Assembly (NCBI GenBank): GCA_937136395.1
Contig: CAKZOI010000010.1
Coordinates: 1 to 64,000 of the forward strand
Reading direction: 5' to 3'
Origin: an uncultured Opitutia bacterium
GTDB lineage: Bacteria > Verrucomicrobiota > Verrucomicrobiia > Opitutales > Coraliomargaritaceae
DNA length: 64,000 nucleotides
The notes beneath the pieces are model-generated. The model worked only from the letters and a program-made list of their open reading frames with translations. It was not told the DNA's origin and did no database searches. Both the position numbers and the translations under genes were made by a program. Of the stretch, positions 1 through 64,000 are shown one piece after another (position 1 is the first letter of the stretch; the number at the start of each line of letters is the position of its first letter).

Positions 1-1045
1 TGCGCTCCGTCTCACCAATGAAAGGGGACTCCTGCAGCTCCGGTTGAATCTTGCCCGCTCCCACTTCTCTAATGGTGAAACCCAAGTTCTTTAGCCCAGC
101 TGAAACAGTCGTCTGTGGCTGTAAATAGACGGTGGCTCCCATTGCTAATGCAGTTACGATGTTACCCAATCCTTGTTGACGAAGGTGGTTCATGATCACG
201 ATGCCACACGATTTGATCAATTCATTATAGTCTTCTAGTGGCATAAAATCCAAAACAGGGCAAAAGAGATCACCAAACAACTGTCGTCCTTTGTTTAGCA
301 CGACCTTTCGGTACTCCTCATTTCCGCCATAACTGAGAGGCACCACGACCCGACGACCCTTGGAGAATCTCTGACGAGACAACCAGAGAAACGCGTCGAG
401 GTGGTTATTTGAAGGATCTCCTGAGTTCCCAACGAGGATTGAATCGCCAACTTGTTTGAGTGCAAAGATTTCCGCACTAAAATCAAGACCATGACCAACT
501 CGTCCATTGACATACTGGATACGCTCGGGCAGCAAGCCATGCTCTACAAAATGTTGGATTTCGGCTTCAAAGGAGAATATTGCGATATCCAGATGTTGGG
601 CGATGATCCTACATTCCTTGCGCAGGCGTCGCAGGGCACCGAAATAATAGGACGCATAAAACCAAAGCCTCGCTTTAAGGCTCAGCACATGCTTCGCAGT
701 CTCCAGCTCGTACAAAGCATCTGGTTTGTTCAGGATCGCATTGTAAGCCTCGCCGCCCCACAGGTAATAGGCTACGGGTAGTTGTTGTGGAAGAACCTGC
801 CAAAATGAAGCCAAGCGAGACAACATACCGTTGATAATGATCGCCTCCCAATCCGAACGGACCGTCACCACGTTCTTGAGCTGTTCCAGAGTTGAGACAT
901 AAATAAAGCCCTCCCCGCCATTCTCCGGTTGCTGTGCATGCGTCTTAACGATGACGAAGACGTGCCTGTTAGGCATGGCTGCTTCAAACCGATCTCGTAT
1001 TGCCTTGGGGAATTTCGGATCGTTGCCTATTAAATGCAAAAACAT
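1..1045 (-). CDS. WecF-like glycosyltransferase (Glyco_transf_56), 3' end outside window
   Basis: I translated this by hand; the frame is open to the left window edge (348 codons seen). The start MFLHLIGNDPKF and the block ILVGNSGDPSNNH (residues 203-215) match the TDP-Fuc4NAc:lipid II transferase family (WecF, E. coli ILVGNSGDRSNEH), and WGGEAY at 96-101 corresponds to the WecF WGADLY segment. In E. coli, WecF adds the third sugar of enterobacterial common antigen from dTDP-Fuc4NAc. The ATG lies one base after the TGA of the flippase gene (TGATATG), so translation is probably coupled. Nearby rmlA, rmlB and a sugar aminotransferase fit a dTDP-amino-deoxyhexose donor. Exact donor and acceptor are inferred only. 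Confidence 0.8.
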   Translation of the reverse strand, partial: MFLHLIGNDPKFPKAIRDRFEAAMPNRHVFVIVKTHAQQPENGGEGFIYVSTLEQLKNVVTVRSDWEAIIINGMLSRLASFWQVLPQQLPVAYYLWGGEAYNAILNKPDALYELETAKHVLSLKARLWFYASYYFGALRRLRKECRIIAQHLDIAIFSFEAEIQHFVEHGLLPERIQYVNGRVGHGLDFSAEIFALKQVGDSILVGNSGDPSNNHLDAFLWLSRQRFSKGRRVVVPLSYGGNEEYRKVVLNKGRQLFGDLFCPVLDFMPLEDYNELIKSCGIVIMNHLRQQGLGNIVTALAMGATVYLQPQTTVSAGLKNLGFTIREVGAGKIQPELQESPFIGETER

Positions 1046-1046
1046 A

Positions 1047-2516
1047 TCAATTCGACAGGATTCTGCCTCCAATTGGCAAACTTGCGCACATCGAGCGGAT
1101 CCACTTCAGCTCCATTTCAAAGGCTTTGCGACCGAACCAAAGCCCGATCAAACCGAAGAATGCGGATAATGCTAACCCGGCGACAAGGCGTAAAGGCGCG
1201 ATAAAATTAAAAAGACCGAGCACAGTGGCGACAGACAAAGCAACAAATAGAGACAGCAGTAAAGCACCCTTATAGAGTTTGAACTGTTGCCAATAGCCAA
1301 CTCCGATCAAACGCTCGGTATAAAACCCGTTCACCATGAGTGCAAAGAAACTGCAGATCACTTGCCCAATAACAATTGCATAGATACCATGTGAGTAAGT
1401 TATCAACAAAACGACGACGATTAAGCCCTTTTTAATCAATTCCAAGCGTAAGAAGAGCCCCCCCGCCCCCAGAGCTTTGATCACATTCAAGTTGATCGCT
1501 TGAACAGGATGCAAAGCTCCCACGACACATAGAAATTGTAAATAGGGAACCGTTGGTAACCACTTCTCACCAATCAAAGTAATCACCAATGGCTCCGCCA
1601 CCGCAGCAAGCACTGCCATAAATGGGAAAAACAAAAATACCAATAGCCGAGAAGCTTTAACAAACCCACGACTCAAACGTTCGGGATCATTCTGAACTTT
1701 CGCAAAGATCGGAAATGTAATGCGAGCCATTAGGGTATTACTGGTCGTGGTCGCCAGACGTTTGAACGAGTCTGCCCGTTGATAGTAACCTAACTCCATT
1801 GGATTCCCGATTCGACCGATCAACAATACATACAGTTGCTGAAAAAAGTTATTCAGTATGTTTGAAGCGAACATACTAGAGGCAAAGGGTAGGATTTCCT
1901 TTAGGCTTTTGAGGGAAAATATAAATTGGGGCCTCCAGCCTGATTGAACCCAAAGCATCACGCTCAGAAGAACATTCATCGAAAGCGTCTGGACAACCAA
2001 GCTCCAGACACCGAACCCGCGAAAAGCCAAATAGGCCGCGAGAACACCAGAGACGAGCGATGCTGCCAAAGTCGAAATCGCAAGCTCTTTGAACCGCAAG
2101 TCGCGCTGCATTAAACTCGTCTGAACCCGTGAAAAAGCACTTACAATCAAAACGAAGCTCAATGCTTTAATTATCGGCACTAGATCCGGTTGGTCGTAAA
2201 ACGCGCTTATCCAGGGGGCGGCAACAAACATAAGCCAAACCATTATCCCGCTAAGTAGAAGGTTGCAGTAGAACGTTGTCGACGTCAGCAAGTCATCCAA
2301 CTCCGATTTCTGTATCAATGCCTCATGAAAGCCTGCGTCGATAACACCGCGAGCAAGTGCGATGAAGACAACAACCATCGCGATCAAGCCAAACTCTTCG
2401 GGAGATAGCAAACGAGCCAGAACTAGCTGAACAAGGAAGGAGACACCTTGCTGCCCAAAACGTTCACAGACGCTCCAGACGAGGCCTCTGGTCGCTTTTT
2501 CATTTAAAGAGCTCAC
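1047..2516 (-). CDS. Wzx-type polysaccharide flippase
   Basis: A 489-residue, strongly hydrophobic protein with about 12-14 predicted membrane segments and a short cytoplasmic N-terminus (MSSLNEKATRGLVWS). The sequence after it (RFGQQGVSFLVQLVLARLLS, then PEEFGL) is the signature start of the WzxC/polysaccharide-export branch of the MOP superfamily. Such proteins move undecaprenyl-diphosphate-linked repeat units across the inner membrane. The start codon is GTG (GTGAGCTCT); no in-frame ATG precedes the first membrane segment. It lies between the sulfotransferase and the WecF-like gene in one minus-strand operon, as expected for repeat-unit export. Confidence 0.9.
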   Translation of the reverse strand: MSSLNEKATRGLVWSVCERFGQQGVSFLVQLVLARLLSPEEFGLIAMVVVFIALARGVIDAGFHEALIQKSELDDLLTSTTFYCNLLLSGIMVWLMFVAAPWISAFYDQPDLVPIIKALSFVLIVSAFSRVQTSLMQRDLRFKELAISTLAASLVSGVLAAYLAFRGFGVWSLVVQTLSMNVLLSVMLWVQSGWRPQFIFSLKSLKEILPFASSMFASNILNNFFQQLYVLLIGRIGNPMELGYYQRADSFKRLATTTSNTLMARITFPIFAKVQNDPERLSRGFVKASRLLVFLFFPFMAVLAAVAEPLVITLIGEKWLPTVPYLQFLCVVGALHPVQAINLNVIKALGAGGLFLRLELIKKGLIVVVLLITYSHGIYAIVIGQVICSFFALMVNGFYTERLIGVGYWQQFKLYKGALLLSLFVALSVATVLGLFNFIAPLRLVAGLALSAFFGLIGLWFGRKAFEMELKWIRSMCASLPIGGRILSN

Positions 2517-2561
2517 TTAGTATGCACGACTGTGTTCAGCAACCGACATTCAAAAACATCG

Positions 2562-3440
2562 TCAAATTGTGTAGCCAAAGCGATTCATTTCCACTCCGCA
2601 TTCGGTAGCGATATCAGATAATTGCCGCGAATTCAATTGATGAAGATAACGCCCAATCCGTCTCCGATCTGGCGGCTTTGCAGTCAATTTTTTCCAGTCG
2701 AGTGTGTCTTCAGGCTCCCTCTCAATAAACGTGGATTTTTCACTCGGCGCAACAACCGATTCCTCAAAATCGAGATCCAGAAACTCTAACAAGCTCCTCA
2801 GAGTTTCCTCTGGATTCCTTACAATCTCTTCATAACATACAAAGCGAAAACGATCCTCACTAAGTCGTTGCGCCAAAGAATGCATACTGGACAAGTTTCG
2901 AGCCCACTCTTTAGCAAATTCCAATGATGAAACGGTCAAACATGGCGCATACTTAGAGGCTGTTTCTAAATTCTCTAAATCCAAGTAAGACGCGAAGACG
3001 TCGCGTGGATCTCTTACAACGAATAGAAATCGCGCTTTAGGAAAAATCTGGAGTATCTTCTCGGGTTCAGAGATATAGTAATTATTCTTGTCTCCCCAAA
3101 CTCGAGGTGTTTTCCCATGGCTGACCGCATAAAACTGATGAACTAACGCACACGCCTCCGAATATTGACGAGGGCGCTCTGTCGACAAAAATTGCATCAA
3201 TTCGCCATGGTTCAAATTCCAGGTCTCAAACTTCTTAGCGCCAACAAGATCATCCACAAATGCCTGAACAGTCTTCGCAGTGGTGAAGTCCTCGTCTCTG
3301 TACTTAGAATAGAACCAAAGAATATAGCCACACTCAGGCGGGACTACAATCTGAGAATGCCGATTGAGCATCAGGCGAAACATCGAAGTGCCCGATCTGG
3401 GGTTCCCTAAGATGAAAAAATGACTATTTGTTGTGAGCAT
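2562..3440 (-). CDS. sulfotransferase family protein
   Basis: 292 residues. The N-terminal FFILGNPRSGTSMFR (PRSGTS at 14-19) is the 5'-phosphosulfate-binding loop of PAPS-dependent sulfotransferases, and VVRDPRDVFASYL (from residue 141) is the 3'-phosphate-binding motif. The family moves sulfate from PAPS to hydroxyl or amino groups; in this cluster the likely acceptor is a sugar of the surface polysaccharide or its lipid-linked precursor, which is inference. No signal peptide or membrane segment is visible, so it should act in the cytoplasm. The aminotransferase stop lies only three bases upstream of this ATG, so the two are co-transcribed. Sulfated polysaccharides are common in marine bacteria. 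Confidence 0.85.
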   Translation of the reverse strand: MLTTNSHFFILGNPRSGTSMFRLMLNRHSQIVVPPECGYILWFYSKYRDEDFTTAKTVQAFVDDLVGAKKFETWNLNHGELMQFLSTERPRQYSEACALVHQFYAVSHGKTPRVWGDKNNYYISEPEKILQIFPKARFLFVVRDPRDVFASYLDLENLETASKYAPCLTVSSLEFAKEWARNLSSMHSLAQRLSEDRFRFVCYEEIVRNPEETLRSLLEFLDLDFEESVVAPSEKSTFIEREPEDTLDWKKLTAKPPDRRRIGRYLHQLNSRQLSDIATECGVEMNRFGYTI

Positions 3441-3443
3441 AGA

Positions 3444-4550
3444 TTATTGTAATACGGCGTCGACAATCGCCTCCAACCGCCTTTCACACATCTGTGCCGA
3501 TAACGGAAGGCACAGAATCCGCCTTGCGATTGATTCAGAGACCCCAAAGTCCGATTCCAAAATCTTGAACCCGACTTTATTGAGAACGGGGTAAAAATAC
3601 CGTCTGGGAAATATCAATTCTTTTTGCAGATTCTCAATACACCGTATGACCGCTTCCTCATTATCAAAGATTACGGGATAGTATGAGTAGTTCTTCTCTG
3701 CACCATGGCGAAGCTGAATTCCAGGACCCAGTTTAGTGTTAACCTTAGTCTTGGCCCCTTCAGAAAACAAGCGCTGATCGTAATATTGAGAGCACAGCCG
3801 GCGTCGTTCAAAAACCTCACTTACATGATTCAGGCAACACAAACCCATTGCCGCATGAAGCTCACTCAACTTGGCGTTGACTCCAACACCGTGAAAATCA
3901 TCCGTCCCCTTATGTCCGAAGCGTCGCATCCACTCGATTTTATCCGACACCGCTGAATCCTTCGCCACGACGAAGCCTCCTTCAACAGAATGCATCAGTT
4001 TCGTAGCATGGAGGCTGACCATGGAGGCGTCGCCATACTCAAGAATACTCTTACCTTTATAACGAACCCCAAAGGCGTGGGCAGCATCATAGATCATGGC
4101 GAGACCATGCTTGGCTGCAATCGCATCCAGAGCTTCCACATCACACGGATTGCCGAAAACATGGGTCGCCAAAATGGCTTCGGTCTGCGGAGTGATCGCC
4201 GCCTCCACCGCTCTAGGATCGATCGTTAAAGTATCTGGTTCAATATCTGCAAACTTGACCGTGCACCCTTCCCAGAGTGGGCAGGCGGTCGTCGCTACAT
4301 AGGAGAACGGTGTTGTGATCACTTCCCCTTTCACTCCTAAAGCTTTGAGCGCAATTAGTAAACCGAGTGAACCATTCGCCACGCAATGCACAGGCATTTG
4401 TAATTGATGGTACGCCTGTAGCTTTTGCTCTAGCTCCTGCACCACCGGTCCTTGATTGGTGAGCCAATTGCGCTCCCAAATACCTTTTAAATGCTCAATA
4501 TACTCCTCAATAGGAGGTAAAAAGGGCTCTGTAACATTAACGGATTTCAC
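3444..4550 (-). CDS. DegT/DnrJ/EryC1/StrS sugar aminotransferase (VioA/FdtB-like)
   Basis: 368 residues, normal length for PLP-dependent nucleotide-sugar aminotransferases. The start (NVTEPFLPPIEEYI, then WLTNQGP) resembles VioA/FdtB, which aminate dTDP-4-keto- or 3-keto-6-deoxyhexoses. IYDAAHAFGV holds the PLP-ring aspartate (D155) and SLHATKLMHSVEGG holds the Schiff-base lysine (about K184). With RmlA and RmlB in the cluster, the substrate is probably dTDP-4-keto-6-deoxyglucose and the product a dTDP-4-amino-4,6-dideoxyhexose; the C4 versus C3 position cannot be decided from sequence alone. The start codon is GTG. No sugar N-acetyltransferase (WecD/VioB-like) is visible in the window. Confidence 0.9.
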   Translation of the reverse strand: MKSVNVTEPFLPPIEEYIEHLKGIWERNWLTNQGPVVQELEQKLQAYHQLQMPVHCVANGSLGLLIALKALGVKGEVITTPFSYVATTACPLWEGCTVKFADIEPDTLTIDPRAVEAAITPQTEAILATHVFGNPCDVEALDAIAAKHGLAMIYDAAHAFGVRYKGKSILEYGDASMVSLHATKLMHSVEGGFVVAKDSAVSDKIEWMRRFGHKGTDDFHGVGVNAKLSELHAAMGLCCLNHVSEVFERRRLCSQYYDQRLFSEGAKTKVNTKLGPGIQLRHGAEKNYSYYPVIFDNEEAVIRCIENLQKELIFPRRYFYPVLNKVGFKILESDFGVSESIARRILCLPLSAQMCERRLEAIVDAVLQ

Positions 4551-4570
4551 AGCAAAACGAAATTGAAGAA

Positions 4571-5434
4571 CTAGTTGCCAGCCACTCGTTTGAGGTATCT
4601 ACCATAGCCTGACTTTTCAAGCTTGGCAGCCAGAGTTAGCAACTGCTCGCGATCGATAAATTTTGAATAGTAGGCCACTTCCTCAATGCAGCCAATTTTC
4701 GTATCCTGACGCTCTTCGATGACACGCACAAAAGTCGATGCTTCATTGAGCGACGCAAACGTACCGGTATCGAGCCACGCCACGCCACGGTTAAAGACTC
4801 CCACTTTAAGCTTGTTGCGTTCCAGATAGGCTTGATTCACCGTGGTGATCTCGTATTCCCCACGCGCGGACGGTTTGATCGTTTCAGCAATCTGCACGAC
4901 ATCATTGTCGTAAAAATAGAGCCCGGGAACCGCATAGTTCGATTTCGGTTCAGCCGGCTTTTCCTCAATTGAGATCGCGTTCTTGTTCTCGTCAAACTCG
5001 ACCACACCGTAGCGTTCCGGATCATGGACCGGAGCTGCAAAAATCAGAGCGCCATCGGGATCGGTGTGCTGGCGCAACAGTGCACCAAAACCAGAACCGT
5101 AGAAGATGTTATCACCAAGCACCAATGCGACTTTGTCCTGACCGATAAACTCTTTACCGATAACAAAGGCCTGCGCGAGACCGTTTGGTGTCTCTTGTGC
5201 AGCGTACTCAAATCGGCAGCCAAGATCAGAACCATCACCAAGTAAGCGTTTGAATGACGACTGATCCTCTGGCGTTGTGATAATCAGTATTTCCCGAATC
5301 CCAGCAAGCATGAGCACTGACAACGGATAATAGATCATTGGCTTATCGTAGATCGGCATGAGTTGCTTCGATACGGCAAGTGTAATCGGATGGAGACGAG
5401 AGCCGGCACCGCCAGCGAGTATGATTCCTTTCAT
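4571..5434 (-). CDS. rmlA: glucose-1-phosphate thymidylyltransferase (copy 1)
   Basis: 287 residues, full length for RmlA/RfbA. The N-terminal [18 protein letters not shown] is the nucleotide-binding signature (GGxGxRLxP), followed by [18 protein letters not shown] and the sugar-binding region LGDNIFYG. It forms dTDP-glucose from dTTP and glucose-1-phosphate, the first step towards dTDP-deoxysugars. It sits 20 bases upstream of the aminotransferase and probably shares its transcript. A second, highly similar copy lies at 12793-13665. The 3' end KRVAGN is intact, so neither copy looks decayed. Confidence 0.95.
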
Positions 5435-5435
5435 A

Positions 5436-5527
5436 AATTTAACGGCTTTGCCGTTGTTCGAGTTTTTAGTTCTAGTTTGAACCGCATGGCGGTTGTTCGA
5501 GTTTTTAGTTCGAGTTCTAGTTTGATT
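5436..5527. repeat. GTTCGAG-tail palindromic repeat, two tandem copies
   Basis: Two adjacent copies of one layout: a short hairpin followed by the constant tail GTTCGAGTTTTTAGTT. The hairpins differ but both pair: AACGGC-TTT-GCCGTT in the first and AACCGC-ATG-GCGGTT in the second. Further copies lie at about 8504-8537 (AACAGC-TTT-GCTGTT) and 13713-13741 (AACGG-TTGCG-CCGTT). A reversed copy at about 5930-5947 ends in ACTCGAACAAC, so the four-helix-bundle gene between is framed by inverted copies. Confidence 0.75.
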
Positions 5528-5551
5528 TTTGGAAACAACTCGAACTCTTAC

Positions 5552-5899
5552 CTACTCTGTAATGGATTTTCTTAATCCGTATAGCATTTTACTGATCTCA
5601 CGACATTCTTTGATTAGAGCATTTGCAATGTCGTTATCAAATTCGTCAGTTTCCTGTGCGATCATTATCTGAGTCATGAGCTCAGCGCAGGATCCACTTG
5701 AATAACTTATGAAGTTGGCGAATTCTTTGCTACCCTTGCGCTCTGCACCTTCTGCAATATTGGATGCAATCGAAATGGCGCTACGTATCATCTGATCCTT
5801 TAAGCTATAGTTCTTCGAACCAGAAAGCTCATTGATAACCAATACAGCTAGGTCTTTGGATTTTTGCCAAACTGATAAGTCTTCAAAGCTTTTTCCCAT
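5552..5899 (-). CDS. four-helix-bundle protein (23S rRNA intervening-sequence protein family), copy 1
   Basis: 115 residues from the ATG of MGKSFEDLSVWQKSKDLA; a longer upstream reading would only translate flanking repeat. The DLxVWQKSxxL start, the middle block SIASNIAEGAER and the C-terminal ISKMLYGLRKSI are typical of the S23/four-helix-bundle family (TIGR02436/PF05635), first known from intervening sequences in 23S rRNA genes. Its biochemical role is unknown. It interrupts the polysaccharide operon between wbpA and rmlA and is bracketed by inverted GTTCGAG-type repeats, which suggests a small mobile cassette. A distant relative lies at 17333-17689. Confidence 0.85.
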   Translation of the reverse strand: MGKSFEDLSVWQKSKDLAVLVINELSGSKNYSLKDQMIRSAISIASNIAEGAERKGSKEFANFISYSSGSCAELMTQIMIAQETDEFDNDIANALIKECREISKMLYGLRKSITE

Positions 5900-5954
5900 A
5901 ACTAACCACTCGAACAAACAACTCGAACTGATTACTCGAACAACCACGCAGTGA

Positions 5955-7223
5955 TTAAGCACGGAAATACTTCAATGGGCGCTTACTCACGCAGTTTCTG
6001 GTATCCACGATTGGGCATTTGAATCCGCTAAAATCGTATTCTTTATATGCATCATGATGCGTCGCGATCAGTATACAATCGTAGCCATCTGTAATATCGA
6101 CCGAACGCCTACCCGCTAATTCAGTATGCTCTCTGGTTAATTTAATCTCCGGCACATAGGGGTCATTGTAACTTACAGTAGCTCCCATAGCCTCAAGCTT
6201 TTCGGTTAAGACGTAACTTGGGGATTCACGGTCATCATCCACATTCGGTTTGTATGCCATGCCCAAAAGTAGAATTTGTGATCCGCGCACAGACTTTGAC
6301 TCATTATTCAACACCTCCGCGACTCTAGATACCACATAGTCTGGCATGTTGGTATTTACCTCGCCTGCGAGCTCTATAAACTTAGTATGTTCATCATACT
6401 CACGGGCTTTCCAAGTTAAGTAGAAAGGATCAATCGGAATGCAGTGTCCGCCAAGCCCAGGGCCAGGATAAAAAGGCATGTAGCCGAATGGCTTAGTCGC
6501 AGCTGCATCGACCACATCCCATACGTCAATATCCATCTTATGAAAAACTGTCTTCAATTCATTGACCAACGCAATGTTGACAGACCTAAAAATGTTCTCA
6601 GTCAGTTTGGTTGCTTCAGCCACTCGGCATGAACTGACGGGATGCACTGAATCGAGTGCCAGAGAATACAGTGCGACACAACGCCCTAAACACTTCTCAG
6701 TATAGCCACCCATAACTTTTGGAATCGTCTTAACCGAATGGTCTTTACGCCCCGGGTCTTCTCGCTCAGGTGAGAATGCCAAAAAGAAATCTTCCCCAGC
6801 TTTTAGTTTAGATCCCTGTTCTAGAACGGCACGTAAATCGGTGTCTGTAGTGCCAGGGTAAGTGGTGCTTTCAAGAACCACTAGAGTATCTTTTTTTAGA
6901 TGCGGTGCGATGGCTTCGCCTGACTTGATGACATAAGAAATGTCCGGCTCTCGGTATTTGTTCAAAGGTGTCGGCACACAAATCAACACGGCATCCACTT
7001 CGCTGACACGTGAAAAATCTGTCGACGCCTCCAAATGACCAGAGCTTCTTGCATTATGTATATGCTCAGATTCTATATGGCGAATATAGCTATCACCATT
7101 ATTTATCGCATCTACTTTTGCTTGATCTACATCTAAACCAAGCACCGAGACATTAGATTCAGTAAAACGCAGTCCCAAAGGAAGCCCAACATAACCTAAG
7201 CCAATAATTGCTATTTTTTTCAT
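5955..7223 (-). CDS. UDP-N-acetylhexosamine 6-dehydrogenase (WbpA/WecC family)
   Basis: 422 residues from MKKIAIIGLGYVGLPLG, which carries the Rossmann NAD loop GLGYVG (8-13). GGHCIPIDPFYLTWKA places the catalytic cysteine at about C261; KLTENIFRSVNIALVNEL and the C-terminal LGMAYKPNVDDDRESPS complete the UDP-sugar dehydrogenase signature. The family oxidises UDP-GlcNAc, UDP-GalNAc or UDP-ManNAc to the uronic acid. No WecB-type 2-epimerase is visible nearby, so a UDP-GlcNAcA (WbpA-like) product is more likely than UDP-ManNAcA, but this is inference. I chose the ATG at 7223 because the family starts exactly there. The stop TAA directly abuts a palindromic repeat. Confidence 0.92.
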   Translation of the reverse strand: MKKIAIIGLGYVGLPLGLRFTESNVSVLGLDVDQAKVDAINNGDSYIRHIESEHIHNARSSGHLEASTDFSRVSEVDAVLICVPTPLNKYREPDISYVIKSGEAIAPHLKKDTLVVLESTTYPGTTDTDLRAVLEQGSKLKAGEDFFLAFSPEREDPGRKDHSVKTIPKVMGGYTEKCLGRCVALYSLALDSVHPVSSCRVAEATKLTENIFRSVNIALVNELKTVFHKMDIDVWDVVDAAATKPFGYMPFYPGPGLGGHCIPIDPFYLTWKAREYDEHTKFIELAGEVNTNMPDYVVSRVAEVLNNESKSVRGSQILLLGMAYKPNVDDDRESPSYVLTEKLEAMGATVSYNDPYVPEIKLTREHTELAGRRSVDITDGYDCILIATHHDAYKEYDFSGFKCPIVDTRNCVSKRPLKYFRA

Positions 7224-7287
7224 AAAAACACTCTGATAGTTCATGTTCCGTGGCAATCAGCCACTAGATGTCATTCTCTGTTATCCA

Positions 7288-7395
7288 CTAAACAAACGCT
7301 TCAAAACCTTCCTTGAATGTAATGACAGGAGAATAGTTAAAATACTGTTTCGCAAAACGAATATCAGCCCACGTTTGCGTCACATCTCCAAGCTG
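7288..7395 (-). pseudogene. 3' fragment of a second nucleotide-sugar epimerase gene
   Basis: The translated block GDVTQTWADIRFAKQYFNYS followed by PVITFKEGFEAFV ending in a stop matches the last ~35 residues of the intact epimerase next door (GDVPQTWADISKAKKLFGYE, then PKTSFSEGIQLFV). Nothing upstream of this block resembles an epimerase: the frame continues to 7500, but that part is made of small palindromes. I read it as the remnant of a duplicated epimerase whose 5' part was lost. It is not identical to the neighbour, so it is an old paralogue rather than a recent tandem copy. Confidence 0.75.
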
Positions 7396-7401
7396 TTGTT
7401 T

Positions 7402-7482
7402 CTTTAGCGCCCAAAGGGCATCCCCAACAGTCACCCCTACGGGGCCAGTACTTCGCGCAGACCATCTTCGCGCTACGTCAGG
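7402..7482. repeat. cluster of small palindromes fused to the epimerase fragment
   Basis: Three short hairpins follow each other: GCGCCCAAAGGGCATCC (GCCC-AAA-GGGC), CACCCCTACGGGGCC (CCCC-TAC-GGGG) and a CTTCGCGC repeat pair ending in GCGCTACG. They occupy the place where the 5' part of the broken epimerase gene should be. On the minus strand they keep the reading frame of the fragment open, giving a 70-codon frame that is not a convincing gene. Confidence 0.55.
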
Positions 7483-7500
7483 CTGGCGTTTAATAATCAT

Positions 7501-8493
7501 TTAAAAAGTCGAATGATCGTTTCTCCAAGCAACAAACAGTTGAATGCCTTCACTAAAGCTTGTTTTAGGCTCATAGCCAAACAACTTCTTCGCCTTGGAG
7601 ATGTCCGCCCAAGTCTGAGGGACATCTCCTGGCTGTTCAGGTAAGCGGTTAATTTCAGCTTTCTTTCCGAGCACAGTTTCTATGGTCAAAATCATCTCGG
7701 AGAGCGTCACCGTTTGATCATTCCCGAGGTTGATCACCTCGTAATTCGTTTTATCGTAATGGAGCGCACCAATAATCCCCTCAACAATATCGGCGATATA
7801 AGTGTAATCTCTTCGTGTGGAGCCATCACCAAAGACTGGAATCGGTTCGCCCGCTTCGATCAAGCGGACGAATTTATTGATCGCCAAATCCGGGCGTTGA
7901 CGCGGTCCATAGACCGTGAAAAAACGAAGCCCTAAGAAACGGATACCATAGAGGTGGCTGTAAACATGCCCTAACAGCTCACAACTCACTTTGGTACTAG
8001 CATAGGGACTAATCGGTTTCAAAACCGCATCCTTTTCCGACCAGGGGACATTCGGGTTGACACCATAGACTGAGGAGGAGGAGGCAAAGACGAACTGCTT
8101 GATTTCGTTTTGCTTAGCGAATTCCAACAAATTTTGCGTGGCGATTACATTGGAGCGTTGATAGCCGACGGGGTCTTCGATGGACGGACGGACGCCCGCC
8201 TTGGCGGCGAGGTGGATGATGGCGTCAATCGGTTCGGATCCAACTAGAAAATTGAGTTTTTGATAAGTCCTTGTGTCGGCGAGATCGGCTTCGAGGAGTT
8301 CGAATGATCCAGAGGTGCGCTGCGGGGACGCAGCTGCGCTACCTATGTGAGATGCGATGTTCGCGTTCTTCAGCGCCCTTGAATAAAACGGATCAAAGTT
8401 ATCGACGCCGATAACGTCGTGACCGTCCGCTAGTAGACGATCTAGGGTGTGTGAGCCGATGAAACCCGCGCAACCTGTTAGTAGAATTTTCAT
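7501..8493 (-). CDS. UDP-glucuronate 4-epimerase-like nucleotide-sugar epimerase
   Basis: 330 residues from MKILLTGCAGFIGSHTLDRL, with the extended-SDR NAD loop TGCAGFIG at 6-13, catalytic S/T region FASSSSVYG and Y164-A-S-T-K168. The block RFFTVYGPRQRPDLA then NKF is typical of UDP-GlcA 4-epimerases (CapI/LpsL/Gae). It would convert UDP-GlcA to UDP-GalA or act on the N-acetylated uronate made by the neighbouring dehydrogenase; specificity is inferred. The start at 8493 is the ATG that begins the Rossmann fold. Residues about 51-63 (GSAAASPQRTSGS) are an extra segment encoded by a palindromic repeat (8314-8343), lying between the NAD-binding helix and a strand where relatives are shorter. Confidence 0.88.
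   Translation of the reverse strand: MKILLTGCAGFIGSHTLDRLLADGHDVIGVDNFDPFYSRALKNANIASHIGSAAASPQRTSGSFELLEADLADTRTYQKLNFLVGSEPIDAIIHLAAKAGVRPSIEDPVGYQRSNVIATQNLLEFAKQNEIKQFVFASSSSVYGVNPNVPWSEKDAVLKPISPYASTKVSCELLGHVYSHLYGIRFLGLRFFTVYGPRQRPDLAINKFVRLIEAGEPIPVFGDGSTRRDYTYIADIVEGIIGALHYDKTNYEVINLGNDQTVTLSEMILTIETVLGKKAEINRLPEQPGDVPQTWADISKAKKLFGYEPKTSFSEGIQLFVAWRNDHSTF
8314..8343 (-). repeat. GGTAGCGCA palindromic element inside the epimerase gene
   Basis: On the minus strand it reads GGTAGCGCA, stem GCTGCG, loop TCCC, stem CGCAGC, then GCACC. The same frame with other stems occurs at 11105-11134 (stem GTTCG/CGAAC) and 62390-62417 (stem GGCGTG/CACGCC). Here it is read through in frame. Confidence 0.75.
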
Positions 8494-8810
8494 AAGGAGA
8501 ACAGCTTTGCTGTTATTCGAGTTTAGAGTTTGAGTGCAGAGGAAATGATGATGACTTTGAAAAAGTCGTGGTTGAAGCACTAATTAGTGGGAGCATCTTG
8601 CTCCCAATTTGTTATTCACACGGGGAACTGGAAGCTCCGCTACTTTTAATCCAAGAGGAGCGCCCAATCTGCAAAGGAATGCATGACTCGGTATACATGC
8701 TGGACCACTTCCCCGCCGCGTAAAACGCTGCGCGCACGCGGCTGGCTTGCTGGGCTCTTCCTAACTTAGGAGGAGCGTTTGGCTTAGGCTGGGGATAAAG
8801 AATTCAGTGC

Positions 8811-8893
8811 GTAGGTTAGGCATTCCTGCCTGACCACGTTTTGGCTGGTTCTGGATGGAACGGTGAGTAGTCAGGCAAGAGTGTCTAACTTAC
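8811..8893. repeat. inverted pair of GTAG-stem-CACTCCTG elements (TCAGG stem)
   Basis: Left arm GTAGGTTAGGCATTCCTGCC then TGAC; right arm GTCAGGCAAGAGTGTCTAAC then TTAC in the opposite sense. Each arm is itself a hairpin and the two arms together form a larger one. Other copies are at 11406-11564, 55360-55566 and 58985-59008. Confidence 0.8.
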
Positions 8894-8908
8894 GCTGGGC
8901 TCTGTGAT

Positions 8909-8934
8909 AAAGCGACAAGAGTGTCGCTTCTACG
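8909..8934 (-). repeat. GTAG-stem-CACTCTTG element (AGCGA stem)
   Basis: The minus strand reads GTAGAAGCGACACTCTTGTC then GCTTT. Stem AGCGACA pairs with TGTCGCT around CTCT. Other copies: 9693-9718, 13742-13766, 13811-13836, 18861-18885 and 18911-18936. Confidence 0.8.
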
Positions 8935-8937
8935 TGG

Positions 8938-9564
8938 CTAAACACTTAAATCGAAAGTGACACTGCCGATCGCGCTGCCTTTCTTGTAAATTTTGGCGGA
9001 GGATTTGCGCTTGTCGCGAGCTTTGGGGCCGACGGGAATCTCTGCGAGTCGTATGCGTTCTTCGAGCTTGAGTTCGATGCTGATTGGGCCAGGAACTAGG
9101 GATTCACTGTCGAGGTCGATACCGCCAGAAGCGAGGAATGATAGATCGTTCGACTCTAGGGCGTTGCTGACTTCATCAAAGGGGACTTCAATGAGTTCGC
9201 GTAGCCCTTTCGCAAATGCTGAAATACTGAGACTGGGAAACGCTGAAAAAGATGCGGCTTCGCCAAGGCCTTGAATGCCAGTGGCGAGGAGCTGCTTTAG
9301 AAACTGGTTGAGCTCAGGGTGTTTAAGGGGACGAGTGATACTCACTTTGATACCAAAAGGACCGTCGACTTTTTCTTTGAGGAGCGCTTTCTCGTAAAAG
9401 GGTGCACGGGCGAGGCTCACCTTTCCTTTGGTGAGACGTAGGTCTTTGAGCGCGGACTTTTTCGCGATCCCTGGGCGAGGCAGGATCAGCTCGGTGAGGA
9501 CCAGACACTCCCCGGTTTGATTCAGAGGTGCATCGAGTGTGAGTGCTTTCAAGGAAAGGAGCAT
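8938..9564 (-). CDS. hypothetical protein
   Basis: 208 residues, not recognised. It starts MLLSLKALTLDAPLNQTGEC and ends KKGSAIGSVTFDLSV. It is rich in Leu, Lys and Ser, has no signal peptide or obvious membrane segment, and contains alternating short strand-like stretches (IKVSITRPL, ISIELKLEERIRL), which would fit a beta-rich fold. It stands alone, separated on both sides by palindromic repeats, with the O-antigen ligase upstream and the epimerase downstream. Codon use is like its neighbours and the frame is intact, so a real gene is likely, but no function can be given. Confidence 0.6.
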   Translation of the reverse strand: MLLSLKALTLDAPLNQTGECLVLTELILPRPGIAKKSALKDLRLTKGKVSLARAPFYEKALLKEKVDGPFGIKVSITRPLKHPELNQFLKQLLATGIQGLGEAASFSAFPSLSISAFAKGLRELIEVPFDEVSNALESNDLSFLASGGIDLDSESLVPGPISIELKLEERIRLAEIPVGPKARDKRKSSAKIYKKGSAIGSVTFDLSV

Positions 9565-9692
9565 GGGCGGCGCGACGAGGTTACTGTATTTTAGACAGAA
9601 TGATTTCTTGAGAGGTGGCTGTTAACGACTACGCCGTTTATCGAATTGGGAGTTTTAAAGGGAAAGTGGCACGGTTGGGAAGTTGAGATTTA

Positions 9693-9756
9693 GTAGAAGC
9701 GACACTCTTGTCGCTTTTAATTCTGATGGGATAAAGCGGTTAAAACCGCTTCTACG
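9693..9756. repeat. inverted pair: AGCGA-stem element and AAGCGGTT element
   Basis: Left: GTAGAAGCGACACTCTTGTC then GCTTTT (9693-9718). Right: AAAGCGGTTAAAACCGCTTC then TACG (9733-9756), whose opposite strand begins GTAGAAGCGG. The two share the GTAGAAGCG start but carry different loops (CTCT versus TTAA). The TAG of the right copy is the stop codon of the O-antigen ligase gene. Confidence 0.8.
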
Positions 9757-11350
9757 TCGTTGAGTGACGTTTCCGCCGTGCGCCTTCCAATTGAAACAAC
9801 TTTGCGATACCAGTCAGCAAGCCGATGAGAGCGACCCAATAGGCAGGACTATTGAGAATGAATTCGATAAAGGCGTGAGCGATGATCGTCGCAAAGCCGA
9901 CAATCAAGTGGAAAGTGGAGAGTGGGAAGTGGAGGATAGAAGATGCTGACAAACTGAAAGGCTGAAAAGCGGAAATTATAAGCGATCCAAAGGTGAGGAC
10001 GAGGAGACTGCAGCCGATGGCTCCGTATTCGGCCCAAAATTGTAGGATGTCATTGTGCGCGTAGTGATAAACTTTTCGCCCAAGCCATTCGCCTTTTTTC
10101 TGATGGTAACGACTATAAAATAGCTCGGGGATCTTCTGCTGATAGATCGGGAAAATATAACGAAAGGAACCTGCACCCCAGCCCATTAACGATCGATCCT
10201 GTGCCATTTCGTAGGTCGCCCGACTCGAAAGAGTGCGGGCGTCTTGATCGGCATTCTCAATGGTCGCGCCTACATCCCCAAAACGCTCTTGGATCGCTTC
10301 AACATCAATTTGCTGAATCATGAAAAACGCGCCTGCTCCAAAGAGCCCCGCGACGAGTAAGGAGATTGAAAGGGAACTGAGGATCCTTCTGGTGGCCATC
10401 AGGGTGCGAAGAATGACACCTAGAACGAACGCGATCGAGAGCACTGAAGCAAAGAGGATACACCCGCGGGAAAGGGCGAGGCCTACCGAAGCGGCGACGA
10501 GCGCGAAGAAGATAAATAGTAAAAAATGCGGGCCCCCACTCTGCGCAGATTCTTCGGCTTTTTTAGCGTGATAAAAATACAACACCCCAATTCCGACGAG
10601 CATGAGGTTCAAGTAGGCTGCCCCTTGGTTCCGGTAAAAGAACGAGCCCCAGAAATTATCATTGGCGGATTTTAGGGTCCAAAGGACTTTGTCAGACTCG
10701 GTAAGGTCTTGCAGGATCGCGACCATCGCCATGGCGGTGCCGCTGACGACCAAGGACCAGAGCAGGATAAGCGCAGTCTTGCGACACGTGATCCCCGCCC
10801 AGATTCCCCACATAAGAACGAAGGATGCGGCAAACCACTCCAAAACGCGAAAGGCGTTCATTTGCTCGTATTCTGAACGCACACTCGTAGGCAACCATTC
10901 TGCCAGAGGCGGAGTCATTCTTTCCACCCACCAGCCGCCTTCACCGTGAACGACTGTGATCGATGGGTTGCAAGCTTGAATGGTTAGGTAGAGAAGGAAT
11001 AATAGGGAGAACCAAAAAGAGGGCCAACGCATCAAGCGTGTAACGCCTGATACGTTGAAAAAGCTAAAACGCTGAGATGCTGAAACGCTGAAACTTGAAT
11101 CAACGGATGCGGTTCGGGACGAACTTGCGCTACCAGATTCTGGACCTTTCACCGCGGACTGTTTACGTGGCCAGATAGCTGTAAGAAACGTCAACAGTCC
11201 TCCTATCAACATGACGTGCACCGTCCATGGAATCACTCCGGCGAAGCCCCAAGCGGTGAATGCAAGGGTGATGGACGCAAACCCGCAAACGAGCCATTCT
11301 TGGATCGAAATTCGTGGGCGCGAAGTTCGATGTTTTCGTTTAGAGTTCAA
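9752..11350 (-). CDS. O-antigen ligase/polymerase family membrane protein
   Basis: 532 residues with about ten membrane segments. The periplasmic loop GWGAGSFRYIFPIYQQKIPE, followed by HYAHNDILQFWAEYG, is the Wzy_C (O-antigen ligase) signature. It either ligates polysaccharide to lipid A core or polymerises lipid-linked units; sequence cannot decide. The start is a TTG (TTGAACTCTAAACG); no ATG precedes the first membrane segment. Two parts look repeat-derived: residues about 73-104 (GSASSSRTASVDSSFSVSAS on to NVSG) and about 457-481 (SAFQPFSLSASSILHFPLST). The stop TAG belongs to the palindrome at 9733-9756. Confidence 0.8.
   Translation of the reverse strand: MNSKRKHRTSRPRISIQEWLVCGFASITLAFTAWGFAGVIPWTVHVMLIGGLLTFLTAIWPRKQSAVKGPESGSASSSRTASVDSSFSVSASQRFSFFNVSGVTRLMRWPSFWFSLLFLLYLTIQACNPSITVVHGEGGWWVERMTPPLAEWLPTSVRSEYEQMNAFRVLEWFAASFVLMWGIWAGITCRKTALILLWSLVVSGTAMAMVAILQDLTESDKVLWTLKSANDNFWGSFFYRNQGAAYLNLMLVGIGVLYFYHAKKAEESAQSGGPHFLLFIFFALVAASVGLALSRGCILFASVLSIAFVLGVILRTLMATRRILSSLSISLLVAGLFGAGAFFMIQQIDVEAIQERFGDVGATIENADQDARTLSSRATYEMAQDRSLMGWGAGSFRYIFPIYQQKIPELFYSRYHQKKGEWLGRKVYHYAHNDILQFWAEYGAIGCSLLVLTFGSLIISAFQPFSLSASSILHFPLSTFHLIVGFATIIAHAFIEFILNSPAYWVALIGLLTGIAKLFQLEGARRKRHSTT
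9908..9980 (-). repeat. low-complexity repeat inside the O-antigen ligase 3' region
   Basis: The plus strand carries GTGGAAAGTGGAGAGTGGGA next to GCTGACAAACTGAAAGGCTG. The second part is of the same GCTGAAA(AC) type that fills gaps at 15358-15393, 17277-17325, 17727-17780 and 18735-18770. Here it is translated as SAFQPFSLSASSILHFPLST. Confidence 0.6.
11041..11134 (-). repeat. GCTGAAAC tract plus GGTAGCGCA palindrome inside the ligase gene
   Basis: Bases 11048-11097 are a GCTGAAAC-type degenerate tandem tract (GCTGAGATGCTGAAACGCTG). Bases 11105-11134, read on the minus strand, are a GGTAGCGCA element with stem GTTCG/CGAAC and loop TCC. Both are translated in frame just after the second membrane segment (residues about 73-104), in a Ser-rich stretch. 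Confidence 0.7.
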
Positions 11351-11405
11351 ATTGAAAGCGAGTGCGAACGGTTGAGCGCGAAGTGGGGAGTTCTTGATTC
11401 AGTGC

Positions 11406-11564
11406 GTAGGTCAGGCAAGAGGGCCTAACCATGCTGCGAGTAATACCTTACAGCCAGACAAGAGTGTCTAGCTTACGTAATAGTAGGTTAGGCACTCCTG
11501 CCTGACTATTTTACGAGTAATGCCTTAAGTTCGCTGATCAGCCAGACAGGAGTGTCTGGCTTAC
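11406..11564. repeat. four GTAG/TCAGG-type palindromic elements
   Basis: Copies at about 11406-11430, 11450-11476, 11482-11505 and 11541-11564, alternating in orientation. Stems vary (TCAGG, CCAGACA, TTAGGCA) while AAGAG/CACTC loops and GTAG or GTAAG ends are kept. They fill the gap between rmlB and the O-antigen ligase, which holds no gene. Confidence 0.75.
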
Positions 11565-11574
11565 ATAGTTCGAA

Positions 11575-12759
11575 TTATGAGTTCCCCAACCGCTCTAACT
11601 GATAGGAACCATCCAAGATGGCTTCCCACCATTTAGAGTTGTTCAAATACCAGAGGACCGTTTTTCGAAAACCGGACTTAAAGTCTTCCTTCGGTTCCCA
11701 ACCAAGCTCATCTCGTATCTTACTTGCATCAATTGCATAGCGCATGTCGTGGCCGGGGCGATCTTTTACAAACGTTATGAGGGACTCATAGCTTTTGTTA
11801 GAAGGCAGAAGAGAGAAATCAGTAGTCAGATTCTTCTCAAGTTTCGCTTGGTATTCAGGAACCAGCTCATCCATCAACCGACAGAGCATCCTGACAAGTT
11901 CAATATTCTGACGCTCGTTGTTCCCGCCGATATTATAGGTTTCACCCTGTCGACCTTTTGTCAGAACAGTATACAATGCCTTTGCATGGTCAGTCACGTA
12001 TAGCCAATCGCGTATGTTTTCACCCTTACCATACACAGGGATCGATTCTCCCCGTAGGCATTTCAATATAACAACTGGAATCAGTTTTTCAGGAAATTGA
12101 TAGGGGCCGTAATTATTGGAGCAATTCGTCACCAAAACCGGCAAGCCATAAGTGTCTGCCCAAGCACGTGCTAAATGATCGGAAGCTGCTTTGGATGCAG
12201 AATAAGGGGAATGCGGATCGTATGATGTGGTTTCTGAAAAACCAGCAGCATCGGCTTCCAAAGAACCATAAACCTCATCAGTAGAAACATGTAAAAATCG
12301 GAATGCCGACTTCGTCGGCAATGACTGATGGCTAATGGCTGATGGCTGATCTGAAACAGCGGATACCAACGTAGCGGACGACACGGAGGTCGTCCCTCCA
12401 GTTGGAAGCGATCTCCAATACTCGAGTGCAGCTTGTAGGAGATTAAAGGTGCCGACCACATTGGATTGAATAAACTCACCTGGTCCATCAATCGAGCGGT
12501 CGACATGACTTTCGGCAGCAAGGTGCATGATCGAATCAGGTTGGTGAGCCTCCACGCATTCGCGCACCGCCTCGGCATCACAAAGATCCACCTGCTCAAA
12601 GGTATAGTTCGGATTATCCGTCAGATCGGACAAGGACTCTGGATTGCCCGCATAGGTTAGCTTATCTAAATTCACGACCGACACGCCCTTTTCAAGGACA
12701 AGTAGTCGTACGAGGTTGGATCCGATAAAGCCAGAACCGCCGGTGACCAGAATCCTCAT
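11575..12759 (-). CDS. rmlB: dTDP-glucose 4,6-dehydratase with a repeat-encoded insertion
   Basis: 394 residues; RmlB is usually about 330-360. [10 protein letters not shown] is the NAD loop, STDEVYG holds the catalytic Thr-Asp-Glu (about 160-162), YSASK the catalytic Tyr/Lys, and [30 protein letters not shown] and [11 protein letters not shown] are family signatures. It converts dTDP-glucose to dTDP-4-keto-6-deoxyglucose, the substrate for the sugar aminotransferase. Residues about 118-149, between YWRS and KSAFRF, are an extra segment of roughly 26-30 residues where E. coli RmlB has about six. Its DNA (12304-12401) is built from palindromic elements otherwise found in gaps. The frame and all catalytic residues are intact. 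Confidence 0.95.
12304..12401 (-). repeat. palindromic elements inserted in frame in rmlB
   Basis: On the coding strand the segment starts with TGGAGGGACGACCTCCGTGT then CGTCC, a TGGAGGG-stem-CTCCGT element with stem GGACGAC/GTCGTCC. A short tract of CAGCCAT/TAGCCAT repeats follows, then the palindrome TGCCGACGAAGTCGGCA at 12304-12320. The first element matches intergenic copies at 22453-22535 and 48414-48711. Confidence 0.85.
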
Positions 12760-12792
12760 CTTATAATATAGTTAAAGTTACCAATCTCACCA

Positions 12793-13665
12793 TTACACAA
12801 ATGAACCCAATGCTACTTTTCTTAAATAATTACCATATCCAGATTTTGTATATTTATCTGCGAGATGAAGTAACTGCTGGCGGTCGATAAACTTAGAATA
12901 AAAGGCGACTTCCTCAATACAGCCGATCTTGGTATTCTGACGCTCCTCAATAACGCGAATAAATGTCGAGGCCTCATTTAGGGAGGCGAATGTTCCAGTA
13001 TCTAACCATGCGATTCCTCGATTGAATACGCTTACCTTCAGCTTCTGGCGCTCAAGATAGACCTGATTCACCGTGGTGATTTCATATTCTCCGCGTGCAG
13101 ATGGTTTGATATTTCCAGCAATGCTAACGACATCATTATCATAGAAATACAGCCCAGGCACTGCATAATTTGATTTCGGCGTGCTAGGCTTTTCTTCGAT
13201 CGAAATCGCATTGTTTTCTTCATCGAATTCAACAACTCCGTAACGTTCTGGGTCCTGGACTGATGACGCAAAAATGACCGCTCCGTCAAGATTCTGACTG
13301 GCACGCAGTAAACTGCCAAATCCGGAGCCATAGAAAATATTATCACCCAAAATCAAGGCAACCTTATCGCTGCCAATAAAATCTTTACCAATCACAAAGG
13401 CTTGAGCCAGGCCATTAGGCGTTTCTTGTATCGCAAACTCGAACCGACAACCCAGTGCGGAACCATCGCCTAATAATCGTTTAAACGCAGCCTGATCTTC
13501 AGCTGTTGTAATGATTAATATCTCGTTGATTCCCGCCAACATCAGAACAGTAAGCGGATAATAGATCATCGGCTTATCATAGATCGGCATGAGCTGCTTC
13601 GACACCGCGAGTGTAATCGGATGGAGTCGAGTGCCATTACCTCCTGCTAAAATGATACCTTTCAT
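12793..13665 (-). CDS. rmlA: glucose-1-phosphate thymidylyltransferase (copy 2)
   Basis: 290 residues from [18 protein letters not shown]; the frame continues upstream to 13782, but that stretch is intergenic repeat and the family starts at 13665. It carries the same signatures as copy 1 (GGxGxRLx[30 protein letters not shown]) and differs from it mostly by conservative changes and synonymous codons; by eye identity is above 80%. It directly precedes rmlB on the same strand (33-base gap), the classic rmlA-rmlB pairing. Copy 1 lies about 7.4 kb downstream next to the aminotransferase. Confidence 0.95.
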
Positions 13666-13712
13666 AAAAATCGTAGATTTTTGATTATTGATGCAAAATA
13701 AACGATGCTGGG

Positions 13713-13741
13713 GAACGGTTGCGCCGTTGTTCGAGTTATAA
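13713..13741 (+). repeat. GTTCGAG-tail palindromic repeat
   Basis: Reads AACGGTTGCGCCGTTGTTCG then AGTTATAAG: stem AACGG/CCGTT followed by the constant GTTCGAGTT tail of the family described at 5436-5527. Confidence 0.65.
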
Positions 13742-13836
13742 GTAGAAGCGACAGGAGTGTCGCTTTCCCATAAGTTACTCACACTTCCCTAACTAGCTTG
13801 CACTCGGATTAAAGCGACAGGAGTGTCGCTTCTACG
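13742..13836. repeat. pair of AGCGA-stem palindromic elements
   Basis: GTAGAAGCGACAGGAGTGTC then GCTTT at 13742-13766, and AAAGCGACAGGAGTGTCGCT then TCTACG at 13811-13836, inverted relative to each other at their ends. They fill the gap between the WecA-like gene and rmlA copy 2. Confidence 0.8.
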
Positions 13837-13838
13837 CA

Positions 13839-15350
13839 TCAATAAGTAGGACGGTAAAGTGATCTGGATTTTTGATCACGATAACTTTCTACATCCTTTG
13901 CAACGGCATCGAAATCTAAGGAGGATTGGTTCACTTCTTTCCAGCGCACGCCTGCTTTTGCCCAAGCTTCTGTTGCAATATCACAGATTAGTGTGAACTG
14001 TCTTTCAGAGAAGAATTCTTTCTCTCCATAAAGCACTAACCTCGCCTCAGCAGCGCCTCGAACGGTATGTTCTTCTAACCAGAGTAAATCCTCATTCTCA
14101 TGCTCCGTGTTCGGAACAAAAAAGGTGCGCAATTCCTCTCCGATCTGCATTTCAGCTCGGCATATCCCCATTTTCTTTAAAACGAAACGATAGTCTGCCC
14201 AAAGATTTTTTACAGAATCTGCGCGATCCACTTCTGATACGAACCAATCTTTTAGATAGAGCGCATTACGTGTATCTTTGCGCGCTTGCAGCGAATCAGA
14301 CAACAGCATCTGCACTGTTGACGCTGAGATCTTCTGCCCACGCAGGGTGAGCAAAATAACAACAAATGCGAAGCCGAGAAGAATCCCTAAATAACGCTCT
14401 TGAGAAGCAAACACCAATAGGCCCCCAATTAAGGCACAAAGTGAAATGACATAGAGCACTAAGACCGTATTCCGATGTGAGAACCCTGCGCGAATGAGTC
14501 GATGGTGTATGTGACTACGATCAGGTCGAAACAGTGGCAAACCCTTGAGGCCGCGCCGGAGCATGGCAAAAGTAACATCAGCGATGGGTAGGGCCAGAGC
14601 TAAAACGGGCGCAATTAAGGCTGCTAAAACCGTTCCCTTTTCCGAATTGATCAAGGATAAGGCGGCAATGACATAACCGATTAAATATGCCCCAGAATCA
14701 CCCATATAAACTTTCGCGGGTGGAAAGTTATGAAACAAAAAGCCCAAGATCGCACCAGCCATACCAATGGCCAAAATGGACGAGAAGGCCACACCCTTCT
14801 CAATTCCCAAATAAGCGAGCATTGCCATCAGCATCAGACCCACTCCACCTGCTAAGCCATCCAAGCCATCAATCAAATTTATCAAGTTCATAATGGCAAC
14901 AAACCAAAAGACGGTTAACCCCATGCCAATAATTCCTAAGTCTGGAATGTAACCGATAACGGGCAATGATAGCTTATCAATCGAAAGGCCACACTCGTGC
15001 GCGACCATCGCAATGATAATCTGTGCGAGCAATTTTAGTTTCGCGCCAAGTGGATAAAAGTCATCGACAAATCCCAGCATGAACGCCGCAACGCCACCGC
15101 CAAAGACCGCGTAATGGACTAAAGTCTTATTATCCGTATCGTCTAATAGAAAAAAGCACAGCAGGTACGTGACCGCAAAGCCTGCGATTATCCCGACACC
15201 ACCTACACGTGGAATCACGCCAGTATGTGTGTGGTGATGCTGTGGCTCTGCATCGCCGCCTTGTCCAAAACCGACAGCAAGGAGACCTTGCACCACAAGC
15301 CAAGAGGCAAAACAGCCCAATAAGAGAAAAAATAGTATGGGAAACAACAT
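13839..15350 (-). CDS. WecA/TagO-like undecaprenyl-phosphate sugar-1-phosphate transferase with C-terminal extension
   Basis: 503 residues: about eleven membrane segments (1-325), then a soluble tail of roughly 170 residues. Family motifs of the MraY/WecA superfamily are present: GVIPRVGGVGI, GFVDDFYPLGAKLK (Asp pair), NLINLIDGLDGLAGG, VYMGDSGAYLIG and the HIHHRL loop. It would start repeat-unit synthesis by transferring a HexNAc-1-phosphate to undecaprenyl phosphate in the inner membrane. The tail (from about KISASTVQMLLSDSLQ) has no motif I recognise; Opitutae homologues may share it. It is the most upstream gene of the polysaccharide cluster. Confidence 0.9.
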   Translation of the reverse strand: MLFPILFFLLLGCFASWLVVQGLLAVGFGQGGDAEPQHHHTHTGVIPRVGGVGIIAGFAVTYLLCFFLLDDTDNKTLVHYAVFGGGVAAFMLGFVDDFYPLGAKLKLLAQIIIAMVAHECGLSIDKLSLPVIGYIPDLGIIGMGLTVFWFVAIMNLINLIDGLDGLAGGVGLMLMAMLAYLGIEKGVAFSSILAIGMAGAILGFLFHNFPPAKVYMGDSGAYLIGYVIAALSLINSEKGTVLAALIAPVLALALPIADVTFAMLRRGLKGLPLFRPDRSHIHHRLIRAGFSHRNTVLVLYVISLCALIGGLLVFASQERYLGILLGFAFVVILLTLRGQKISASTVQMLLSDSLQARKDTRNALYLKDWFVSEVDRADSVKNLWADYRFVLKKMGICRAEMQIGEELRTFFVPNTEHENEDLLWLEEHTVRGAAEARLVLYGEKEFFSERQFTLICDIATEAWAKAGVRWKEVNQSSLDFDAVAKDVESYRDQKSRSLYRPTY

Positions 15351-15658
15351 ACTAGGAAATGCTGAAACGCTGAAACGCTGAAAAACTGAAAATCAAATAG
15401 AAGATATGTAAACCTTACGAAAGCAGTGAGTGAATGGCGAATGAATACCGGAACTGTAACTAATTGAATCAGCTACGATGCCGATTTTCAAATCTCAGTG
15501 TTTCAGATTTTCAGTGTTTCAGATTTTTAAACAGCACGCTACCGCCATTGGTCGTTCGGGAAATATTCCGAGACTTTCTAGTCGGCCTTCGCCGATGATA
15601 GCTAATTTGTGATAGCTAGAAATGAACTGTAGCAGCGGAAAGTCCGCTGGTTTGAGGT
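15351..15658. other. gene-free gap with low-complexity repeats
   Basis: No gene seen. It holds two GCTGAAAC-type tracts in opposite senses, GCTGAAACGCTGAAACGCTG near 15361-15380 and TTTCAGATTTTCAGTGTTTC near 15500-15525. It also has the small palindrome GTCGGCCTTCGCCGATGA (15580-15597) and AGCGGAAAGTCCGCT (15635-15649). The CTTCG-stem-ATGA arrangement of the first palindrome resembles the one inside rmlB at 12304-12326. Confidence 0.6.
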
Positions 15659-16240
15659 TTATATTACGACATCATCATTGGATGGGATGTCTTCTAAAAA
15701 TTTTGCTCCTCCGAGAGCAGCCATGACTACTGGCAACAGGCGACGTATACGCTTTTGCCAATTACTCAGCGTGCTTAAGCGCTGCATGGCGTGCTCACGA
15801 ATGGCGGCGTCGCTCTCAGAGTCAATCAATTCGCGGACTTGAGCCATGCGACTTTCTCCCGACTCAATATGCGGATTGAATTGATCTCTAATGAAACCAC
15901 GAACGAGGCGCTTCATAGACAATTCAGGGACATAGTGGTCTTTACGGTCACCCGCGACATACTGCAGTTGAACCGCTCCGAGCTGTCTCAAGACTTTAAG
16001 CCCTTGGCTGACTGAGCCACGACTGATCCCCAAACGCTTTTGTAATGCATCAAAGGTCATCGGTTGGCTTGCGCAAAACAACAAGCCATAGATTTCTCCA
16101 ATGGAGCGCGGCAAACCAACCAAGTTAGCCGCACGCACAAACATCTCAATCATGGAGGTCTCCCATGGGGCGAGCGCAAGCGGCTTGGAATCTGATACTT
16201 GAGGGGTGGAGTTCATACAAACTCGATCAGAAAAGAGCAT
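15659..16240 (-). CDS. GbsR/MarR-type transcriptional regulator
   Basis: 193 residues. After an N-terminal helix (MIEMFVRAANLVGLPRSIGE, then IYGLLF) comes the winged helix LQKRLGISRGSVSQGLKVLR and the wing YVAGDRKDHYVPE; the C-terminal half is helical. This is the GbsR layout; in Bacillus GbsR controls choline and glycine-betaine uptake and synthesis. No osmolyte gene is next to it. A 9-bp perfect inverted repeat (16248-16273) just upstream suggests autoregulation. Two starts are possible, ATG at 16240 (MLFSDRV) and ATG at 16216 (MNSTPQ); neither has a clear ribosome-binding site, and the later one leaves more room for the promoter. Confidence 0.85.
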   Translation of the reverse strand: MLFSDRVCMNSTPQVSDSKPLALAPWETSMIEMFVRAANLVGLPRSIGEIYGLLFCASQPMTFDALQKRLGISRGSVSQGLKVLRQLGAVQLQYVAGDRKDHYVPELSMKRLVRGFIRDQFNPHIESGESRMAQVRELIDSESDAAIREHAMQRLSTLSNWQKRIRRLLPVVMAALGGAKFLEDIPSNDDVVI

Positions 16241-16247
16241 TTACGCG

Positions 16248-16273
16248 CTTTGTTCAAGATTTTTTGAACAAAG
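16248..16273. promoter_or_regulatory. candidate operator of the GbsR-type regulator
   Basis: Perfect inverted repeat CTTTGTTCA-N8-TGAACAAAG, 7 to 32 bases upstream of the two possible starts of the regulator gene. Arm length and spacing fit a dimeric winged-helix repressor. Function is inferred from position only. Confidence 0.6.
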
Positions 16274-16299
16274 TAAACATAGATGCAATTGATTGATAA

Positions 16300-16581
16300 C
16301 TAATGCTTTAGCCAAACGATAGTCGCTCCCCAGCTACCTTCGGATTGATCTGCAAGTTGAAAGCGTTGAACCCGCTCATCGCGCCGAAGTAAGGCATGCA
16401 CCGTTTCACGTAAAGTTCCAATCCCTTTACCGTGAATGATACGCAGTCGACGTATGTCCTGCTCTAGGCATGCCTCGATGTAATCAGGGATCAGCTCCCC
16501 AAGATCGGACGGTCGAAACGTGTGTAGGTCGAGCTCTCCATTGATGGGAAAATCTACGGGGTCTGAATCGTCGTTCGACAT
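16300..16581 (-). CDS. Smr-domain protein
   Basis: 93 residues from MSNDDSDPVDFPINGELDLH. The motif LDLHTF and the C-terminal IIHGKGIGTLRETVHALLRR are the two signatures of the small MutS-related (Smr) domain, found in MutS2 and in free-standing nucleases such as E. coli YdaL/YfcN. An upstream in-frame reading to 16788 exists but runs through pdxH antisense-frame sequence and a palindromic repeat, so I set the start at 16581. Stand-alone Smr proteins act as endonucleases on branched DNA or on mRNA; which applies here is unknown. It follows pdxH with a 43-base gap occupied by a repeat. Confidence 0.85.
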   Translation of the reverse strand: MSNDDSDPVDFPINGELDLHTFRPSDLGELIPDYIEACLEQDIRRLRIIHGKGIGTLRETVHALLRRDERVQRFQLADQSEGSWGATIVWLKH

Positions 16582-16605
16582 GAGGGATGCTCTCAAATAA
16601 GGATT

Positions 16606-16629
16606 AAAGCGGTTAAAACCGCTTCTACG
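16606..16629 (-). repeat. AAGCGGTT palindromic element at the end of pdxH
   Basis: The minus strand reads GTAGAAGCGGTTTTAACCGC then TTTA. Its TAG is the pdxH stop codon. The other copy, at 9733-9756, likewise ends a gene. Confidence 0.8.
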
Positions 16630-17266
16630 GCGCCAAGCGTTCGGGCGCGCTCCAATTACCGGATTCATCCCAGCGATACATAAAGCGGTCATGCAGGCGA
16701 GAGGCCCCTCCCTGCCAGAACTCGAATGCCTTGGGCACAATTCGATAGCCTCCCCAGTGGTCGGGCAAGGGCACTTTCCCATCGGCAAACTTACGCTTCA
16801 TTTGATCTAACTTCGCTTCTAGAAGCTGTCGTGAACCAATGACTTTACTCTGCGGCGAAGTCCACGCACCCAACTGGCTTGCAAAGGGGCGGGAAAGGAA
16901 ATACTTTAGCGATTCTGCTTTAGACACCCGTTCGACAGTGCCAGTGACATTCACCTGCCTTTGCAGAGGCAACCAGAGGAAATTGGCGCTCACTTGTGGG
17001 TTTGCGTCCAGTTCGCGCGCTTTACGGCTTTCGTAGTTGGTATAAAAGACGAGACCCTCTGCCGAGAACGCTTTCAACAAAACGATCCGTGTCGAAGGTT
17101 GACCTGTAGCGTCAGCCGTCGCTAAACAGAACGCATTGGGCTCATCGAGTTCACACGCCTCTGCTTCTTTGAACCATTTCTCAAATTGCGCAAAAGGGCA
17201 CTCCGCAAGATCGGATGCATCCAATGCATGCTTGGTATATTCAGCTCTACGATCTGAGAGGTCCAT
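16625..17266 (-). CDS. pdxH: pyridoxamine 5'-phosphate oxidase
   Basis: 213 residues, normal for PdxH. Signatures: [11 protein letters not shown] (FMN binding), [52 protein letters not shown] and the C-terminal [18 protein letters not shown], which carries the PLP-binding RLHDR. It makes pyridoxal phosphate from the 5'-phosphates of pyridoxine or pyridoxamine with FMN and oxygen. The normal C-terminal end (WxxxRLAP) is complete. The stop codon TAG comes from the palindromic element at 16606-16629 that abuts it, so the element probably inserted at, or replaced, the original stop. Confidence 0.95.
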
Positions 17267-17276
17267 AGGAAAAATC

Positions 17277-17325
17277 TGAAACGCTAAAATACGGAAACGT
17301 TAAAATACTGAAACGCTAAAACAAT
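17277..17325 (+). repeat. GAAACGCTAAAA tandem tract (3' flank of four-helix-bundle gene)
   Basis: Degenerate direct repeats of about 15-16 bases: GAAACGCTAAAATACG, GAAACGTTAAAATACT, GAAACGCTAAAAC. The tract at 17720-17786, on the other side of the gene, has the inverse sense (TTTCAGCGTCTCAGC). Confidence 0.75.
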
Positions 17326-17332
17326 TATAGGG

Positions 17333-17689
17333 CTATCTTCGACGTAATTTGGATACAATTGTAGTAAATATTGCGATCAACTCAGAACACTCTCCATGAA
17401 TTGGATCAATATTACCAGTTGAAATCCCGCAATCTTCCGCCAAATGCTCAAGCCATAAAGCACTCTCATCGGACTCTTGCAAAAGCACATCAAGCTTAGA
17501 ACAAAATTCCGAATCAGAGCGTGCCCGGGATGCTTCTCTAGCATGAGCCGCCACTGAAGTCGCTGAACGCAGCAACTGCTTACCAATCACTGCGGCCTCC
17601 ACACGTTCTTTCGGCAACGCGATATATAAACGAATTACCGAAGAAGAAAACTGCTTGGTTCGATTTCTCAACTCTTCAGATAAGCGCAT
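17333..17689 (-). CDS. four-helix-bundle protein (23S rRNA intervening-sequence protein family), copy 2
   Basis: 118 residues. It starts MRLSEELRNRTKQFSSSVIR, then IALPKERVEAAVIGKQLLRS, ATSVAAHAREASRARSDSEF and a C-terminal ELIAIFTTIVSKLRR, the order typical of the S23/four-helix-bundle family. It is only distantly similar to the copy at 5552-5899. It lies between pdxH and trxB and both flanks are low-complexity repeats in inverse orientation. Its function is unknown; related proteins are encoded in rRNA intervening sequences, and a related fold (Avd) serves in diversity-generating retroelements, but no reverse transcriptase is present here. Confidence 0.85.
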   Translation of the reverse strand: MRLSEELRNRTKQFSSSVIRLYIALPKERVEAAVIGKQLLRSATSVAAHAREASRARSDSEFCSKLDVLLQESDESALWLEHLAEDCGISTGNIDPIHGECSELIAIFTTIVSKLRRR

Positions 17690-17719
17690 CGTTCTAGTTT
17701 CAAATTTTTAGACATTAAA

Positions 17720-17786
17720 CATTTCAGCCTTTCAGCGTCTCAGCCTTTCAGCGTCTCAGCGTCTCAGCGTCTCAGCATTTCCTTCC
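17720..17786 (+). repeat. TTTCAGCGTCTCAGC tandem tract (5' flank of four-helix-bundle gene)
   Basis: About six imperfect repeats of TTTCAGC(C/G)T or CTCAGCGT (for example CTCAGCGTCTCAGCGTCTCA). It is the inverse of the GAAACGCT tract at 17277-17325 and belongs to the same family as tracts at 15358-15393 and 18735-18770. Confidence 0.75.
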
Positions 17787-17788
17787 GC

Positions 17789-18715
17789 CTACTGCTCCGC
17801 GAGCCAGCGCTCGGCTTCAATGGCGGCTTGGCACCCCATACCTGCGGCAGTGATTGCCTGACGATAAACATGGTCGACACAATCGCCCGCAGCATAAAAG
17901 CCTTCATACTTAGTCTTCACTTGGCTGCCAGCTTCTGGAACGATGTAGCCATCGCCATCACGATCGAGGACGCCATCTACAAAATCTGTATTCGGAATAT
18001 GACCAATCGCGATGAATGCACCCTTACATGGGATTTCACGTTCTTCGCCAGTGACCGTATCCTTGACCTTAATCGCACGTGTAAATCCTTGCTCATCCGC
18101 AAGAATTTCAGTCGGAGCCGAGTTCCACGCCATCTCGATCTTTTCGTGGGAAGTGGCACGATCGGCCATGATCTGCGACGCGCGCAACTCATCACGGCGG
18201 TGGATCAAGGTCACTTTCGAGCAAAAACGAGTCAAGAATAGGGCTTCCTCAGCAGCGGAATCGCCGCCACCGACAACCACTACATCCATGTCACGGTAGA
18301 AAGCGCCATCACAAGTAGCACATGTTGTCACTCCTTTGCCGCCGAACATTTCTTGCTCACCAGGGATGCCTAGTAAACGAGGACGAGCGCCAGTCGCGAC
18401 GATCACTGTCTTCGCCTCAAAAACCTTCTCGCCCGCATACAACTTCTTCACATCACCTTCGATTTCGACCTTGTCGATCTTAGCGTGCTCATAGCGTGCA
18501 CCGAAACGTGCAGCCTGCTTGCGCAAATTATCCATCATTGTGTAGCCGTCAATTCCCTCGGGAAAACCTGGAAAATTCTCCACCTCCGAAGTCGTGGTGA
18601 GTTGGCCACCCGGCTGCGAGCCTTCTAGAACGAGTGGGTTTAACTGAGCACGACCTGTGTAAATTGCTGCAGTGAGGCCTGCGCAGCCAGTTCCGAGAAT
18701 GATGACGTCTTCCAT
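17789..18715 (-). CDS. trxB: thioredoxin reductase
   Basis: 308 residues. It starts [20 protein letters not shown] (FAD loop); the redox pair is CATC in [13 protein letters not shown], followed by the NADPH loop [14 protein letters not shown] and the FAD C-terminal motif [19 protein letters not shown]. It reduces thioredoxin with NADPH in the cytoplasm. The FAD loop carries Cys in GTGCAG where GxGPAG is usual, a mild deviation. A low-complexity GCTGAAA tract lies directly upstream (18735-18770), so its promoter must lie in or before repeat sequence. Confidence 0.95.
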
Positions 18716-18981
18716 AATAATATTTTTTGAAAAGCTGTGATGCTGAAATTACTGAAACGCTGAAATTTGTTGAAAGCGTCGTGCGACGATGGAGCGGCTA
18801 CGCTGATATTCAAGTTTAGAGTTCAAGTTTAAGAGAGGATCGTCGATAACGGGGTATAAAGTAGAAGCGACACTCCTGTCGCTTTGTTACTGGATCGGCT
18901 CATGCTCGGGAAAGCGACAAGAGTGTCGCTTCTACGTAATCCAGTCTTGTCCTCACCTTCTTCACTAACAACTTTACACCT
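18716..18981. other. divergent gap between trxB and tatD, repeat-rich
   Basis: No gene seen. It contains a GCTGAAA tract (18735-18770), CGTCGTGCGACG (about 18778-18789) and an inverted pair of AGCGA-stem elements: 18861-18885 (GTAGAAGCGACACTCCTGTC then GCTTT) and 18911-18936 (AAAGCGACAAGAGTGTCGCT then TCTACG). Promoters for both genes must lie here, but I see no convincing -35/-10 pair. Confidence 0.65.
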
Positions 18982-19779
18982 ATGGATTTAATCGACAGTC
19001 ACTGCCACCTGAAAGGCTTTAAGGACAAGGGCGAACTCAACGCCGTGCTGCAACGTGCGGCGGACGCCGGCGTCACACGCTTGATTACTGTCGGCACTTC
19101 CCCCAAAGACTGGGTGCCGTATCGTGAAATGACTGCCGCCAATCCCGGAAAAATTGATTACACGGTCGGCCTCCACCCCTGCTATGTCGACGCCGAATGG
19201 AGCGACGCCGTTTCAAACATCTCGACCTTCTTCATTCCGCCCAACGCCCCCGTCGCCCTCGGAGAAATCGGGCTCGATTACTTCCATTTACCCAAAGACC
19301 CCGTCGAGGCAGGCGAACTCATGATTCACCAAGAGGAAGCCTTTCGTCAGCAGCTGATGCTGGCCGGGGAGCTCGACTGCCCCGTAGTCATTCACAGCCG
19401 CAATGCCTTTGACGACACCTTCCGTATGATTCAAGAATCTGGAGTGGATTGGAATCGTATCGTCTTTCACTGCTACAGTTATGGTGCCGAGGAAATCGCC
19501 AAAATAAACGAATGCGGCGGGCGCGGATCCTTCACTGGCATCGTCACCTATAAAAGTGCACCCGAGATTCGCGACGCGCTTCGAAGTCAAGGTATTGATC
19601 GCCTCATGCTGGAAACCGACTGCCCCTACCTCACCCCAGAACCACATCGCGGCAAGCCGAACGAACCTGCCTTTGTCGCCAATATCGCCGAACGCTGCGC
19701 GGAGGCGCTCGCTGTGCCACTCGATGAACTAGCGGCTCAAACAAGCGCGAACACAAAAGCCTTTTTCCAACTCGCTTAA
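18982..19779 (+). CDS. TatD family metal-dependent hydrolase
   Basis: 265 residues, full length. Metal ligands are visible in order: DSHCHL (residues 5-10), [22 protein letters not shown] and [15 protein letters not shown]. TatD proteins are TIM-barrel hydrolases acting as 3'-5' DNA exonucleases in repair; YcfH/YabD paralogues may have other substrates, so I give no specific symbol. It is the first gene of a plus-strand pair, with the repeat protein gene starting seven bases after its stop. Confidence 0.9.
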
Positions 19780-19786
19780 ATATACG

Positions 19787-21028
19787 ATGCGCTGGCTTTT
19801 CAGAATCGCTCTCACAATTGCCTTTGTTGGATTGTTCGCACTAGCGCTCATACCCTATTTGCCAAGCTTACAGCAAAAGGCGGATACTTTCCGAAAAGCT
19901 TGGGCGCAAGTAAACGAGACCAGCCCCCCGCAACCTACACTAGAAAGCACCCCTCAAGCAGCCGAGAGAGCGCTCACGCGACGCACGGTCGCCATGCCTG
20001 GAACAGCGACTACAGAGCTCGAGACCCTAGATCCATTTTTAGATGAAGCGCGAAAACGTGCCGAACAAGACCCCGAGTCCGCCATGACTTGGCTGCAAAA
20101 CCAGCCCAATGGTCCGCAACGCTTACGCGGAATGCTCGAAGTCGTCGCCTTATGGGCAGCCGAAGATTCTGAAAATGCGCTCCTATGGCTAGAATCGAAT
20201 GCACAAGGCGTGGCCCGACTAGAAACGCTCAACAGTGGTGTCGAACTCTGGGCACAACAAGACCCCGCAGCTGCTGCCATATGGATCGACGGCATGGCAA
20301 ACGATGGCAGTAAACTCGCTGCCGCCAAAGCACTTGCTAGCAGTTGGGCGAAATCGAGTGGAGAAGATGCTGCCGAATGGGTCGACAGTCTACCCTATGG
20401 ACCGCTTAGAGAGAACGCCGCTGCTGCACTGATCGACACGTGGGCTGCCAATGATCCCGAGCAGGCAGCGATTTGGGCGCTCTCGGAAGCCGAGTTTCAC
20501 GGCAATAGCGAACTGCTCAATCGTAGTTTGAAACACTACGCCCAAACCGACCCACAAAAGGCCGAAGCCTTTCTTCGCGGGCTCACAGAAGCCTATGAAG
20601 CACCTGAAGCGATTGAATCGTATATACGAGCTCGTTCCGAAAGTGCCCCCGCTGAAACCATGAACTGGCAAAGTAAGCTCAGCGCTCAAGATCCACTCAA
20701 TCAGCCAGAGAATGCCCGCATTATCATGCAAGAATGGAGCCGCACCGACTCAGTGGCCGCATCGAGTTGGTTAAGCACTCAAGCTGCAGGCCCTGAGCGC
20801 GACGCAGCAATCCTCGGCTTTAGCGATACCATGCTGGGTTTCGAACCAGAGGCGGCGACCGCTTGGGCCAACTACATTTCAAGCCCAGAAATCCGCGCTC
20901 AACAACTCCAACTATCCATCAGGAAGTGGGCAAAGAATCAACCATACGAGGCACTGGAATGGGTCAAAAATGCCGAACTGGACCCCGATTTACGGACGAG
21001 CTTAGCCTCCGAAATCGGCGTCGACTAG
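19787..21028 (+). CDS. repeat protein with Trp-containing ~30-residue repeats, membrane-anchored
   Basis: 413 residues. One N-terminal membrane segment (residues 2-23, WLFRIALTIAFVGLFALALI) is followed by a Pro/Thr linker and then about nine degenerate helical repeats of some 30-35 residues. Their motif is (D/E)PExAxxW(L/I) followed by alpha-helical stretches, for example DPESAMTWLQ, DSENALLWLE, DPAAAAIWID, DPEQAAIWAL and EPEAATAWAN. The layout recalls TPR/HEAT-like scaffolds and long Trp-repeat proteins often predicted in Verrucomicrobiota and Planctomycetota. It probably lies in the periplasm, anchored to the inner membrane. No catalytic motif is seen. Confidence 0.8.
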   Translation: MRWLFRIALTIAFVGLFALALIPYLPSLQQKADTFRKAWAQVNETSPPQPTLESTPQAAERALTRRTVAMPGTATTELETLDPFLDEARKRAEQDPESAMTWLQNQPNGPQRLRGMLEVVALWAAEDSENALLWLESNAQGVARLETLNSGVELWAQQDPAAAAIWIDGMANDGSKLAAAKALASSWAKSSGEDAAEWVDSLPYGPLRENAAAALIDTWAANDPEQAAIWALSEAEFHGNSELLNRSLKHYAQTDPQKAEAFLRGLTEAYEAPEAIESYIRARSESAPAETMNWQSKLSAQDPLNQPENARIIMQEWSRTDSVAASSWLSTQAAGPERDAAILGFSDTMLGFEPEAATAWANYISSPEIRAQQLQLSIRKWAKNQPYEALEWVKNAELDPDLRTSLASEIGVD

Positions 21029-21034
21029 GAGCGA

Positions 21035-21541
21035 CTACTTCTTAAAAATCAAATTCCCTCGATAAACGATATGCGCCAAGCCCTCTTGATAGATAAAGGT
21101 GTCGAAGCCCTCAGTCTTTAAACGAAGTTCACCGTCTTCCACTACGATCGTTTCTTTTAATTGGTGATCATTCGCTCGCTGCATCTTTTCAGGTAACCAC
21201 AGCACACCATTTTCGTGCAACACACCTAAATAGCGTTCCGTTTTCTCGCCCCGTGTGATTTCCGATACCAGTTTATCTTCTAGAATAAATGTTACTGAAC
21301 GTGAGCTCTCCATCCCTGAAGCTCTATCCGTTACGGCCACTCCGTGTAATTTATCATTCGCCATCCAATACTGCTGCTCAACGGAAAAGGTCTCCGTATA
21401 GCCCGTCGCGGCCGAATGCAGTGTAAAGTGCCCCACCCATCGACCTTCATATTGACGCATCGTATCCAAGAGTCCTTCTGCATGAGCAAGGGAAGACAAC
21501 ATTAGACTGGCAACTAGCCATGCATATAAATTTCGAAGCAC
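21035..21541 (-). CDS. hypothetical secreted protein
   Basis: 168 residues, not recognised. The N-terminus is a clear signal peptide (MLRNLYAWLVASLMLSSLAH then A-E), and the mature part is beta-rich, with alternating strands such as RWVGHFTLHSAATGY and ENGVLWLPEKM. This looks lipocalin-like or like DUF1579-type proteins; the assignment is only a guess from pattern. The start codon is GTG. It is convergent with the repeat-protein gene, with six bases between their stops. Confidence 0.65.
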   Translation of the reverse strand: MLRNLYAWLVASLMLSSLAHAEGLLDTMRQYEGRWVGHFTLHSAATGYTETFSVEQQYWMANDKLHGVAVTDRASGMESSRSVTFILEDKLVSEITRGEKTERYLGVLHENGVLWLPEKMQRANDHQLKETIVVEDGELRLKTEGFDTFIYQEGLAHIVYRGNLIFKK

Positions 21542-21655
21542 ACAAAATGCTTAGAGTGTTTAAGGTAGAAAACCAAGTTCTTTCCCCAGCCCCAAAAAGC
21601 GACTTCTGCCCGATTCCAGCTTGGCGAACCGCCGTAGATACCTCTTACTCGCTTC

Positions 21656-22447
21656 ATGATTTACGACCCAAACAAACTTTTACTTCTCGCAGGACCTTGC
21701 TCACTCGAAAGCCTCGACACCTGCCGCCCCGTTGCCGATGCACTCGCCGCCCTGCAAGAGAAGCACCCAGAACTAAATATCTTGTTTAAAGGATCGTATG
21801 ATAAAGCCAATCGCACATCCATCGGCAGCGACCGTGGCACTGGGCTGGAAGGTGGCCTCGAAATCTTCCGCACAATCAAGCAAGAGTATGGCTTCAAAAC
21901 TGTGACAGATATTCACTTGCCAGAGCAATGCGCGAAAGTGGGCGCAGTGGTCGATGCCATGCAAATACCCGCATTCCTCTGCCGACAAACCGACTTACTG
22001 GTTGCAGCCGCCGCAACGGAATGCGCGATTAACGTCAAAAAAGGCCAATTCCTTTCTCCATACGAGATGGAATTTGTCATCAATAAGCTCGAAGAAGCCG
22101 GCGCCAAAGAGATCTGGCAAACCGACCGTGGCACCACATTCGGCTACCAAAATCTAGTCGTGGATATGCGCAGCTTCAGCATCATGGCAGAAAACGGACA
22201 CCCGACAATCATCGACGCAACCCATAGCGTGCAGCTACCTGGAGCCGCTGGTGGCATCAGCGGTGGGCAACGTGAATATGTGCCGCCCCTCGCACGCGCA
22301 GCACTGGCCGCAGGTGCCAATGGTGTCTTTCTGGAAACGCATCCAAATCCTGAAAAAGCCATTTCAGATGCCGCCAGCCAAGTGCCACTCAACGAATTAC
22401 CCGAACTGATCGAAAGCCTGCTACGCGTCTGGCACGCCGTGCGGTAG
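21656..22447 (+). CDS. kdsA: 3-deoxy-8-phosphooctulonate synthase (KDO-8-P synthase)
   Basis: 263 residues. Signatures: [71 protein letters not shown] and [10 protein letters not shown]. It condenses PEP and arabinose-5-phosphate to KDO-8-phosphate for lipid A-core synthesis. The Cys in AGPC places it with metal-dependent KdsA enzymes such as that of Aquifex, where this Cys binds the metal; E. coli KdsA has Asn there. It shows that the organism makes an LPS-type outer membrane. No Shine-Dalgarno sequence precedes the ATG. Confidence 0.95.
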
Positions 22448-22452
22448 TCCAT

Positions 22453-22535
22453 CTGGAGGGCAATGCTCCGTCATTGCCGCGGAAACGCCTACATATTTCG
22501 AAGCATCGGCGGATGCGACGGAGCGCAACCCTCCA
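22453..22535. repeat. inverted pair of TGGAGGG-stem-CTCCGT elements
   Basis: Left arm CTGGAGGGCAATGCTCCGTC then ATTGCC (stem GGCAATG/CATTGCC). The right arm, on the minus strand, is TGGAGGGTTGCGCTCCGTCG then CATCC (stem GTTGCG/CGCATC, one mismatch). Both keep TGGAGGG and CTCCGT while the stem differs. The pair lies between kdsA and rsmD. Confidence 0.85.
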
Positions 22536-22614
22536 ATTTTTCACCGAATTTCTTCTTACGGGAGGTGCCCAATAACACGGCGCCCCCTTTCACTCGCACT
22601 TTCACTTCATCACC

Positions 22615-23175
22615 ATGCGTATCACAGGAGGCAGAGCCCGCGGCATCCAATTAAAGACGCCAAAGGGCGACACTACGCGTCCGGCAACGGACCGTATGCG
22701 CGAGTCGATCTTTTCAAGTCTCGGGCCGAGCGTCGAAGATTGCCAAGTCGCGGATCTCTTTGCAGGAACAGGTAGCTACGGGCTCGAAGCACTCAGCCGT
22801 GGCGCCAGCACAGCCACTTTTTACGAAACAGGTCGAAACGCCCTCACCTGCCTGCACCAAAATGCGCAAGCAGTCCTGCGTAGTTGCGCTCTGAATACCA
22901 GCTGCGCAACAGTCATTGCACGCGACATCTACTCACTCGATGTAAATTCGCCAGCATTCGACCTTATCTTTTGCGACCCCCCCTACGAGGTCATTGAACA
23001 ACACTTACCCCGCATCTTCGAAAAAGCGATCCACCCCATTGCACTCCCCCATGCTCGAGTCATCGTTGAACTGCCAGGAAACTTGGAACCAAACATACAA
23101 GATTGGGAACTCATTAAACGACTCGGTAAAATCGGCAAAGATAAACCGACTGTCGCCATCTTTCAACGAGCCTAA
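22615..23175 (+). CDS. rsmD: 16S rRNA (guanine-966-N2)-methyltransferase
   Basis: 186 residues. [20 protein letters not shown] then [15 protein letters not shown] is the family N-terminus; [20 protein letters not shown] is the SAM-binding loop and FCDPPYEV the catalytic DPPY motif. It methylates G966 of 16S rRNA during 30S assembly. The gene follows kdsA after a repeat-filled gap and is followed after 17 bases by the M16 peptidase gene. Confidence 0.93.
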
Positions 23176-23192
23176 CCCGCATTCAATCCATT

Positions 23193-26078
23193 ATGCCGCA
23201 GCTATTTCTTCGAAAACTTGCCTCGTATGCCGCGCTCAGCGTTGCACTCACACTCAGCCTTGACGCCTCGAAAAGTGCTCCAAACACGTGGCCTCATGAA
23301 TCCAGTGACATCGCTGTCGACCCGAGTGCCCATTTCGGAGCCCTTGAAAACGGCTTACGCTACATCATCCTACCCAACGCTGAACCGCCTGGGCGAGTGT
23401 CGCTACGCTTGCACGTCGGCAGCGGCTCTTTGAATGAAGCGGAAGATCAACGCGGACTCGCTCACTTCCTTGAGCACATGGTATTCAACGGGAGTCGGAA
23501 CTTCCCCAATGTCGAAGAGCTCATCCCACAAATGCAGCGGCTCGGTATCGCATTTGGTGCCCATGCCAATGCCTATACCTCTTTCGACGAAACCGTCTAC
23601 ATGCTTGACCTCCCGAATACCGATACGGAGACCCTCGACCTGACCTTTACTGTAATGCGCGACTTTGCAGATGGTGCCCTGCTCTCTGCCGAGGAAATCG
23701 ACAATGAGCGCGGTGTCATCATCGCCGAACTCAAATCACGAGACTCGGTGCAAATGCGCTTGATGGAGCAACGCCTCAAATACCTAATGCCAGACTCCCT
23801 AGTCGCCGAGCGATTACCAATCGGCCTTGAGCCAGTGATCGCCAACGCTTCACGCGAGCGCTTTGTCAACTATTACCAAGACAACTACACCCCCGAGAAT
23901 ATGGTGTTTATCGTCGTCGGCGACTGCGACGTAGCCGAGATCGAGAGCCGCATACAAGCAAGCTTCAGCTCGATGCAAGAACCTGAACAAACACCCCCGA
24001 GCCCAGATCTCGGACCGCTGCCTGGGGGTTTTGGCTTTCGCGTCGCTGTTTTCTCCGATGAAGAAGTGAGTGCAGATAGCCTCAGCCTATCCACACTCAG
24101 GCCCTACAAGCCCGAAAACGACACGATCGAAAACCGCAATAAATACCTGCCCATCGAAGTCGCCTACGCGATCCTGAACCGCCGTTTTGAAATTTTATCA
24201 AAAGCAGAAGGCAGTCCCATTTCAGGTGGCTCTGCAGGGCAGTCTTTTTGGCTGAACGCGATCGAAAACCACTCCATCGGAGTCAGCCCCGAAGAAGGCA
24301 AGTGGCCCGAGGCAGTCGCCATTCTTGAGCAAACACTTCGCCGCGCATTGAGCTATGGATTCACTCAAGCCGAGGTCGACGAAATCAAGGCCATTCAACT
24401 CAATGCAATGGAAGAGGCAGTCAAAGCTGCGGCGACTCGAAAATCACCCGCCTTGGCTTCGGGTTTACTCAATGCGGTGAACGAGGACTATGTCTTCAAT
24501 CATCCAGAAGAGAGTCTACGCATCTACAAACTAGGCGAAGCCTTGATCACACCCGAGGCCTGTCACCAGGCGCTTCAAGCAGCGTGGGCAGATGCGGATT
24601 TGAATCTCATTTTAACGACAAAGTCTGAAACGGAGAGCACTCGCGAAACACTCAAAGAGCGCTACCAAGCGAGCCAGCAGATCGAAGTCACACCGCCAGC
24701 TGCCATCGCCGATCAAGACTTTGCCTACACCGATTTTGGAACACCTGGCAGTGTCGTCTCGAAGCGAACTGTCGACGATCTCGATTTCATTCAGCTTATA
24801 CTCTCCAACAATATTCGGATTAACCTCAAACAAACCGATTTTCAAAAGAACTCGGTAGGTCTCTACGCTCGATTTGGCAGTGGCAAGCTGACGCAACCGG
24901 CTAATAGCACGGGCTTAGACATGGTGCTGAGCGCTTACTTAAATGGCGGCGGTCTCGGCGCACACAGTAATGACGAGCTGCAACGCATACTGGCAGGGCG
25001 CAACGTCGGCTACAGCATTGGCGTCACTGACGATGCATTCATTCTCTCCGGTGTCACCACACCCGAAGACCTCGAACTCCAGTTGCAATTGATGTGTGCC
25101 GGTCTCACCGACCCTGGCTACCGCGATGAAGCGCTCCGCCAATTCCACAAGCAGATACCAGCAATCGCCAACCAACTCAAACATACACTATCTGGAGCAG
25201 CAGCCGATATGCAGTCATGGCTATACGGCGAGGATGCCCGTTTCGCAAAAGTCGATCCGGAGCAGCTACTCACATATACCAAGATAGATGTCAAAAACTG
25301 GATCGAGCCAGCGATGCAAAGTGAATTCTTAGAGCTCAGTATTGTCGGCGACTTCGACCCAGAAGCGGCAATCCTCTTAATCCTCAAAACGTTCGGTGCG
25401 CTCCCCGAACGAGCGAAGCAAGCCGCGGAACATCCTGCAGCGAAGCAAATCAATGTGCCCGATTTTCCTGCAGAACGAAGCTTTAGCTACCTGTCTAAAA
25501 TCGACAAGGCAGTTGCCATCATGAGCTGGAAGGTCGATATCACGGCAACAGACGTCCAAAAAATGCGCCGCATGAACGTGCTGGCATCCATCGTGAGTGA
25601 CCGCTTGCGTAAAAAGCTACGTGAAGAACTCGGCTCTACCTACAGCCCAAGCGCTGGATTCAACGCGGATCTAGTATTTGAGACAGCACAGTTAACATGC
25701 ACCTCCGTTGCCACTCGCGATGATATCGCCACGATACAAACACACATGCGAGCAATCATCGAAAACATCCGCACAAACGGCATCAGCGAAGACGAATTCA
25801 CCCGAGCCATTGAGCCAGTGAAGACGCAGCTTGAGTTGAGCTTACGGCAGAACAGTTACTGGCTCGGCACCGTGCTCGCGGAAGCATCGAGCAAACCCTA
25901 CAAGCTCGACTGGGCACGGAACCGAGATGCCGATTACGCCTCGATCACTGTCGATGAACTCGAAGCCTTAGCGGCTCAATATCTGCCAGCAGACACTGCC
26001 GCGGCCATCAAACTAGTCCCAAATACGACTGCCGCTTCCGACGCTCAAGATTCCGAACCGTCTGAATCCAGCTTATAA
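23193..26078 (+). CDS. M16 family zinc metallopeptidase (insulinase/pitrilysin type)
   Basis: 961 residues, two M16 halves plus middle domains. A signal peptide is likely (MPQLFLRKLASYAALSVALT then LSLDASKSA). The inverted zinc motif HFLEH is in GLAHFLEHMVFNGSRNF (about residues 89-96), with the third ligand glutamate in NERGVIIAELKSR. The second half (from VVSKRTVDDLDFIQ) has no zinc motif, as usual, and ends RKKLREELGSTYSPSAGF, the conserved R..Y substrate-binding region. The protein is probably periplasmic and degrades peptides. The last 34 bases overlap, in antisense, the 3' end of the membrane-protein gene on the other strand. Confidence 0.92.
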   Translation: MPQLFLRKLASYAALSVALTLSLDASKSAPNTWPHESSDIAVDPSAHFGALENGLRYIILPNAEPPGRVSLRLHVGSGSLNEAEDQRGLAHFLEHMVFNGSRNFPNVEELIPQMQRLGIAFGAHANAYTSFDETVYMLDLPNTDTETLDLTFTVMRDFADGALLSAEEIDNERGVIIAELKSRDSVQMRLMEQRLKYLMPDSLVAERLPIGLEPVIANASRERFVNYYQDNYTPENMVFIVVGDCDVAEIESRIQASFSSMQEPEQTPPSPDLGPLPGGFGFRVAVFSDEEVSADSLSLSTLRPYKPENDTIENRNKYLPIEVAYAILNRRFEILSKAEGSPISGGSAGQSFWLNAIENHSIGVSPEEGKWPEAVAILEQTLRRALSYGFTQAEVDEIKAIQLNAMEEAVKAAATRKSPALASGLLNAVNEDYVFNHPEESLRIYKLGEALITPEACHQALQAAWADADLNLILTTKSETESTRETLKERYQASQQIEVTPPAAIADQDFAYTDFGTPGSVVSKRTVDDLDFIQLILSNNIRINLKQTDFQKNSVGLYARFGSGKLTQPANSTGLDMVLSAYLNGGGLGAHSNDELQRILAGRNVGYSIGVTDDAFILSGVTTPEDLELQLQLMCAGLTDPGYRDEALRQFHKQIPAIANQLKHTLSGAAADMQSWLYGEDARFAKVDPEQLLTYTKIDVKNWIEPAMQSEFLELSIVGDFDPEAAILLILKTFGALPERAKQAAEHPAAKQINVPDFPAERSFSYLSKIDKAVAIMSWKVDITATDVQKMRRMNVLASIVSDRLRKKLREELGSTYSPSAGFNADLVFETAQLTCTSVATRDDIATIQTHMRAIIENIRTNGISEDEFTRAIEPVKTQLELSLRQNSYWLGTVLAEASSKPYKLDWARNRDADYASITVDELEALAAQYLPADTAAAIKLVPNTTAASDAQDSEPSESSL

Positions 26079-26452
26079 CCAGGTGTCGCATAACTCGGCG
26101 CAAATTGAATTAAGCTGACAACGCTAGCCATGAGCACAGCAATTTGATATTGAGGATAATCGGCACCGATTAAGAAAAGTGAAACGAAGATCGGCTGCTC
26201 GGAAAGCGCCAGCCCAACAATCATCGCGACCAACAGCTTCTGTTGCTCTTTGAGCTTTGGAATCACCAACCAGCGCACTGCCGCAGCGAGGACCATCGGC
26301 ACAAAACAGAGAAACCAAAGCCATGCAGGCATCGGATCTGCCACATTATCACCACTGGGGAAACCGCCACCAATGACAAAATGAACCACAAATGCGGATT
26401 GAAGGAATACGAACCATAGGATCCAGAAAACGGCGGATTGTTGCTTACTCAT
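26045..26452 (-). CDS. hypothetical membrane protein
   Basis: 135 residues with four probable membrane helices (AVFWILWFVFLQSAFVV, AWLWFLCFVPMVLAAAV, LLVAMIVGLALSEQPIFV, IAVLMASVVSLIQF). Not recognised. The gene is convergent with the M16 peptidase gene and their 3' ends overlap by 34 bases. It is divergent from the rhodanese gene, with a 68-base gap shared as promoter region. Confidence 0.7.
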   Translation of the reverse strand: MSKQQSAVFWILWFVFLQSAFVVHFVIGGGFPSGDNVADPMPAWLWFLCFVPMVLAAAVRWLVIPKLKEQQKLLVAMIVGLALSEQPIFVSLFLIGADYPQYQIAVLMASVVSLIQFAPSYATPGYKLDSDGSES

Positions 26453-26467
26453 AAAAGTGAAAATCGG

Positions 26468-26494
26468 TTGTCAGTTTAAAACAACCCGTATACT
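26468..26494 (+). promoter_or_regulatory. candidate promoter of the rhodanese operon
   Basis: TTGTCA (26468-26473) and TATACT (26489-26494), 15 bases apart, slightly short of the 17-base optimum. They lie 27 bases before the rhodanese start. Weak but the only pair visible in this divergent gap. Confidence 0.35.
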
Positions 26495-26520
26495 AAACGA
26501 CAGACAATCCACAATTTCGA

Positions 26521-26925
26521 ATGCTTTCGTTACTCAAAGAACTTTTTATCATCTCAGCTCTTACCGCGTTGGGCGTAGCCTATTCGCTGTTTAGCGAGCA
26601 CGCACCTGCCCCCTGGATTGCGGCAGAGTTGGAAGCTGGCGAAATCCGCATGGTCGATGCCTCAGTTCTCAACCCTATTTGGGTCGATACACGCTCTGAA
26701 GCAGATTACACTGAAGCACACATTGACAACGCACTTTCACTAAACGAAGTGAATTGGGATGAGGGGATCATCATGCTAATGGGCGAATGGCTCGAAGCAC
26801 CCAGGCCCATTGTTGTTTATTGCTCTAGCTCTAGCTGTGATACCAGTAAACGCATCGCTGCAAGGCTACGAAACGACTTACCGAATGCAGAAATCTACAG
26901 CTTAAATGGAGGCTGGCAGCCATGA
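26521..26925 (+). CDS. membrane-anchored rhodanese-domain protein
   Basis: 134 residues. An N-terminal hydrophobic segment (LFIISALTALGVAYSLF) suggests membrane anchoring, then one rhodanese domain with WVDTRSEADYTEAHIDNALS and the active-site loop VYCSSSSCDTSKRIA. The first Cys (in YCSSS) is the expected persulfide Cys. It belongs to a three-gene set with a MauE/DoxX-like protein (4-base overlap) and a DUF1573 protein. I infer a role in sulfur or thiol handling at the membrane. Confidence 0.85.
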   Translation: MLSLLKELFIISALTALGVAYSLFSEHAPAPWIAAELEAGEIRMVDASVLNPIWVDTRSEADYTEAHIDNALSLNEVNWDEGIIMLMGEWLEAPRPIVVYCSSSSCDTSKRIAARLRNDLPNAEIYSLNGGWQP

Positions 26926-27377
26926 AGCCGCTTGCACTCTATCCGCTATTAAGCTTGGTGGCACGCTTGATCGTGGCAGGCGCCTTTGTGCTCGCAGCGC
27001 TTCCAAAAATTAGCGATCCACAGGCATTTGCCCAGTCGGTGATCAGTTTTCAAGTCATCGACGGCGCACTCGCACGCTACGTAGCGATTATTCTGCCTTG
27101 GTTTGAGCTCATCATTGGAATTGGACTACTTGTGCCAGCGATACGCAGAACCAGCAGCGCTTGCATAAGCTTACTGCTGATTATATTTATCAGTTTGCAT
27201 GCCAGCGCTTGGCAGCGCGGCTTAGACATCAGCTGTGGCTGTTTTGGAACTACAGCGGAACCAACCACCAACTACAGCTTACTCATCCTACGCAACTTGC
27301 TACTTGTGGCAGCGACTATCGTGGTGATGCGTCGAGATTTCAAAGTGCACTCGAGCGCATCCATGGTTGCCATTTAG
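26922..27377 (+). CDS. MauE/DoxX-family membrane protein
   Basis: 151 residues, four membrane helices: 7-25, about 47-67, 74-92 and 122-140. The motif DISCGCFG, between helices three and four, is typical of MauE-like proteins; MauE of methylotrophs is needed for disulfide maturation of methylamine dehydrogenase. The start overlaps the rhodanese stop (ATGA), showing translational coupling. A redox role in the membrane is likely; the exact reaction is unknown. Confidence 0.82.
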   Translation: MKPLALYPLLSLVARLIVAGAFVLAALPKISDPQAFAQSVISFQVIDGALARYVAIILPWFELIIGIGLLVPAIRRTSSACISLLLIIFISLHASAWQRGLDISCGCFGTTAEPTTNYSLLILRNLLLVAATIVVMRRDFKVHSSASMVAI

Positions 27378-27406
27378 TATCCCTCACCTACAGCTGAATA
27401 CGCATA

Positions 27407-28069
27407 ATGATTCAAAAAATTTGCTCTATTACTCTTCTATTCGCTCTGAGCACTGCGCTCAACGCAACCACTTTGATATGGGATCGAACTGAGGCGCGCA
27501 TTGAGCTCAAGCCAAACGAGGAAGAAGCTCGTGCCACTTTCACGGTGACCAACCGGGGTGAGAAAACGGTGCGTATCGCCCGAATTAAAACCAGCTGTGG
27601 CTGCACCGGCTCCATACTCGACCGAAAAATCATCGAACCCGGAAAGTCTGCAGAAGTCATTGGCACATTCCACAAGGGCAAACGCCAAGGGCTCAATCAC
27701 AACAAACTAGAGGTCTTTATCGACAGCCAAGCCGAATCCATCGCCACATTGCACATGATTGTGCAGGTCCCGACACTCATCGACCTGCAACCAAAAATTA
27801 TATACTGGAATGCCGAATCAACTAAAACGGAGCGGAGTGTCCGCATCCAACTCGACAAGCGCTATGTCGATGAGATCGCCCAGATTCTTTATAACAAAGG
27901 TCAATTAGAAATATTAAGTGAACAAGATCCAACTGATCCCAACAAGCAAGTCCTTCGCATCTTGCCAAAGTCTTTTGAAAGCGTGATGCGTGAAACCATA
28001 GTGTTTAAGGCAACAGGAAAGGACGACCAAGAGGCAGAGGCTCGGCTGCACGTCTTCGTTCAGCCATAG
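27407..28069 (+). CDS. DUF1573 domain secreted protein
   Basis: 220 residues with a signal peptide (MIQKICSITLLFALSTALNA). The domain core TFTVTNRGEKTVRIARIKTS then CGCTGS is the DUF1573 signature, an Ig-like fold with the Cys-Gly-Cys-Thr motif, followed by EPGKSAEVIGTF. A second Ig-like half follows (LIDLQPKIIYWN). Many Bacteroidota and Verrucomicrobiota carry such proteins with no known role. Its position after MauE and the rhodanese suggests that the CGC motif may take part in thiol or persulfide chemistry at the cell surface. Confidence 0.85.
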   Translation: MIQKICSITLLFALSTALNATTLIWDRTEARIELKPNEEEARATFTVTNRGEKTVRIARIKTSCGCTGSILDRKIIEPGKSAEVIGTFHKGKRQGLNHNKLEVFIDSQAESIATLHMIVQVPTLIDLQPKIIYWNAESTKTERSVRIQLDKRYVDEIAQILYNKGQLEILSEQDPTDPNKQVLRILPKSFESVMRETIVFKATGKDDQEAEARLHVFVQP

Positions 28070-28077
28070 TTCACTGC

Positions 28078-29604
28078 TTATTTACCGAGATCGTATTGAT
28101 CGATACGTTTTCGTAAGGTCGCACGGGTCATGCCCACAATTTCAGCAGCTTTCACTTGCTTACCACCGCTTTCTTCTAATGCCCGAGCGATCATTTCACG
28201 CTCCATATGCTCTAAGATATTCGTTCCGACATCCGCACGTAACTGATCATAAGCCACATCAAAATGATTTGAGGTCGGAGCACCAACCACAGCTGTATTT
28301 AACTCAGCATCCGCTTGCAGTTCTGTCTGCTCGTTCACAACATTCGTGTCATCTTCTGCACTGACTTGTGACTGTGAAGCCATTTCAGCAGGCAATGGGT
28401 TCGCACCAACCGCACGAATCACTTCTTGCGGCAAATCTTTGATTAAAATGGTTTCCCCCTGAGCCATGACTGCGCTTCGATAGATCAGATTCTCTAACTC
28501 GCGCACATTACCCGGCCAAGCGTATTTAGAGAGCAATGCTAGTGCCTCTGGTGAAATCGATTTTGTATCTGCCTTACTGTCACGGGCGAGTCGCTTGAGC
28601 ATAAAGTCGATCAATTGTGGCACATCATCCATACGCTCACGGAGTGCGGGTAATTCGATGCGGACTACATTGAGTCGATAGTATAAATCTTCACGAAAGG
28701 TCTTCTCCTTCACCATTTCTTCAAGCGGCTTATTCGTCGCCGCCAACATACGAACGTTCACTTTGATCGTATCGCTACTACCCACCCGCTGAATCTCTCC
28801 CTCTTGAAGTGCACGTAAGATTTTGGTTTGGGTAGACAGTGCCATATCTCCAATCTCGTCTAAGAAGATTGTGCCCGTATCACAAAGCTCAAACTTACCA
28901 ATGCGCTGACTGGTCGCGCCAGTGAACGACCCTTTCTCATGTCCGAAGAGTTCACTTTCAATTAAGTTCTCTGGAATGGCAGCGCAGTTCACCGCGATAT
29001 ATGGCTTTTGAGAACGCAGGCTGTTCTGATAAATCGCGCGCGCGATCAACTCTTTCCCTGTCCCACTCTCACCAGTGACCATCACAGTGACATCACTGGC
29101 GGCCACTTGACCAATCATTTTGAAGACAGCCTGCATCGCAGCAGAACTCCCGATAATACCACCCTCGATATCCTCCTGACTCACTGCCTGCTCACCGCCT
29201 TTTGTGTTGGCACGATCCAAATCGTTAGATGCGGAAAGCGCGGACTCCGTAAGCGCCAAGATCTTCTTGAGATCAAAAGGCTTCATAATGTAGTCAAAAG
29301 CCCCAAACTTCATCGCTTCAATTGTCGTCTGCGTCGTGCCATAGGCAGTCATCAGTATAATCATCGCATTCGGATTAATCCCGCGGAGATGCTGCAACGC
29401 CTCCATTCCGCTCATGCCTTTCATGCGGTTATCTAGAAGAATCACTTGCACCTTATGCTTTTGAGCCATCTCCAGACCCTCTTCACCGCTTGCGGCTTCA
29501 AGGACTTGATAGTTTCGTCCAGACAATACCCGTTTGAGCGAATAGCGAAGGTCATCATCGTCATCTATGACGAGAATTTTAGGTGCGTGATCTGCGGTAG
29601 TCAT
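28078..29604 (-). CDS. NtrC-family sigma-54-dependent response regulator
   Basis: 508 residues from [20 protein letters not shown]; a further in-frame start at 29655 adds only intergenic-like sequence. Domains: receiver (7-123, phospho-acceptor D58 in ILLDNRMKG), AAA+ (about 158-400, Walker A GESGTGKE at 188-195, the sigma-54-contacting loop GSFTGA at 235-240, FLDEIGDM) and a C-terminal Fis-type helix-turn-helix ([20 protein letters not shown]). The loop is GSFTGA, where GAFTGA is usual. No histidine kinase is adjacent, so its partner is elsewhere. The acidic linker (about 425-470) is long and Glu/Asn/Thr-rich. Confidence 0.93.
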
Positions 29605-29801
29605 GATTCTGAAAGCAAAAGCAAAAGTAATTAATATAGCCTTCAGAATAAGCAAGAATGATGCTTAGATCTTACAATCTTTGGATTTTTATGTAATTAA
29701 TACTAATAGCAGGGCTCTGGCCTTCTTATATTTACACCCAAACAACTGAAATCTTATTCAGGATGCTATTTATATCCTTTGAGCAACAGTAGCCAATGCG
29801 A

Positions 29802-30065
29802 CTAAAAGAACTTACTCAATAAGACAAACCAAGTCGCAGGAATGCTGAATAATAAGCCGAGCACTCCAACAATGATTAGAAAGCGCTGAAACTTCGGGCA
29901 TTCAATCGCATTGCTGACGCCAAACAACTGATTACATACGGTATTCCTCATCGAACGCTTGGTATCTTCACTAGATACAATCAAGAAAATGCCGAGCACC
30001 CCTGGGAGCACACAAATGACCATTTGCACGATCAAGATAATAAATGATAAGTTAAGCAGTGGCAT
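29802..30065 (-). CDS. small hypothetical membrane protein
   Basis: 87 residues, two membrane helices (LNLSFIILIVQMVICVLPGV and FLIIVGVLGLLFSIPATWFV) separated by a soluble loop with two Cys (CNQLFGVSNAIECPK). Not recognised. It stands alone, divergent from the TonB-receptor gene, in AT-rich sequence. Confidence 0.55.
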   Translation of the reverse strand: MPLLNLSFIILIVQMVICVLPGVLGIFLIVSSEDTKRSMRNTVCNQLFGVSNAIECPKFQRFLIIVGVLGLLFSIPATWFVLLSKFF

Positions 30066-30156
30066 AAATCAGTTCTGGTTGATGAGTCAAATCGCAACCG
30101 AAGCGTTTGGGCATGAGGTTTTTAGCGATAGTTGCAACTATAAAATTGTCGGAGCG

Positions 30157-30202
30157 ATCAATTGTTAATCTACTTTCAGATGAACTTAACAATTGATTTT
30201 TT
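30157..30202 (+). promoter_or_regulatory. 12-bp inverted repeat upstream of the TonB-dependent receptor gene
   Basis: ATCAATTGTTAA (30157-30168) and TTAACAATTGAT (30186-30197) form a perfect inverted repeat with a 17-base spacer, followed directly by six T. It lies 47 bases before the receptor start. It could be a large operator or a transcription attenuator. No riboswitch class is recognisable. Confidence 0.55.
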
Positions 30203-30243
30203 GCGGGAAATCTGCCATCAGAACGGGCAATCCAAAACACAGA

Positions 30244-32097
30244 ATGCAAAAAAACATCATTACACACATCCTCCCTATACTAGGATTACTCTTGCCCTTG
30301 GCGCTAAAGGCAGAGAGCAACCCAAGCTTACCGACGCTCTACGTGGATGCTCAACAAACTGCCAACGTGCTCCCCGTTTCGACGTATGAAACGCCGGTCT
30401 CAAACCTTGAGTTTGAACCGCGCGTCGATCTCCAATCACGCAATATGGCCGAGGCGCAAGGCGATGTCAGTATTCGTGGAGGCATCTTTGAGAATACCGG
30501 CTTTCGCATCGGCGCGGCGACATTGATCGACCCGCAAACAGGTCATTACTTTGCGGAATTGCCGATTGCCCCAGAGATGCTCGACGGCCCGGATGTGCTT
30601 ACAGGCGCTGACAACGCACTCTATGGCTTTAACAGCACCATCGGCACACTCAGCTACGGCTGGAGCCAGATTCAGGACGGCGGGAGTATAACCATTGGCG
30701 GCGGCGACCATAACCTAAACTTTCAGCGTATACACAGCGGCTTAACTGGTCAGCTTGGTGATTCTCAGAATTGGTCTTGGGGCGCAGAGGCCGAATACTC
30801 TGGTTCAGAAAGCGATGGCACTGTTAAACATGGTGATCACGATTTTTATCGATACACCGGCCGCATCCAATTACTCGGTCCCAATTCACAAACCGACTTC
30901 TTTGCTGGCTACCAAAGCAAATTCTTCGGCTGGCCCGAACTCTACGCTGCTCCTTTCGGCTCCAACGAAACAGAAAATCTAAAAACTCGCCTGTTATTAG
31001 TAAACCACAAGCATAGCTATGCTGATCGCAGCTATCTGGAAGCGACTGCATACTACCGCCGCCATTCGGACCACTACATTTACGATCGATTCAATCCAAA
31101 CCCGACAAAGCCTTTCCTGCATGAAACTGATGTTTCCTCACTCGGTCTGTCCGGGTTGCACGCCATCAACGATGTATGGGCGCTCAATTACGCCGCACAA
31201 TTCACTGCCGATGAAATAGAATCGAACTCGCTCACTTACGGCGATTTCAACTCCCGCAACTATACAAAGCTGAGCCTCCTCCCTGAATATCGCATTCAAC
31301 TAAACAAAAAAGAAACTCTGACTTTCCGCGCGGGTGCGAGTTTCGACGACACTAACCGTGATGAATCGGAAGCTTCTGCCATAGGTGACATTAGCTGGCA
31401 ACAAACACACGCCAATGGCGACACTGATCGTATTTATCTAGCCTATTCTGAAGCTAGCCAAGTCATAGGCTACACCGCACTAAACAGCGATCCAAGCGGT
31501 TACCTATTCGGCGGAGACTCCACACTTGGGCGCGAGACCAGCAAAAACCTAGAGGTTGGTGGACAACTCAAACGACAAGATTGGAGTCTCGAAGGTGCTA
31601 TTTTCTACCGCTGGGATGACGATTTGGTCGATTGGGTATACGGCACTAACATTGACAACCGTGCTGCCAATGCCGTCGATATCAATACCTTTGGAGTCGA
31701 GCTCATCGCTACCAAGCGATGGGAGACCCTCGAAGCCATCGCCAGCTACAGCTTCCTCGACAAAGACGAAGACTACGGCGACGATAGTATCGAAGGCAGT
31801 TTCTACGCACTAAACTACGCCAACCACCGTATCACCCTCGGTGCCATCTGGACTCCGATCGATATCCTTAAAGTGCGCATCGACAACGAATGGCGAAGTC
31901 AAGAAGGCAACCCTGCTCGCACAAGTGACGATGAAGCCTTCTTCACTCATGTATCGATAAGCATTTATCCTCCGCAAATTGACGGGCTCGAACTATTTAT
32001 AGCTGTGGACAACGCTTGGGATGACGATTTCGAGGACGTTCCTGGCACACCAGGTCGTGGCGACCAATACTCCGCCGGAGTTACCTTAAGCTGGTAA
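30244..32097 (+). CDS. TonB-dependent receptor-like outer-membrane protein
   Basis: 617 residues from MQKNIITHILPILGLLLPLA, a signal peptide ending near KAES. A short plug region (about 40-140, DVSIRGGIFENTGFRIGA, GADNALYGFNSTIGT) is followed by a beta-barrel of alternating strands and the C-terminal end YSAGVTLSW, ending in an aromatic residue as outer-membrane proteins do. At 617 residues it is like BtuB and shorter than most SusC-type receptors. The ligand is unknown and no classic TonB box is obvious. A 12-bp inverted repeat lies upstream and a strong terminator follows. Confidence 0.82.
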   Translation: MQKNIITHILPILGLLLPLALKAESNPSLPTLYVDAQQTANVLPVSTYETPVSNLEFEPRVDLQSRNMAEAQGDVSIRGGIFENTGFRIGAATLIDPQTGHYFAELPIAPEMLDGPDVLTGADNALYGFNSTIGTLSYGWSQIQDGGSITIGGGDHNLNFQRIHSGLTGQLGDSQNWSWGAEAEYSGSESDGTVKHGDHDFYRYTGRIQLLGPNSQTDFFAGYQSKFFGWPELYAAPFGSNETENLKTRLLLVNHKHSYADRSYLEATAYYRRHSDHYIYDRFNPNPTKPFLHETDVSSLGLSGLHAINDVWALNYAAQFTADEIESNSLTYGDFNSRNYTKLSLLPEYRIQLNKKETLTFRAGASFDDTNRDESEASAIGDISWQQTHANGDTDRIYLAYSEASQVIGYTALNSDPSGYLFGGDSTLGRETSKNLEVGGQLKRQDWSLEGAIFYRWDDDLVDWVYGTNIDNRAANAVDINTFGVELIATKRWETLEAIASYSFLDKDEDYGDDSIEGSFYALNYANHRITLGAIWTPIDILKVRIDNEWRSQEGNPARTSDDEAFFTHVSISIYPPQIDGLELFIAVDNAWDDDFEDVPGTPGRGDQYSAGVTLSW

Positions 32098-32124
32098 TAC
32101 CAGGAGCGCCTCCATTTCACAAAG

Positions 32125-32152
32125 GCCTCGTCTACTACGACGAGGCTTTTTT
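32125..32152 (+). terminator. intrinsic terminator of the TonB-receptor gene
   Basis: GCCTCGTC (32125-32132), loop TACTAC, GACGAGGC (32139-32146), then six T. The opposite strand holds the end of hisA; the hisA stop TAG lies in the loop. Confidence 0.9.
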
Positions 32153-32908
32153 ATTCCACTCAATGCAATCCCGGTAATTCACCTTCGAGCCACCAAAGAG
32201 GTCCAAAGCGCTACCAATCGTTAAATCAACCTTCCCCTCACTCAAATCTGAAACCACACTCAGATCCTCCAACGAGCTCACACCACCAGCGTAGGTTGCA
32301 GGTATCGAGCAGTTTTCACCTAAATACCGAACCAGTTCGGCATCAATACCTTCGCACTTACCCTCTACATCGGCGGCATGTATCAAAAATTCTGCGCACG
32401 AATTAGAGAGAGCCGTGAGTGTCCGCTCTTCGACATGCAAATCGGTCGCCGTTTGCCAACGGTTCATGGCAACGATCCAGCCCCCGCCCTTTCGCCGACA
32501 ACTTAAGTCGATAACTAAGTGCTCCTTACCCACTTCAGCAACTAATAAATCTAGACGTTCAGGTAAAAAGTGGCCTGTAATATCAAATAGCCATGAAGTC
32601 ACTATCACATGACTCGCCCCAGCCTCTAGCCAGTCGCTGGCGTTTTCTGCATTGATACCACCACCAATCTGCAGACCTAGTGGATATGCGGCCAAACACT
32701 CACGAGCGGCCACATCGTTATTAGGCCCAAGCTTAATGACATGGCCACCCGACAATAAATCCGCTGCATACAGTTCGGCGTAATAGCCGGCAGATCGTTC
32801 GCTCTCGAAATTTGTTTGTGGTGCTGAGCCATCATCTCTGAGCGTTCCACCAACGATTTGTTTTACCTTACCTTCGTGAAGATCAATGCATGGGCGAAAT
32901 AATGTCAT
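32135..32908 (-). CDS. hisA: phosphoribosylformimino-5-aminoimidazole carboxamide ribotide isomerase, eukaryote type
   Basis: 257 residues from MTLFRPCIDLHEGKVKQIVG. The blocks YYAELYAADLLSGGHVIKLG then PNN, LQIGGGINAENASDWLEAGA, VIVTSWLF and LVIDLSCRRK are those of the fungal/plant HIS6-type HisA (TIGR02129), distinct from the bacterial form (VVPAIDLxxGxCVRL). It isomerises ProFAR to PRFAR in histidine synthesis. No other his gene is in the window. The start at 32908 is the ATG matching the family; upstream in-frame codons are not conserved-looking. Such HisA proteins occur in some Verrucomicrobiota, which supports the lineage call. Confidence 0.9.
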   Translation of the reverse strand: MTLFRPCIDLHEGKVKQIVGGTLRDDGSAPQTNFESERSAGYYAELYAADLLSGGHVIKLGPNNDVAARECLAAYPLGLQIGGGINAENASDWLEAGASHVIVTSWLFDITGHFLPERLDLLVAEVGKEHLVIDLSCRRKGGGWIVAMNRWQTATDLHVEERTLTALSNSCAEFLIHAADVEGKCEGIDAELVRYLGENCSIPATYAGGVSSLEDLSVVSDLSEGKVDLTIGSALDLFGGSKVNYRDCIEWNKKASS

Positions 32909-33002
32909 ATGTAAGAAACAGCTAAAATGTGTGAAGATGCAAAGCACAACGGGAAAAAGCTTGAATATTCGACAATTCAAAATAACATTGCTTTTTTAAA
33001 TC

Positions 33003-33011
33003 TGTTATAAT
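33003..33011 (+). promoter_or_regulatory. extended -10 promoter of the FecR-domain gene
   Basis: TGTTATAAT, a perfect extended -10 (TGnTATAAT), 12 bases before the ATG at 33024. No good -35 is seen, as is common for extended -10 promoters. The resulting leader would be very short. Confidence 0.5.
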
Positions 33012-33023
33012 AAATATTTCACT

Positions 33024-33833
33024 ATGAAAATTTTACGCCTCCCCTTATTACTCATCGCATTTTTCGCCCTCGGAACCTTCAGCTTGAATGCAGCGCAATT
33101 AGCTACAGTCAAAGCACTCAATGTCACAGGCACAGTTACCAAATATACTGAAGATGGTGGCAACTCACCCCTACAAGCTGGTGACATCTTGAAAGCTGGC
33201 GACAGCGTCAGTGTGACCGCACTTAGTAGCGCAAAGCTCGCTTTTTCAAACGGTTCCATTATCGACCTAAAGGAAAACACCAGCGTCGATATCGCTGAAT
33301 TCACTCAAGATGGCTTCGGAGGCAATCAAAGCTACGAGCAACTTGAAGCAGACCCTAGCAAGTCACAAGTTGTATTAGAGTTAAATTTCGGAGAACTTGA
33401 TGGTCATGTTAAAAAATTACAACAAGACTCCAAATTTGATGTGCGCACAGCACTCGGCACTGCTGTAGTCCGCGGCACCCAATTCACAGTCAAACTTAGC
33501 TACAATGCTAAGCGTGGCGAATTCTTGCTAGGCGTCAAAAATAAGGACGGTAAGGTCATCATCAACTCTCGTTGCGCTGGTAACTTCGAATACGACAAAA
33601 CCATTGCTGATAAAAACTACGACTCCACCGTCAGCAAAGAGACAAACGAATTCATTCCTAAAACGCATACAATCATCATTCGCCTGAATAATCGCGATCC
33701 TTATTTCGACACTATCTGGATACAACTTAAGCAATATTTTCCACCCGTAGAGAAGCCTGATCTACCACGTGTTCCTTCACCAGAACCAGAAGATCCTGGC
33801 ATTCAAATCGTGAGTCCAAATACACCTGTGTAA
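33024..33833 (+). CDS. FecR-domain secreted protein
   Basis: 269 residues with a signal peptide (MKILRLPLLLIAFFALGTFS then LNAA). A FecR-like domain follows: LKAGDSVSVTALSSAKLAFS, NGSIIDLKENTSVDI, VVLELNFGELDGHVKK, KFDVRTALGTAVVRGTQFTV. The C-terminus is Pro/Glu-rich (PPVEKPDLPRVPSPEPEDPG). FecR domains in Verrucomicrobiota often occur alone in secreted proteins and are not tied to iron uptake; I do not infer an iron role. It stands as a single gene between an extended -10 promoter and a strong terminator. Confidence 0.85.
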   Translation: MKILRLPLLLIAFFALGTFSLNAAQLATVKALNVTGTVTKYTEDGGNSPLQAGDILKAGDSVSVTALSSAKLAFSNGSIIDLKENTSVDIAEFTQDGFGGNQSYEQLEADPSKSQVVLELNFGELDGHVKKLQQDSKFDVRTALGTAVVRGTQFTVKLSYNAKRGEFLLGVKNKDGKVIINSRCAGNFEYDKTIADKNYDSTVSKETNEFIPKTHTIIIRLNNRDPYFDTIWIQLKQYFPPVEKPDLPRVPSPEPEDPGIQIVSPNTPV

Positions 33834-33868
33834 AGCTCCAGCGACTGAGGTCACACACAAATTTTTCA

Positions 33869-33917
33869 AAACCCCGGATTCGCAGCTCCAACGAGCTCGT
33901 CGAAATCCGGGGTTTTT
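33869..33917 (+). terminator. intrinsic terminator of the FecR-domain gene
   Basis: AACCCCGGATT (33870-33880) pairs with AATCCGGGGTT (33904-33914), and a T run follows. Between the arms GAGCTCGTCGAAATC-type sequence forms a second small hairpin. Confidence 0.88.
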
Positions 33918-33954
33918 CTTTGCCCTAAGGACGCATATCTTACAACTATTTCAG

Positions 33955-34842
33955 ATGCATTACCTCGCTGCGGTATCTCTTATTTGGGCATTTTCATTTG
34001 GCCTCATCGGAACCTATCTTCCCAGTGTAGACTCCTACTTTATTGCATCTCTTCGACTGGGGCTCGCGGCATTACTTTTCCTAGCATTCTTTCGACCAAC
34101 TAAAGTCCCACAGGGCCAATACCTGAAACTGGTCGGCTGTGGCGCTATCCAGTTCGGGCTGATGTATGTATGCTATATCAAAGCATTTAGCTACCTCCCC
34201 TCGCATCTGGTTGCGCTCTTTTCAGTGATGACGCCTGTATACGTGGTGCTCATTCATGACCTGCGACAAAAGCGCTGCTCCGCGCGCCACTTAATGGCTG
34301 CGTCGCTCTCCGTTGCTGGTGCTGCAATCATAAAAGCAAAAAGTGGCACTTCCGAAACACTGTGGATTGGCTTTGGGCTGATGCAAATAGCGGGTCTCGC
34401 CTTTGCTTTTGGCCAAGTTTACTATCGAGACTGGAAAACTCAATATCAGCAGGTGAAAGACCATCACGTTTTCGCCTTACTTTACATCGGAGGTGTCAGT
34501 TTTGCACTCATGGTGAGCAGCTACCAAACAGACTGGAAGGCCATTGAAGTTTCGAGCCAGCAATGGCTAACGCTACTCTATCTCGGTTTTATTGCCTCTG
34601 GCCTCTGCTTCTTTCTTTGGAATAAAGGTGCCACGCTCAGCAGCCCAGGCGCCCTGGGGGCTTTTAATAATGTAGTGATTCCCCTTGCGATGGCAGTATC
34701 ACTATTTGTCTTTGGAGAAATCGATCACATAGAGTCAACGCAACTCATTCGATTGATTCTTGGCGGCGGCCTCATCTTCACAGCTGTTTACCTCGCCGAA
34801 AAAGTCGATTCGCACAGGGCAAAAAGCGCTGAATCCACTTGA
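33955..34842 (+). CDS. EamA-family (DMT) transporter
   Basis: 295 residues with ten membrane helices in two EamA repeats. The first starts MHYLAAVSLIWAFSFGLIGT and the second near SETLWIGFGLMQIAGLAFAF; SPGALGAFNNVVIPLAMAVS near the end is the typical second-repeat motif. Family members export or import amino acids, carboxylates or nucleotides; no substrate can be assigned here. It is a single gene between two terminated units. Confidence 0.88.
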   Translation: MHYLAAVSLIWAFSFGLIGTYLPSVDSYFIASLRLGLAALLFLAFFRPTKVPQGQYLKLVGCGAIQFGLMYVCYIKAFSYLPSHLVALFSVMTPVYVVLIHDLRQKRCSARHLMAASLSVAGAAIIKAKSGTSETLWIGFGLMQIAGLAFAFGQVYYRDWKTQYQQVKDHHVFALLYIGGVSFALMVSSYQTDWKAIEVSSQQWLTLLYLGFIASGLCFFLWNKGATLSSPGALGAFNNVVIPLAMAVSLFVFGEIDHIESTQLIRLILGGGLIFTAVYLAEKVDSHRAKSAEST

Positions 34843-34965
34843 ATCTAACACATAAGTTGCTCACTTATCCTACCACTTCTAATCCAGCACTTTACTCATC
34901 GCGTAGATCGGCTACTTTATCGCTGCTCCATTTTACCACTGAACAACACTAAATAAATAACTACC

Positions 34966-35439
34966 ATGGCACTCGCAACTGGCACAAAAGCACCTGAATT
35001 TACACTGAAAACAAAAAACGCTGAAGGTCTCCACGACATCTCTTTGAGCAACAATCTAGGAAAGAAGAAAACGGTTCTTCTCTTCTTCCCACTCGCTTTC
35101 ACTAGCGTCTGCATGAAGGAAATGTGCGACGTGAACGACAGCATCACTGCCTACAACGATCTCAACGCTGCAGTATACGGCATCTCTGTAGACAGCCCAT
35201 TCGCTCAAGAAGAAATGGCGAAAGTCGACGGCTTGAAATTCCCTCTTCTTAGCGATTTCAACAAAGACGTTTCTGAAGCATATGATGTGCTCTACGCAGA
35301 CCTTCTTGGATTCAAGGGCGTGTCGAAACGCTCCGCTTTCGTTATCGATGAGAATGGTGTCATCACTTACAGCGAATCCTCTGACGATCCACATGATCTT
35401 CCAAACTTCGATGCAATCAAAGCAGCCCTACAGGCCTAA
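34966..35439 (+). CDS. peroxiredoxin (AhpC/TSA family)
   Basis: 157 residues, full length for a short atypical peroxiredoxin. The catalytic motif PLAFTSVC is the PxxxTxxC signature with the peroxidatic Cys, followed closely by a second Cys (MKEMC) that could be resolving. LKFPLLSDFNKDVSEAYDVL and KRSAFVIDENGVITY are family blocks. It reduces peroxides using thioredoxin or a similar donor; trxB is in this window but not adjacent. An AT-rich leader without Shine-Dalgarno sequence and a perfect terminator suggest a strongly expressed single gene. Confidence 0.9.
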   Translation: MALATGTKAPEFTLKTKNAEGLHDISLSNNLGKKKTVLLFFPLAFTSVCMKEMCDVNDSITAYNDLNAAVYGISVDSPFAQEEMAKVDGLKFPLLSDFNKDVSEAYDVLYADLLGFKGVSKRSAFVIDENGVITYSESSDDPHDLPNFDAIKAALQA

Positions 35440-35473
35440 AGCTAGATCTTGCTCGTCGAACCGCTTTTAACCG

Positions 35474-35511
35474 AAATAACCCCGATTCTCACGAATCGGG
35501 GTTATTTTTTT
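35474..35511 (+). terminator. intrinsic terminator of the peroxiredoxin gene
   Basis: AAATAACCCCGATTC (35474-35488), loop TCAC, GAATCGGGGTTATTT (35493-35507), then T. A perfect 15-bp stem; with A and T tracts on both sides it could also serve acnB, whose stop is about 45 bases away on the other strand. Confidence 0.92.
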
Positions 35512-35553
35512 GAATAGAAGCTATCGACGGATGACTCCTGGCCTTTCAATGAG

Positions 35554-38325
35554 CTACAAACTAATCAGATCCCTCTGAGCAGGCGCGAACTTCGTTAACT
35601 TAATGCCTTCAACAGCTGTCTGATACTCGTCGAATGTTGGAGTGCGTCCGAGTATTGCCGAAAGAACCACAACTGGAGTGGAGCCGAGTAGCGACTCGCC
35701 CTTTTTGCGCTCAGAATCTTCAACCACTCGGCCTTGGAACAGGCGTGTCGAAGTCGCCAAAACCGTATCACCTTTTGCCGCCTTTTCTTGATTACCCATG
35801 CAAAGATTGCAACCAGGGCGCTCCAAATACAGAATATTCTCATACTCAGTGCGAGCCGCCCCCTTAGGCGCATTATCGTCGAACTCAAAACCAGAATACT
35901 TTTGCAAGATCTCCCAGTCACCCTCTTCCTTAAGCTCATCAATAATATTATAGGTAGGGGCGGTGACTACCAGCGGCGCTTTGAACGCGACCTGACCCTG
36001 TTGAGCTTCGAGGTTCTTTAGCATTTGGGAAACGATTTTCAGATCACCCTTATGAACCATGCAGGATCCTACGAAACCAAGGTCGACCTTCTTCTCACCC
36101 TTATAGTAAGAAAGTTCACGTATGGTATCGTGCGTATAGCGCTTTGAAGCATCGTCATTGTGAACGTCTGGATCCGCAATCATTGGCTCAACGATTTGGT
36201 TCAAATCGACGACGAATTCCGCGTGATACTTCGCATTCGCATCTGGCATCAATGCAGGCTTCTCGCCTGAGCGAATTTCTGCAATGCGCTTATCCGCTTG
36301 ATCAACGAGACCTTGCAGCACCTGCGATTCGTTATCCATGCCCTTTTTGATCATGATCTGGATACGGCCCTTAGCGATTTCTAGAGATTCAATGAGTGTC
36401 TCATCTTGTGAAATGCAGATCGAGGCCTTTGCCTTCATTTCGGCGGTCCAGTCAGTAAAGGTGAATGCTTGGTCGGCAGGGAGCGTGCCAATATGCACCT
36501 CGATCACACGACCTTGAAAGACGTTCTCCCCAAACTTCTTCAACATTTGAGACTGCGTAGCGTGCACAACATCACGGAAATCCATGTGATGCTTGAGCTC
36601 GCCCTCAAAAGTCACTTTGACAGATTCTGGGATCGGCATGCTGGCTTCACCTGTAGCGAGTGCCAAGGCAACTGTCCCAGAATCCGCGCCAAAGGCAACA
36701 CCCTTGGACATACGAGTGTGTGAGTCGCCACCAATAATGATCGCCCACTCATCCACAGTGAGGTCGTTCAAGACCTTATGGATCACATCTGTCATCGCAG
36801 GGTAGACATTCTTTGGATCGCGTCCAGTGATCAGTCCGAAACCGTGCATGAACTTCATTAAACGAGGGATATTAGCCTGTGCTTTCTTATCCCAAACAGA
36901 TGCGGTGTGGCAGCCTGACTGATAAGCCGCATCGACGATAGGGGAAATGACAGTAGCCGCCATCGACTCCAGTTCCTGCATCGTCATGAGTCCCGTGGTA
37001 TCCTGCGAACCTACAATATTCACCTCGACGCGCACATCGGAACCCGCGTGCAAGGTTAAGCCTTCAGTCGCACCGACGACGTTCTTGTTAAAGATCTTCT
37101 CCACAGCCGTAAGGCCTTGGCCTTCGTGCGAGATTTCCTTGGAGGGTGCGAACACAGAGTCTGCAGTCACACCGAGAGTCTTCGCGGCAAAAGTCTGCAG
37201 CTTCTTACCAAAAACAATCGCGTAGGAACCGCCCGCCTTCATGAACTCCATTTTTTGAGGTGTCAGAGAGGCTGAAATGTCAACCAATTCCTGGCCCCCG
37301 CGGTAGAGCTTCTTATTCTTGGTATTGATTGTAAGAACAGTGCCCGTTGCAACAGAGTAAACTTGCTCTAGCACAGGATCGCCATTCTCATTCAAAACGG
37401 TCTGACCATCCGCATCTTTCTTTTTAATCCAGTTCTTGAGATCGATGCCGATGCCGCCCGTCACATCAACAGTGGTGAGGAAAATGGGAGAGATACCATT
37501 TGTGCCTGCCACGATCGGGGCAATATTCACAAAAGGGATGTATGGGCTAGCGGGCTTACCTGTCCATAGCGCAACATTATTAACGCCAGACATTCTAGAA
37601 GAGCCCACCCCCATCGTGCCCTTCTCTGCAATAAGCATGACACGAGCATCTGGATGCTGCTTCTGCAAGGCTTGGATCTCTACTTGAGCTGTCTCAGAAA
37701 TCATGCACTTACCATGTAGCTCCCGATCCGAGCGAGAGTGCGCTTGGTTGCCAGGGGAAAGCAGGTCTGTGGAAATATCTCCTTCCGCTGCGATATACGT
37801 GAGGACCTTAATTTCCTCTTCCACTTCAGGCAGCTTGGTGAAAAATTCCGCCTTCGCATAACTTTCGAGAATGTCTTTAGCGATCGCACTGCCGGCCTTG
37901 TGAGCTGCACCAAGCCGAGCGGTGTCAGCATCGTAAAGATAAACCTGAGTCTTTAAAACTTCTGCGGCCTCAGCAGCAATCGACTCATTGTCAGACAACG
38001 CTAAATCGAGAAGCACCTCAATCGAGGGCCCGCCCTTCATGTGCGACAAGAGCTCGAACGCATAGCTCGGTGTGATTTCGGCAACCGTAGCGGAACCCAG
38101 AATGATTTCCTTGAGAAATTGCGCTTTTACGCCAGCCGCACCAGTTGTCCCGGGAAGAGTGTTGTAGATGAAAAAATTAAGGGACTCTTTTCTGTCAACG
38201 TTCTCAAGGTCCTTGATCTGATCGATGATCACAGATAGGAGCGCACCGTCGTCAATCGGCTTCGGGTTCAAGCCCTGCGCTTTGCGCTCTTCAATCTCTT
38301 TGATATATTCTAGGTATAAATTCAT
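35554..38325 (-). CDS. acnB: aconitate hydratase B
   Basis: 923 residues from MNLYLEYIKEIEERKAQGLN; an ATG four codons earlier (38337) is possible, but the family begins at this point. Blocks: GEGDISTDLLSPGNQAHSRS-like (AEGDISTDLLSPGNQAHSRS), IGGDSHTRMSKGVAFGADSG, FVGSCMVHKGDL and the iron-sulfur cysteines in YLERPGCNLCMGNQ and GSCM. It interconverts citrate and isocitrate in the TCA cycle. The N-terminal HEAT-like region is typical of AcnB and absent from AcnA. The gene is single and divergent from the STAS/PP2C pair. Confidence 0.96.
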   Translation of the reverse strand: MNLYLEYIKEIEERKAQGLNPKPIDDGALLSVIIDQIKDLENVDRKESLNFFIYNTLPGTTGAAGVKAQFLKEIILGSATVAEITPSYAFELLSHMKGGPSIEVLLDLALSDNESIAAEAAEVLKTQVYLYDADTARLGAAHKAGSAIAKDILESYAKAEFFTKLPEVEEEIKVLTYIAAEGDISTDLLSPGNQAHSRSDRELHGKCMISETAQVEIQALQKQHPDARVMLIAEKGTMGVGSSRMSGVNNVALWTGKPASPYIPFVNIAPIVAGTNGISPIFLTTVDVTGGIGIDLKNWIKKKDADGQTVLNENGDPVLEQVYSVATGTVLTINTKNKKLYRGGQELVDISASLTPQKMEFMKAGGSYAIVFGKKLQTFAAKTLGVTADSVFAPSKEISHEGQGLTAVEKIFNKNVVGATEGLTLHAGSDVRVEVNIVGSQDTTGLMTMQELESMAATVISPIVDAAYQSGCHTASVWDKKAQANIPRLMKFMHGFGLITGRDPKNVYPAMTDVIHKVLNDLTVDEWAIIIGGDSHTRMSKGVAFGADSGTVALALATGEASMPIPESVKVTFEGELKHHMDFRDVVHATQSQMLKKFGENVFQGRVIEVHIGTLPADQAFTFTDWTAEMKAKASICISQDETLIESLEIAKGRIQIMIKKGMDNESQVLQGLVDQADKRIAEIRSGEKPALMPDANAKYHAEFVVDLNQIVEPMIADPDVHNDDASKRYTHDTIRELSYYKGEKKVDLGFVGSCMVHKGDLKIVSQMLKNLEAQQGQVAFKAPLVVTAPTYNIIDELKEEGDWEILQKYSGFEFDDNAPKGAARTEYENILYLERPGCNLCMGNQEKAAKGDTVLATSTRLFQGRVVEDSERKKGESLLGSTPVVVLSAILGRTPTFDEYQTAVEGIKLTKFAPAQRDLISL

Positions 38326-38403
38326 ATCTTCAACCATAACACAAAGGTCTGCCGAAGCCTATGGATTTCAAGAAGATTCTACGAATTATTACATCCTCTC
38401 GAT

Positions 38404-38425
38404 TGAATGTTGATTATTACATTCA
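38404..38425. promoter_or_regulatory. inverted repeat in the acnB/STAS divergent gap
   Basis: TGAATGT-N8-ACATTCA, 7-bp arms, midway between acnB and the STAS gene. The element ATTATTACAT occurs twice around it (38386 and 38414 region). An operator is possible; nothing else supports it. Confidence 0.3.
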
Positions 38426-38499
38426 CGCTGCTATTAGTAAATACTTTGCCATAGGCAGTATTTTTAAACCATTTTCATCCTTCATCTACCACGCACTCA

Positions 38500-39006
38500 A
38501 TGAGTGACCCACAACAGCCTACCTTCCTCGTTAGCGCCTATTCCGAACCGGTCGTCGTTCAGATAAACGGTAAGGCAAACTATCTCAATTGTAATACCTT
38601 CCGAGAGTTTATTGAGAAAATGCTCGCCGACGGAAAAACGCAATACGTAATGGATTTCACCCATTGCAAAGGCATGGACAGCACCTTTCTTGGAATTTTA
38701 GCCGGGACAGCACTTGAGTTGAAGAAACTCACTCCCCCAGGAGTTTTTGTCGTCTGTAATCTCGGCGAGCGTAACCACGAATTGATTTGTAACCTCGGAT
38801 TACAAAACTTGCTGACCGTCGGCGACGACCTTCCCGAACAAAATCAAGCGATATTTTCTGAGCTTCAAAATATTGAAGTTTCAGATGCACGCACCGTTCT
38901 GAAAGCACACGAAAATTTGGTCCAAGCTGACGATCAAAATGCTACGAAGTTTCAAGACGTGATTTCTTTTTTGAGAAATCAGGTGGAGCAGTCCGAAAAA
39001 GAATAA
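38500..39006 (+). CDS. STAS-domain anti-sigma-factor antagonist-like protein
   Basis: 168 residues. The STAS domain covers about 14-110 with YVMDFTHCKGMDSTFLGILA, whose DS(T) is the site phosphorylated in SpoIIAA/RsbV-type antagonists. A helical tail of about 50 residues follows. It is followed after 62 bases by a GAF-PP2C phosphatase gene. Together they look like two parts of a partner-switching system; the kinase is not in the window. Confidence 0.88.
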   Translation: MSDPQQPTFLVSAYSEPVVVQINGKANYLNCNTFREFIEKMLADGKTQYVMDFTHCKGMDSTFLGILAGTALELKKLTPPGVFVVCNLGERNHELICNLGLQNLLTVGDDLPEQNQAIFSELQNIEVSDARTVLKAHENLVQADDQNATKFQDVISFLRNQVEQSEKE

Positions 39007-39068
39007 GCCAATAGACGTCATCCACTACGGCTCCGCATAATAAACACTCGCTAAGCCAGTATCAAAAG

Positions 39069-40505
39069 ATGATGACATTTATTACAGGCGTTCTGATTGG
39101 ATCACTTGGCATGTGGCTGCTGTATACCAACAAGCGGCGACAGATTAAAATCCTAGACGAAGAGAAACAACTCCTCCAACAGGAAAAACAAATTGTCGTC
39201 GAGTTCATGCATAACATGGTCGAAGCGGTAGTCGAAAGTAATGACCGTGAAACAATGTTTCAGCGGATTATTCACGCCGCGATTTTAAGCACCGGAGCCA
39301 TTAGTGCTTGCATCTTTGAAAAGCACGAAGATGACTCGTTAAAAGGTATCGCGGTAGAGGGTCTCTTTCCTCCTCAACGCCAACTACCTCGGGAGCATGA
39401 TGGCAAGCAGAGCACAAGGACTCAATATATAGAGCGTATTTTAAAATCAGAACGCTTTAAAATGGGAGAAGGTTTGATCGGGCAAGTGGCAAAATCAAAA
39501 CGCGCTTTACTCATACCAGATGCGACCAAAGATCCACGGGTCATTCAACATGATGATCCTTCACTCTTTATTCGCTCCATTATCGTCGCTCCGGTTCTTT
39601 TCGACGGCGAACTCATTGCAGTCCTCGCGGTTGCGAATCCTGCCGATGGGCTCGCCTTTACTGACACCGATTTTTCACTCGTGGAATCTCTCGCAGAGCA
39701 GGTGGGGCTCGCCATTCACAACAGTGACGCGATGCAGCTGCAAATTGAGAAAAGCAAGATAGACCTCGATATCGAGCTTGCCAGTAACACACAAAAACTC
39801 CTTCTCCCAAAGGAATTTCCTCCCTCTAGTTCAATCTCATTCGCGACCCATTACACTGCAGCACAGAAAGTAGGTGGAGATCTTTACGATGTATTTTCTC
39901 TAGATGAAAATACCATCGCATTTGCTATTGCTGATGTCTCAGGAAAAGGCGTCTCCGCATCTATTTTAATGGCTATATGCCAAACACATTTACGCCATTT
40001 CGCACAGCAGCATCGCTCACCATCTGCCGTGCTTGGCGCTATCAACCAAGCGATGCAATCAAGCATGCAGCGAGACATGTTTATCACGATGGTGTATGCA
40101 ATCATCGAGCTCGACTCGGAGGAACTCACACTCGCGCGTGCCGGGCATGAACTACCCTTCTTTTACGATCAACACTGCGATGGCAGCCTAAATGTGGGGC
40201 CCATTAAATCGCCTGGAATGGCTATTGGTATGGCACCTCCAGAGATTTTCGATGCAGTCATCCAGGACACCTCTGTCCACTTCGGAGATAAAGATGCGCT
40301 CTTACTTTACACAGATGGCATCACTGAAGCAATTAATCCAGAAGGTGATGAATATAGCGGCGAACGCCTATTAGAAACCTTACGCAGTGCAGGAAAGCAA
40401 AGCGCTCAAACGATCATAGAGAAGACCCTCGATAGCGTCTCTCAATTTGCAAACGGCGCCGGCCAAATCGATGACCTGACGCTGATCGCCATCAAACATT
40501 CGTAG
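39069..40505 (+). CDS. GAF-PP2C (SpoIIE/RsbU-type) phosphatase
   Basis: 478 residues: an N-terminal membrane segment (MMTFITGVLIGSLGMWLLYT), a short coiled coil (25-60), a GAF domain (about 60-225, ending VESLAEQVGLAIHN) and a SpoIIE-type PP2C domain (about 245-478). The metal-binding motifs are visible in KVGGDLYDVFSLDENTIAFA, IADVSGKGVSAS, LLYTDGITEA and GQIDDLTLIAI. It would dephosphorylate the STAS protein encoded just upstream in response to a signal bound by the GAF domain. A second ATG follows the first directly (ATGATG); either is possible. Confidence 0.92.
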   Translation: MMTFITGVLIGSLGMWLLYTNKRRQIKILDEEKQLLQQEKQIVVEFMHNMVEAVVESNDRETMFQRIIHAAILSTGAISACIFEKHEDDSLKGIAVEGLFPPQRQLPREHDGKQSTRTQYIERILKSERFKMGEGLIGQVAKSKRALLIPDATKDPRVIQHDDPSLFIRSIIVAPVLFDGELIAVLAVANPADGLAFTDTDFSLVESLAEQVGLAIHNSDAMQLQIEKSKIDLDIELASNTQKLLLPKEFPPSSSISFATHYTAAQKVGGDLYDVFSLDENTIAFAIADVSGKGVSASILMAICQTHLRHFAQQHRSPSAVLGAINQAMQSSMQRDMFITMVYAIIELDSEELTLARAGHELPFFYDQHCDGSLNVGPIKSPGMAIGMAPPEIFDAVIQDTSVHFGDKDALLLYTDGITEAINPEGDEYSGERLLETLRSAGKQSAQTIIEKTLDSVSQFANGAGQIDDLTLIAIKHS

Positions 40506-40516
40506 TTAAATACCAA

Positions 40517-43255
40517 CTACAGAGACTCTAGGATCCGCTTTGTTTCGTCACGCTTCTCAGTCGTTTCAGCAAGTTGTTTACGAGCACCTTCAACAACCTT
40601 GGCGGGCGCACTATCAACAAATTTCGAATTCTTTAATTTGCCTTCACCTACAGCAACAAGCTTGTTGAGCTTTTCCAATTCTTTCGCTAATCGAGCCTTC
40701 TCCGCCTCAACATCAATACTACTGCTCAGATCAAGATAGAGCGATCCCAGTGGCGTTACGACGGCGGGTAGTCCATCAGAATGCTTGTCGCCCAAAGGTT
40801 CAAGACTACCCAATCCAGCAAGGGTCTTTACCAATCCAGCATTGTCATTGATGACCTTAGCCTGTTCACCCTCCGCACCAAAGAAGACTTCGACATCGCG
40901 CTTATTGGCTAAATTGTATTGCGCCTTGAGCGCACGTGCTTGGGAAATGAGTTCCTGTAAACTAATCACGCGCTCGATAGCACTCTTATCGACCGGAACT
41001 TGCTCTGCAAGTGTTGCCGCCGAAGTTAGCTTTGTATTTTGGATAAATGCAACCGACGCATCGTAGCCGAGTCCATTCCATAGCTCCTCGGTGATATGTG
41101 GCATGATTGGATTAGCCAGTTGTAGCACTTGACGAATCACAAGGTCCTGAATCGCGAGACAATTATCGCGCACGGCTTCATCACCCTTCAACTTGCCCTT
41201 AGAAGCTTCGACATACCAGTCGCAGAAATCGCCCCAGAAAAAGGCATAGATCTGATGCGTGAGCGGCGCGATTTCGTAGTTGGCAAAGCACTTTTCTAGA
41301 TCCGCAGTCAGATCCGTCATGCGACCAAGAATCCAGTGGTCGTAGTCGTCAAACAAGCTGACGTCGATACGGCCTAGGATCGCCTCAAGGCTAGAGTTGT
41401 CCGCCATCGGTCCAGACATTTGACGGAAGCGAACGGCGTTCCACAGCTTGTTGCAAAAGTTACGACCAATTTGAATGCGCTCTTCAGAGAAGAGAATATC
41501 AGAGCCAGACGGTGCGATGTTGCAAATGCCGAAGCGAAGCCCGTCGGCGCCATACTTTTCAATCAAGTCGAGCGGATCGGGTGAGTTTCCGAGCGACTTC
41601 GACATTTTACGCCCCTTCTCATCACGAATGAGCCCGTGGATGAAAATATTTTTAAATGGGATACGTTTTGCGATCTCTTCGTCGGATAAATCCTTGGAAT
41701 CATCCCCATATAGTTCGAGGCCCGCCATAATCATACGAGCGACCCAGAAGAAAATGATATCAAATCCGGTCACCAAGGTCGACGTTGGATACCAGTAATC
41801 GAGTTCTTTTTGCTGGCCTGCGTCAGCATTCGGCCAGCCTAAGTTGGCCATCGGCCAAAGGTAAGAAGACGCCCATGTATCGAGCACGTCTTCTTCCTGC
41901 TCCCAGTTTTCTGGATCACTCGGACCTTCGACGGAAACGTGCACGTGCTCTGGATTGTTAAAATCCAGCTCAGTGCGATCGGCACCTTTCTTATACCAAA
42001 CTGGGATGCGATGCCCCCACCAAAGTTGGCGACTGATACACCAATCTTGAATACCATTGAGCCAGTGGAGGTAAGTCTTCTTCCAACGGTCTGGATGAAA
42101 TTTGATCGTGCCGTTCTCAACTGCACGCTTGGCCTCTTCGACCTTCGGATATTTGAGGAACCATTGCTCAGACAGGCGTGGCTCGATAGGCACATCGCCG
42201 CGCTCGGAGAAGCCTACAGTGTTTTCGTATGGCTCGCGCTCGATCAGTAAGCCCATTTCTTCGAGTTTCTGTGCGGCAACTTTACGCGCCTTAAAACGAT
42301 CCATGCCGTCAAACTCTTCGCCCGCTAGCGCGTTTAGTTTACCTTCGGAATCAATCACTTCGATCATCTCGAGGTGATGACGCTGACCAATTTCAAAGTC
42401 ATTTTTATCGTGCGCAGGAGTGACTTTAAGGCATCCAGTGCCGAACTCGCGATCCACATACTCATCACCAATAATAGGGATTTCCGCCCTGGGGAAAGGG
42501 CGCCAGACGGTTTTACCAATGAGGTGTTTATAACGCTCATCTTCTGGGTGCACCGCAACTGCGCTATCGCCCATCAGCGTTTCAGGGCGCGTTGTCGAAA
42601 TTTCTAGGTGCGTGCGCTCACCGTCGGCTTCGACCAACTCGTAACGCATCTTAAAGAAAAAGCCATTTTGCGGCTTCATATTCACTTCCTCATCAGAAAG
42701 CGCGGTATGTGTCGCAGGACACCAGTTGACCATTCGTTTGCCTCGATAGATATAACCGCGCTTGTAGAAAGAAACGAATGCAGTCAGCACCGCTTTGGAA
42801 TAAGCTTCGTCGAGCGTAAAGCTGGTGCGATCCCAGTCGCAAGAAGCACCGAGCTTTTGGAGCTGATTCAAAATCACACCCCCAGACTCCTCTCGGAAGT
42901 CTTGGATCTTTTCAACAAACGCTTCGCGCCCTAAATCGTATTTGCTCTGCCCCGTCTCTGCGCGGAGTTGCTTCTCCACCTTAGTTTGCGTGGCGATGCC
43001 AGCGTGGTCGGTGCCTGGCTGCCAAAGCACTGCTTTGCCCTCGAGGCGAGCACGACGAATGAAAATGTCCTGCAAGGTATTGTCCAACACGTGCCCCATA
43101 TGCAGCATCCCGGTTACATTCGGCGGCGGAATCATAATCGCATAGGGCTCTTTCGAACTATCGGCGACTGCTTTAAAGCATCCAGCTTCAAGCCAGTTTG
43201 TATACCAGCGTTGTTCGACTTCTTTGGGTTCGTAGGCTTTTGCGATCTCAGACAT
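40517..43255 (-). CDS. valS: valyl-tRNA synthetase
   Basis: 912 residues from MSEIAKAYEPKEVEQRWYTN. Class I signatures HMGH (52-55) and KMSKS (in GRKMSKSLGNSPDPLDLIEK), the editing domain (TTRPETLMGDSAVAVHPED) and the anticodon-binding part are all present, and the C-terminal coiled coil (VEAEKARLAKELEKLNKLVA) is typical of ValS. It charges tRNA-Val. The frame continues upstream to 43300, but the family begins at 43255. Divergent from the SDR gene. Confidence 0.97.
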   Translation of the reverse strand: MSEIAKAYEPKEVEQRWYTNWLEAGCFKAVADSSKEPYAIMIPPPNVTGMLHMGHVLDNTLQDIFIRRARLEGKAVLWQPGTDHAGIATQTKVEKQLRAETGQSKYDLGREAFVEKIQDFREESGGVILNQLQKLGASCDWDRTSFTLDEAYSKAVLTAFVSFYKRGYIYRGKRMVNWCPATHTALSDEEVNMKPQNGFFFKMRYELVEADGERTHLEISTTRPETLMGDSAVAVHPEDERYKHLIGKTVWRPFPRAEIPIIGDEYVDREFGTGCLKVTPAHDKNDFEIGQRHHLEMIEVIDSEGKLNALAGEEFDGMDRFKARKVAAQKLEEMGLLIEREPYENTVGFSERGDVPIEPRLSEQWFLKYPKVEEAKRAVENGTIKFHPDRWKKTYLHWLNGIQDWCISRQLWWGHRIPVWYKKGADRTELDFNNPEHVHVSVEGPSDPENWEQEEDVLDTWASSYLWPMANLGWPNADAGQQKELDYWYPTSTLVTGFDIIFFWVARMIMAGLELYGDDSKDLSDEEIAKRIPFKNIFIHGLIRDEKGRKMSKSLGNSPDPLDLIEKYGADGLRFGICNIAPSGSDILFSEERIQIGRNFCNKLWNAVRFRQMSGPMADNSSLEAILGRIDVSLFDDYDHWILGRMTDLTADLEKCFANYEIAPLTHQIYAFFWGDFCDWYVEASKGKLKGDEAVRDNCLAIQDLVIRQVLQLANPIMPHITEELWNGLGYDASVAFIQNTKLTSAATLAEQVPVDKSAIERVISLQELISQARALKAQYNLANKRDVEVFFGAEGEQAKVINDNAGLVKTLAGLGSLEPLGDKHSDGLPAVVTPLGSLYLDLSSSIDVEAEKARLAKELEKLNKLVAVGEGKLKNSKFVDSAPAKVVEGARKQLAETTEKRDETKRILESL

Positions 43256-43353
43256 AGCGGAAAATTGTGAAAAGGAGCCTAAACTGGTGCCCTGAGCCAC
43301 GCTTTCAAGCTAGAAAGCGTGTAATGCACGGAGCGAATCTACGATCACTCTGC

Positions 43354-44103
43354 ATGGCTAAAACAAAAACAATCATAATCGGCGGTATCAGCGGCGGCAT
43401 AGGAGCGGCACTGGCACGCCGATTGACTGCGAGAGGGCACACTGTAGCTGGTTTCGGCAGAGATGCCACGAAACTAAAAACACTCGCTGATGAGCTCTCG
43501 ATCAATACCACTCTTTGCGAAGCAACCGACTGCGCGGCTGTCGAAAAGGTGATGCAGGCATTTCACTCCGAGCATGGTTACATTGATGGCTATGTGCACG
43601 CGATTGGGTCGATCTATCTGAAGCCCGCTCACATGACTTCCGACGCCGACTGGCTAAGCACCCTGCATCAAAATCTTAGCTCTGCTTTTTACGCGCTACG
43701 TGCTAGCGCCAAGCTAATGATGAAACAAGGCGCTGGCAGCTGCCTATTTTTCAGCACCGCTGCTGCACAGACGGGACTGAGTAATCACGAGGCAATTGCC
43801 GCAGCTAAGGGTGGCATCGAAGCCATGGTTCGCTCGGCAGCAGCGACCTACGCACCTCGCGGCCTCCGAATCAATGCGATCGCCCCAAGTCTGACCGACA
43901 CGCCGCTAGCCAAACCGATCATCGGCAGCCAGCAAGCATTGGAGTTCTCTCAGAAAATGCATCCACTCGGCGAAATTGGTAAGGCGGACCACATCGCGAG
44001 CCTGGCAGAGTGGTTCCTCTCTGAAGAGGCACGCTTTGTCACTGGTCAAACCTATGTCATCGACGGCGGACTTTCTAGCATCGTGCCAAAGCCTAGAGCA
44101 TAA
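43354..44103 (+). CDS. SDR-family protein lacking the catalytic tyrosine
   Basis: 249 residues from MAKTKTIIIGGISGGIGAAL, with NAD(P) loop GGISGGIG. The block FFSTAAAQTGLSNHEAIAAA then KGGIEAMVRSAAATYAPRGL is the active-site region: the serine-like position and the Lys of YxxxK are present, but the Tyr position is Ile (I-A-A-A-K). The C-terminal GQTYVIDGGLSS is normal. A recognisable SDR subgroup shares NHEAIAAAKGG. It may bind a cofactor and substrate without classic Tyr chemistry or use another residue. The start follows family length; the longer frame from 43267 overlaps the valS promoter. Confidence 0.85.
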   Translation: MAKTKTIIIGGISGGIGAALARRLTARGHTVAGFGRDATKLKTLADELSINTTLCEATDCAAVEKVMQAFHSEHGYIDGYVHAIGSIYLKPAHMTSDADWLSTLHQNLSSAFYALRASAKLMMKQGAGSCLFFSTAAAQTGLSNHEAIAAAKGGIEAMVRSAAATYAPRGLRINAIAPSLTDTPLAKPIIGSQQALEFSQKMHPLGEIGKADHIASLAEWFLSEEARFVTGQTYVIDGGLSSIVPKPRA

Positions 44104-44113
44104 AGAATCCGCA

Positions 44114-44686
44114 ATGCTTTCCTCTAAACGCTTTAACCCACTTCTCTGCGTATGCGCCTGCTTACTAGGTGCGCTTACTGGAAGTACGAGCGCCGCAACG
44201 ACTTTTCTGCAGACTTACCAGTTAGATGAACATCTCTTAGAGAAACGCGGCGAGTACCGCTACGTCTATCGTATGTTCTTCAAACTCTACGATGCCGCAC
44301 TGTTTACGACATCAGAAGCGCAACCCGAAGATGTTTTAAATGCACAAGTGCCCTTCCATTTGGGGTTTCACTACTTACGCACGATCGAAAAATCAATTAT
44401 TCTAGAATCCGCAGACAAAATGTTACTGCGAAACCTCTCACCCAGCGAGCGACAAGCCATCGCCGATCGTGTCGACCAGATCAATGCGGCATACACGACT
44501 GTAAATGAAGGCGATACATCTTCACTCACCTTCACGCCAAGAACAGGCACTCGACTGAACATCAACGGCGAAACGGTTGCGACCATTCCAGGCGACGATT
44601 TCGCTCAGCTTTATTTTCAGATATGGCTCGGTGAAAAGCCCATCTCTGATGCGATGAAAGTAGCCCTTTTTAACCAAGATAAGTAG
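44114..44686 (+). CDS. secreted chalcone-isomerase-like protein
   Basis: 190 residues from MLSSKRFNPLLCVCACLLGA; a signal peptide ends near TSAAT. The mature part YRYVYRMFFKLYDAALFTTS, FHLGFHYLRTIEKSIILESA and LTFTPRTGTRLNINGETVAT resembles the bacterial chalcone-isomerase-like (Chalcone_2) family of unknown, probably non-enzymatic or lipid-binding function. It starts ten bases after the SDR stop, so the two are probably co-transcribed. Confidence 0.78.
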   Translation: MLSSKRFNPLLCVCACLLGALTGSTSAATTFLQTYQLDEHLLEKRGEYRYVYRMFFKLYDAALFTTSEAQPEDVLNAQVPFHLGFHYLRTIEKSIILESADKMLLRNLSPSERQAIADRVDQINAAYTTVNEGDTSSLTFTPRTGTRLNINGETVATIPGDDFAQLYFQIWLGEKPISDAMKVALFNQDK

Positions 44687-44703
44687 TCGATTCCGATGGA
44701 CAT

Positions 44704-44746
44704 CCTAGGGAATTCAATTGTGAAGACCGCCGAACAAAAGCCTAGA
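44704..44746 (+). repeat. TGAAGACCGCCGA repeat, copy 1
   Basis: TTCAATTGTGAAGACCGCCG then AACAAAAGCCTAGA; stem TTCA-ATTG-TGAA. A related copy lies at 59666-59706 (GGGCTTCATTTATGAAGACC then GCCGAGCATAGACCTA). They share TGAAGACCGCCGARCA and a hairpin with different flanks. Confidence 0.65.
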
Positions 44747-44896
44747 GCACTGCAGTCGTCACATGCGTTACAACTCTTATTTGCGAAAATTAATATACGA
44801 AACAAAATTCGCGATTCATTATTCCTATATAAGCAGATTAACACTTGATTTCACCTAAACTCTTCGTCATACAGCCATGTTTACTATTACGCGATT

Positions 44897-45991
44897 ATGG
44901 CTACACCCAAAAAGAAATCCGCAAGCAAGTCCACAAAATCAACTGATTTTGCAGCAGCTCCGATTAATAAAGCGCTCACGAAGGAAGAGAAAATCGACCT
45001 CTACCGCACGATCATCGGCATTCGCCGTTTTGAAGAACGCTCACTACGTGCTTATAATCAAGGTAAAATCGGAGGCTTTTTACACCTTTACATCGGACAA
45101 GAAGCAGTAGCTGCGGGTATCGTTTCTCTAATGGAAGAGAATGACCACATCATCACCGCATACCGCGACCACGGGCATGCGCTCGCCGTTGGCATGTCGA
45201 TGAACGAATGTATGGCTGAAATGTATGGCAAGCACACTGGTTGCTCCAAAGGTAAAGGCGGTTCGATGCACTTCTTCGCTCCCGACAAGAACTACTGGGG
45301 CGGCCATGGGATCGTCGCAGGTCAAACACCGCTCGGCGCGGGTCTGGCGTTTGCACTCAAGTATAAGGGCCTTAAGGGTTGCGCCCTAGCCTTCCTCGGA
45401 GACGGCGCGGTGAATCAGGGGTCCTTTATGGAAACGCTCAATCTTGCGTCCCTCTGGAACTTGCCGGTCATCTTTGTGATTGAGAACAACGGCTACTCCA
45501 TGGGCACCAGCTTGAAGCGCTCCTCAGCCGAAGAGAACCTCGCACACCGTGCCGATGGTTTCGACATGGAGTGGGAAGTTTGCAATGGTCACGACGTTTA
45601 CGAAGTTCGTGAAGTCGCCAACCGTGCGATGAAGCGTGCTCGCGAAGAAATGAAGCCTTTCCTCCTCGAGATCCGCACGTACCGCTATCGCGGCCACTCT
45701 GTCGCGGATGCAAATCACGAAAAATACCGCACAAAAGAAGAAATCGAGGAATACAAGCGGACCAAAGATCCAGTGAATGTGATTCGTCAGAAGTTGATCG
45801 ACGAAGGCGTCATGACAGAAGCTGAAGCCAAGAAAATCGACCAAGAGAAAAAAGACGAAGCTGAAGCATCTGCAAAGTTTGCAGACGAAAGCCCATACGC
45901 GCCACGCAGTGAAATACAAACCGACGTCTATTCAGAGGTCGATAACGATACAGAAGGGAAGCTCAAGGGCACCTACTTCTTCAACGACTAA
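44897..45991 (+). CDS. pdhA: pyruvate dehydrogenase E1 component alpha subunit
   Basis: 364 residues. After a Lys/Ser-rich start come RTIIGIRRFEERSLRAYNQG, GFLHLYIGQEAVAAG, HGHALAVGMSMNE and the thiamine-diphosphate motif GDGAVNQGSFMETLNLASLW then NLPVIFVIENN, typical of two-subunit E1 (E1 alpha). It decarboxylates pyruvate with ThDP and hands the acetyl group to E2. The gene is first in a pdhA-pdhB-pdhC operon. No Shine-Dalgarno sequence is seen before the ATG (TTTACTATTACGCGATTATG). Confidence 0.95.
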   Translation: MATPKKKSASKSTKSTDFAAAPINKALTKEEKIDLYRTIIGIRRFEERSLRAYNQGKIGGFLHLYIGQEAVAAGIVSLMEENDHIITAYRDHGHALAVGMSMNECMAEMYGKHTGCSKGKGGSMHFFAPDKNYWGGHGIVAGQTPLGAGLAFALKYKGLKGCALAFLGDGAVNQGSFMETLNLASLWNLPVIFVIENNGYSMGTSLKRSSAEENLAHRADGFDMEWEVCNGHDVYEVREVANRAMKRAREEMKPFLLEIRTYRYRGHSVADANHEKYRTKEEIEEYKRTKDPVNVIRQKLIDEGVMTEAEAKKIDQEKKDEAEASAKFADESPYAPRSEIQTDVYSEVDNDTEGKLKGTYFFND

Positions 45992-46027
45992 ACCGTCAGC
46001 ATAGAAACCACTGACCCTGTATTCTGA

Positions 46028-46045
46028 ATTCTAACTTCTTTTAAT
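46028..46045 (+). repeat. leader motif upstream of pdhB (copy 1)
   Basis: ATTCTAACTTCTTTTAAT ends three bases before the pdhB ATG; an almost identical ATTCTAACTCCTTTCAAT (47051-47068) precedes pdhC. No Shine-Dalgarno sequence is found in either leader. Confidence 0.6.
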
Positions 46046-46048
46046 AAA

Positions 46049-47026
46049 ATGGCACTTATCACTTACCGCGAAGCTATCAAGCAAGCACTCGACGAAGAAA
46101 TCCAACGCGATGAAAACGTCTGCATCATGGGCGAAGAAGTCGCTCAATACAACGGCGCTTATAAAGTTACCGAAGGCCTTTGGGCCAAACACGGCGACAA
46201 GCGTGTGATCGACACCCCCATCTCTGAAGCAGCCTTCTCTGGGCTTGCAATCGGCGCATCCGCACTGGGTGTCCGTCCAGTTATCGAGATGATGTTCATG
46301 TCGTTCAGCTATGTAGCGATCGATCAGCTTTTTAACAACGCCTCTTTCTGCCGCTACATGTCTGGTGGCTTGATGAACATTCCTATCGTTGTTCGTGGCC
46401 CAGCCAACGGCGGCACCAACGTCGGCGCCACACACTCGCATACTCCTGAGAACATGGTGGCCAACCACCCTGGCCTAAAGGTGGTCTGCCCATCTAATGC
46501 TTACGATGCCAAGGGCCTCATGAAAGCAGCGATCCGTGACGACGACCCTGTCTTCGTCATGGAAAACACTCTTCTCTATGGTGAAAAGTGGGAAGTTCCT
46601 GAAGAAGAATACATCGTTGAGCTCGGCGTCGCCAACATCCTCAAGGAAGGCGAAGACATGACTATCGTTTCACATGGCCGTTGTGCAATGCTCTCTCTCC
46701 AAGCTGCGAAGACACTCGAAGAAAAGCACGGCATCAGCGTCGAAGTCGTCGACCTACGATCCATCCGCCCACTCGACGAAGAAACGATCCTCAACTCCGT
46801 TAAAAAGACAGGACGCGCGCTCCTCGTTGAAGAAAACAAACCATATTGTGGTGTCGATGCGCAGATCTCGCACATCATTCAACTCAAAGCATTCGACTAC
46901 TTAGATGCTCCAGTTCATCGCGTATCTTCAATCGACGCGCCACAAATTTACGCAAAGCCACTTGAAGACTGGCAAATTCCAAACGAAGAGCGCATCATCG
47001 AAGGCGCGCTCAAGTGCATGGCGTAA
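46049..47026 (+). CDS. pdhB: pyruvate dehydrogenase E1 component beta subunit
   Basis: 325 residues. MALITYREAIKQALDEEIQR then DENVCIMGEEVAQYNGAYKV, RVIDTPISEAAFSGLAIGAS, SHTPENMVANHPGLKVVCPS and DLRSIRPLDEETI are E1-beta signatures. It completes the E1 heterotetramer and holds half of the ThDP site. It lies 57 bases after pdhA and 43 bases before pdhC on one transcript, with high similarity of start context. Confidence 0.96.
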   Translation: MALITYREAIKQALDEEIQRDENVCIMGEEVAQYNGAYKVTEGLWAKHGDKRVIDTPISEAAFSGLAIGASALGVRPVIEMMFMSFSYVAIDQLFNNASFCRYMSGGLMNIPIVVRGPANGGTNVGATHSHTPENMVANHPGLKVVCPSNAYDAKGLMKAAIRDDDPVFVMENTLLYGEKWEVPEEEYIVELGVANILKEGEDMTIVSHGRCAMLSLQAAKTLEEKHGISVEVVDLRSIRPLDEETILNSVKKTGRALLVEENKPYCGVDAQISHIIQLKAFDYLDAPVHRVSSIDAPQIYAKPLEDWQIPNEERIIEGALKCMA

Positions 47027-47050
47027 ATATTTCTAACTCCTTATTTCTAA

Positions 47051-47068
47051 ATTCTAACTCCTTTCAAT
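47051..47068 (+). repeat. leader motif upstream of pdhC (copy 2)
   Basis: ATTCTAACTCCTTTCAAT, one base before the ATG; a partial third copy TTTCTAACTCCTTA lies at about 47029-47043 just after the pdhB stop. Compare 46028-46045. Confidence 0.6.
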
Positions 47069-47069
47069 T

Positions 47070-48317
47070 ATGGCGACTCTCATCGATATGCCCAAACTCA
47101 GCGACACCATGACAGTGGGCACGCTGGTCAAATGGTTAAAAAACGAAGGCGATGCAATTTCCAGCGGCGACATGATCGCGGAAGTTGAAACCGACAAAGC
47201 AACGATGGAAGTCGAGTGTTTCGACGACGGTGTGCTGATTAAGCAATACTGCGGAGAAGGTGCCGAAGTCGCCGTAGGCGACCCAATTGCAGCCATCGGT
47301 GAAGCCGGCGAAGAAGCGCCGGAAGCACAAACCAGCGCTCCGGCAGCACCTGCCGCAGAGCCCACTCCAGAGCCAGTGGCCCCTGAGCCAGCACCTGTAG
47401 CGCCCGCAAGCTCTTCTACAGGTGGTCGCATTAAAGCCTCCCCAGTAGCAAAAAAGATCGCAGCTGAAAAGGGCATCGACCTCGCAACCATCCAAGGCTC
47501 AGGTCCTGGTGGTCGTATCGTTAAAGACGACGTGCTCAACGCAAAGCCAGGCGCCACGGCTCCTGCAACTGGCGGCAACGCTCCTGCAGCTGCCGCTCCA
47601 GTAGCGACACTTGAAGCGCTCGACATCCCTGTTTCCAACATGCGTAAGAGCATCGGCAAGGCACTCGTCGGCTCCAAGACTCAAGCACCTCACTTCTATC
47701 TCCAGATCGAAGTCAACGGCGCGCCCCTGGCAAAGCTTCGCAAGGAGCTCAACAGCAAGCTCGCAGACCTTCCACCCGAACACGGTGGCACAAAGTTCTC
47801 CGTCAACGATCTCACACTCAAGGCAGCTGCGGAAGCCGTGCGCCGTGTCCCTGCCATCAATCGCTCATGGGAAGGTGACACCATCAAGCAACACCCGAAC
47901 GTGCACCTCGCATTCGGCGTCGCGATCGATGACGGCCTGGTCACTCCTGTGATCCGTGCTGCAGAGACCAAAGGTCTTCGCGAAATCGGCGCAGAAGCTA
48001 AGGTGCTCATCAAAAAGGCTCGTGGTAAGAAGCTCACGCCAAACGAAATGAGCGGCTCCACATTGACTGTTACCAACCTTGGTATGTTCGGCATCTCCGA
48101 CTTCTACGGTATCATCAATCCAAACAACGCAGCGATCCTCAGTATCGGTGCAACGATCAAAAAGCCAGTCGTCAACGACGCAGGTGAGATCGTAGTTGGC
48201 GAAGTCATGAAGATCGGCCTTTCCGGCGACCACCGCACTATCGACGGCGCAGTCGGAGCTCAATACCTACAAGCACTCAAGGAGATCATCGAGTCTCCAT
48301 CGATCATGCTCGTCTAA
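47070..48317 (+). CDS. pdhC: dihydrolipoyl acetyltransferase E2 of pyruvate dehydrogenase
   Basis: 415 residues: one lipoyl domain (1-80, lipoyl-lysine K43 in VETDKATMEVE), an Ala/Pro linker (about 85-118), an E1/E3-binding domain (about 122-160, KASPVAKKIAAEKGIDLATI) and the catalytic domain (about 185-415) with the active-site GDHRTIDGA (His-x-x-x-Asp). It transfers acetyl to CoA and is the core of the complex. No E3 (lpd) gene follows; it must be elsewhere. A terminator follows directly. Confidence 0.95.
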   Translation: MATLIDMPKLSDTMTVGTLVKWLKNEGDAISSGDMIAEVETDKATMEVECFDDGVLIKQYCGEGAEVAVGDPIAAIGEAGEEAPEAQTSAPAAPAAEPTPEPVAPEPAPVAPASSSTGGRIKASPVAKKIAAEKGIDLATIQGSGPGGRIVKDDVLNAKPGATAPATGGNAPAAAAPVATLEALDIPVSNMRKSIGKALVGSKTQAPHFYLQIEVNGAPLAKLRKELNSKLADLPPEHGGTKFSVNDLTLKAAAEAVRRVPAINRSWEGDTIKQHPNVHLAFGVAIDDGLVTPVIRAAETKGLREIGAEAKVLIKKARGKKLTPNEMSGSTLTVTNLGMFGISDFYGIINPNNAAILSIGATIKKPVVNDAGEIVVGEVMKIGLSGDHRTIDGAVGAQYLQALKEIIESPSIMLV

Positions 48318-48349
48318 ACGGCTAATGATTCATCGCTAATTTAAATAAC

Positions 48350-48377
48350 AGCCCGCGAATTACATCGCGGGCTTTTT
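48350..48377 (+). terminator. intrinsic terminator of the pdh operon
   Basis: AGCCCGCGA (48350-48358), loop ATTACA, TCGCGGGCT (48365-48373), then T run. Confidence 0.9.
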
Positions 48378-48413
48378 CGTGCCTACGTAGAAACAAACAT
48401 TCCTATCTCCGAT

Positions 48414-48496
48414 CTGGAGAGCGGCGCTCCGTCGCCGCCGATAGGCCTCAAACATCTGACCTCCATGCAGCGGTTGCGACAGAGCGCAACCCTCCA
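48414..48496. repeat. inverted pair of TGGAGGG/CTCCGT elements (1)
   Basis: Left: CTGGAGAGCGGCGCTCCGTC then GCCGCCG, stem GCGGCG/CGCCGC. Right, on the minus strand: TGGAGGGTTGCGCTCTGTCG then CAACCGC, stem GGTTGCG/CGCAACC. Loop CTCCGT or CTCTGT conserved. Confidence 0.85.
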
Positions 48497-48499
48497 GAT

Positions 48500-48620
48500 A
48501 TAAAGTGTTCCATGGACAATGTTCCACAAATACAAATAACGATTTAAAAAATTCATAAATCATTGATAAACAAACTATATAAATGTTCCACGGATATTGT
48601 TCCACAGTGAAGCAGAGCTT
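48500..48620. other. AT-rich gap with paired TGTTCCAC motifs
   Basis: No gene. Two similar stretches, GTGTTCCATGGACAATGTTC then CAC (about 48506-48528) and ATGTTCCACGGATATTGTTC then CAC (about 48582-48605), are separated by about 50 bases of AT-rich sequence. Each holds two direct TGTTCCAC repeats. Confidence 0.55.
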
Positions 48621-48626
48621 CTTTTT

Positions 48627-48711
48627 TGGAGGGCGGTGCTCCGTCACCGCCGCTGATACGCCCAAACAGTCGGATCTAAACGACGCGGTTGCGACGGTGC
48701 GCACCCCTGCA
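48627..48711. repeat. inverted pair of TGGAGGG/CTCCGT elements (2)
   Basis: Left: TGGAGGGCGGTGCTCCGTCA then CCGCC, stem GGCGGTG/CACCGCC. Right, on the minus strand: GGGTGCGCACCGTCGCAACC, a degenerate arm with stem TGCG/CGCA. Together with 48414-48496 the region between pdhC and the YkoF-like gene (461 bases) is built almost wholly from such elements and holds no gene. Confidence 0.8.
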
Positions 48712-48778
48712 GAAATCGGAACTTTTAAAATCAAGACAGAGTGGACATAGCGCCACTTCCACTTAAGCATCTTTAGCC

Positions 48779-49057
48779 ATGGAAAGAACCGACCCATTGA
48801 TCTCTGTCCAAGTTTCCGTCTATGCACTGGACGGCAACGTGCGTGAAGCCGTGCACTGCTACCTTGATGCGCTCGACACCACAGGCGTTGATCGCGACAC
48901 TGGCACCATGTCCACAGTAGTCTGGGGCGAAGCGGACAAAGTCTGGCCTGCCCTCCAAGCCGCCTACACCGCAGTCGCCACAAAACATAAAGTCGTGGTC
49001 AACACCGCCATGAGCAACGCCGCCCCGCTACCCGCCCGCGCCTCCAGTCGCCGCTAA
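48779..49057 (+). CDS. YkoF-like thiamine/HMP-binding domain protein
   Basis: 92 residues. DPLISVQVSVYALDGN, AVHCYLDALDTTGVD and the middle of the chain (TMSTVVWGEADKVWPALQAA then YTAVATKHKVVVNTAMSNA) resemble the YkoF/MTH1187-like fold (PF07615) that binds thiamine or its pyrimidine part. Bacillus YkoF has two such domains; here there is one, with a short Ala/Arg-rich tail. A role in thiamine handling would fit the ThDP-dependent pdh operon upstream, but they are separated by a terminator. Confidence 0.75.
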   Translation: MERTDPLISVQVSVYALDGNVREAVHCYLDALDTTGVDRDTGTMSTVVWGEADKVWPALQAAYTAVATKHKVVVNTAMSNAAPLPARASSRR

Positions 49058-49101
49058 ACTACCCACTACAACTATCCACTAGTTACTACCAACTCTCTGT
49101 A

Positions 49102-49683
49102 ATGATCCTTCGAGTCACCCAATACGGCGAACCCATCCTCCGCAAAGTCGGTGAGCCACTCACTGAATTCGACGCCGACCTCGCACAGCTAGCCGACGAC
49201 ATGGTCGACACAATGTATGATGAAGACGGCATCGGCCTCGCCGCGCAACAAGTCAACCTCGCCCTACAGATCTGCGTGCTCGATGTGCGCCCACCCGAAG
49301 GTGCCGAAGTCCCGTTTCAATATAGTTACGACGGCAAGCAACCACCACTCGACTTGATCATGCCGATGGCAATCATCAACCCTAAGGTCAGTATAATCGA
49401 TGAAACCGAAGACGTTTACGAAGAAGGCTGCCTCTCCTTCCCCGGAGTGAATGGCAAAGTCACCCGCCCCATCGGCGTGCGTTGTGAATTTCAAGATACT
49501 CAGGGTAATCCACACGTGCTCGAAGCCAATGGCCTACTCGGCCGCTGTATCCTTCACGAAGTCGATCACCTCAACGGCAAGCTGTTCACCGACCGTATGG
49601 ATAAGCGAGACCTGAAGAAAAACGAGTCTAAGATCAAGAAAATCAAGCGCAGCAGCCGCGACTTTCTAAAAGGAAAGAAGTAG
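49102..49683 (+). CDS. def: peptide deformylase
   Basis: 193 residues. All three motifs are present: GIGLAAQQV (43-51), EEGCLSFPG (Cys metal ligand) and HEVDHLNG (HExxH). It removes the formyl group from nascent proteins. A longer insertion (about 75-100, PPEGAEVPFQYSYDGKQPPL) is seen relative to E. coli Def. It is followed convergently by rsmG with seven bases between stops. Confidence 0.96.
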   Translation: MILRVTQYGEPILRKVGEPLTEFDADLAQLADDMVDTMYDEDGIGLAAQQVNLALQICVLDVRPPEGAEVPFQYSYDGKQPPLDLIMPMAIINPKVSIIDETEDVYEEGCLSFPGVNGKVTRPIGVRCEFQDTQGNPHVLEANGLLGRCILHEVDHLNGKLFTDRMDKRDLKKNESKIKKIKRSSRDFLKGKK

Positions 49684-49690
49684 AAGCGCA

Positions 49691-50350
49691 CTATTCCACC
49701 TTAGGCTTTCGTGCCCGCGGCACATCTCGGGCATCGAAGTGCAGTATGTATTTCTTCTCAAAGTATGGATCCTTAAACGAGCCTTCTAAGCTGATCACTT
49801 TACGTGGACGAATCCCCAGGGCATCGAGTTCGTCGTCCATGTCACCGCCCTTCCAATAAAGCACACCATTGGGAATCGAATTACGCTGCCCTTTGCGGAC
49901 ATTACCTTTAATCCAACTGAAATACTCGGGTAGGTTTTTCACCGCGCGTCCAGTGATGAAGTCGAACTCCTTTTTGATCTCCTCCGCACGTGTTTGCTTC
50001 GCCTCAACATTTTTGAGACCGAGCTTATCGACTAGGTCTTGCACCACTTTGATCTTTTTACCAATCGAATCGATCAACGTGAACTGTGCCTGTGGGTAAC
50101 AAATCGCCATGATGATACCAGGGAAACCTCCACCTGTGCCCACATCCATGATGCGCGCGCCATTCATGAGCTTGAGGTGATTGGTAATCTCCAAGCAGTG
50201 CGAGAGATGCCGCTGCTCAAGGTGCTCAATATCTTTGCGAGAGATCAAATTGATCTTCCCGTTCCATTCACGCAGGAGCACAGCCCACTTTTCTAGTATG
50301 GGCCAAGCGGCTTCAGAAACTTCAGGGAACTGTTCACGAATCGTTTGCAT
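49691..50350 (-). CDS. rsmG: 16S rRNA (guanine-527-N7)-methyltransferase
   Basis: 219 residues. [20 protein letters not shown] is the SAM-binding loop, [20 protein letters not shown] the N-terminal block and [16 protein letters not shown] the family's third block. It methylates G527 of 16S rRNA. Often next to the parA/parB pair near the origin; here no parAB is adjacent. Confidence 0.95.
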
Positions 50351-50411
50351 AAGTATGTGATAGCAAGGAATCCTCGATTGACGAGTGTGATTAAAGCCAA
50401 AGGCTCAAGTT

Positions 50412-51512
50412 ATGCGATTTCATTGCTTTCTAACTATCTCATTTATCACTCTATTCGTCAACGCGTTGTCATTGGCGCATGCAAACTCTGAGAGGCCACG
50501 GATCGTATTTCAACAAGACAACGACTTGTTCACCGGATCTGATCGGGACTATACCAATGGAATACGTTTCGCATTAGTCAAAGATCTCGCCAAGGATCGG
50601 TCCTCGCACAATTGGCTACAAAAACAGCTCTACGAACTCGCTGGCACTGAATCTGACAGCTTTCTCAATCAATTGCGCTATGGTGACTCCAACGCCGAGA
50701 ACCGTTTTTCATGGGGCATTGGGCTCACTCAACTCATGTATACTCCTGACAACAAAACCACGCCGACGGCTCCAGAAGGTGAGCGCCCCTATGCTGGTTG
50801 GCTCGGTATCGAATGCTCCTTGCATGTAAAAAACCACGAATCTGCAAGCAGTGTCACACTCTCGATTGGCACCACTGGCCCGAATGCCTATGCCGAAGAC
50901 GCACAGGACTGGATACACGAAAACTGGTCACATAGCACTTTTTTCGAGGGGTGGGATAGTCAAGTTCCCGGAGAAATGACTGTGAACCTGCACTTCGACC
51001 ATAAACGAAAGCTAGGCTGGCTTCAAAGTGACTCGACAGAGACGCTAAGCTGCGACGCTTATCTCGAGTGGGGTGCTGCGCTTGGTAACTTTCGCACCGA
51101 TGCCTATGTTGGTGGCTTAATCAGAGCCGGCCTGAATCTTCCCGAAACCTACACCACTCCACGCGTCCAAATCGGCAGCTACGGCCATTCACTCTTTGCC
51201 CAAGATCCAAAGTATTACTCCATCACCGAGAATCTTTCCGCATTTGTATTTGTGGGGGTTCGCGGCTCGGTAGTTGCACACGATATCACCCTAGATGGGC
51301 CTGTTTTTCGCGATTTTGATACGGGTGTGAATCGTAAACCTGTCGTTGGCGAACTGCTCGTAGGATTTAGTTTAAAACTTTACGAGTTAGAAGCCAGTTT
51401 TTCTAGGACGATTCGATCCGACGAATTCGACAGCCAAAATGGGAATCAACAATATGGCTCATTACAGGTCAAGGCACCCTGCGACTGGCCTTGGAACTGG
51501 TTTAAACGATAG
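50412..51512 (+). CDS. LpxR-like (DUF2219) outer-membrane protein
   Basis: 366 residues; signal peptide MRFHCFLTISFITLFVNALS. The block FQQDNDLFTGSDRDYTNGIR is the DUF2219 signature (with Asn/Asp residues of the LpxR active site), followed by PYAGWLGIECSLH and GTTGPNAYAEDAQDWIHENW. LpxR of Salmonella removes the 3'-acyloxyacyl group from lipid A in the outer membrane. The last part (GNQQYGSLQVKAPCDWPWNW) is less typical. With kdsA in the window this supports lipid A modification, but enzymatic activity is inferred only. Confidence 0.85.
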   Translation: MRFHCFLTISFITLFVNALSLAHANSERPRIVFQQDNDLFTGSDRDYTNGIRFALVKDLAKDRSSHNWLQKQLYELAGTESDSFLNQLRYGDSNAENRFSWGIGLTQLMYTPDNKTTPTAPEGERPYAGWLGIECSLHVKNHESASSVTLSIGTTGPNAYAEDAQDWIHENWSHSTFFEGWDSQVPGEMTVNLHFDHKRKLGWLQSDSTETLSCDAYLEWGAALGNFRTDAYVGGLIRAGLNLPETYTTPRVQIGSYGHSLFAQDPKYYSITENLSAFVFVGVRGSVVAHDITLDGPVFRDFDTGVNRKPVVGELLVGFSLKLYELEASFSRTIRSDEFDSQNGNQQYGSLQVKAPCDWPWNWFKR

Positions 51513-51524
51513 ATACGAAATCAA

Positions 51525-51556
51525 AAAAAAGCCCGTGATCACTCACGGGCTTTTTT
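51525..51556. terminator. bidirectional intrinsic terminator
   Basis: AAAAAAGCCCGTGA, loop TCAC, TCACGGGCTTTTTT: a perfect 14-bp stem with A and T tracts, serving the LpxR-like gene and the ferredoxin gene in converging direction. Confidence 0.92.
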
Positions 51557-51572
51557 AAAAAATCTACCGCGC

Positions 51573-51809
51573 TTAGCCTTCGCCGTCGTCGCCAATCGCT
51601 TCAACTGGGCAGCCTTCGAGGGCTTCCATGCAAAGCTCTGTATCTTCTGCAGTCTTGGGCTGCGCATGCACGAAGGAATACCCTCCGTCTTCGTTACGGG
51701 TGAAGAAATCCGGAGCCGTTTCACGACAAAGATCACAGTCGATGCATTGCTCATCGACATAGAACTTACCTTTCACATTTTCCGGCCATTTTTCGTCTAT
51801 TTCTGCCAT
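51573..51809 (-). CDS. [4Fe-4S] ferredoxin
   Basis: 78 residues from MAEIDEKWPENVKGKFYVDE; a GTG/ATG-independent earlier ATG at 51821 would add four residues (MLRD). Motif CIDCDLC (CxxCxxC) plus a distal Cys-Pro in ALEGCPVEAIGDDG binds one [4Fe-4S] cluster; MCMEAL-like ELCMEALEGCP adds one more Cys. Electron carrier in the cytoplasm; its partners are not in the window. Acidic, as usual for ferredoxins. Confidence 0.9.
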   Translation of the reverse strand: MAEIDEKWPENVKGKFYVDEQCIDCDLCRETAPDFFTRNEDGGYSFVHAQPKTAEDTELCMEALEGCPVEAIGDDGEG

Positions 51810-51973
51810 GTCTCGCAACATTTCGATTTTCTTGAATGAGTCAAGCTGAGAAGCGCATGGACGTTCACCACATGTCGCTGAAAAAGTCTTTTACCTGCAC
51901 GCTTGCGCCGTAGGGAACACCTGCACATCGTGTGGGTCTTCTAGTATTCAATAAATCGTTTCCAAATTTCGTA

Positions 51974-52894
51974 ATGCTCTATGATCGCCCTTACATGCGT
52001 CAGCCTGTTGGACCTGCCGCCAAAAATACCAGTGTCGTGATGACCCTAATCATCGCAACCATAGCGGTGTTTGTATTACAGAACTTACTGAATGTCCTTT
52101 TTCCTGGATACAGCGGTCGTAATTACTTCCTGAGCGATTGGTTTGCCTTAAGTGGTCAGCATTTCAAGGAGTTGAAGGTCTGGACCGTTTTGAGCTATAG
52201 TTTTTTACACAGCACAAGTAGTCTGCTGCATATTATTGGAAATCTATTGGGGCTCTTCTTTATCGGACGCATTCTAGAACCGATCTTGGGCAAACAGCGC
52301 TTTCTGCTGCTCTACATCGGCGGCGCTTTCATCGGTGGCATCATCTATTTGCTGTTTCATTACAATAGCATGAGCTCAGTGATTGGAGCATCTGGCGCAG
52401 TGCTCGCACTGGTCGCCTTCTTCTGCTTATTACGCCCAGAACAACCAATCACTTTGTTACTCTTTTTCGTGCTACCGGTTACAGTTAAACCAAAGTGGCT
52501 CTTTTGGGGGATATTGGGAATTTCCCTCTTTGGCGTCCTCTTTAGCGAACTACCTGCCGTGCGTAACCCACAGAACAATCAAATGATTGTCGCACATAGT
52601 GCACACCTTGGCGGTATCCTGGCAGGTATTCTCTTTTTCCGTTTTGTATACAACGGCTCGAATTCATTTTCTCAAAGCCGGCGCCAATCCCCATCAGTCG
52701 AGCTGCCTGAGTGGTTCAAACGTAAGCAAAAAATAGAACCAAAAGTGACTTATAAAGTAAATCGCAGTAGTCGCGATGAACTGCAAAACGAAGTCGACCG
52801 TATTCTCGACAAAATCAATAACACTGGCTTCGGCTCCCTCACTGCCGACGAAAAAAACACCCTCGATCAAGCCAAAGACATCCTTAGCAAATAA
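51974..52894 (+). CDS. rhomboid-family intramembrane serine protease
   Basis: 306 residues from MLYDRPYMRQPVGPAAKNTS; an upstream GTG at 51932 is less likely. About six membrane helices. SSVIGASGAVLALVAFFCLL carries the catalytic Ser (GASGA) and IVAHSAHLGGILAGILFFRF the catalytic His; FNLLGLFF-like HIIGNLLGLFFIGRILEPIL is the N-terminal oxyanion region. A soluble C-terminal tail (about 235-306) is basic/acidic. Ends three bases before the protease gene downstream (TAACTTATG), so co-expressed. Confidence 0.92.
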   Translation: MLYDRPYMRQPVGPAAKNTSVVMTLIIATIAVFVLQNLLNVLFPGYSGRNYFLSDWFALSGQHFKELKVWTVLSYSFLHSTSSLLHIIGNLLGLFFIGRILEPILGKQRFLLLYIGGAFIGGIIYLLFHYNSMSSVIGASGAVLALVAFFCLLRPEQPITLLLFFVLPVTVKPKWLFWGILGISLFGVLFSELPAVRNPQNNQMIVAHSAHLGGILAGILFFRFVYNGSNSFSQSRRQSPSVELPEWFKRKQKIEPKVTYKVNRSSRDELQNEVDRILDKINNTGFGSLTADEKNTLDQAKDILSK

Positions 52895-52897
52895 CTT

Positions 52898-55363
52898 ATG
52901 TTTCGTATTTCATCTTCCCCCTATAAGCTAGCGCGCCGCATTGGCTTAATTGCGCTGCTTGCGACGCAGACTTTTTCAAGTGCATCTGCCGAGGCAGAGC
53001 TCACGCAAAGTGCAGAGATGGCCGCACAAACCCGTTGGGTAGTGAATACCATCAACGCCCGCCACTACCTGCGCGAGAGCATGAAATCGCTTGATGGCAC
53101 CGAAATCGTCGAGGCCTACGTCGAAAACTTCGACTACAGCCGCATGTATTTCCTGCGTAGTGAAATCGATGAATTCATCTTTCGTTTTGGGAACGCAATG
53201 GAGGAGTTTCTACAAAAAGGAAACCTCTACGCGGCCTTTGAAATTTACGAAGATTACAGAGAGCACGCAATCGCACGCACGAATTGGGCCTATGAACGCC
53301 TGGCACAAGACTTCGATTTCTCCACAGATGATAGCTTCGCTCCAGACCGCCGCGAGGCCGAATGGCCAAAGGACGAGGCAGAAGCCAACGACCTCTGGGA
53401 GCGTCGTTTGAAATATGAGCTCCTCAACGAAATGATGTCTTTGGCAAGTGAGGCGAAAGATGAAGACCAACCAGACGCCGAAGCAGCCGCAAACAAAGAC
53501 TCGAAGTCATCAAGCAAAAGCAGTCTCCAACCAAACAATCCTGATCTCTTTAGCGACACCGAAGAGGAAAAATTTGACCCAAGCAAGATCCTTAGACTGC
53601 TCAACGACGAGGCCTTCGCTGCCAAGATCCTCGACGAAGCTCGCGAAAAAATTCGCCGACGCTATGAGCGCAACCTTGGCTACACACTCGATCGCGAAGC
53701 CCCTGAAGTTCAAGAAGCCTTCATCAACGCGATGACGCAGCTCTTCGACCCGCACTCCACCTTCCTCTCCGCAGACACACTCGAGAGTTTCAACTCATCC
53801 GTGCAAAACTCCTTCGTCGGTATCGGTGCCCTGCTTGAAGACGCCGACGGGATCTGCACAATTAAGGAGCTCATCCCAGGGGGTCCCGCTGAAGAATCGC
53901 GCCTGCTCCACCCTGAAGATCAAATTCTAGGGGTCGCCCAAGGTAAAGACGGCGAGTTTGAAGATGTCGTGGATATGCAACTTCGCTATATCGTCCGTAA
54001 GATTAAAGGTGAAAAAAATACCATCGTCCGACTACTCATTCGCCCTGGAGATGCTTCAGACCCGTCCGTTCGCAAGGATATCTCAATCACTCGTCAAGAA
54101 GTGAAACTAACCGCCAACCTCGCCTCCGCGAAACTCATTAGCGTGCCAGTTGGCGATGAAAGCGTTCCTGTTGGCGTCATTGAGCTACCCTCTTTTTACG
54201 GCAATATCGGCGCTGGTAATACACTCACCACCACTTCAGATGACGTCACAGAGCTCATCGATAAACTCCGTAAAAAGGGGGCTCAGGGCCTGATACTTGA
54301 CCTTCGAATGAACGGCGGAGGCTTACTCAGTGAAGCCGTGCGCCTTGCTGGTCTCTTCATCCCAATCGGGCCAGTCGTGCAAGTGCGTGACAAAGATGGA
54401 CGCACAGATGTGCTCTCCGACCGAGACATGGGCGTGCAATGGGATGGCCCGCTCATCGTCCTCACATCACGCTTTAGTGCCTCCGCATCCGAAATTGTTG
54501 CTGGCGCGCTGCAAGATCACGACCGAGCCATTATCGTCGGAAATAGTTCGACTCACGGTAAAGGCACCGTCCAAGAAGTGTATCACATGAGAAATCGTCC
54601 TGCATTTTCATGGTTTAAAACGACCCCTGCCACACCGACAACCCGCCCAGTTGCTTCCAAGATTACCATCAAACAATTCTACCTACCAGACGGTAGTTCC
54701 ACTCAGGTAAAAGGCGTGCCTTCTGATATTGCACTCCCCTCCGTAAACGAATTTCTACCCATCGGCGAAGACGATTTGCCACACGCGCTGGTCTGGGACG
54801 AAGTCAAGCCAGTCAACTGGATAAACGATTGGAAAAAGCTCAATATTCCCAGTCCCCAAGATTCAGGGCTTATCGAAACCTTGCGAGCTGGCACAAACCA
54901 GCGGCTCGAAACACTGGAAGAGTTCCAGTTCCTAAAGCAACAGATTGAATGGCGTCGTCAGCGCTATGAAGAAAAGGACATTTCCATAAACCTCGAAAAA
55001 CGCATTAACAAAAAAATTCGCGAGCAAGCTTACGTCGAGCAACTCAACGATACTTACGATGCACTCTGTGAAAATGACTATGCCATCGAAGAGCTTAAAC
55101 TAAAGATTGCCGAAGAGCAGGACGAGATTTCCCGTAAAAACTTAAGTAATCCGATCGACGAAGCAGTCGAAAAAGCCGAAAGCATCGTCGCAGAGCTTAC
55201 CGGAGAAGCGACTACAGAAGTTGAATCAATCGAGGCCGCCGACACTCCCGAAGAGGAGGAAGACGAACCCAGCTATGATATTTATCTTCGTGAAAGTGCA
55301 CGCATCATGGCGGACTGGATCGAGATCATTGAAGCCGACACCACTGCAGTCAGCTCGCTGTAA
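52898..55363 (+). CDS. Prc-type C-terminal processing protease (S41)
   Basis: 821 residues with a signal peptide ([20 protein letters not shown]). Domains: N-terminal helical domain (to about 270), PDZ (about 275-370), S41 catalytic core with the Ser in [20 protein letters not shown] and the Lys in [12 protein letters not shown], and a DUF3340-like C-terminal part (about 610-760). In E. coli, Prc trims lipoproteins and cell-wall enzymes in the periplasm. A low-complexity acidic insert (about 185-225) is present. The stop TAA is the first three bases of the palindromic repeat that follows, so the end of the gene abuts or was set by the repeat. Confidence 0.93.
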
Positions 55364-55443
55364 GTCAGACACTCTTGTCTGACTCGTTCAGTGCCTCAGC
55401 CTCCCGAGTAACAAACACGGTCAGGCAGGAGTGCCTGACCTAC
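55360..55443. repeat. inverted pair of TCAGA/TCAGG-stem elements (unit 1)
   Basis: GTAAGTCAGACACTCTTGTC then TGAC at the left; GGTCAGGCAGGAGTGCCTGA then CCTAC at the right. The left TAA is the protease stop codon. Confidence 0.88.
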
Positions 55444-55484
55444 AAAAGTAGAATCGAAGCCGATCGCTCAGAAATACATGAAAA

Positions 55485-55566
55485 GTAAGTCAGGCACTCT
55501 TGTCTGACTCGTTCAGTGCCACAGCCTTCCGCTTTACAAACGGGTCAGGCAGGAGTGCCTGACCTA
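55485..55566. repeat. inverted pair of TCAGG-stem elements (unit 2)
   Basis: Almost an exact copy of 55360-55443: GTAAGTCAGGCACTCTTGTC then TGACTCGTTCAGTGCC; the right arm is GGTCAGGCAGGAGTGCCTGA then CCTAC. The right arm carries the end of prmC on the minus strand (its last codons and TGA). Confidence 0.88.
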
Positions 55567-56405
55567 CAGAAAAAAAATCGCGGGCGGCCGCTCATATCGT
55601 CAAACGATTCGCCAGTCATCTCGGCCGACTTCGCCAGCTCGGTGAGCTGCTGAGTTTGGGCGATCCCAGTCTCCATTGCCAAAAGTCCGCCTACTGCCAA
55701 ATAGCGAGGAGCGCTTTCCATAATAATACGCAAGTCGTCCAAACCATCCGCCCCTGAAACTAGCGCCGTGCTCGGCTCATGCCCAAACACCTCCGGCTCG
55801 GCAGTGGTCATTTCGTCTTCAGTCAAATACGGCGGGTTCGAAACGATCAAATCAAACCGTTCATCCTTAGCAATCGGTTCAAACCACGAACCTTGTTTCA
55901 AACTGACACGATCTGCTAAGCCTAGGCTCTCGATGTTTTCAGTAGCAAGAGCGAGCGCCTCCTCACTAAAATCGACTCCCGTGACTTCCGCCTCTGGGTA
56001 AAGTGTCGCCAACGCCAATGCCAATGCCCCCGTGCCGGTGCCGAGGTCCAAAATTCGTTTAGTTGCGGTCTGCTCTTTCAATCTATCGGCAATCAACTCG
56101 ACCAACTCCTCGGTTTCCGGCCGTGGAATCAAAGCACGAGCATCCACCTTCAACTTCAAATCACAAAACTCTACGTTCCCTATGATATACTGTAACGGCT
56201 CACGCTGCGAACGACGCTTCACCATTGGTCGTAGTTCCGCCAACTGTGCTTCAGTCAACGGTCGCTCCAAATCGAGATACAAATCTAAGCGCTTCATCCC
56301 GAGCGAATGCGCAATCAACAAATCGGTATCCAGCTTCGGATCGGGCACCCCCTTCTCCTGAAAGAAAGCTTCCGTGCGCTCTTTGATTTCACGAATGGAT
56401 AACAT
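55545..56405 (-). CDS. prmC: release factor glutamine methyltransferase
   Basis: 286 residues. [20 protein letters not shown] (SAM loop) and SNPPYL (NPPY) are the catalytic signatures; [20 protein letters not shown] and [14 protein letters not shown] are PrmC N-terminal/linker blocks. It methylates the Gln of the GGQ motif of release factors; prfA lies 217 bases upstream on the same strand, its substrate. The last residues (CRSGTPA) and the TGA stop are encoded by the palindromic repeat at 55485-55566, so the family C-terminus (GRPRFFFCR) has been extended or replaced there. Confidence 0.93.
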
Positions 56406-56484
56406 GTTTTTATCTGTTTATTGAATGAGCAATCAGCTCTGAATGAATACCTAGGATCCTAGCTTGGAGGCTTTATCAAAACTG

Positions 56485-56553
56485 ACCAAATCGTTCCCCG
56501 GTTCGACTACCAACTGTAAAATGTAGCCGAAAGCATCAGCTTTTGGTTCGTTT
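56485..56553. repeat. repeat upstream of the prmC gene, matched by one upstream of prfA
   Basis: ACCAAATCGTTCCCCGGTTC then GACTACC, followed by GTAGCCGAAAGCATCAGCTT then TTGG. Related pieces in the other order lie at 57819-57878 (GTAGGCGAAAGTGTCGGCGT then TTGGTT, and TCAAATCGTTACCGATTCGG then CTAC). They flank prfA on both sides. Confidence 0.6.
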
Positions 56554-56621
56554 GGACTGAGACATTGTTGAAATATTATTGTTGAGACTGTTTCATAGCA
56601 AGGGCTCCTCCAAGGCATGAC

Positions 56622-57713
56622 CTACGAGCCGCTCTGCGATTCGAGCAAATTCTGAATACGAGCCTCGTAGTCGTAATTCTGCAAGGCATCAATCAAATCA
56701 TCCAGACCGCCATCGATCACCGTCGGCAAGGATAGGCTCATGCCGATGCGGTGATCTGTCAGACGACCTTGCGGATAATTATAGGTGCGAATCCGCTCGG
56801 AGCGGTCACCCGTGCCAATCTGCCCCTTACGCTCGGCAGCATACTTGGCATTTTCCTCATCCTCTTTTGCTTTGAGCAAACGTGAACGCATCACAGTCAA
56901 CGCTTTGGCACGGTTCTTAATCTGCGAACGCTCATCCGCGCAATACACCGTCACACCTGTTGGCTTATGCACCATCATCACAGCAGAATCCGTCGTATTG
57001 ACGTGCTGACCACCTGCACCCGATGCGCGCATAGTCGAAATATCCAAGTCTTGTGGACGGATCTCAATATCGACTTCTTCCGCTTCGGGAAGCACTGCCA
57101 CCGTTGCGGTAGACGTATGGATACGGCCTTGAGTTTCGGTGACCGGCACACGCTGCACGCGGTGCACACCACTCTCGAATTTCAAATACTTATACGCGTC
57201 TTCACCGGTCATATTGAAAATGATTTCCCGGTAGCCGCCGGTATCGGCGATACTCGTGCTCATCACCTCGACACGCCAACCTCTTGATTCAGCATAGCGG
57301 CTATACATACGGAACAGGTCGCCCGCAAAAATATTAGCTTCATCGCCACCCGCACCGCCGCGGATTTCCATCACGGAGTTGCGGCTATCGGTTGGATCGG
57401 GTGGAATCATCGCCACGAGCACGGCTTTGCCCAAGGCCTCGATTTGGCTTTCCAACTCTGTGATCTCTTCCTGCGCCATCTCACGAAGCTCTTCTTCGAT
57501 AGAGGTGTCTTCCAGCATCGCTTTGTTTTCCACGATTTGAGATTCCGCAGAATTATATGCCTCAAACTTCTCGATCAAACTACTCAGGCGCTGGTGTTCG
57601 CGTCCCACTTCAGCCGCACGACGTTGGTCAGAGTAAAAATTTGGCTCATTCATCATCTCGTCGAATTCGGCGAGCTTCTCTCGAAAGGGAGCAATGTCTG
57701 GAATATTATGCAT
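56622..57713 (-). CDS. prfA: peptide chain release factor 1
   Basis: 363 residues from [20 protein letters not shown]. Signatures: [40 protein letters not shown] with PVT in place of the RF1 PxT tripeptide (also PxT), and the GGQ motif in [17 protein letters not shown]. It reads UAA and UAG stops. The frame extends upstream to 57737, but the family begins at 57713. It is followed by prmC on the same strand, the usual prfA-prmC order. Confidence 0.96.
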
Positions 57714-57818
57714 ATAGGAATAATCGTTAAACCACAAAGGACACAGGGAACACGAAGAAATTACAAAGCCAAATTGTTAGATCCATTGAGTTGTAGACTT
57801 ATATGCGGACACATTTGT

Positions 57819-57878
57819 AGGCGAAAGTGTCGGCGTTTGGTTCTCGAAGTTCGGTCAAATCGTTACCGATTCGGCTAC
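57819..57878. repeat. repeat upstream of prfA, partner of 56485-56553
   Basis: GTAGGCGAAAGTGTCGGCGT then TTGGTT, and GGTCAAATCGTTACCGATTC then GGCTAC. The order of the two parts is reversed with respect to the copy at 56485-56553. Confidence 0.6.
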
Positions 57879-57953
57879 ATGGTTCAATTCTATGATCCAC
57901 TTAAAAGCATTGCAGTGAAGCCGCTCACTGACAACAGTCGAGATCTGCCTGCA

Positions 57954-58973
57954 ATGACGAAAAAAAACCTCCATCGCCAAAACGTAGTCGCCTGTATTTG
58001 GGATTTCGACAAGACACTCATTCCTGGCTATATGCAGACCCCGATCTTTAACGCTTTCGGGATCGATGAAGATGCCTTCTGGAAGGAGGTCAACGCATTG
58101 CCCGATATTTACGCTAAACGTGGCACTCGCGTATCCTACGATACCATCTACCTCAATCATTTGCTCAGCTTCGTTAAAAACGGCTGCCTAAAAGGGCTCA
58201 CCAATGAGCGCCTACGCGAACTGGGCAAAGAGCTCGTCTTTTACCGTGGGCTGCCAGAGCTCTTTGAGCGCTTGAAAGGAATCACGCAATCTCGCCCTGA
58301 GTATACCAAGCACAACATCACCCTAGAGCACTACATCATCAGCACCGGACTCGCTGAAATGATCAAAGGCAGCATGATTGCGCCGTATGTGGACGGCATT
58401 TTCGGCTGCGAATTTATCGAAGCGCCGCTACCGCCCAACTACTCCAGACAAGACGAGCTGCCGCTACATATGGAGTTCGAGATCAGCCAAATCGGCACCA
58501 TCGTCGACAACACGATCAAGACTCGCTATATTTTCGAAATCAATAAGGGCAGCAACAGGAACCCAAACATCGACGTTAACGCATCCATGTCACGGGTGGA
58601 TCGCCGCATTCCCATCGATCGTATGATCTATACCGCAGACGGCCCCAGCGACGTGCCCGTTTTTTCCGTGGTCAAGAGCAACGGCGGCAAAGCCTATGCG
58701 GTATTTAATCCAGACAGCGAAGCCGAGTTTGCGCAAAACGACGCCCTCCTCCACGCAGGTCGTATCCATGCCTACGGTCCAGCGGACTATACGGAACAAA
58801 GCACCACTTCCAAATGGCTACGCATGCATGTGCGCCAAATTTGCGACAACATCGTTACTGAATGTGAAGACGCCTTAAACGCCCATGTCAGTAAGGCCCC
58901 TCGCCACCTACACGATGAGGACGAGCCCGAAGCCGAAGCCGCACCACAAAAGCCACAAAAAGAACTATTCTAA
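57954..58973 (+). CDS. HAD-superfamily phosphatase
   Basis: 339 residues from [35 protein letters not shown] holds the DxDxT nucleophile loop; [15 protein letters not shown] is the acidic motif IV. A long helical cap (about 45-150) lies between. Phosphoserine-phosphatase-like by motif, but it is longer than SerB and its substrate is unknown. The C-terminal tail is Glu/Pro/Gln-rich ([19 protein letters not shown]). An upstream in-frame ATG (57879, MVQFYDPL) exists; I prefer 57954. Confidence 0.82.
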
Positions 58974-58984
58974 GTCTCTCCTGC

Positions 58985-59008
58985 GTAAGTCAGACACTCT
59001 TGTCTGAC
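58985..59008 (+). repeat. TCAGA-stem palindromic element
   Basis: GTAAGTCAGACACTCTTGTC then TGAC; single copy just after the HAD-phosphatase gene, identical to the left arm at 55360. The following gap (59009-59158) also contains AATGCT-CAA-AGCATT. Confidence 0.8.
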
Positions 59009-59158
59009 ACATACCCCAGCACTAGGTGCAATGCTCAAAGCATTACCGCTTCGGCTACCGCATTGCTCCGATTTTATTCACACCCGCAAGCACGGAAAAC
59101 TGCACAACTCGCTTTCATGTTCCATAAGCTATGCTAAACTATATAAAAAGCCAAACTT

Positions 59159-59617
59159 ATGACTATACTACCGATACTTGTTCTGGGCGCACTCTGTGGA
59201 CTGATTGGCGCGTTCGCGATGAATCTCTTTATGCGGCAAGTCAGCACCGCTTACAGTAAACGGGTCGATATGATTCGCGCCCTCGGCAGTTTCTTCACTG
59301 GCAAACTCGAAAACTCAGCCTCTATTGGCACGGCCATCCATAGCCTTGCCGGTATCTTCTTTGGCATCATCTATTTCTATATAATGAACCTCATGGGTGC
59401 CTTTCAATTTCCACACGCCATCTTTCTCGGCATCGGTTTCGGCTTCTTCCACGGACTCATCACCAGTTACGGACTCATGTTCTATGCCAGTGAACGGCAC
59501 CCCATCGAAGCATACAAAAAGGCGACCCTTGAAGAAGGTATGCTACACCTCATCGGTCATATCATATTCGGCGCCGTTGTTGGCTTTCTAGGTGCCATGG
59601 TGTCCTTCATGCTATAA
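59159..59617 (+). CDS. hypothetical membrane protein
   Basis: 152 residues, about four membrane segments (MTILPILVLGALCGLIGAFA, SIGTAIHSLAGIFFGIIYFY, AIFLGIGFGFFHGLITSYGL, MLHLIGHIIFGAVVGFLGAM). Not recognised. Histidines lie near the helix ends (HSLAG, HGLIT, HLIGH), a pattern that could bind metal, but this is speculation. Confidence 0.72.
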   Translation: MTILPILVLGALCGLIGAFAMNLFMRQVSTAYSKRVDMIRALGSFFTGKLENSASIGTAIHSLAGIFFGIIYFYIMNLMGAFQFPHAIFLGIGFGFFHGLITSYGLMFYASERHPIEAYKKATLEEGMLHLIGHIIFGAVVGFLGAMVSFML

Positions 59618-59665
59618 AGAACACTTTCCTGCAAATTCTCCATCACCAGTATCTCGCATAATAGC

Positions 59666-59706
59666 CGTAGGGGCTTCATTTATGAAGACCGCCGAGCATA
59701 GACCTA
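59666..59706 (+). repeat. TGAAGACCGCCGA repeat, copy 2
   Basis: GTAGGGGCTTCATTTATGAA then GACCGCCGAGCATAGACCTA; stem GCTTCA-TTTA-TGAAG(A/C). Partner of 44704-44746. Confidence 0.65.
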
Positions 59707-59779
59707 ACTTTCCATGCTTCGCTACACACGCTGTGCAAGACACGCTTTACATGCCCTGTCGATCCGTTAGACAGGATAC

Positions 59780-61345
59780 ATGACACGCGCATTCTCACTA
59801 CTCGCATTAAGCTTGAGCAGCTTGGCTCTGCTCTTCACCGGTTGCCAAACCCAAGTTCCTACCCGAACTGCGGATCGTGGATACACCACACCAAAGACAG
59901 CACCCGTCCAGTCAACACAGTGGCAAGCAGCCACAACATCCGCACCTGTTGTCACCAGCAGCGCACCAAAATTTATGGCGGCTCCGGCGAGGAAATCCTC
60001 CGATGTCATTTTCAAAAGCAATCAAATCGAAGTCACTAAAACCGTCCTCGAAGCCGCTTCCGTAGGGGGTAAGCTCAAGTATCGCATCGCCATCAAAGCA
60101 CTCGACGATGTCAGCACCGTCCGCGTCACCGAATCGATTCCAGCCGGTGTGCAGTTCATCGCATCCACGCCATCGAGTTCCTTTGCAGGGGGCAACGCCA
60201 ACTGGGTCTTCCCCTCCATGAGCAAAGGGCAGACTCAAAACATCGACGTCACAGTAAAACCGATCACCGAAGGCGATCATACCATCTGCTCCACCGTATC
60301 CGTGGATAACGCCTTCTGCCTCGATATCTTTTCAGGCCAACCCAAGCTAGACATCGTCAAGAAGGGCCCAGCATCCATCGAACTAGGCGAGGAAGCCACA
60401 TGGACCGTCACCGTGAGCAACAACGGTTCCGCCGAAGCAACCAACGTCACAGTCACCGACAAGCTACCCGATGCCTTCCAAGCCACTTCCAAATTAAGCC
60501 AAAATATCGGCAACATCGCACCTGGTGAAACCAAAAGCGCCACCTACAGCGCCAAAGCCGTCAAACAAGGTAGCTTCACTAACCGCGCCATCGCCAACTA
60601 CGACGGCGGCCCAGCCGTTGGCGGCGAAAGCAGCTCACCAATTACTGTAGTGCAGTCCGGTATTCGTATCCGTAAGACAGGTCCCGCTGAAGCCTACGTA
60701 TTCAAGCCCGTCACCTTTGACATCACTATCGAAAACACCGGCGACACCGATCTGAAAAATGTCCGTATCACCGATATCCTACCCAAAGGCACATCCGTTG
60801 CCGACAACGGTAAAGGCCGCGTCAGTGGCAATGCCATCGGTTGGATGATTCCAAATCTCCCAGCGGGCGCTAGCCAGTTGATCCGCACCGAAGTTGCAGC
60901 CACACGCAAGGGCACGTCCACCAATAAAGTGAAAGTCGTCACCGCCAACGGCCTCGAAGCAACCGACGAAGTCACCACCGATTGGCTCGCCGTTCCAGGC
61001 GTGACGGTTTCCATCACTGATAGCAAAGACCCCATTCGCGTCCAAGAAGCCACCCTCTACTCACTCCAAGTGAAAAACCAAGGCGACTTCGAACCCGTCA
61101 GCGGCACCGTAACCGTCACGTTCAACGATTCCATCAAGCCAACTTCAGTCGCAGGCGACGCCCAAGGCACCATTAATGGCCAAACCGTCACCTTCCCACG
61201 CACCACCCTTGAGCCCGGTAAGGACACCAACCTCACCATCACCGCCGAAGGTGCCAAGATCGGCCCCGGACGCGCCGTCATGGAATTCAGCGCCGACTTC
61301 CTCAGCGATCCAATCATCAGCCAGGAAACGACCAACGTTTACTAA
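59780..61345 (+). CDS. DUF11-repeat surface lipoprotein
   Basis: 521 residues. A lipoprotein signal peptide ends at LLFTGCQ (lipobox Cys about 22), then a Thr/Pro/Ala-rich stretch (to about 75). Three or four DUF11-type Ig-like repeats follow; boundaries are seen at [44 protein letters not shown] and [15 protein letters not shown]. They resemble the repeats of chlamydial OmcB and of archaeal/bacterial surface proteins. Location: outer membrane or cell surface. It is followed by degenerate Rhs sequence. Confidence 0.85.
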
Positions 61346-61475
61346 AGATACAACTACGACACCAACCAGCCATATGCGCCTTGAGCCAGCATATCGCCCG
61401 AAAAACAAGGGCAGTGATACGAGCCACTACAACCGCTCATGCCGCTCTCAAACGTCAACACACACATACGACACC

Positions 61476-61655
61476 CAAGCGACACTAAGCTTAGTAGCTT
61501 ATTACGGCTTCAGATACTATGATCCGGTTACGGGGCGTTGGCCATCAAGAGATCCCATTGAGGAAACTGGAGGATTGAATCTGTATGCAATGGTTGGGAA
61601 TGATGCGATTGATGTAATTGATTTATTAAGGAACTGCGAAGGGGTCATTTCGTAA
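61476..61655 (+). pseudogene. Rhs repeat-associated core fragment
   Basis: Encodes [40 protein letters not shown] then IDLLRN, the canonical end of an Rhs core (YYGxRYYDPxxGRWxSRDP). Rhs proteins are polymorphic toxins of >1000 residues; only about 50 residues remain. The frame upstream shows no further Rhs repeat and the toxin region is gone, so I read it as a decayed 3' core or an orphan tip. Confidence 0.85.
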
Positions 61656-62170
61656 ATCTTTTTATTCGTAAACGTATCCACTAATCAACTACACAACGCC
61701 GCAACTCGCCTCCACAATCAACGGCAAGAATCGGCCACTTCCACCCCGAACCGCACGCCTGTCTGGGGGCAGGTGAAGTCTGAACTTTTCGGTAAATACG
61801 TGTCGCGGAAAAAGGCTTCGCGAAGGGGTCATTTCCTTACCTTTGTGGTCGCTTCTCCTATCAACCAAACAACGACGCAACCGACCTCCACAAGTCCAAC
61901 TTCCAAGTCGCCCGTCCCGCCTTCGTTGCGCCTCTGGTCGCCCCCTGTTTTGCGAAGGGCTTTGGAAAGGGTCTGTCCACGTTTTCTTGATTTTAGCAGC
62001 TTCTCGGGTCAATGCCACAGCAGGCAACTGGCCTCCACTCGGCTCGCGCCTCTCCCACTTCCAATCGACCCTCCTTCGCCAAGGCTACGGCGGACATGCC
62101 GTCTCGTCACCGCCAGCGTGCGGGTTGCCTCAGGGCTTAGAGGGGGACAAACGTGAATGGCGCTAACTTA
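61636..62170. repeat. degenerate ~180-base repeats after the Rhs fragment
   Basis: GCGAAGGGGTCATTTC occurs at 61636-61651 and 61820-61835 exactly. Each is followed at a similar distance by a CAAC..C.GCCTCCAC.A stretch (61693, 61880 and, with more changes, 62021 regions). This looks like two or three decayed copies of one unit. The frames open here are not convincing genes. Confidence 0.55.
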
Positions 62171-62647
62171 AGCACCGAAAACAATACTACACATGGATTA
62201 AACATAGGTTTATATGTAGGGCTCGAACTGGCTCGATGCCATGACAACGCGGATAGGACTCGACCTGTGAACTGCGGCACTTTGCAAGCAAAGGCCCTAC
62301 AACTTTAGACCATGTTCAGCAAACAGTTACAGGGTAGCGCGGCGCCTTTATCGGCGCGCATAGATGCCTGCGAGGCAGCACACACTTTCGTGCGGCGTGA
62401 GACACGCCTGCGCTACCGGATAAAACAATACTAGAAATGGTATTATGCCATTGGAGATCAGGTCTGCCACGTTTTCTTGGTTCACTTATTTGCATTTGTA
62501 TCCGTTTATTCACTACATACTGTCACTCCCATAAACACTGTAACATTTTGGGAATCAGTGCCGTCTTGCTTAAACATATCTAACTCGCATATCTTAAGGA
62601 GGTTCATATCACTGCACATAAAGCCGATTTGAACAGCTAATGTAACT
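62171..62647. other. gap without gene, holding GGTAGCGCA elements
   Basis: No gene seen between the decayed region and the hydrolase. 62333-62361 reads GGTAGCGCGGCGCCTTTATC then GGCGCGC. 62390-62417, on the minus strand, reads GGTAGCGCAGGCGTGTCTCA then CGCCGCAC (stem GGCGTG/CACGCC, loop TCT). Between them lies TGCCTGCGAGGCA. A second motif CCACGTTTTCTTG occurs at about 61978 and 62469. Confidence 0.6.
62390..62417 (-). repeat. GGTAGCGCA palindromic element (intergenic copy)
   Basis: Same architecture as the in-gene copies at 8314-8343 and 11105-11134, with a third, different but perfectly pairing stem (GGCGTG/CACGCC). Confidence 0.8.
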
Positions 62648-63434
62648 ATGTCCTTACTCCTAAAAAAGTTCTTAAGATTATTCGCTGTAGTCTTTGTGGC
62701 ATTATTCGCTGCCTACCTTTTAATGGTTTTGTATATAGTATACATGGGGGATCGCCTAGCGTTTAACGTTCAGCCAACAAGCTATACTGAAACTACTTGT
62801 GACTTCGTGGAGAGCACTGATGGAAATCGGATTGCATATCGTTATTATCATTTACCAGGCGAGCGGCGCACCCTGCTCTACTCTCATGGTAGTAATGTCG
62901 ATATGGGCTCTATTGATTACATAAGCAAATTACTACTTAAACAGGGATATAATGTCCTAATGTATGATTATCCAGGAGTCGGACTGAGTTCTGGCACACT
63001 ATCAGAAGCGGGCACTTATGCTGCTTCGAGTGCTGTTTACAATTTACTCACTGGTCAGATGGGCATTCCAGAGGATCGGATTATACTATACGGTCGCTCC
63101 GTAGGGTGCGCACCAACACTACACTTGTCTATGCACCATGCGGGGGTCGGAGAGGTTGTTGTGGTCAGTCCTTTTCTAAGTCCCTTACGTATCGTCAGCA
63201 GAATTCCTATATTTCCAGAGGATCTCTTTGAAAACTATAAAAACCATACAGCATGTCGATCGGCCACTTTGGATCGTCCATGGCACGAAGGATACAACGG
63301 TCCCCGAATGGCATTCTCAGCGCTTACACGCTTTAGCCTCTGATGCCAAATACCTGCGAATCGAGGGCTATGGGCACGGAGATATTCACCAATCAGCTGA
63401 GCATATGGCATTGATGCAAAAACTTGCTCAGTAA
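62648..63434 (+). pseudogene. alpha/beta hydrolase, single-base frameshift in an A5 run
   Basis: The first frame (62648 onward) starts with a membrane segment (LFAVVFVALFAAYLLMVLYI) and carries the nucleophile elbow ILYGRSVGCAPTLHLS (GxSxG) up to FPEDLFENYK. The acid/His part continues in another frame (HVDRPLWIVHGTKDTTVPEW, then RIEGYGHGD) to a stop at 63434. The change falls at TATAAAAACC (63239-63243): removing one A gives ENYKTIQHVDRP and a continuous 261-residue BEM46/YfhR-like hydrolase. Read as is, the first frame ends at 63343 without the catalytic His. This may be a true frameshift, a phase-variable tract or a sequencing error. Confidence 0.85.
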
Positions 63435-63511
63435 TTTAGGGAATATCTCGGAGGCAATACAAGTGGTGAAAAGAGTTCTCAAATCCACTCATTCAAAATA
63501 CTCCTAAAAAA

Positions 63512-63859
63512 CTAGAGGTCTAGTTCGACAACTTCACCATTCTGAAGCGTCACACGAATGGGTTCTCCAACTTTGATGATCATGCCCTCATAACTTTCGC
63601 CGAGAATCGGTTTTAATGAGCGGATGTATTTATTGGGACCGATCAAGTCACCGATTCTTACTTCGGTCTTTCCCTCTTCGAGAAAATACTGATCTGCCGC
63701 AGATGCAATTTGCCGTAAATTATTAGTTACCGCTTTGGAGGGGTTTCGGCGCATTTCTTCTTCCCGATATGCCTGCCGCTGTTCTCTCATCTGCTCATCC
63801 AGCGCCTTAGCATTCGCTGGATGACTAAAATCTAAGATAAACGACTCGTAATGTCCCAC
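63512..63859 (-). CDS. hypothetical protein
   Basis: 115 residues if the GTG at 63859 is used; an in-frame ATG at 63790 (MREQRQAYREEEMRRNPSKA) gives 92. The C-terminal part NNLRQIASAADQYFLEEGKT then IRSLKPILGESYEGM resembles the segment after the hydrophobic helix of prepilin-like proteins in Verrucomicrobiota, but no N-terminal prepilin helix is present. It overlaps the 3' end of the next gene by 28 bases if the long start is right. Confidence 0.5.
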   Translation of the reverse strand: MGHYESFILDFSHPANAKALDEQMREQRQAYREEEMRRNPSKAVTNNLRQIASAADQYFLEEGKTEVRIGDLIGPNKYIRSLKPILGESYEGMIIKVGEPIRVTLQNGEVVELDL

Positions 63860-63999
63860 AAACGCGCCTCAAACGCTTCTGATTGAAAATATTCATTTAG
63901 CGCATTGAGTTGTTGTTCAGCCAACAATTCCTGTTGATCCACAAGCATCTTGGAAAAGCTTTCTGTGAAGGCATTGCTCACAGCTTCCAAATCGATCTG
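63832..63999 (-). CDS. 3' end of an unidentified gene, 5' part outside window
   Basis: Open from the right window edge to a TAG at 63834. It reads QIDLEAVSNAFTESFSKMLV, then DQQELLAEQQLNALNEYFQS, then EAFEARLWDITSRLS. It is helical and Gln/Glu-rich, with no motif I recognise. Confidence 0.55.
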   Translation of the reverse strand, partial: QIDLEAVSNAFTESFSKMLVDQQELLAEQQLNALNEYFQSEAFEARLWDITSRLS

Positions 64000-64000
64000 G

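Follow-up and report, generated by a model that had tools for sequence, protein, structure and literature searches.

GTAG-headed hairpins of an uncultured Opitutia bacterium very probably form REP families mobilised by a RAYT system

REPs and REPINs are short GTAG-tagged DNA hairpins that are recognised and spread through the genome by a dedicated transposase, the REP-associated tyrosine transposase (RAYT, TnpA_REP). Complementary stem changes, coevolution of RAYT and REP, and the build-up of REPs near acquired rayt genes have been described (Nunvar 2010, PMC2817692), as have GTAG subfamilies with alternative complementary stems, including those of Opitutus terrae (Di Nocera 2013, PMC3733652), so that GTAG repeats in Verrucomicrobia are already on record. 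For group 3 enzymes, in vitro work has shown that the GTAG motif and positions in the loop are important, whereas exchanging much of the stem has a moderate effect (PMC8266576). Here we analysed a 64-kb window, that is, the whole stretch of DNA under study, which is contig C10 in a draft genome of 3.18 Mb. Its hairpins very probably represent two REP families, or arguably three if a third type is counted, organised as REPINs and mobilised by a RAYT system; the mechanism is this established one and not a new one.

The repeats are real and lie far above chance. GTARNNNNNNCACTCYTG occurs 14 times in the window, against 0.01 expected from shuffles, and 79 times genome-wide, against once for the reversed control. 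The two main types share a layout in which a GTAG or GTAA head precedes a stem of 8 bp that is closed by a pyrimidine loop, CTCY, with GTAG-AAGCGACA-CTCY-TGTCGCTT in the AGCGACA type and GTA(A/G)-GTYAGRCA-CTCY-TGYCTGAC in the TCAGG type. Counting by stem class with pattern searches across the genome, as the original prediction had proposed, gave 49 copies of the TCAGG type (up to 2 mismatches) and about 30 of the AGCGACA type, of which 27 are exact GTAGAAGCGACACTCYTGTCGCTT (CTCY loop) and half (15 of ~30) lie on contig C39. The majority of copies are REPINs, inverted pairs with heads outward and mostly 62-96 bp long, and homology between copies usually stops at the heads. The 17 TCAGG dimers span 62-84 bp, most commonly 80-84 bp, and in 13 of them the ends are unlike, GTAG on one side and GTAA on the other (permutation p about 0.05). 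With its GTAG-type head, palindrome, dispersed copies and inverted dimers, the TCAGG type has the features of a REP, as does the AGCGACA type, in which the GTAG head stands directly 5' of a short palindrome in many dispersed copies. The predicted existence of separate subfamilies with a common logic of head and loop, the copies of each class dispersed, is borne out.

All of the predicted copies of the three types exist in the window, some of them shifted by a few bases. AGCGACA-type REPs form both ends of the REPINs at 13742-13835 (13742-13765, +, with the apex/loop inverted, and 13812-13835, -) and 18861-18935 (18861-18884, +, and 18912-18935, -), the left end of a mixed REPIN at 9693-9755 (9693-9716, +) and a single REP at 8910-8933 (-). 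TCAGG-type REPINs lie at 8811-8893 (8811-8834, +, and 8870-8893, -, the latter with a GTAA head), at 11406-11476 (a degenerate left end at 11406-11429, +, and GTAAGCTAGA... at 11453-11476, -) and at 11483-11564 (11483-11506, +, and 11541-11564, -, the latter with the compensatory change GCCAGACA/TGTCTGGC), and a single REP stands at 58985-59008 (+). Two further TCAGG-type REPINs are arranged in tandem, one at 55360-55443 with a GTAA head on the left and a GTAG head on the right (hairpins 55360-55383, +, and 55420-55443, -) and one at 55485-55567 (55485-55508, +, and 55544-55567, -); the right-hand hairpin of each had been missed in the prediction, whose other TCAGG copies are all present.

The third type (AAGCGG...CCGCTT) shares its lower stem with the AGCGACA type but not its top; it is an AAGCG-based variant that arguably counts as a third REP family. 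One copy, AAGCGGT-TTTA-ACCGCTT at 9734-9755 (-), forms the right end of the mixed REPIN 9693-9755, so that this REPIN has one end of each type, and its TAG closes a 548-codon open frame; the other is single (16607-16628, -). In REPINs of relatives, too, one hairpin is often A-T-closed and its partner T-A-closed (GACA-TTCC-TGTC with GGTT-TTCC-AACC). The TAG or TAA of the head is often the stop codon of an upstream open frame (9734-9755 and 55360-55383 in the window; C39:88758, 87885 and 74473), and frames of 100 codons or more end in this way in 12 of 83 hairpin copies, compared with 1 and 5 in the two remaining frames. The CTCCGT family (window positions 12376, 22478, 48438 and 48651), for which the same logic had been claimed, does read on its other strand as a hairpin that has a GGAG head, TCC within the loop and different stems, and is probably another REP family. 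Short tandem repeats with TGATGGC and CGCTGAAA units occur at 12317-12350 and 15349-15391, with several matches in the congener G001.

As predicted, the stems change on both arms, and the changes are compensatory. Within the genome, 98.5% of stem cells are paired and 23 are changed on both sides, against 6.7 ± 2.0 in shuffles, and pairing collapses in slid-partner controls. When RAYT-linked hairpins are taken together with the two window types, pairing extends to 100% of cells, with 43 changed on both sides, and is abolished by sliding the partner. Single strands fold far better than shuffles (z -3.6 to -8.1), and the GTAGGTTAGG variant forms a T-G wobble on the GTAG strand where the other strand would have an A-C mismatch, which makes the GTAG strand the probable functional fold. 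Both classes share the predicted ends and CACTCYTG, but the latter is only partly loop, because it comprises the pyrimidine loop CTCY and the two top base pairs (C-G and A-T). What the AGCGACA and TCAGG types have in common is a 12-nt apex, GACACTCTTGTC, and thus more than the loop alone.

A candidate transposase is encoded on contig C39. A 209-aa RAYT (Y1/HUH; C39:88,129-88,758) lies amid AGCGACA arrays that together span C39:87885-88955, with four direct copies (61-bp period) and one inverted copy upstream and three plus one downstream, and the RAYT stop codon is provided by the first of the downstream copies through its GTAG head. The protein matches PF01797 (Y1_Tnp; E 7e-10) and NF047646 (REP tyrosine transposase; E 6e-13, under the curated cut-off). 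It carries HVH (HUH) at 139, KY in the tyrosine position and, at 178, WQKETYDHIVR, which matches the GTAG-contact residues W94/Q95/(E100D)/H101/R104 of E. coli TnpA_REP. As a Y1 protein with HUH, a single Tyr and the GTAG-contact residues, it is at motif level a RAYT (TnpA_REP). A plasmid search with it returned one distant match only.

Two other RAYTs in the genome have different repeats around them. One (C22:355554-356051; L011) contains one disrupting TGA and has its own repeats, GTAGCGTGC.GCTTTAGCAAACG, on each side, and a broken one on contig C74 (C74:39904-40703; also L015) is ringed by GTAGCCTCG...CGGGG hairpins with a constant outer part and a variable inner stem (AAAC/GTTT, GGTTC/GAACC, GGTGC/GCACC). 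Four near-identical elements of ~190 bp with GTCTCAAAA...TTTTGAGAC ends (C71:129881; C74:4822, 19355 and 40267) carry a TCAGG REPIN mid-element, and one of them interrupts the RAYT gene on C74. That gene was not broken directly by insertion of a REPIN, the insert being the larger element that carries it.

RAYT-linked hairpins were compared in 57 relatives, calls near RAYTs demanding a GTAG, GGAG or GTAA head. The RAYTs of two genomes of another genus, G010 and G018, are 60% and 59% identical to the C39 RAYT and are flanked by the identical 24-nt hairpin, with inverted copies on both sides of the gene as on C39. A RAYT at 47% identity is flanked by GTAG-AAGCGGCT-TCC-AGCCGCTT, and the hairpins of remoter homologues have a GTAG or GGAG head, other stems and TTCC, TCC, TTTA or ACC loops, which mostly contain TC; GACA-TTCY-TGTC apices are also found with related RAYTs. 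On a tree of 43 RAYTs in which many forks are open, REP class changes 8 times, where 200 shuffles required 13 or more changes (mean 15.9), and the GTAG/GGAG head changes once, against at least 5. Hairpin class follows the RAYT tree, consistent with coevolution of REP and RAYT. The relatives thus offer a natural series for what a RAYT reads, since 40%-diverged enzymes keep the whole hairpin, and at 47% identity or less the stem shifts, in some cases together with the head (GTAG to GGAG), while the loop mostly stays TC-rich.

By analogy with the E. coli, Stenotrophomonas and Marinomonas systems, each hairpin on its GTAG strand would be a recognition site for a RAYT, which would bind both the GTAG head, as a single strand, and the pyrimidine-looped hairpin. 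The putative substrate of the C39 enzyme is single-stranded GTAGAAGCGACACTCTTGTCGCTT. The RAYT would cleave near the hairpin, and the inverted pair would be moved or copied via single-stranded DNA. Stems could change because the enzyme would read mainly head, loop and fold and so tolerate paired changes; head and loop would be kept because they are read, the stem being comparatively free while it pairs. The general mechanism copying loop and ends that had been postulated is unnecessary, because a RAYT recognising head, loop and fold suffices to explain the pattern (PMC2817692, PMC8266576).

Across the order (372 genomes), the AGCGACA hairpin is found in the source genome, in ten genomes of genus g9 and as one copy in G012, and a pattern search of the same set shows it to be absent from both congeners. 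This family is young and has its own RAYT; its distribution points either to acquisition by transfer or to loss in the congeners. In the same 372 genomes, the TCAGG hairpin occurs in the source genome and the congener G001 only, the latter with 1 exact copy, or 6 when up to one mismatch is allowed. G001 retains one decayed TCAGG hairpin at the site orthologous to the 55360 REPIN and a decayed REPIN at that of the 58985 REP, where G002 has none. At 13742, the one AGCGACA site compared, the orthologous gap in G001 is shorter and without the hairpin, in an alignment that gives no exact junction. Because G001 has decayed orthologous hairpins of the TCAGG type and none at this AGCGACA site, the TCAGG type appears to be a separate, older family in the lineage, decaying in G001. 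None of the 13 RAYT-model matches in the assembly is flanked by its own TCAGG pair, so that we infer the enzyme of this family and file the family as orphan and REP-like rather than as a RAYT-associated REP. Candidates for a cognate RAYT at the contig ends of C20 and C72 or on C25 proved to be other tyrosine transposases without TCAGG flanks.

The word superfamily, used in the original prediction, overstates the kinship of classes that differ in spacers, phyletic distribution and apparent age. The main argument for a common origin is the shared 12-nt apex, which could reflect descent or convergence on one RAYT type. That the two families are unrelated in origin, their apices having converged on RAYTs that prefer the same loop, is a serious possibility to which we give somewhat less than an even chance: the spacers and the phyletic ranges differ as that would predict, but the similarity extends over 12 apical nucleotides, beyond the loop, and the apices of related RAYTs have the GACA-TTCY-TGTC form too. 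It is unlikely, though conceivable, that the orphan TCAGG hairpins are also substrates of the AGCGACA RAYT by virtue of the common apex GACA-CTCY-TGTC, one transposase maintaining an older, foreign family. If it did, head and apex, not the lower stem, would set specificity in the C39 RAYT clade, and an orphan family with the same apex in the same genome is a test case for such cross-recognition.

Outside the REP reading, the hairpins might be kept by selection at the ends of genes for a function in RNA, either as intrinsic terminators or in RNA processing. Many copies do lie just past stop codons, the hairpins are stable, and RNA would tolerate G-U wobbles. However, terminator-like sites in 8500-19000 show no excess over shuffles (14 versus 12.1 ± 3.4), by which intrinsic terminators are rejected, as a known RNA family is by the lack of an Rfam match, and the inverted pairs, the directional GTAG head and the RAYT flanking would be left unexplained, making this account highly improbable. 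That the hairpins are passengers in MITEs of an ordinary DDE insertion sequence, as the four REPINs within ~190-bp elements, one of them interrupting a RAYT gene, might suggest, is scarcely credible when the GTCTCAAAA...TTTTGAGAC flanks are missing from most TCAGG REPINs and all AGCGACA copies and homology usually ends at the heads.

Read as REPs mobilised by a RAYT, the repeats resemble the Stenotrophomonas and gammaproteobacterial RAYT-associated REPs (PMC2817692) in the GT(A/G)G head, the short-loop palindrome, the inverted copies flanking rayt, the complementary stem changes, the RAYT-REP coevolution and the gathering of REPs near an acquired rayt. They differ in that relatives here also have GGAG heads, unmentioned there, that the loops are mainly TC-containing pyrimidine loops, and that one family is without a cognate RAYT. 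The GTAG families (PMC3733652; 24 published consensus families) are alike in their published description, being tagged hairpins sorted by stem and loop, with complementary-stem subfamilies and homo- and heterodimers. Pseudomonas REPINs (Bertels and Rainey 2011, PMC3116915) and E. coli BIMEs likewise consist of two inverted REPs and a spacer as a unit, with asymmetric ends in many copies, whereas here there are tens of copies rather than hundreds and the GTAG/GTAA heads of the TCAGG type differ in 13/17. Finally, Marinomonas REPMb (PMC8266576) shares the TTTA loop of the third type, although its 5-bp stem stands 2 bases from GTAG.

Follow-up and report, generated by a model that had tools for sequence, protein, structure and literature searches.

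GGAG-footed hairpins with a fixed loop and covarying stems, probable REP-type elements associated with a cross-phylum clade of RAYT transposases

The stretch of DNA analysed here (the window; 64,000 nucleotides, contig C10 of G000) is part of a 3.18-Mb genome that is 99.96% complete. It contains a single hairpin inside rmlB, a hairpin doublet between kdsA and rsmD, and two further doublets near 48 kb. Their arms are as follows:

12376-12399, minus strand: single hairpin inside rmlB, GGAGGG-ACGAC-CTCCGT-GTCGT-CC, in frame and encoding about 10 residues of a variable loop
22455-22478, plus strand: arm B of the kdsA-rsmD doublet, GGAGGG-CAATG-CTCCGT-CATTG-CC, a pattern match; the congener G001 lacks the whole doublet
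22511-22534, minus strand: arm A of the kdsA-rsmD doublet, GGAGGG-TTGCG-CTCCGT-CGCAT-CC, a pattern match with one stem mismatch
48416-48439, plus strand: arm B of the first 48-kb doublet, GGAG-AGCGGCG-CTCCGT-CGCCGCC, with AG instead of GG after the GGAG foot and the first stem pair replaced by A
48472-48495, minus strand: arm A of the first 48-kb doublet, GGAGGG-TTGCG-CTCTGT-CGCAA-CC; G001 has the same arm in the same place
48628-48651, plus strand: arm B of the second 48-kb doublet, GGAGGG-CGGTG-CTCCGT-CACCG-CC; the site is empty in G001, G002 and G014
48687-48710, minus strand: arm A of the second 48-kb doublet, degenerate, with decayed stem and loop, recognised by eye and matched by no pattern

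All copies named in the initial annotation are present at their places, including the degenerate and the mismatched arm. The hairpin in rmlB (11575-12759, minus strand) lies in an in-frame insert at codons ~117-155, together with a TGATGGC-like repeat and another palindrome, GCCGACTTCGTCGGC; rmlB orthologues vary at this protein loop, which is of low complexity in them. Between the two 48-kb doublets, two units of the form TGTTCCAY-N6-TGTTCCAC (48506-48527 and 48584-48605, 78 bp apart) flank an AT-rich stretch, and no other such unit occurs in the 3.18-Mb genome. In G001, G002 and G014 the corresponding intergenic region also holds similar paired TGTTCCAC sites. The half-sites resemble those of ParB (parS), but the units are direct repeats, and no GC-skew switch was seen at them.

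The window holds five matches to the pattern GGAGGGN{4,12}CTCYGT where chance would give 0.07, and none of 100 shuffles contained as many as five. Genome-wide it gave 72 exact matches in nearly equal orientations (40/32), and a reversed control pattern gave none. A relaxed count of 75 genome copies with distinct context yielded the consensus (C)T-GGAG-GG-N5-CTCYGT-N5'-CC-GC, in which the loop, the foot and the two stem pairs next to it are near invariant and the five inner stem positions vary. A T at -1 before GGAG is partly forced by the search pattern; the C at -2, present before TGGAG in 46 of the 75 copies, is not. All seven base pairs are Watson-Crick in 55 of these copies, and six of seven in another 15.

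The initial annotation had described a fixed loop and foot with covarying stems, and shuffle tests confirmed this both in the genome and across phyla. Among 32 distinct genome copies, 95.1% of the cells at the seven pairs are standard pairs, and 57 cells are doubly changed, compared with 17.7 in shuffles (0 of 500 as high). The covariation score of 0.693 fell to 0.228 upon shuffling (0/500) and to 0.05-0.30 in slid structures. All five variable pairs are Watson-Crick in 21 of 36 distinct genome copies, compared with 2.7 (maximum 8) after arm shuffling. Two stem classes, TTGCG and CGRTG with its relatives, dominate the genome. The stems are nonetheless neither random with respect to pairing nor reduced to two or three types inherited as blocks, and 12 different perfect stems occur among the 75 relaxed copies. 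A cross-genome pattern that left both N5 arms free collected 105 copies from loci of several phyla; in 82 of them all five pairs match, whereas 1000 shuffles averaged 5.6 such copies and never exceeded 14, and the perfect stems are of 33 different kinds. For 61 distinct cross-phylum sequences, 120 cells are doubly changed versus 31 and the score is 0.708 versus 0.134 (0/500), related copies inflating all these shuffling tests, a minor worry given the number of stem types and their spread across phyla.

Covariation of this kind could be produced mainly by mutation instead of selection. Template switching at palindromes is well established, and quasi-palindrome correction during replication copies one arm from the other, so that any change is mirrored in a single step. 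Neighbouring stem types are indeed one mirrored step apart (CGGTG, CGATG, CAATG), and forms with a single mismatch exist, namely the 15 of 75 copies with six of seven pairs. As the main source of the compensated stems this explanation is unlikely, because it leaves the invariant foot and loop and the link to RAYT genes (below) unexplained; it is partial and compatible with a mobile element. Much less probable is that the hairpins work as RNA, as terminators, attenuators or mRNA-stabilising elements, with the covariation reflecting RNA structure. Perfect stems do lie in intergenic regions, and REPs can be co-opted for RNA roles. However, the two orientations are near equal, the hairpins form inverted doublets, one copy sits within the rmlB coding sequence, no run of T follows the stems, and no Rfam family was matched at gathering score. 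In addition, G-T pairs fill only 13 of 305 variable-pair cells in the 61 distinct cross-phylum sequences, a rarity that fits DNA hairpins more than RNA, and the hairpins flank a clade of DNA transposases in several phyla. Selection or mobility acting on a hairpin in either RNA or single-stranded DNA had been proposed initially; the hairpin and its mobility are upheld, and DNA is better supported than RNA.

We then considered the arrangement of the copies. The inverted pairs of 83-85 bp noted initially have the right length, and among 24 neighbouring pairs in the genome the feet point outward in 19, inward in four and in tandem in one. Start-to-start distances of the outward pairs range from 55 to 107 bp, and near-identical doublets occur at many unlinked genome sites. 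With 19 of 24 pairs facing outward and the kdsA-rsmD doublet present or absent as a whole, two inverted REPs behave as one mobile unit, as in a REPIN. The two stems are unlike in 18 of the 19 outward doublets, 16 of which have one arm of the TTGCG type and one of a different class; same-class doublets number 3 against 9.4 expected (P=0.004, counting doublets as independent though they are copies of one another). Unlike-arm doublets recur in other genomes (for example CCACG/ACGCG, ACCAG/ACGAC and CGCCG/ACGAC), which is better evidence than the within-genome arm test. When doublets were folded as DNA from end to end, an identical-arm doublet reached -38 kcal/mol and unlike-arm doublets about -19 to -20 kcal/mol. 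Two local hairpins fold to -10 to -16 kcal/mol, so arm-to-arm pairing is favoured even in asymmetric doublets. These predicted energies only partly bear out the idea that unlike stems may guard against annealing between arms.

Presence or absence at orthologous sites in relatives supports the initial suggestion of REP-doublet-type mobility. In G000 a doublet (22455-22534) separates kdsA from rsmD. No doublet is present there in the congener G001, where the kdsA stop and the rsmD start are practically adjacent, and the kdsA-rsmD spacers of G010, G014 and G021 are short, different and devoid of it; the G002 site is unreadable owing to runs of N. Likewise, the second doublet at 48.6 kb is missing from the same site in G001, G002 and G014. 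The first 48-kb doublet (48416-48495) is shared with G001, somewhat decayed and with a different B-arm stem. That the elements are inert ancient repeats, inherited vertically without mobility, is the least probable reading and already largely refuted by this site polymorphism, as well as by the near-identical doublets at many unlinked places and the arrangement around RAYT genes, even though G000 and G001 share the first doublet at one site and no intact matching RAYT occurs in the window's own genome.

A RAYT or Y1 transposase had been suspected initially and reported as missing from the window; none is there. In relatives, RAYT genes with CTCYGT hairpins within ~250 bp were found in four genomes: the congener G001, G040 (Desulfobacterales), G041 (Opitutia) and G049 (Lentisphaeria). 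The gene in G001 (contig C64) lies between two doublets that pair TTGCG with CGGTG or CGGCG, the window's own arm types. These four RAYTs form one clade (support 100/95). A protein profile built from them revealed further members at the same short distance from CTCYGT hairpins in G044, G046, G048, G057 and G067, as well as in G018, G056, G083, G103, G248 and G280 (on one side only and near contig ends in G018 and G248), so that a clade RAYT adjoins such hairpins in 15 genomes altogether. Other members adjoin GGAG-footed hairpins with the loops TTC(C), TCCN, GCC(T), TACY, TTTCAC, TTCCAC and CCAT. In loci fetched by way of the RAYT, with overlapping loci counted repeatedly, CTCYGT is the commonest six-base loop, and 78 of 83 paired CTCYGT hairpins have the foot GGAGGG, compared with two that have GTAG. 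A tree of 57 proteins places all GGAG-footed ones together (93/81 at the joining fork) and the GTAG-footed ones outside. Loop types change 12 times on this tree, in which many inner forks are weak, compared with 17.1 times under shuffled labels (0/200); as loops switched several times inside the clade, the coevolution of loop and protein is no more than moderately resolved.

The identity of the clade is clear. The RAYT protein scores 91 bits against NF047646 (REP_Tyr_transpos; cut-off 80), clade proteins also match Y1_Tnp, the nearest solved structure is E. coli TnpAREP (PDB 4er8), and the motifs are DHIH, WQ and YVxNNPVR. A protein of G040 (L244/L251, C123:4276-4749) reads KWDCV, with Cys replacing the usual Tyr of YVxxNPVR; ten hairpins flank its gene. 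Within the window's class, at least three hairpin copies occur in 17 of 237 genomes, and a close clade member is present in eight of these 17 compared with 17 of the other 220 (Fisher p=6e-5, genome kinship ignored). By record title, hosts of the element include Puniceicoccaceae, Opitutales, Pelagicoccus, Lentisphaerae and Kiritimatiellae, together with Planctomycetes, Desulfobacterales, Candidatus Fermentibacteria and Armatimonadetes. The highest count, 360 copies, was found in G038, a genome of 2.6 Mb.

Although the suspected transposase thus exists as a hairpin-flanked clade in the congener and in several phyla, the window's own genome has only an interrupted member. A PF01797 search yielded five Y1_Tnp genes in this genome, none flanked by CTCYGT hairpins. 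That search alone missed the interrupted clade genes of the own genome and of G002, both of which the RAYT-built profile found. The only close member in G000 (C25:25967-26437) is interrupted by TAG, and its flanking hairpins have a TTC loop; the G002 member is interrupted too. In the own genome, profile searches yielded no intact RAYT of the clade, and the hairpin-rich G038, G043, G054 and G058 gave no clade member. Short-read assemblies break at repeats such as those surrounding a RAYT gene, and contig ends do hold several of the clade genes. G137, a genome of the same order, is a single contig; it carries 23 dispersed copies, mostly single and nearly all with the stem ACGAC, which look like a decaying remnant population, and the clade gene is absent. 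Hairpins therefore clearly outlive their enzyme, and with no matching RAYT found in the window's genome, its copies may now be immobile remnants. Two other observations concern this genome. A second REP system (L060, G000:C39:88462-88737) consists of one of the five Y1_Tnp genes, a RAYT, with about ten flanking copies of GTAG-AAGCGACA-CTCY-TGTCGCTT, a hairpin that also surrounds a RAYT in G018 (L217). At L063 (G000:C70:57622), a Y1_Tnp-like domain and an AMP-ligase-like part share one frame of 638 aa in an apparently fused gene, with no hairpins nearby.

In all likelihood, then, the elements are of REP type, occurring as singles and as REPIN-like inverted doublets, and are spread by one clade of TnpAREP/RAYT single-strand HUH transposases. 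They are multi-copy hairpins with a 5' tetranucleotide foot, and in relatives the same element flanks a RAYT of family NF047646. We propose that each arm would fold into a 7-bp hairpin in single-stranded DNA. The transposase would read the loop (here CTCYGT) and would need a paired stem but not a given stem sequence. The 5' GGAG foot would direct the cut to the CT that often stands before it, and the different stems usual in the two arms of a doublet may weaken annealing between them. If the loop is read and pairing alone is needed, stem letters could drift freely while complementary, with foot, first two pairs and loop fixed. In group-3 TnpAREP, loop bases are essential and a stem mismatch is harmful, whereas swapping stem bases for their complements matters little or moderately; the foot selects the cut site, and feet ending in AG are associated with a cut at CT (PMC8266576). 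This biochemistry predicts a fixed foot and loop with a paired but free stem. The GGAG foot retains AG, and CT precedes the foot in most copies. A foot-loop pseudoknot (GGAG with CTCC) was also considered as a general rule and dropped, because clade members with GCC, CCAT or TTTCAC loops lack such complementarity.

REPs have been defined by a GT(A/G)G foot (PMC2817692) and by GTAG and CGTC (PMC3733652). A 2018 survey (PMC6006769), which also reports CnGA and atypical exceptions, looked for a GTAG/GTGG foot and a loop of 2-5 bases; under these rules the GGAG elements would have been missed. Surveys bound to GTAG/GTGG and short loops thus overlook elements that are widespread and reach 360 copies in a genome. 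There is about an even chance of a wider picture, in which GGAG-footed REPs would be a third REP superfamily, spanning phyla and served by a RAYT clade of its own; the transposase would take its address from the hairpin loop only, the foot would fix the cut, and the stem would be a free spacer diversified between arms against annealing. If so, each switch of loop inside the clade would indicate that transposase specificity had changed. On RAYT-REP coevolution, one comparative biochemical study has dealt with three pairs. The clade offers a natural series in which the GGAG foot stays the same, loops come in about eight types and free stems in dozens, each beside its transposase. This series spans cultured and uncultured bacteria. 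The claim of loop as address and stem as spacer is directly testable in it by loop swaps.

Finally, we compared the elements with known systems. Like GTAG/GTGG REPs and REPtrons (Nunvar 2010, PMC2817692; Di Nocera 2013, PMC3733652), they are short hairpins with a 5' tetranucleotide foot and many intergenic copies, they form inverted doublets, and their RAYT is flanked by its own REPs. By contrast, their foot is GGAG instead of the GT(A/G)G of that superfamily, the loop has six bases, and the hosts are mainly PVC phyla, Desulfobacterales and others. With group 3 or subclass 2.5 TnpAREP of Stenotrophomonas and Marinomonas (PMC8266576) they share a perfect stem and the motifs DHxH, WQ and Y(V/I)xxNP, and loop-dependent recognition with largely exchangeable stem letters has been measured there; foot and loop differ. 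These motifs, set against Table 1 of PMC6006769, suggest that the clade belongs to subclass 2.5. Palindromes that are likewise present in many copies and lack a GTAG foot include the CGTC-tagged ones (PMC3733652) and the CnGA elements of class 3 (PMC6006769), but their feet, stems and loops are different, as is the Tyr motif of class 3 proteins. Pseudomonas fluorescens REPINs (PMC3116915) and REP classes (PMC3686654) also form inverted doublets, although here the RAYT clade is a different one and 18 of 19 doublets have unlike arms. As Pseudomonas REP classes keep foot and loop constant with compensated stems between classes (PMC3686654, Table 1), a covarying stem with fixed foot and loop is no new principle. 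The initial annotation knew of no published description of this exact pattern; the architecture is known (PMC3686654, PMC8266576). In the REP literature searched, comprising sources other than subscription papers and preprints, there is no mention of a GGAG foot of this kind; this foot, the six-base loop and the cross-phylum clade appear undescribed in that literature, and the element appears to be a new branch of the known REP/REPIN type.
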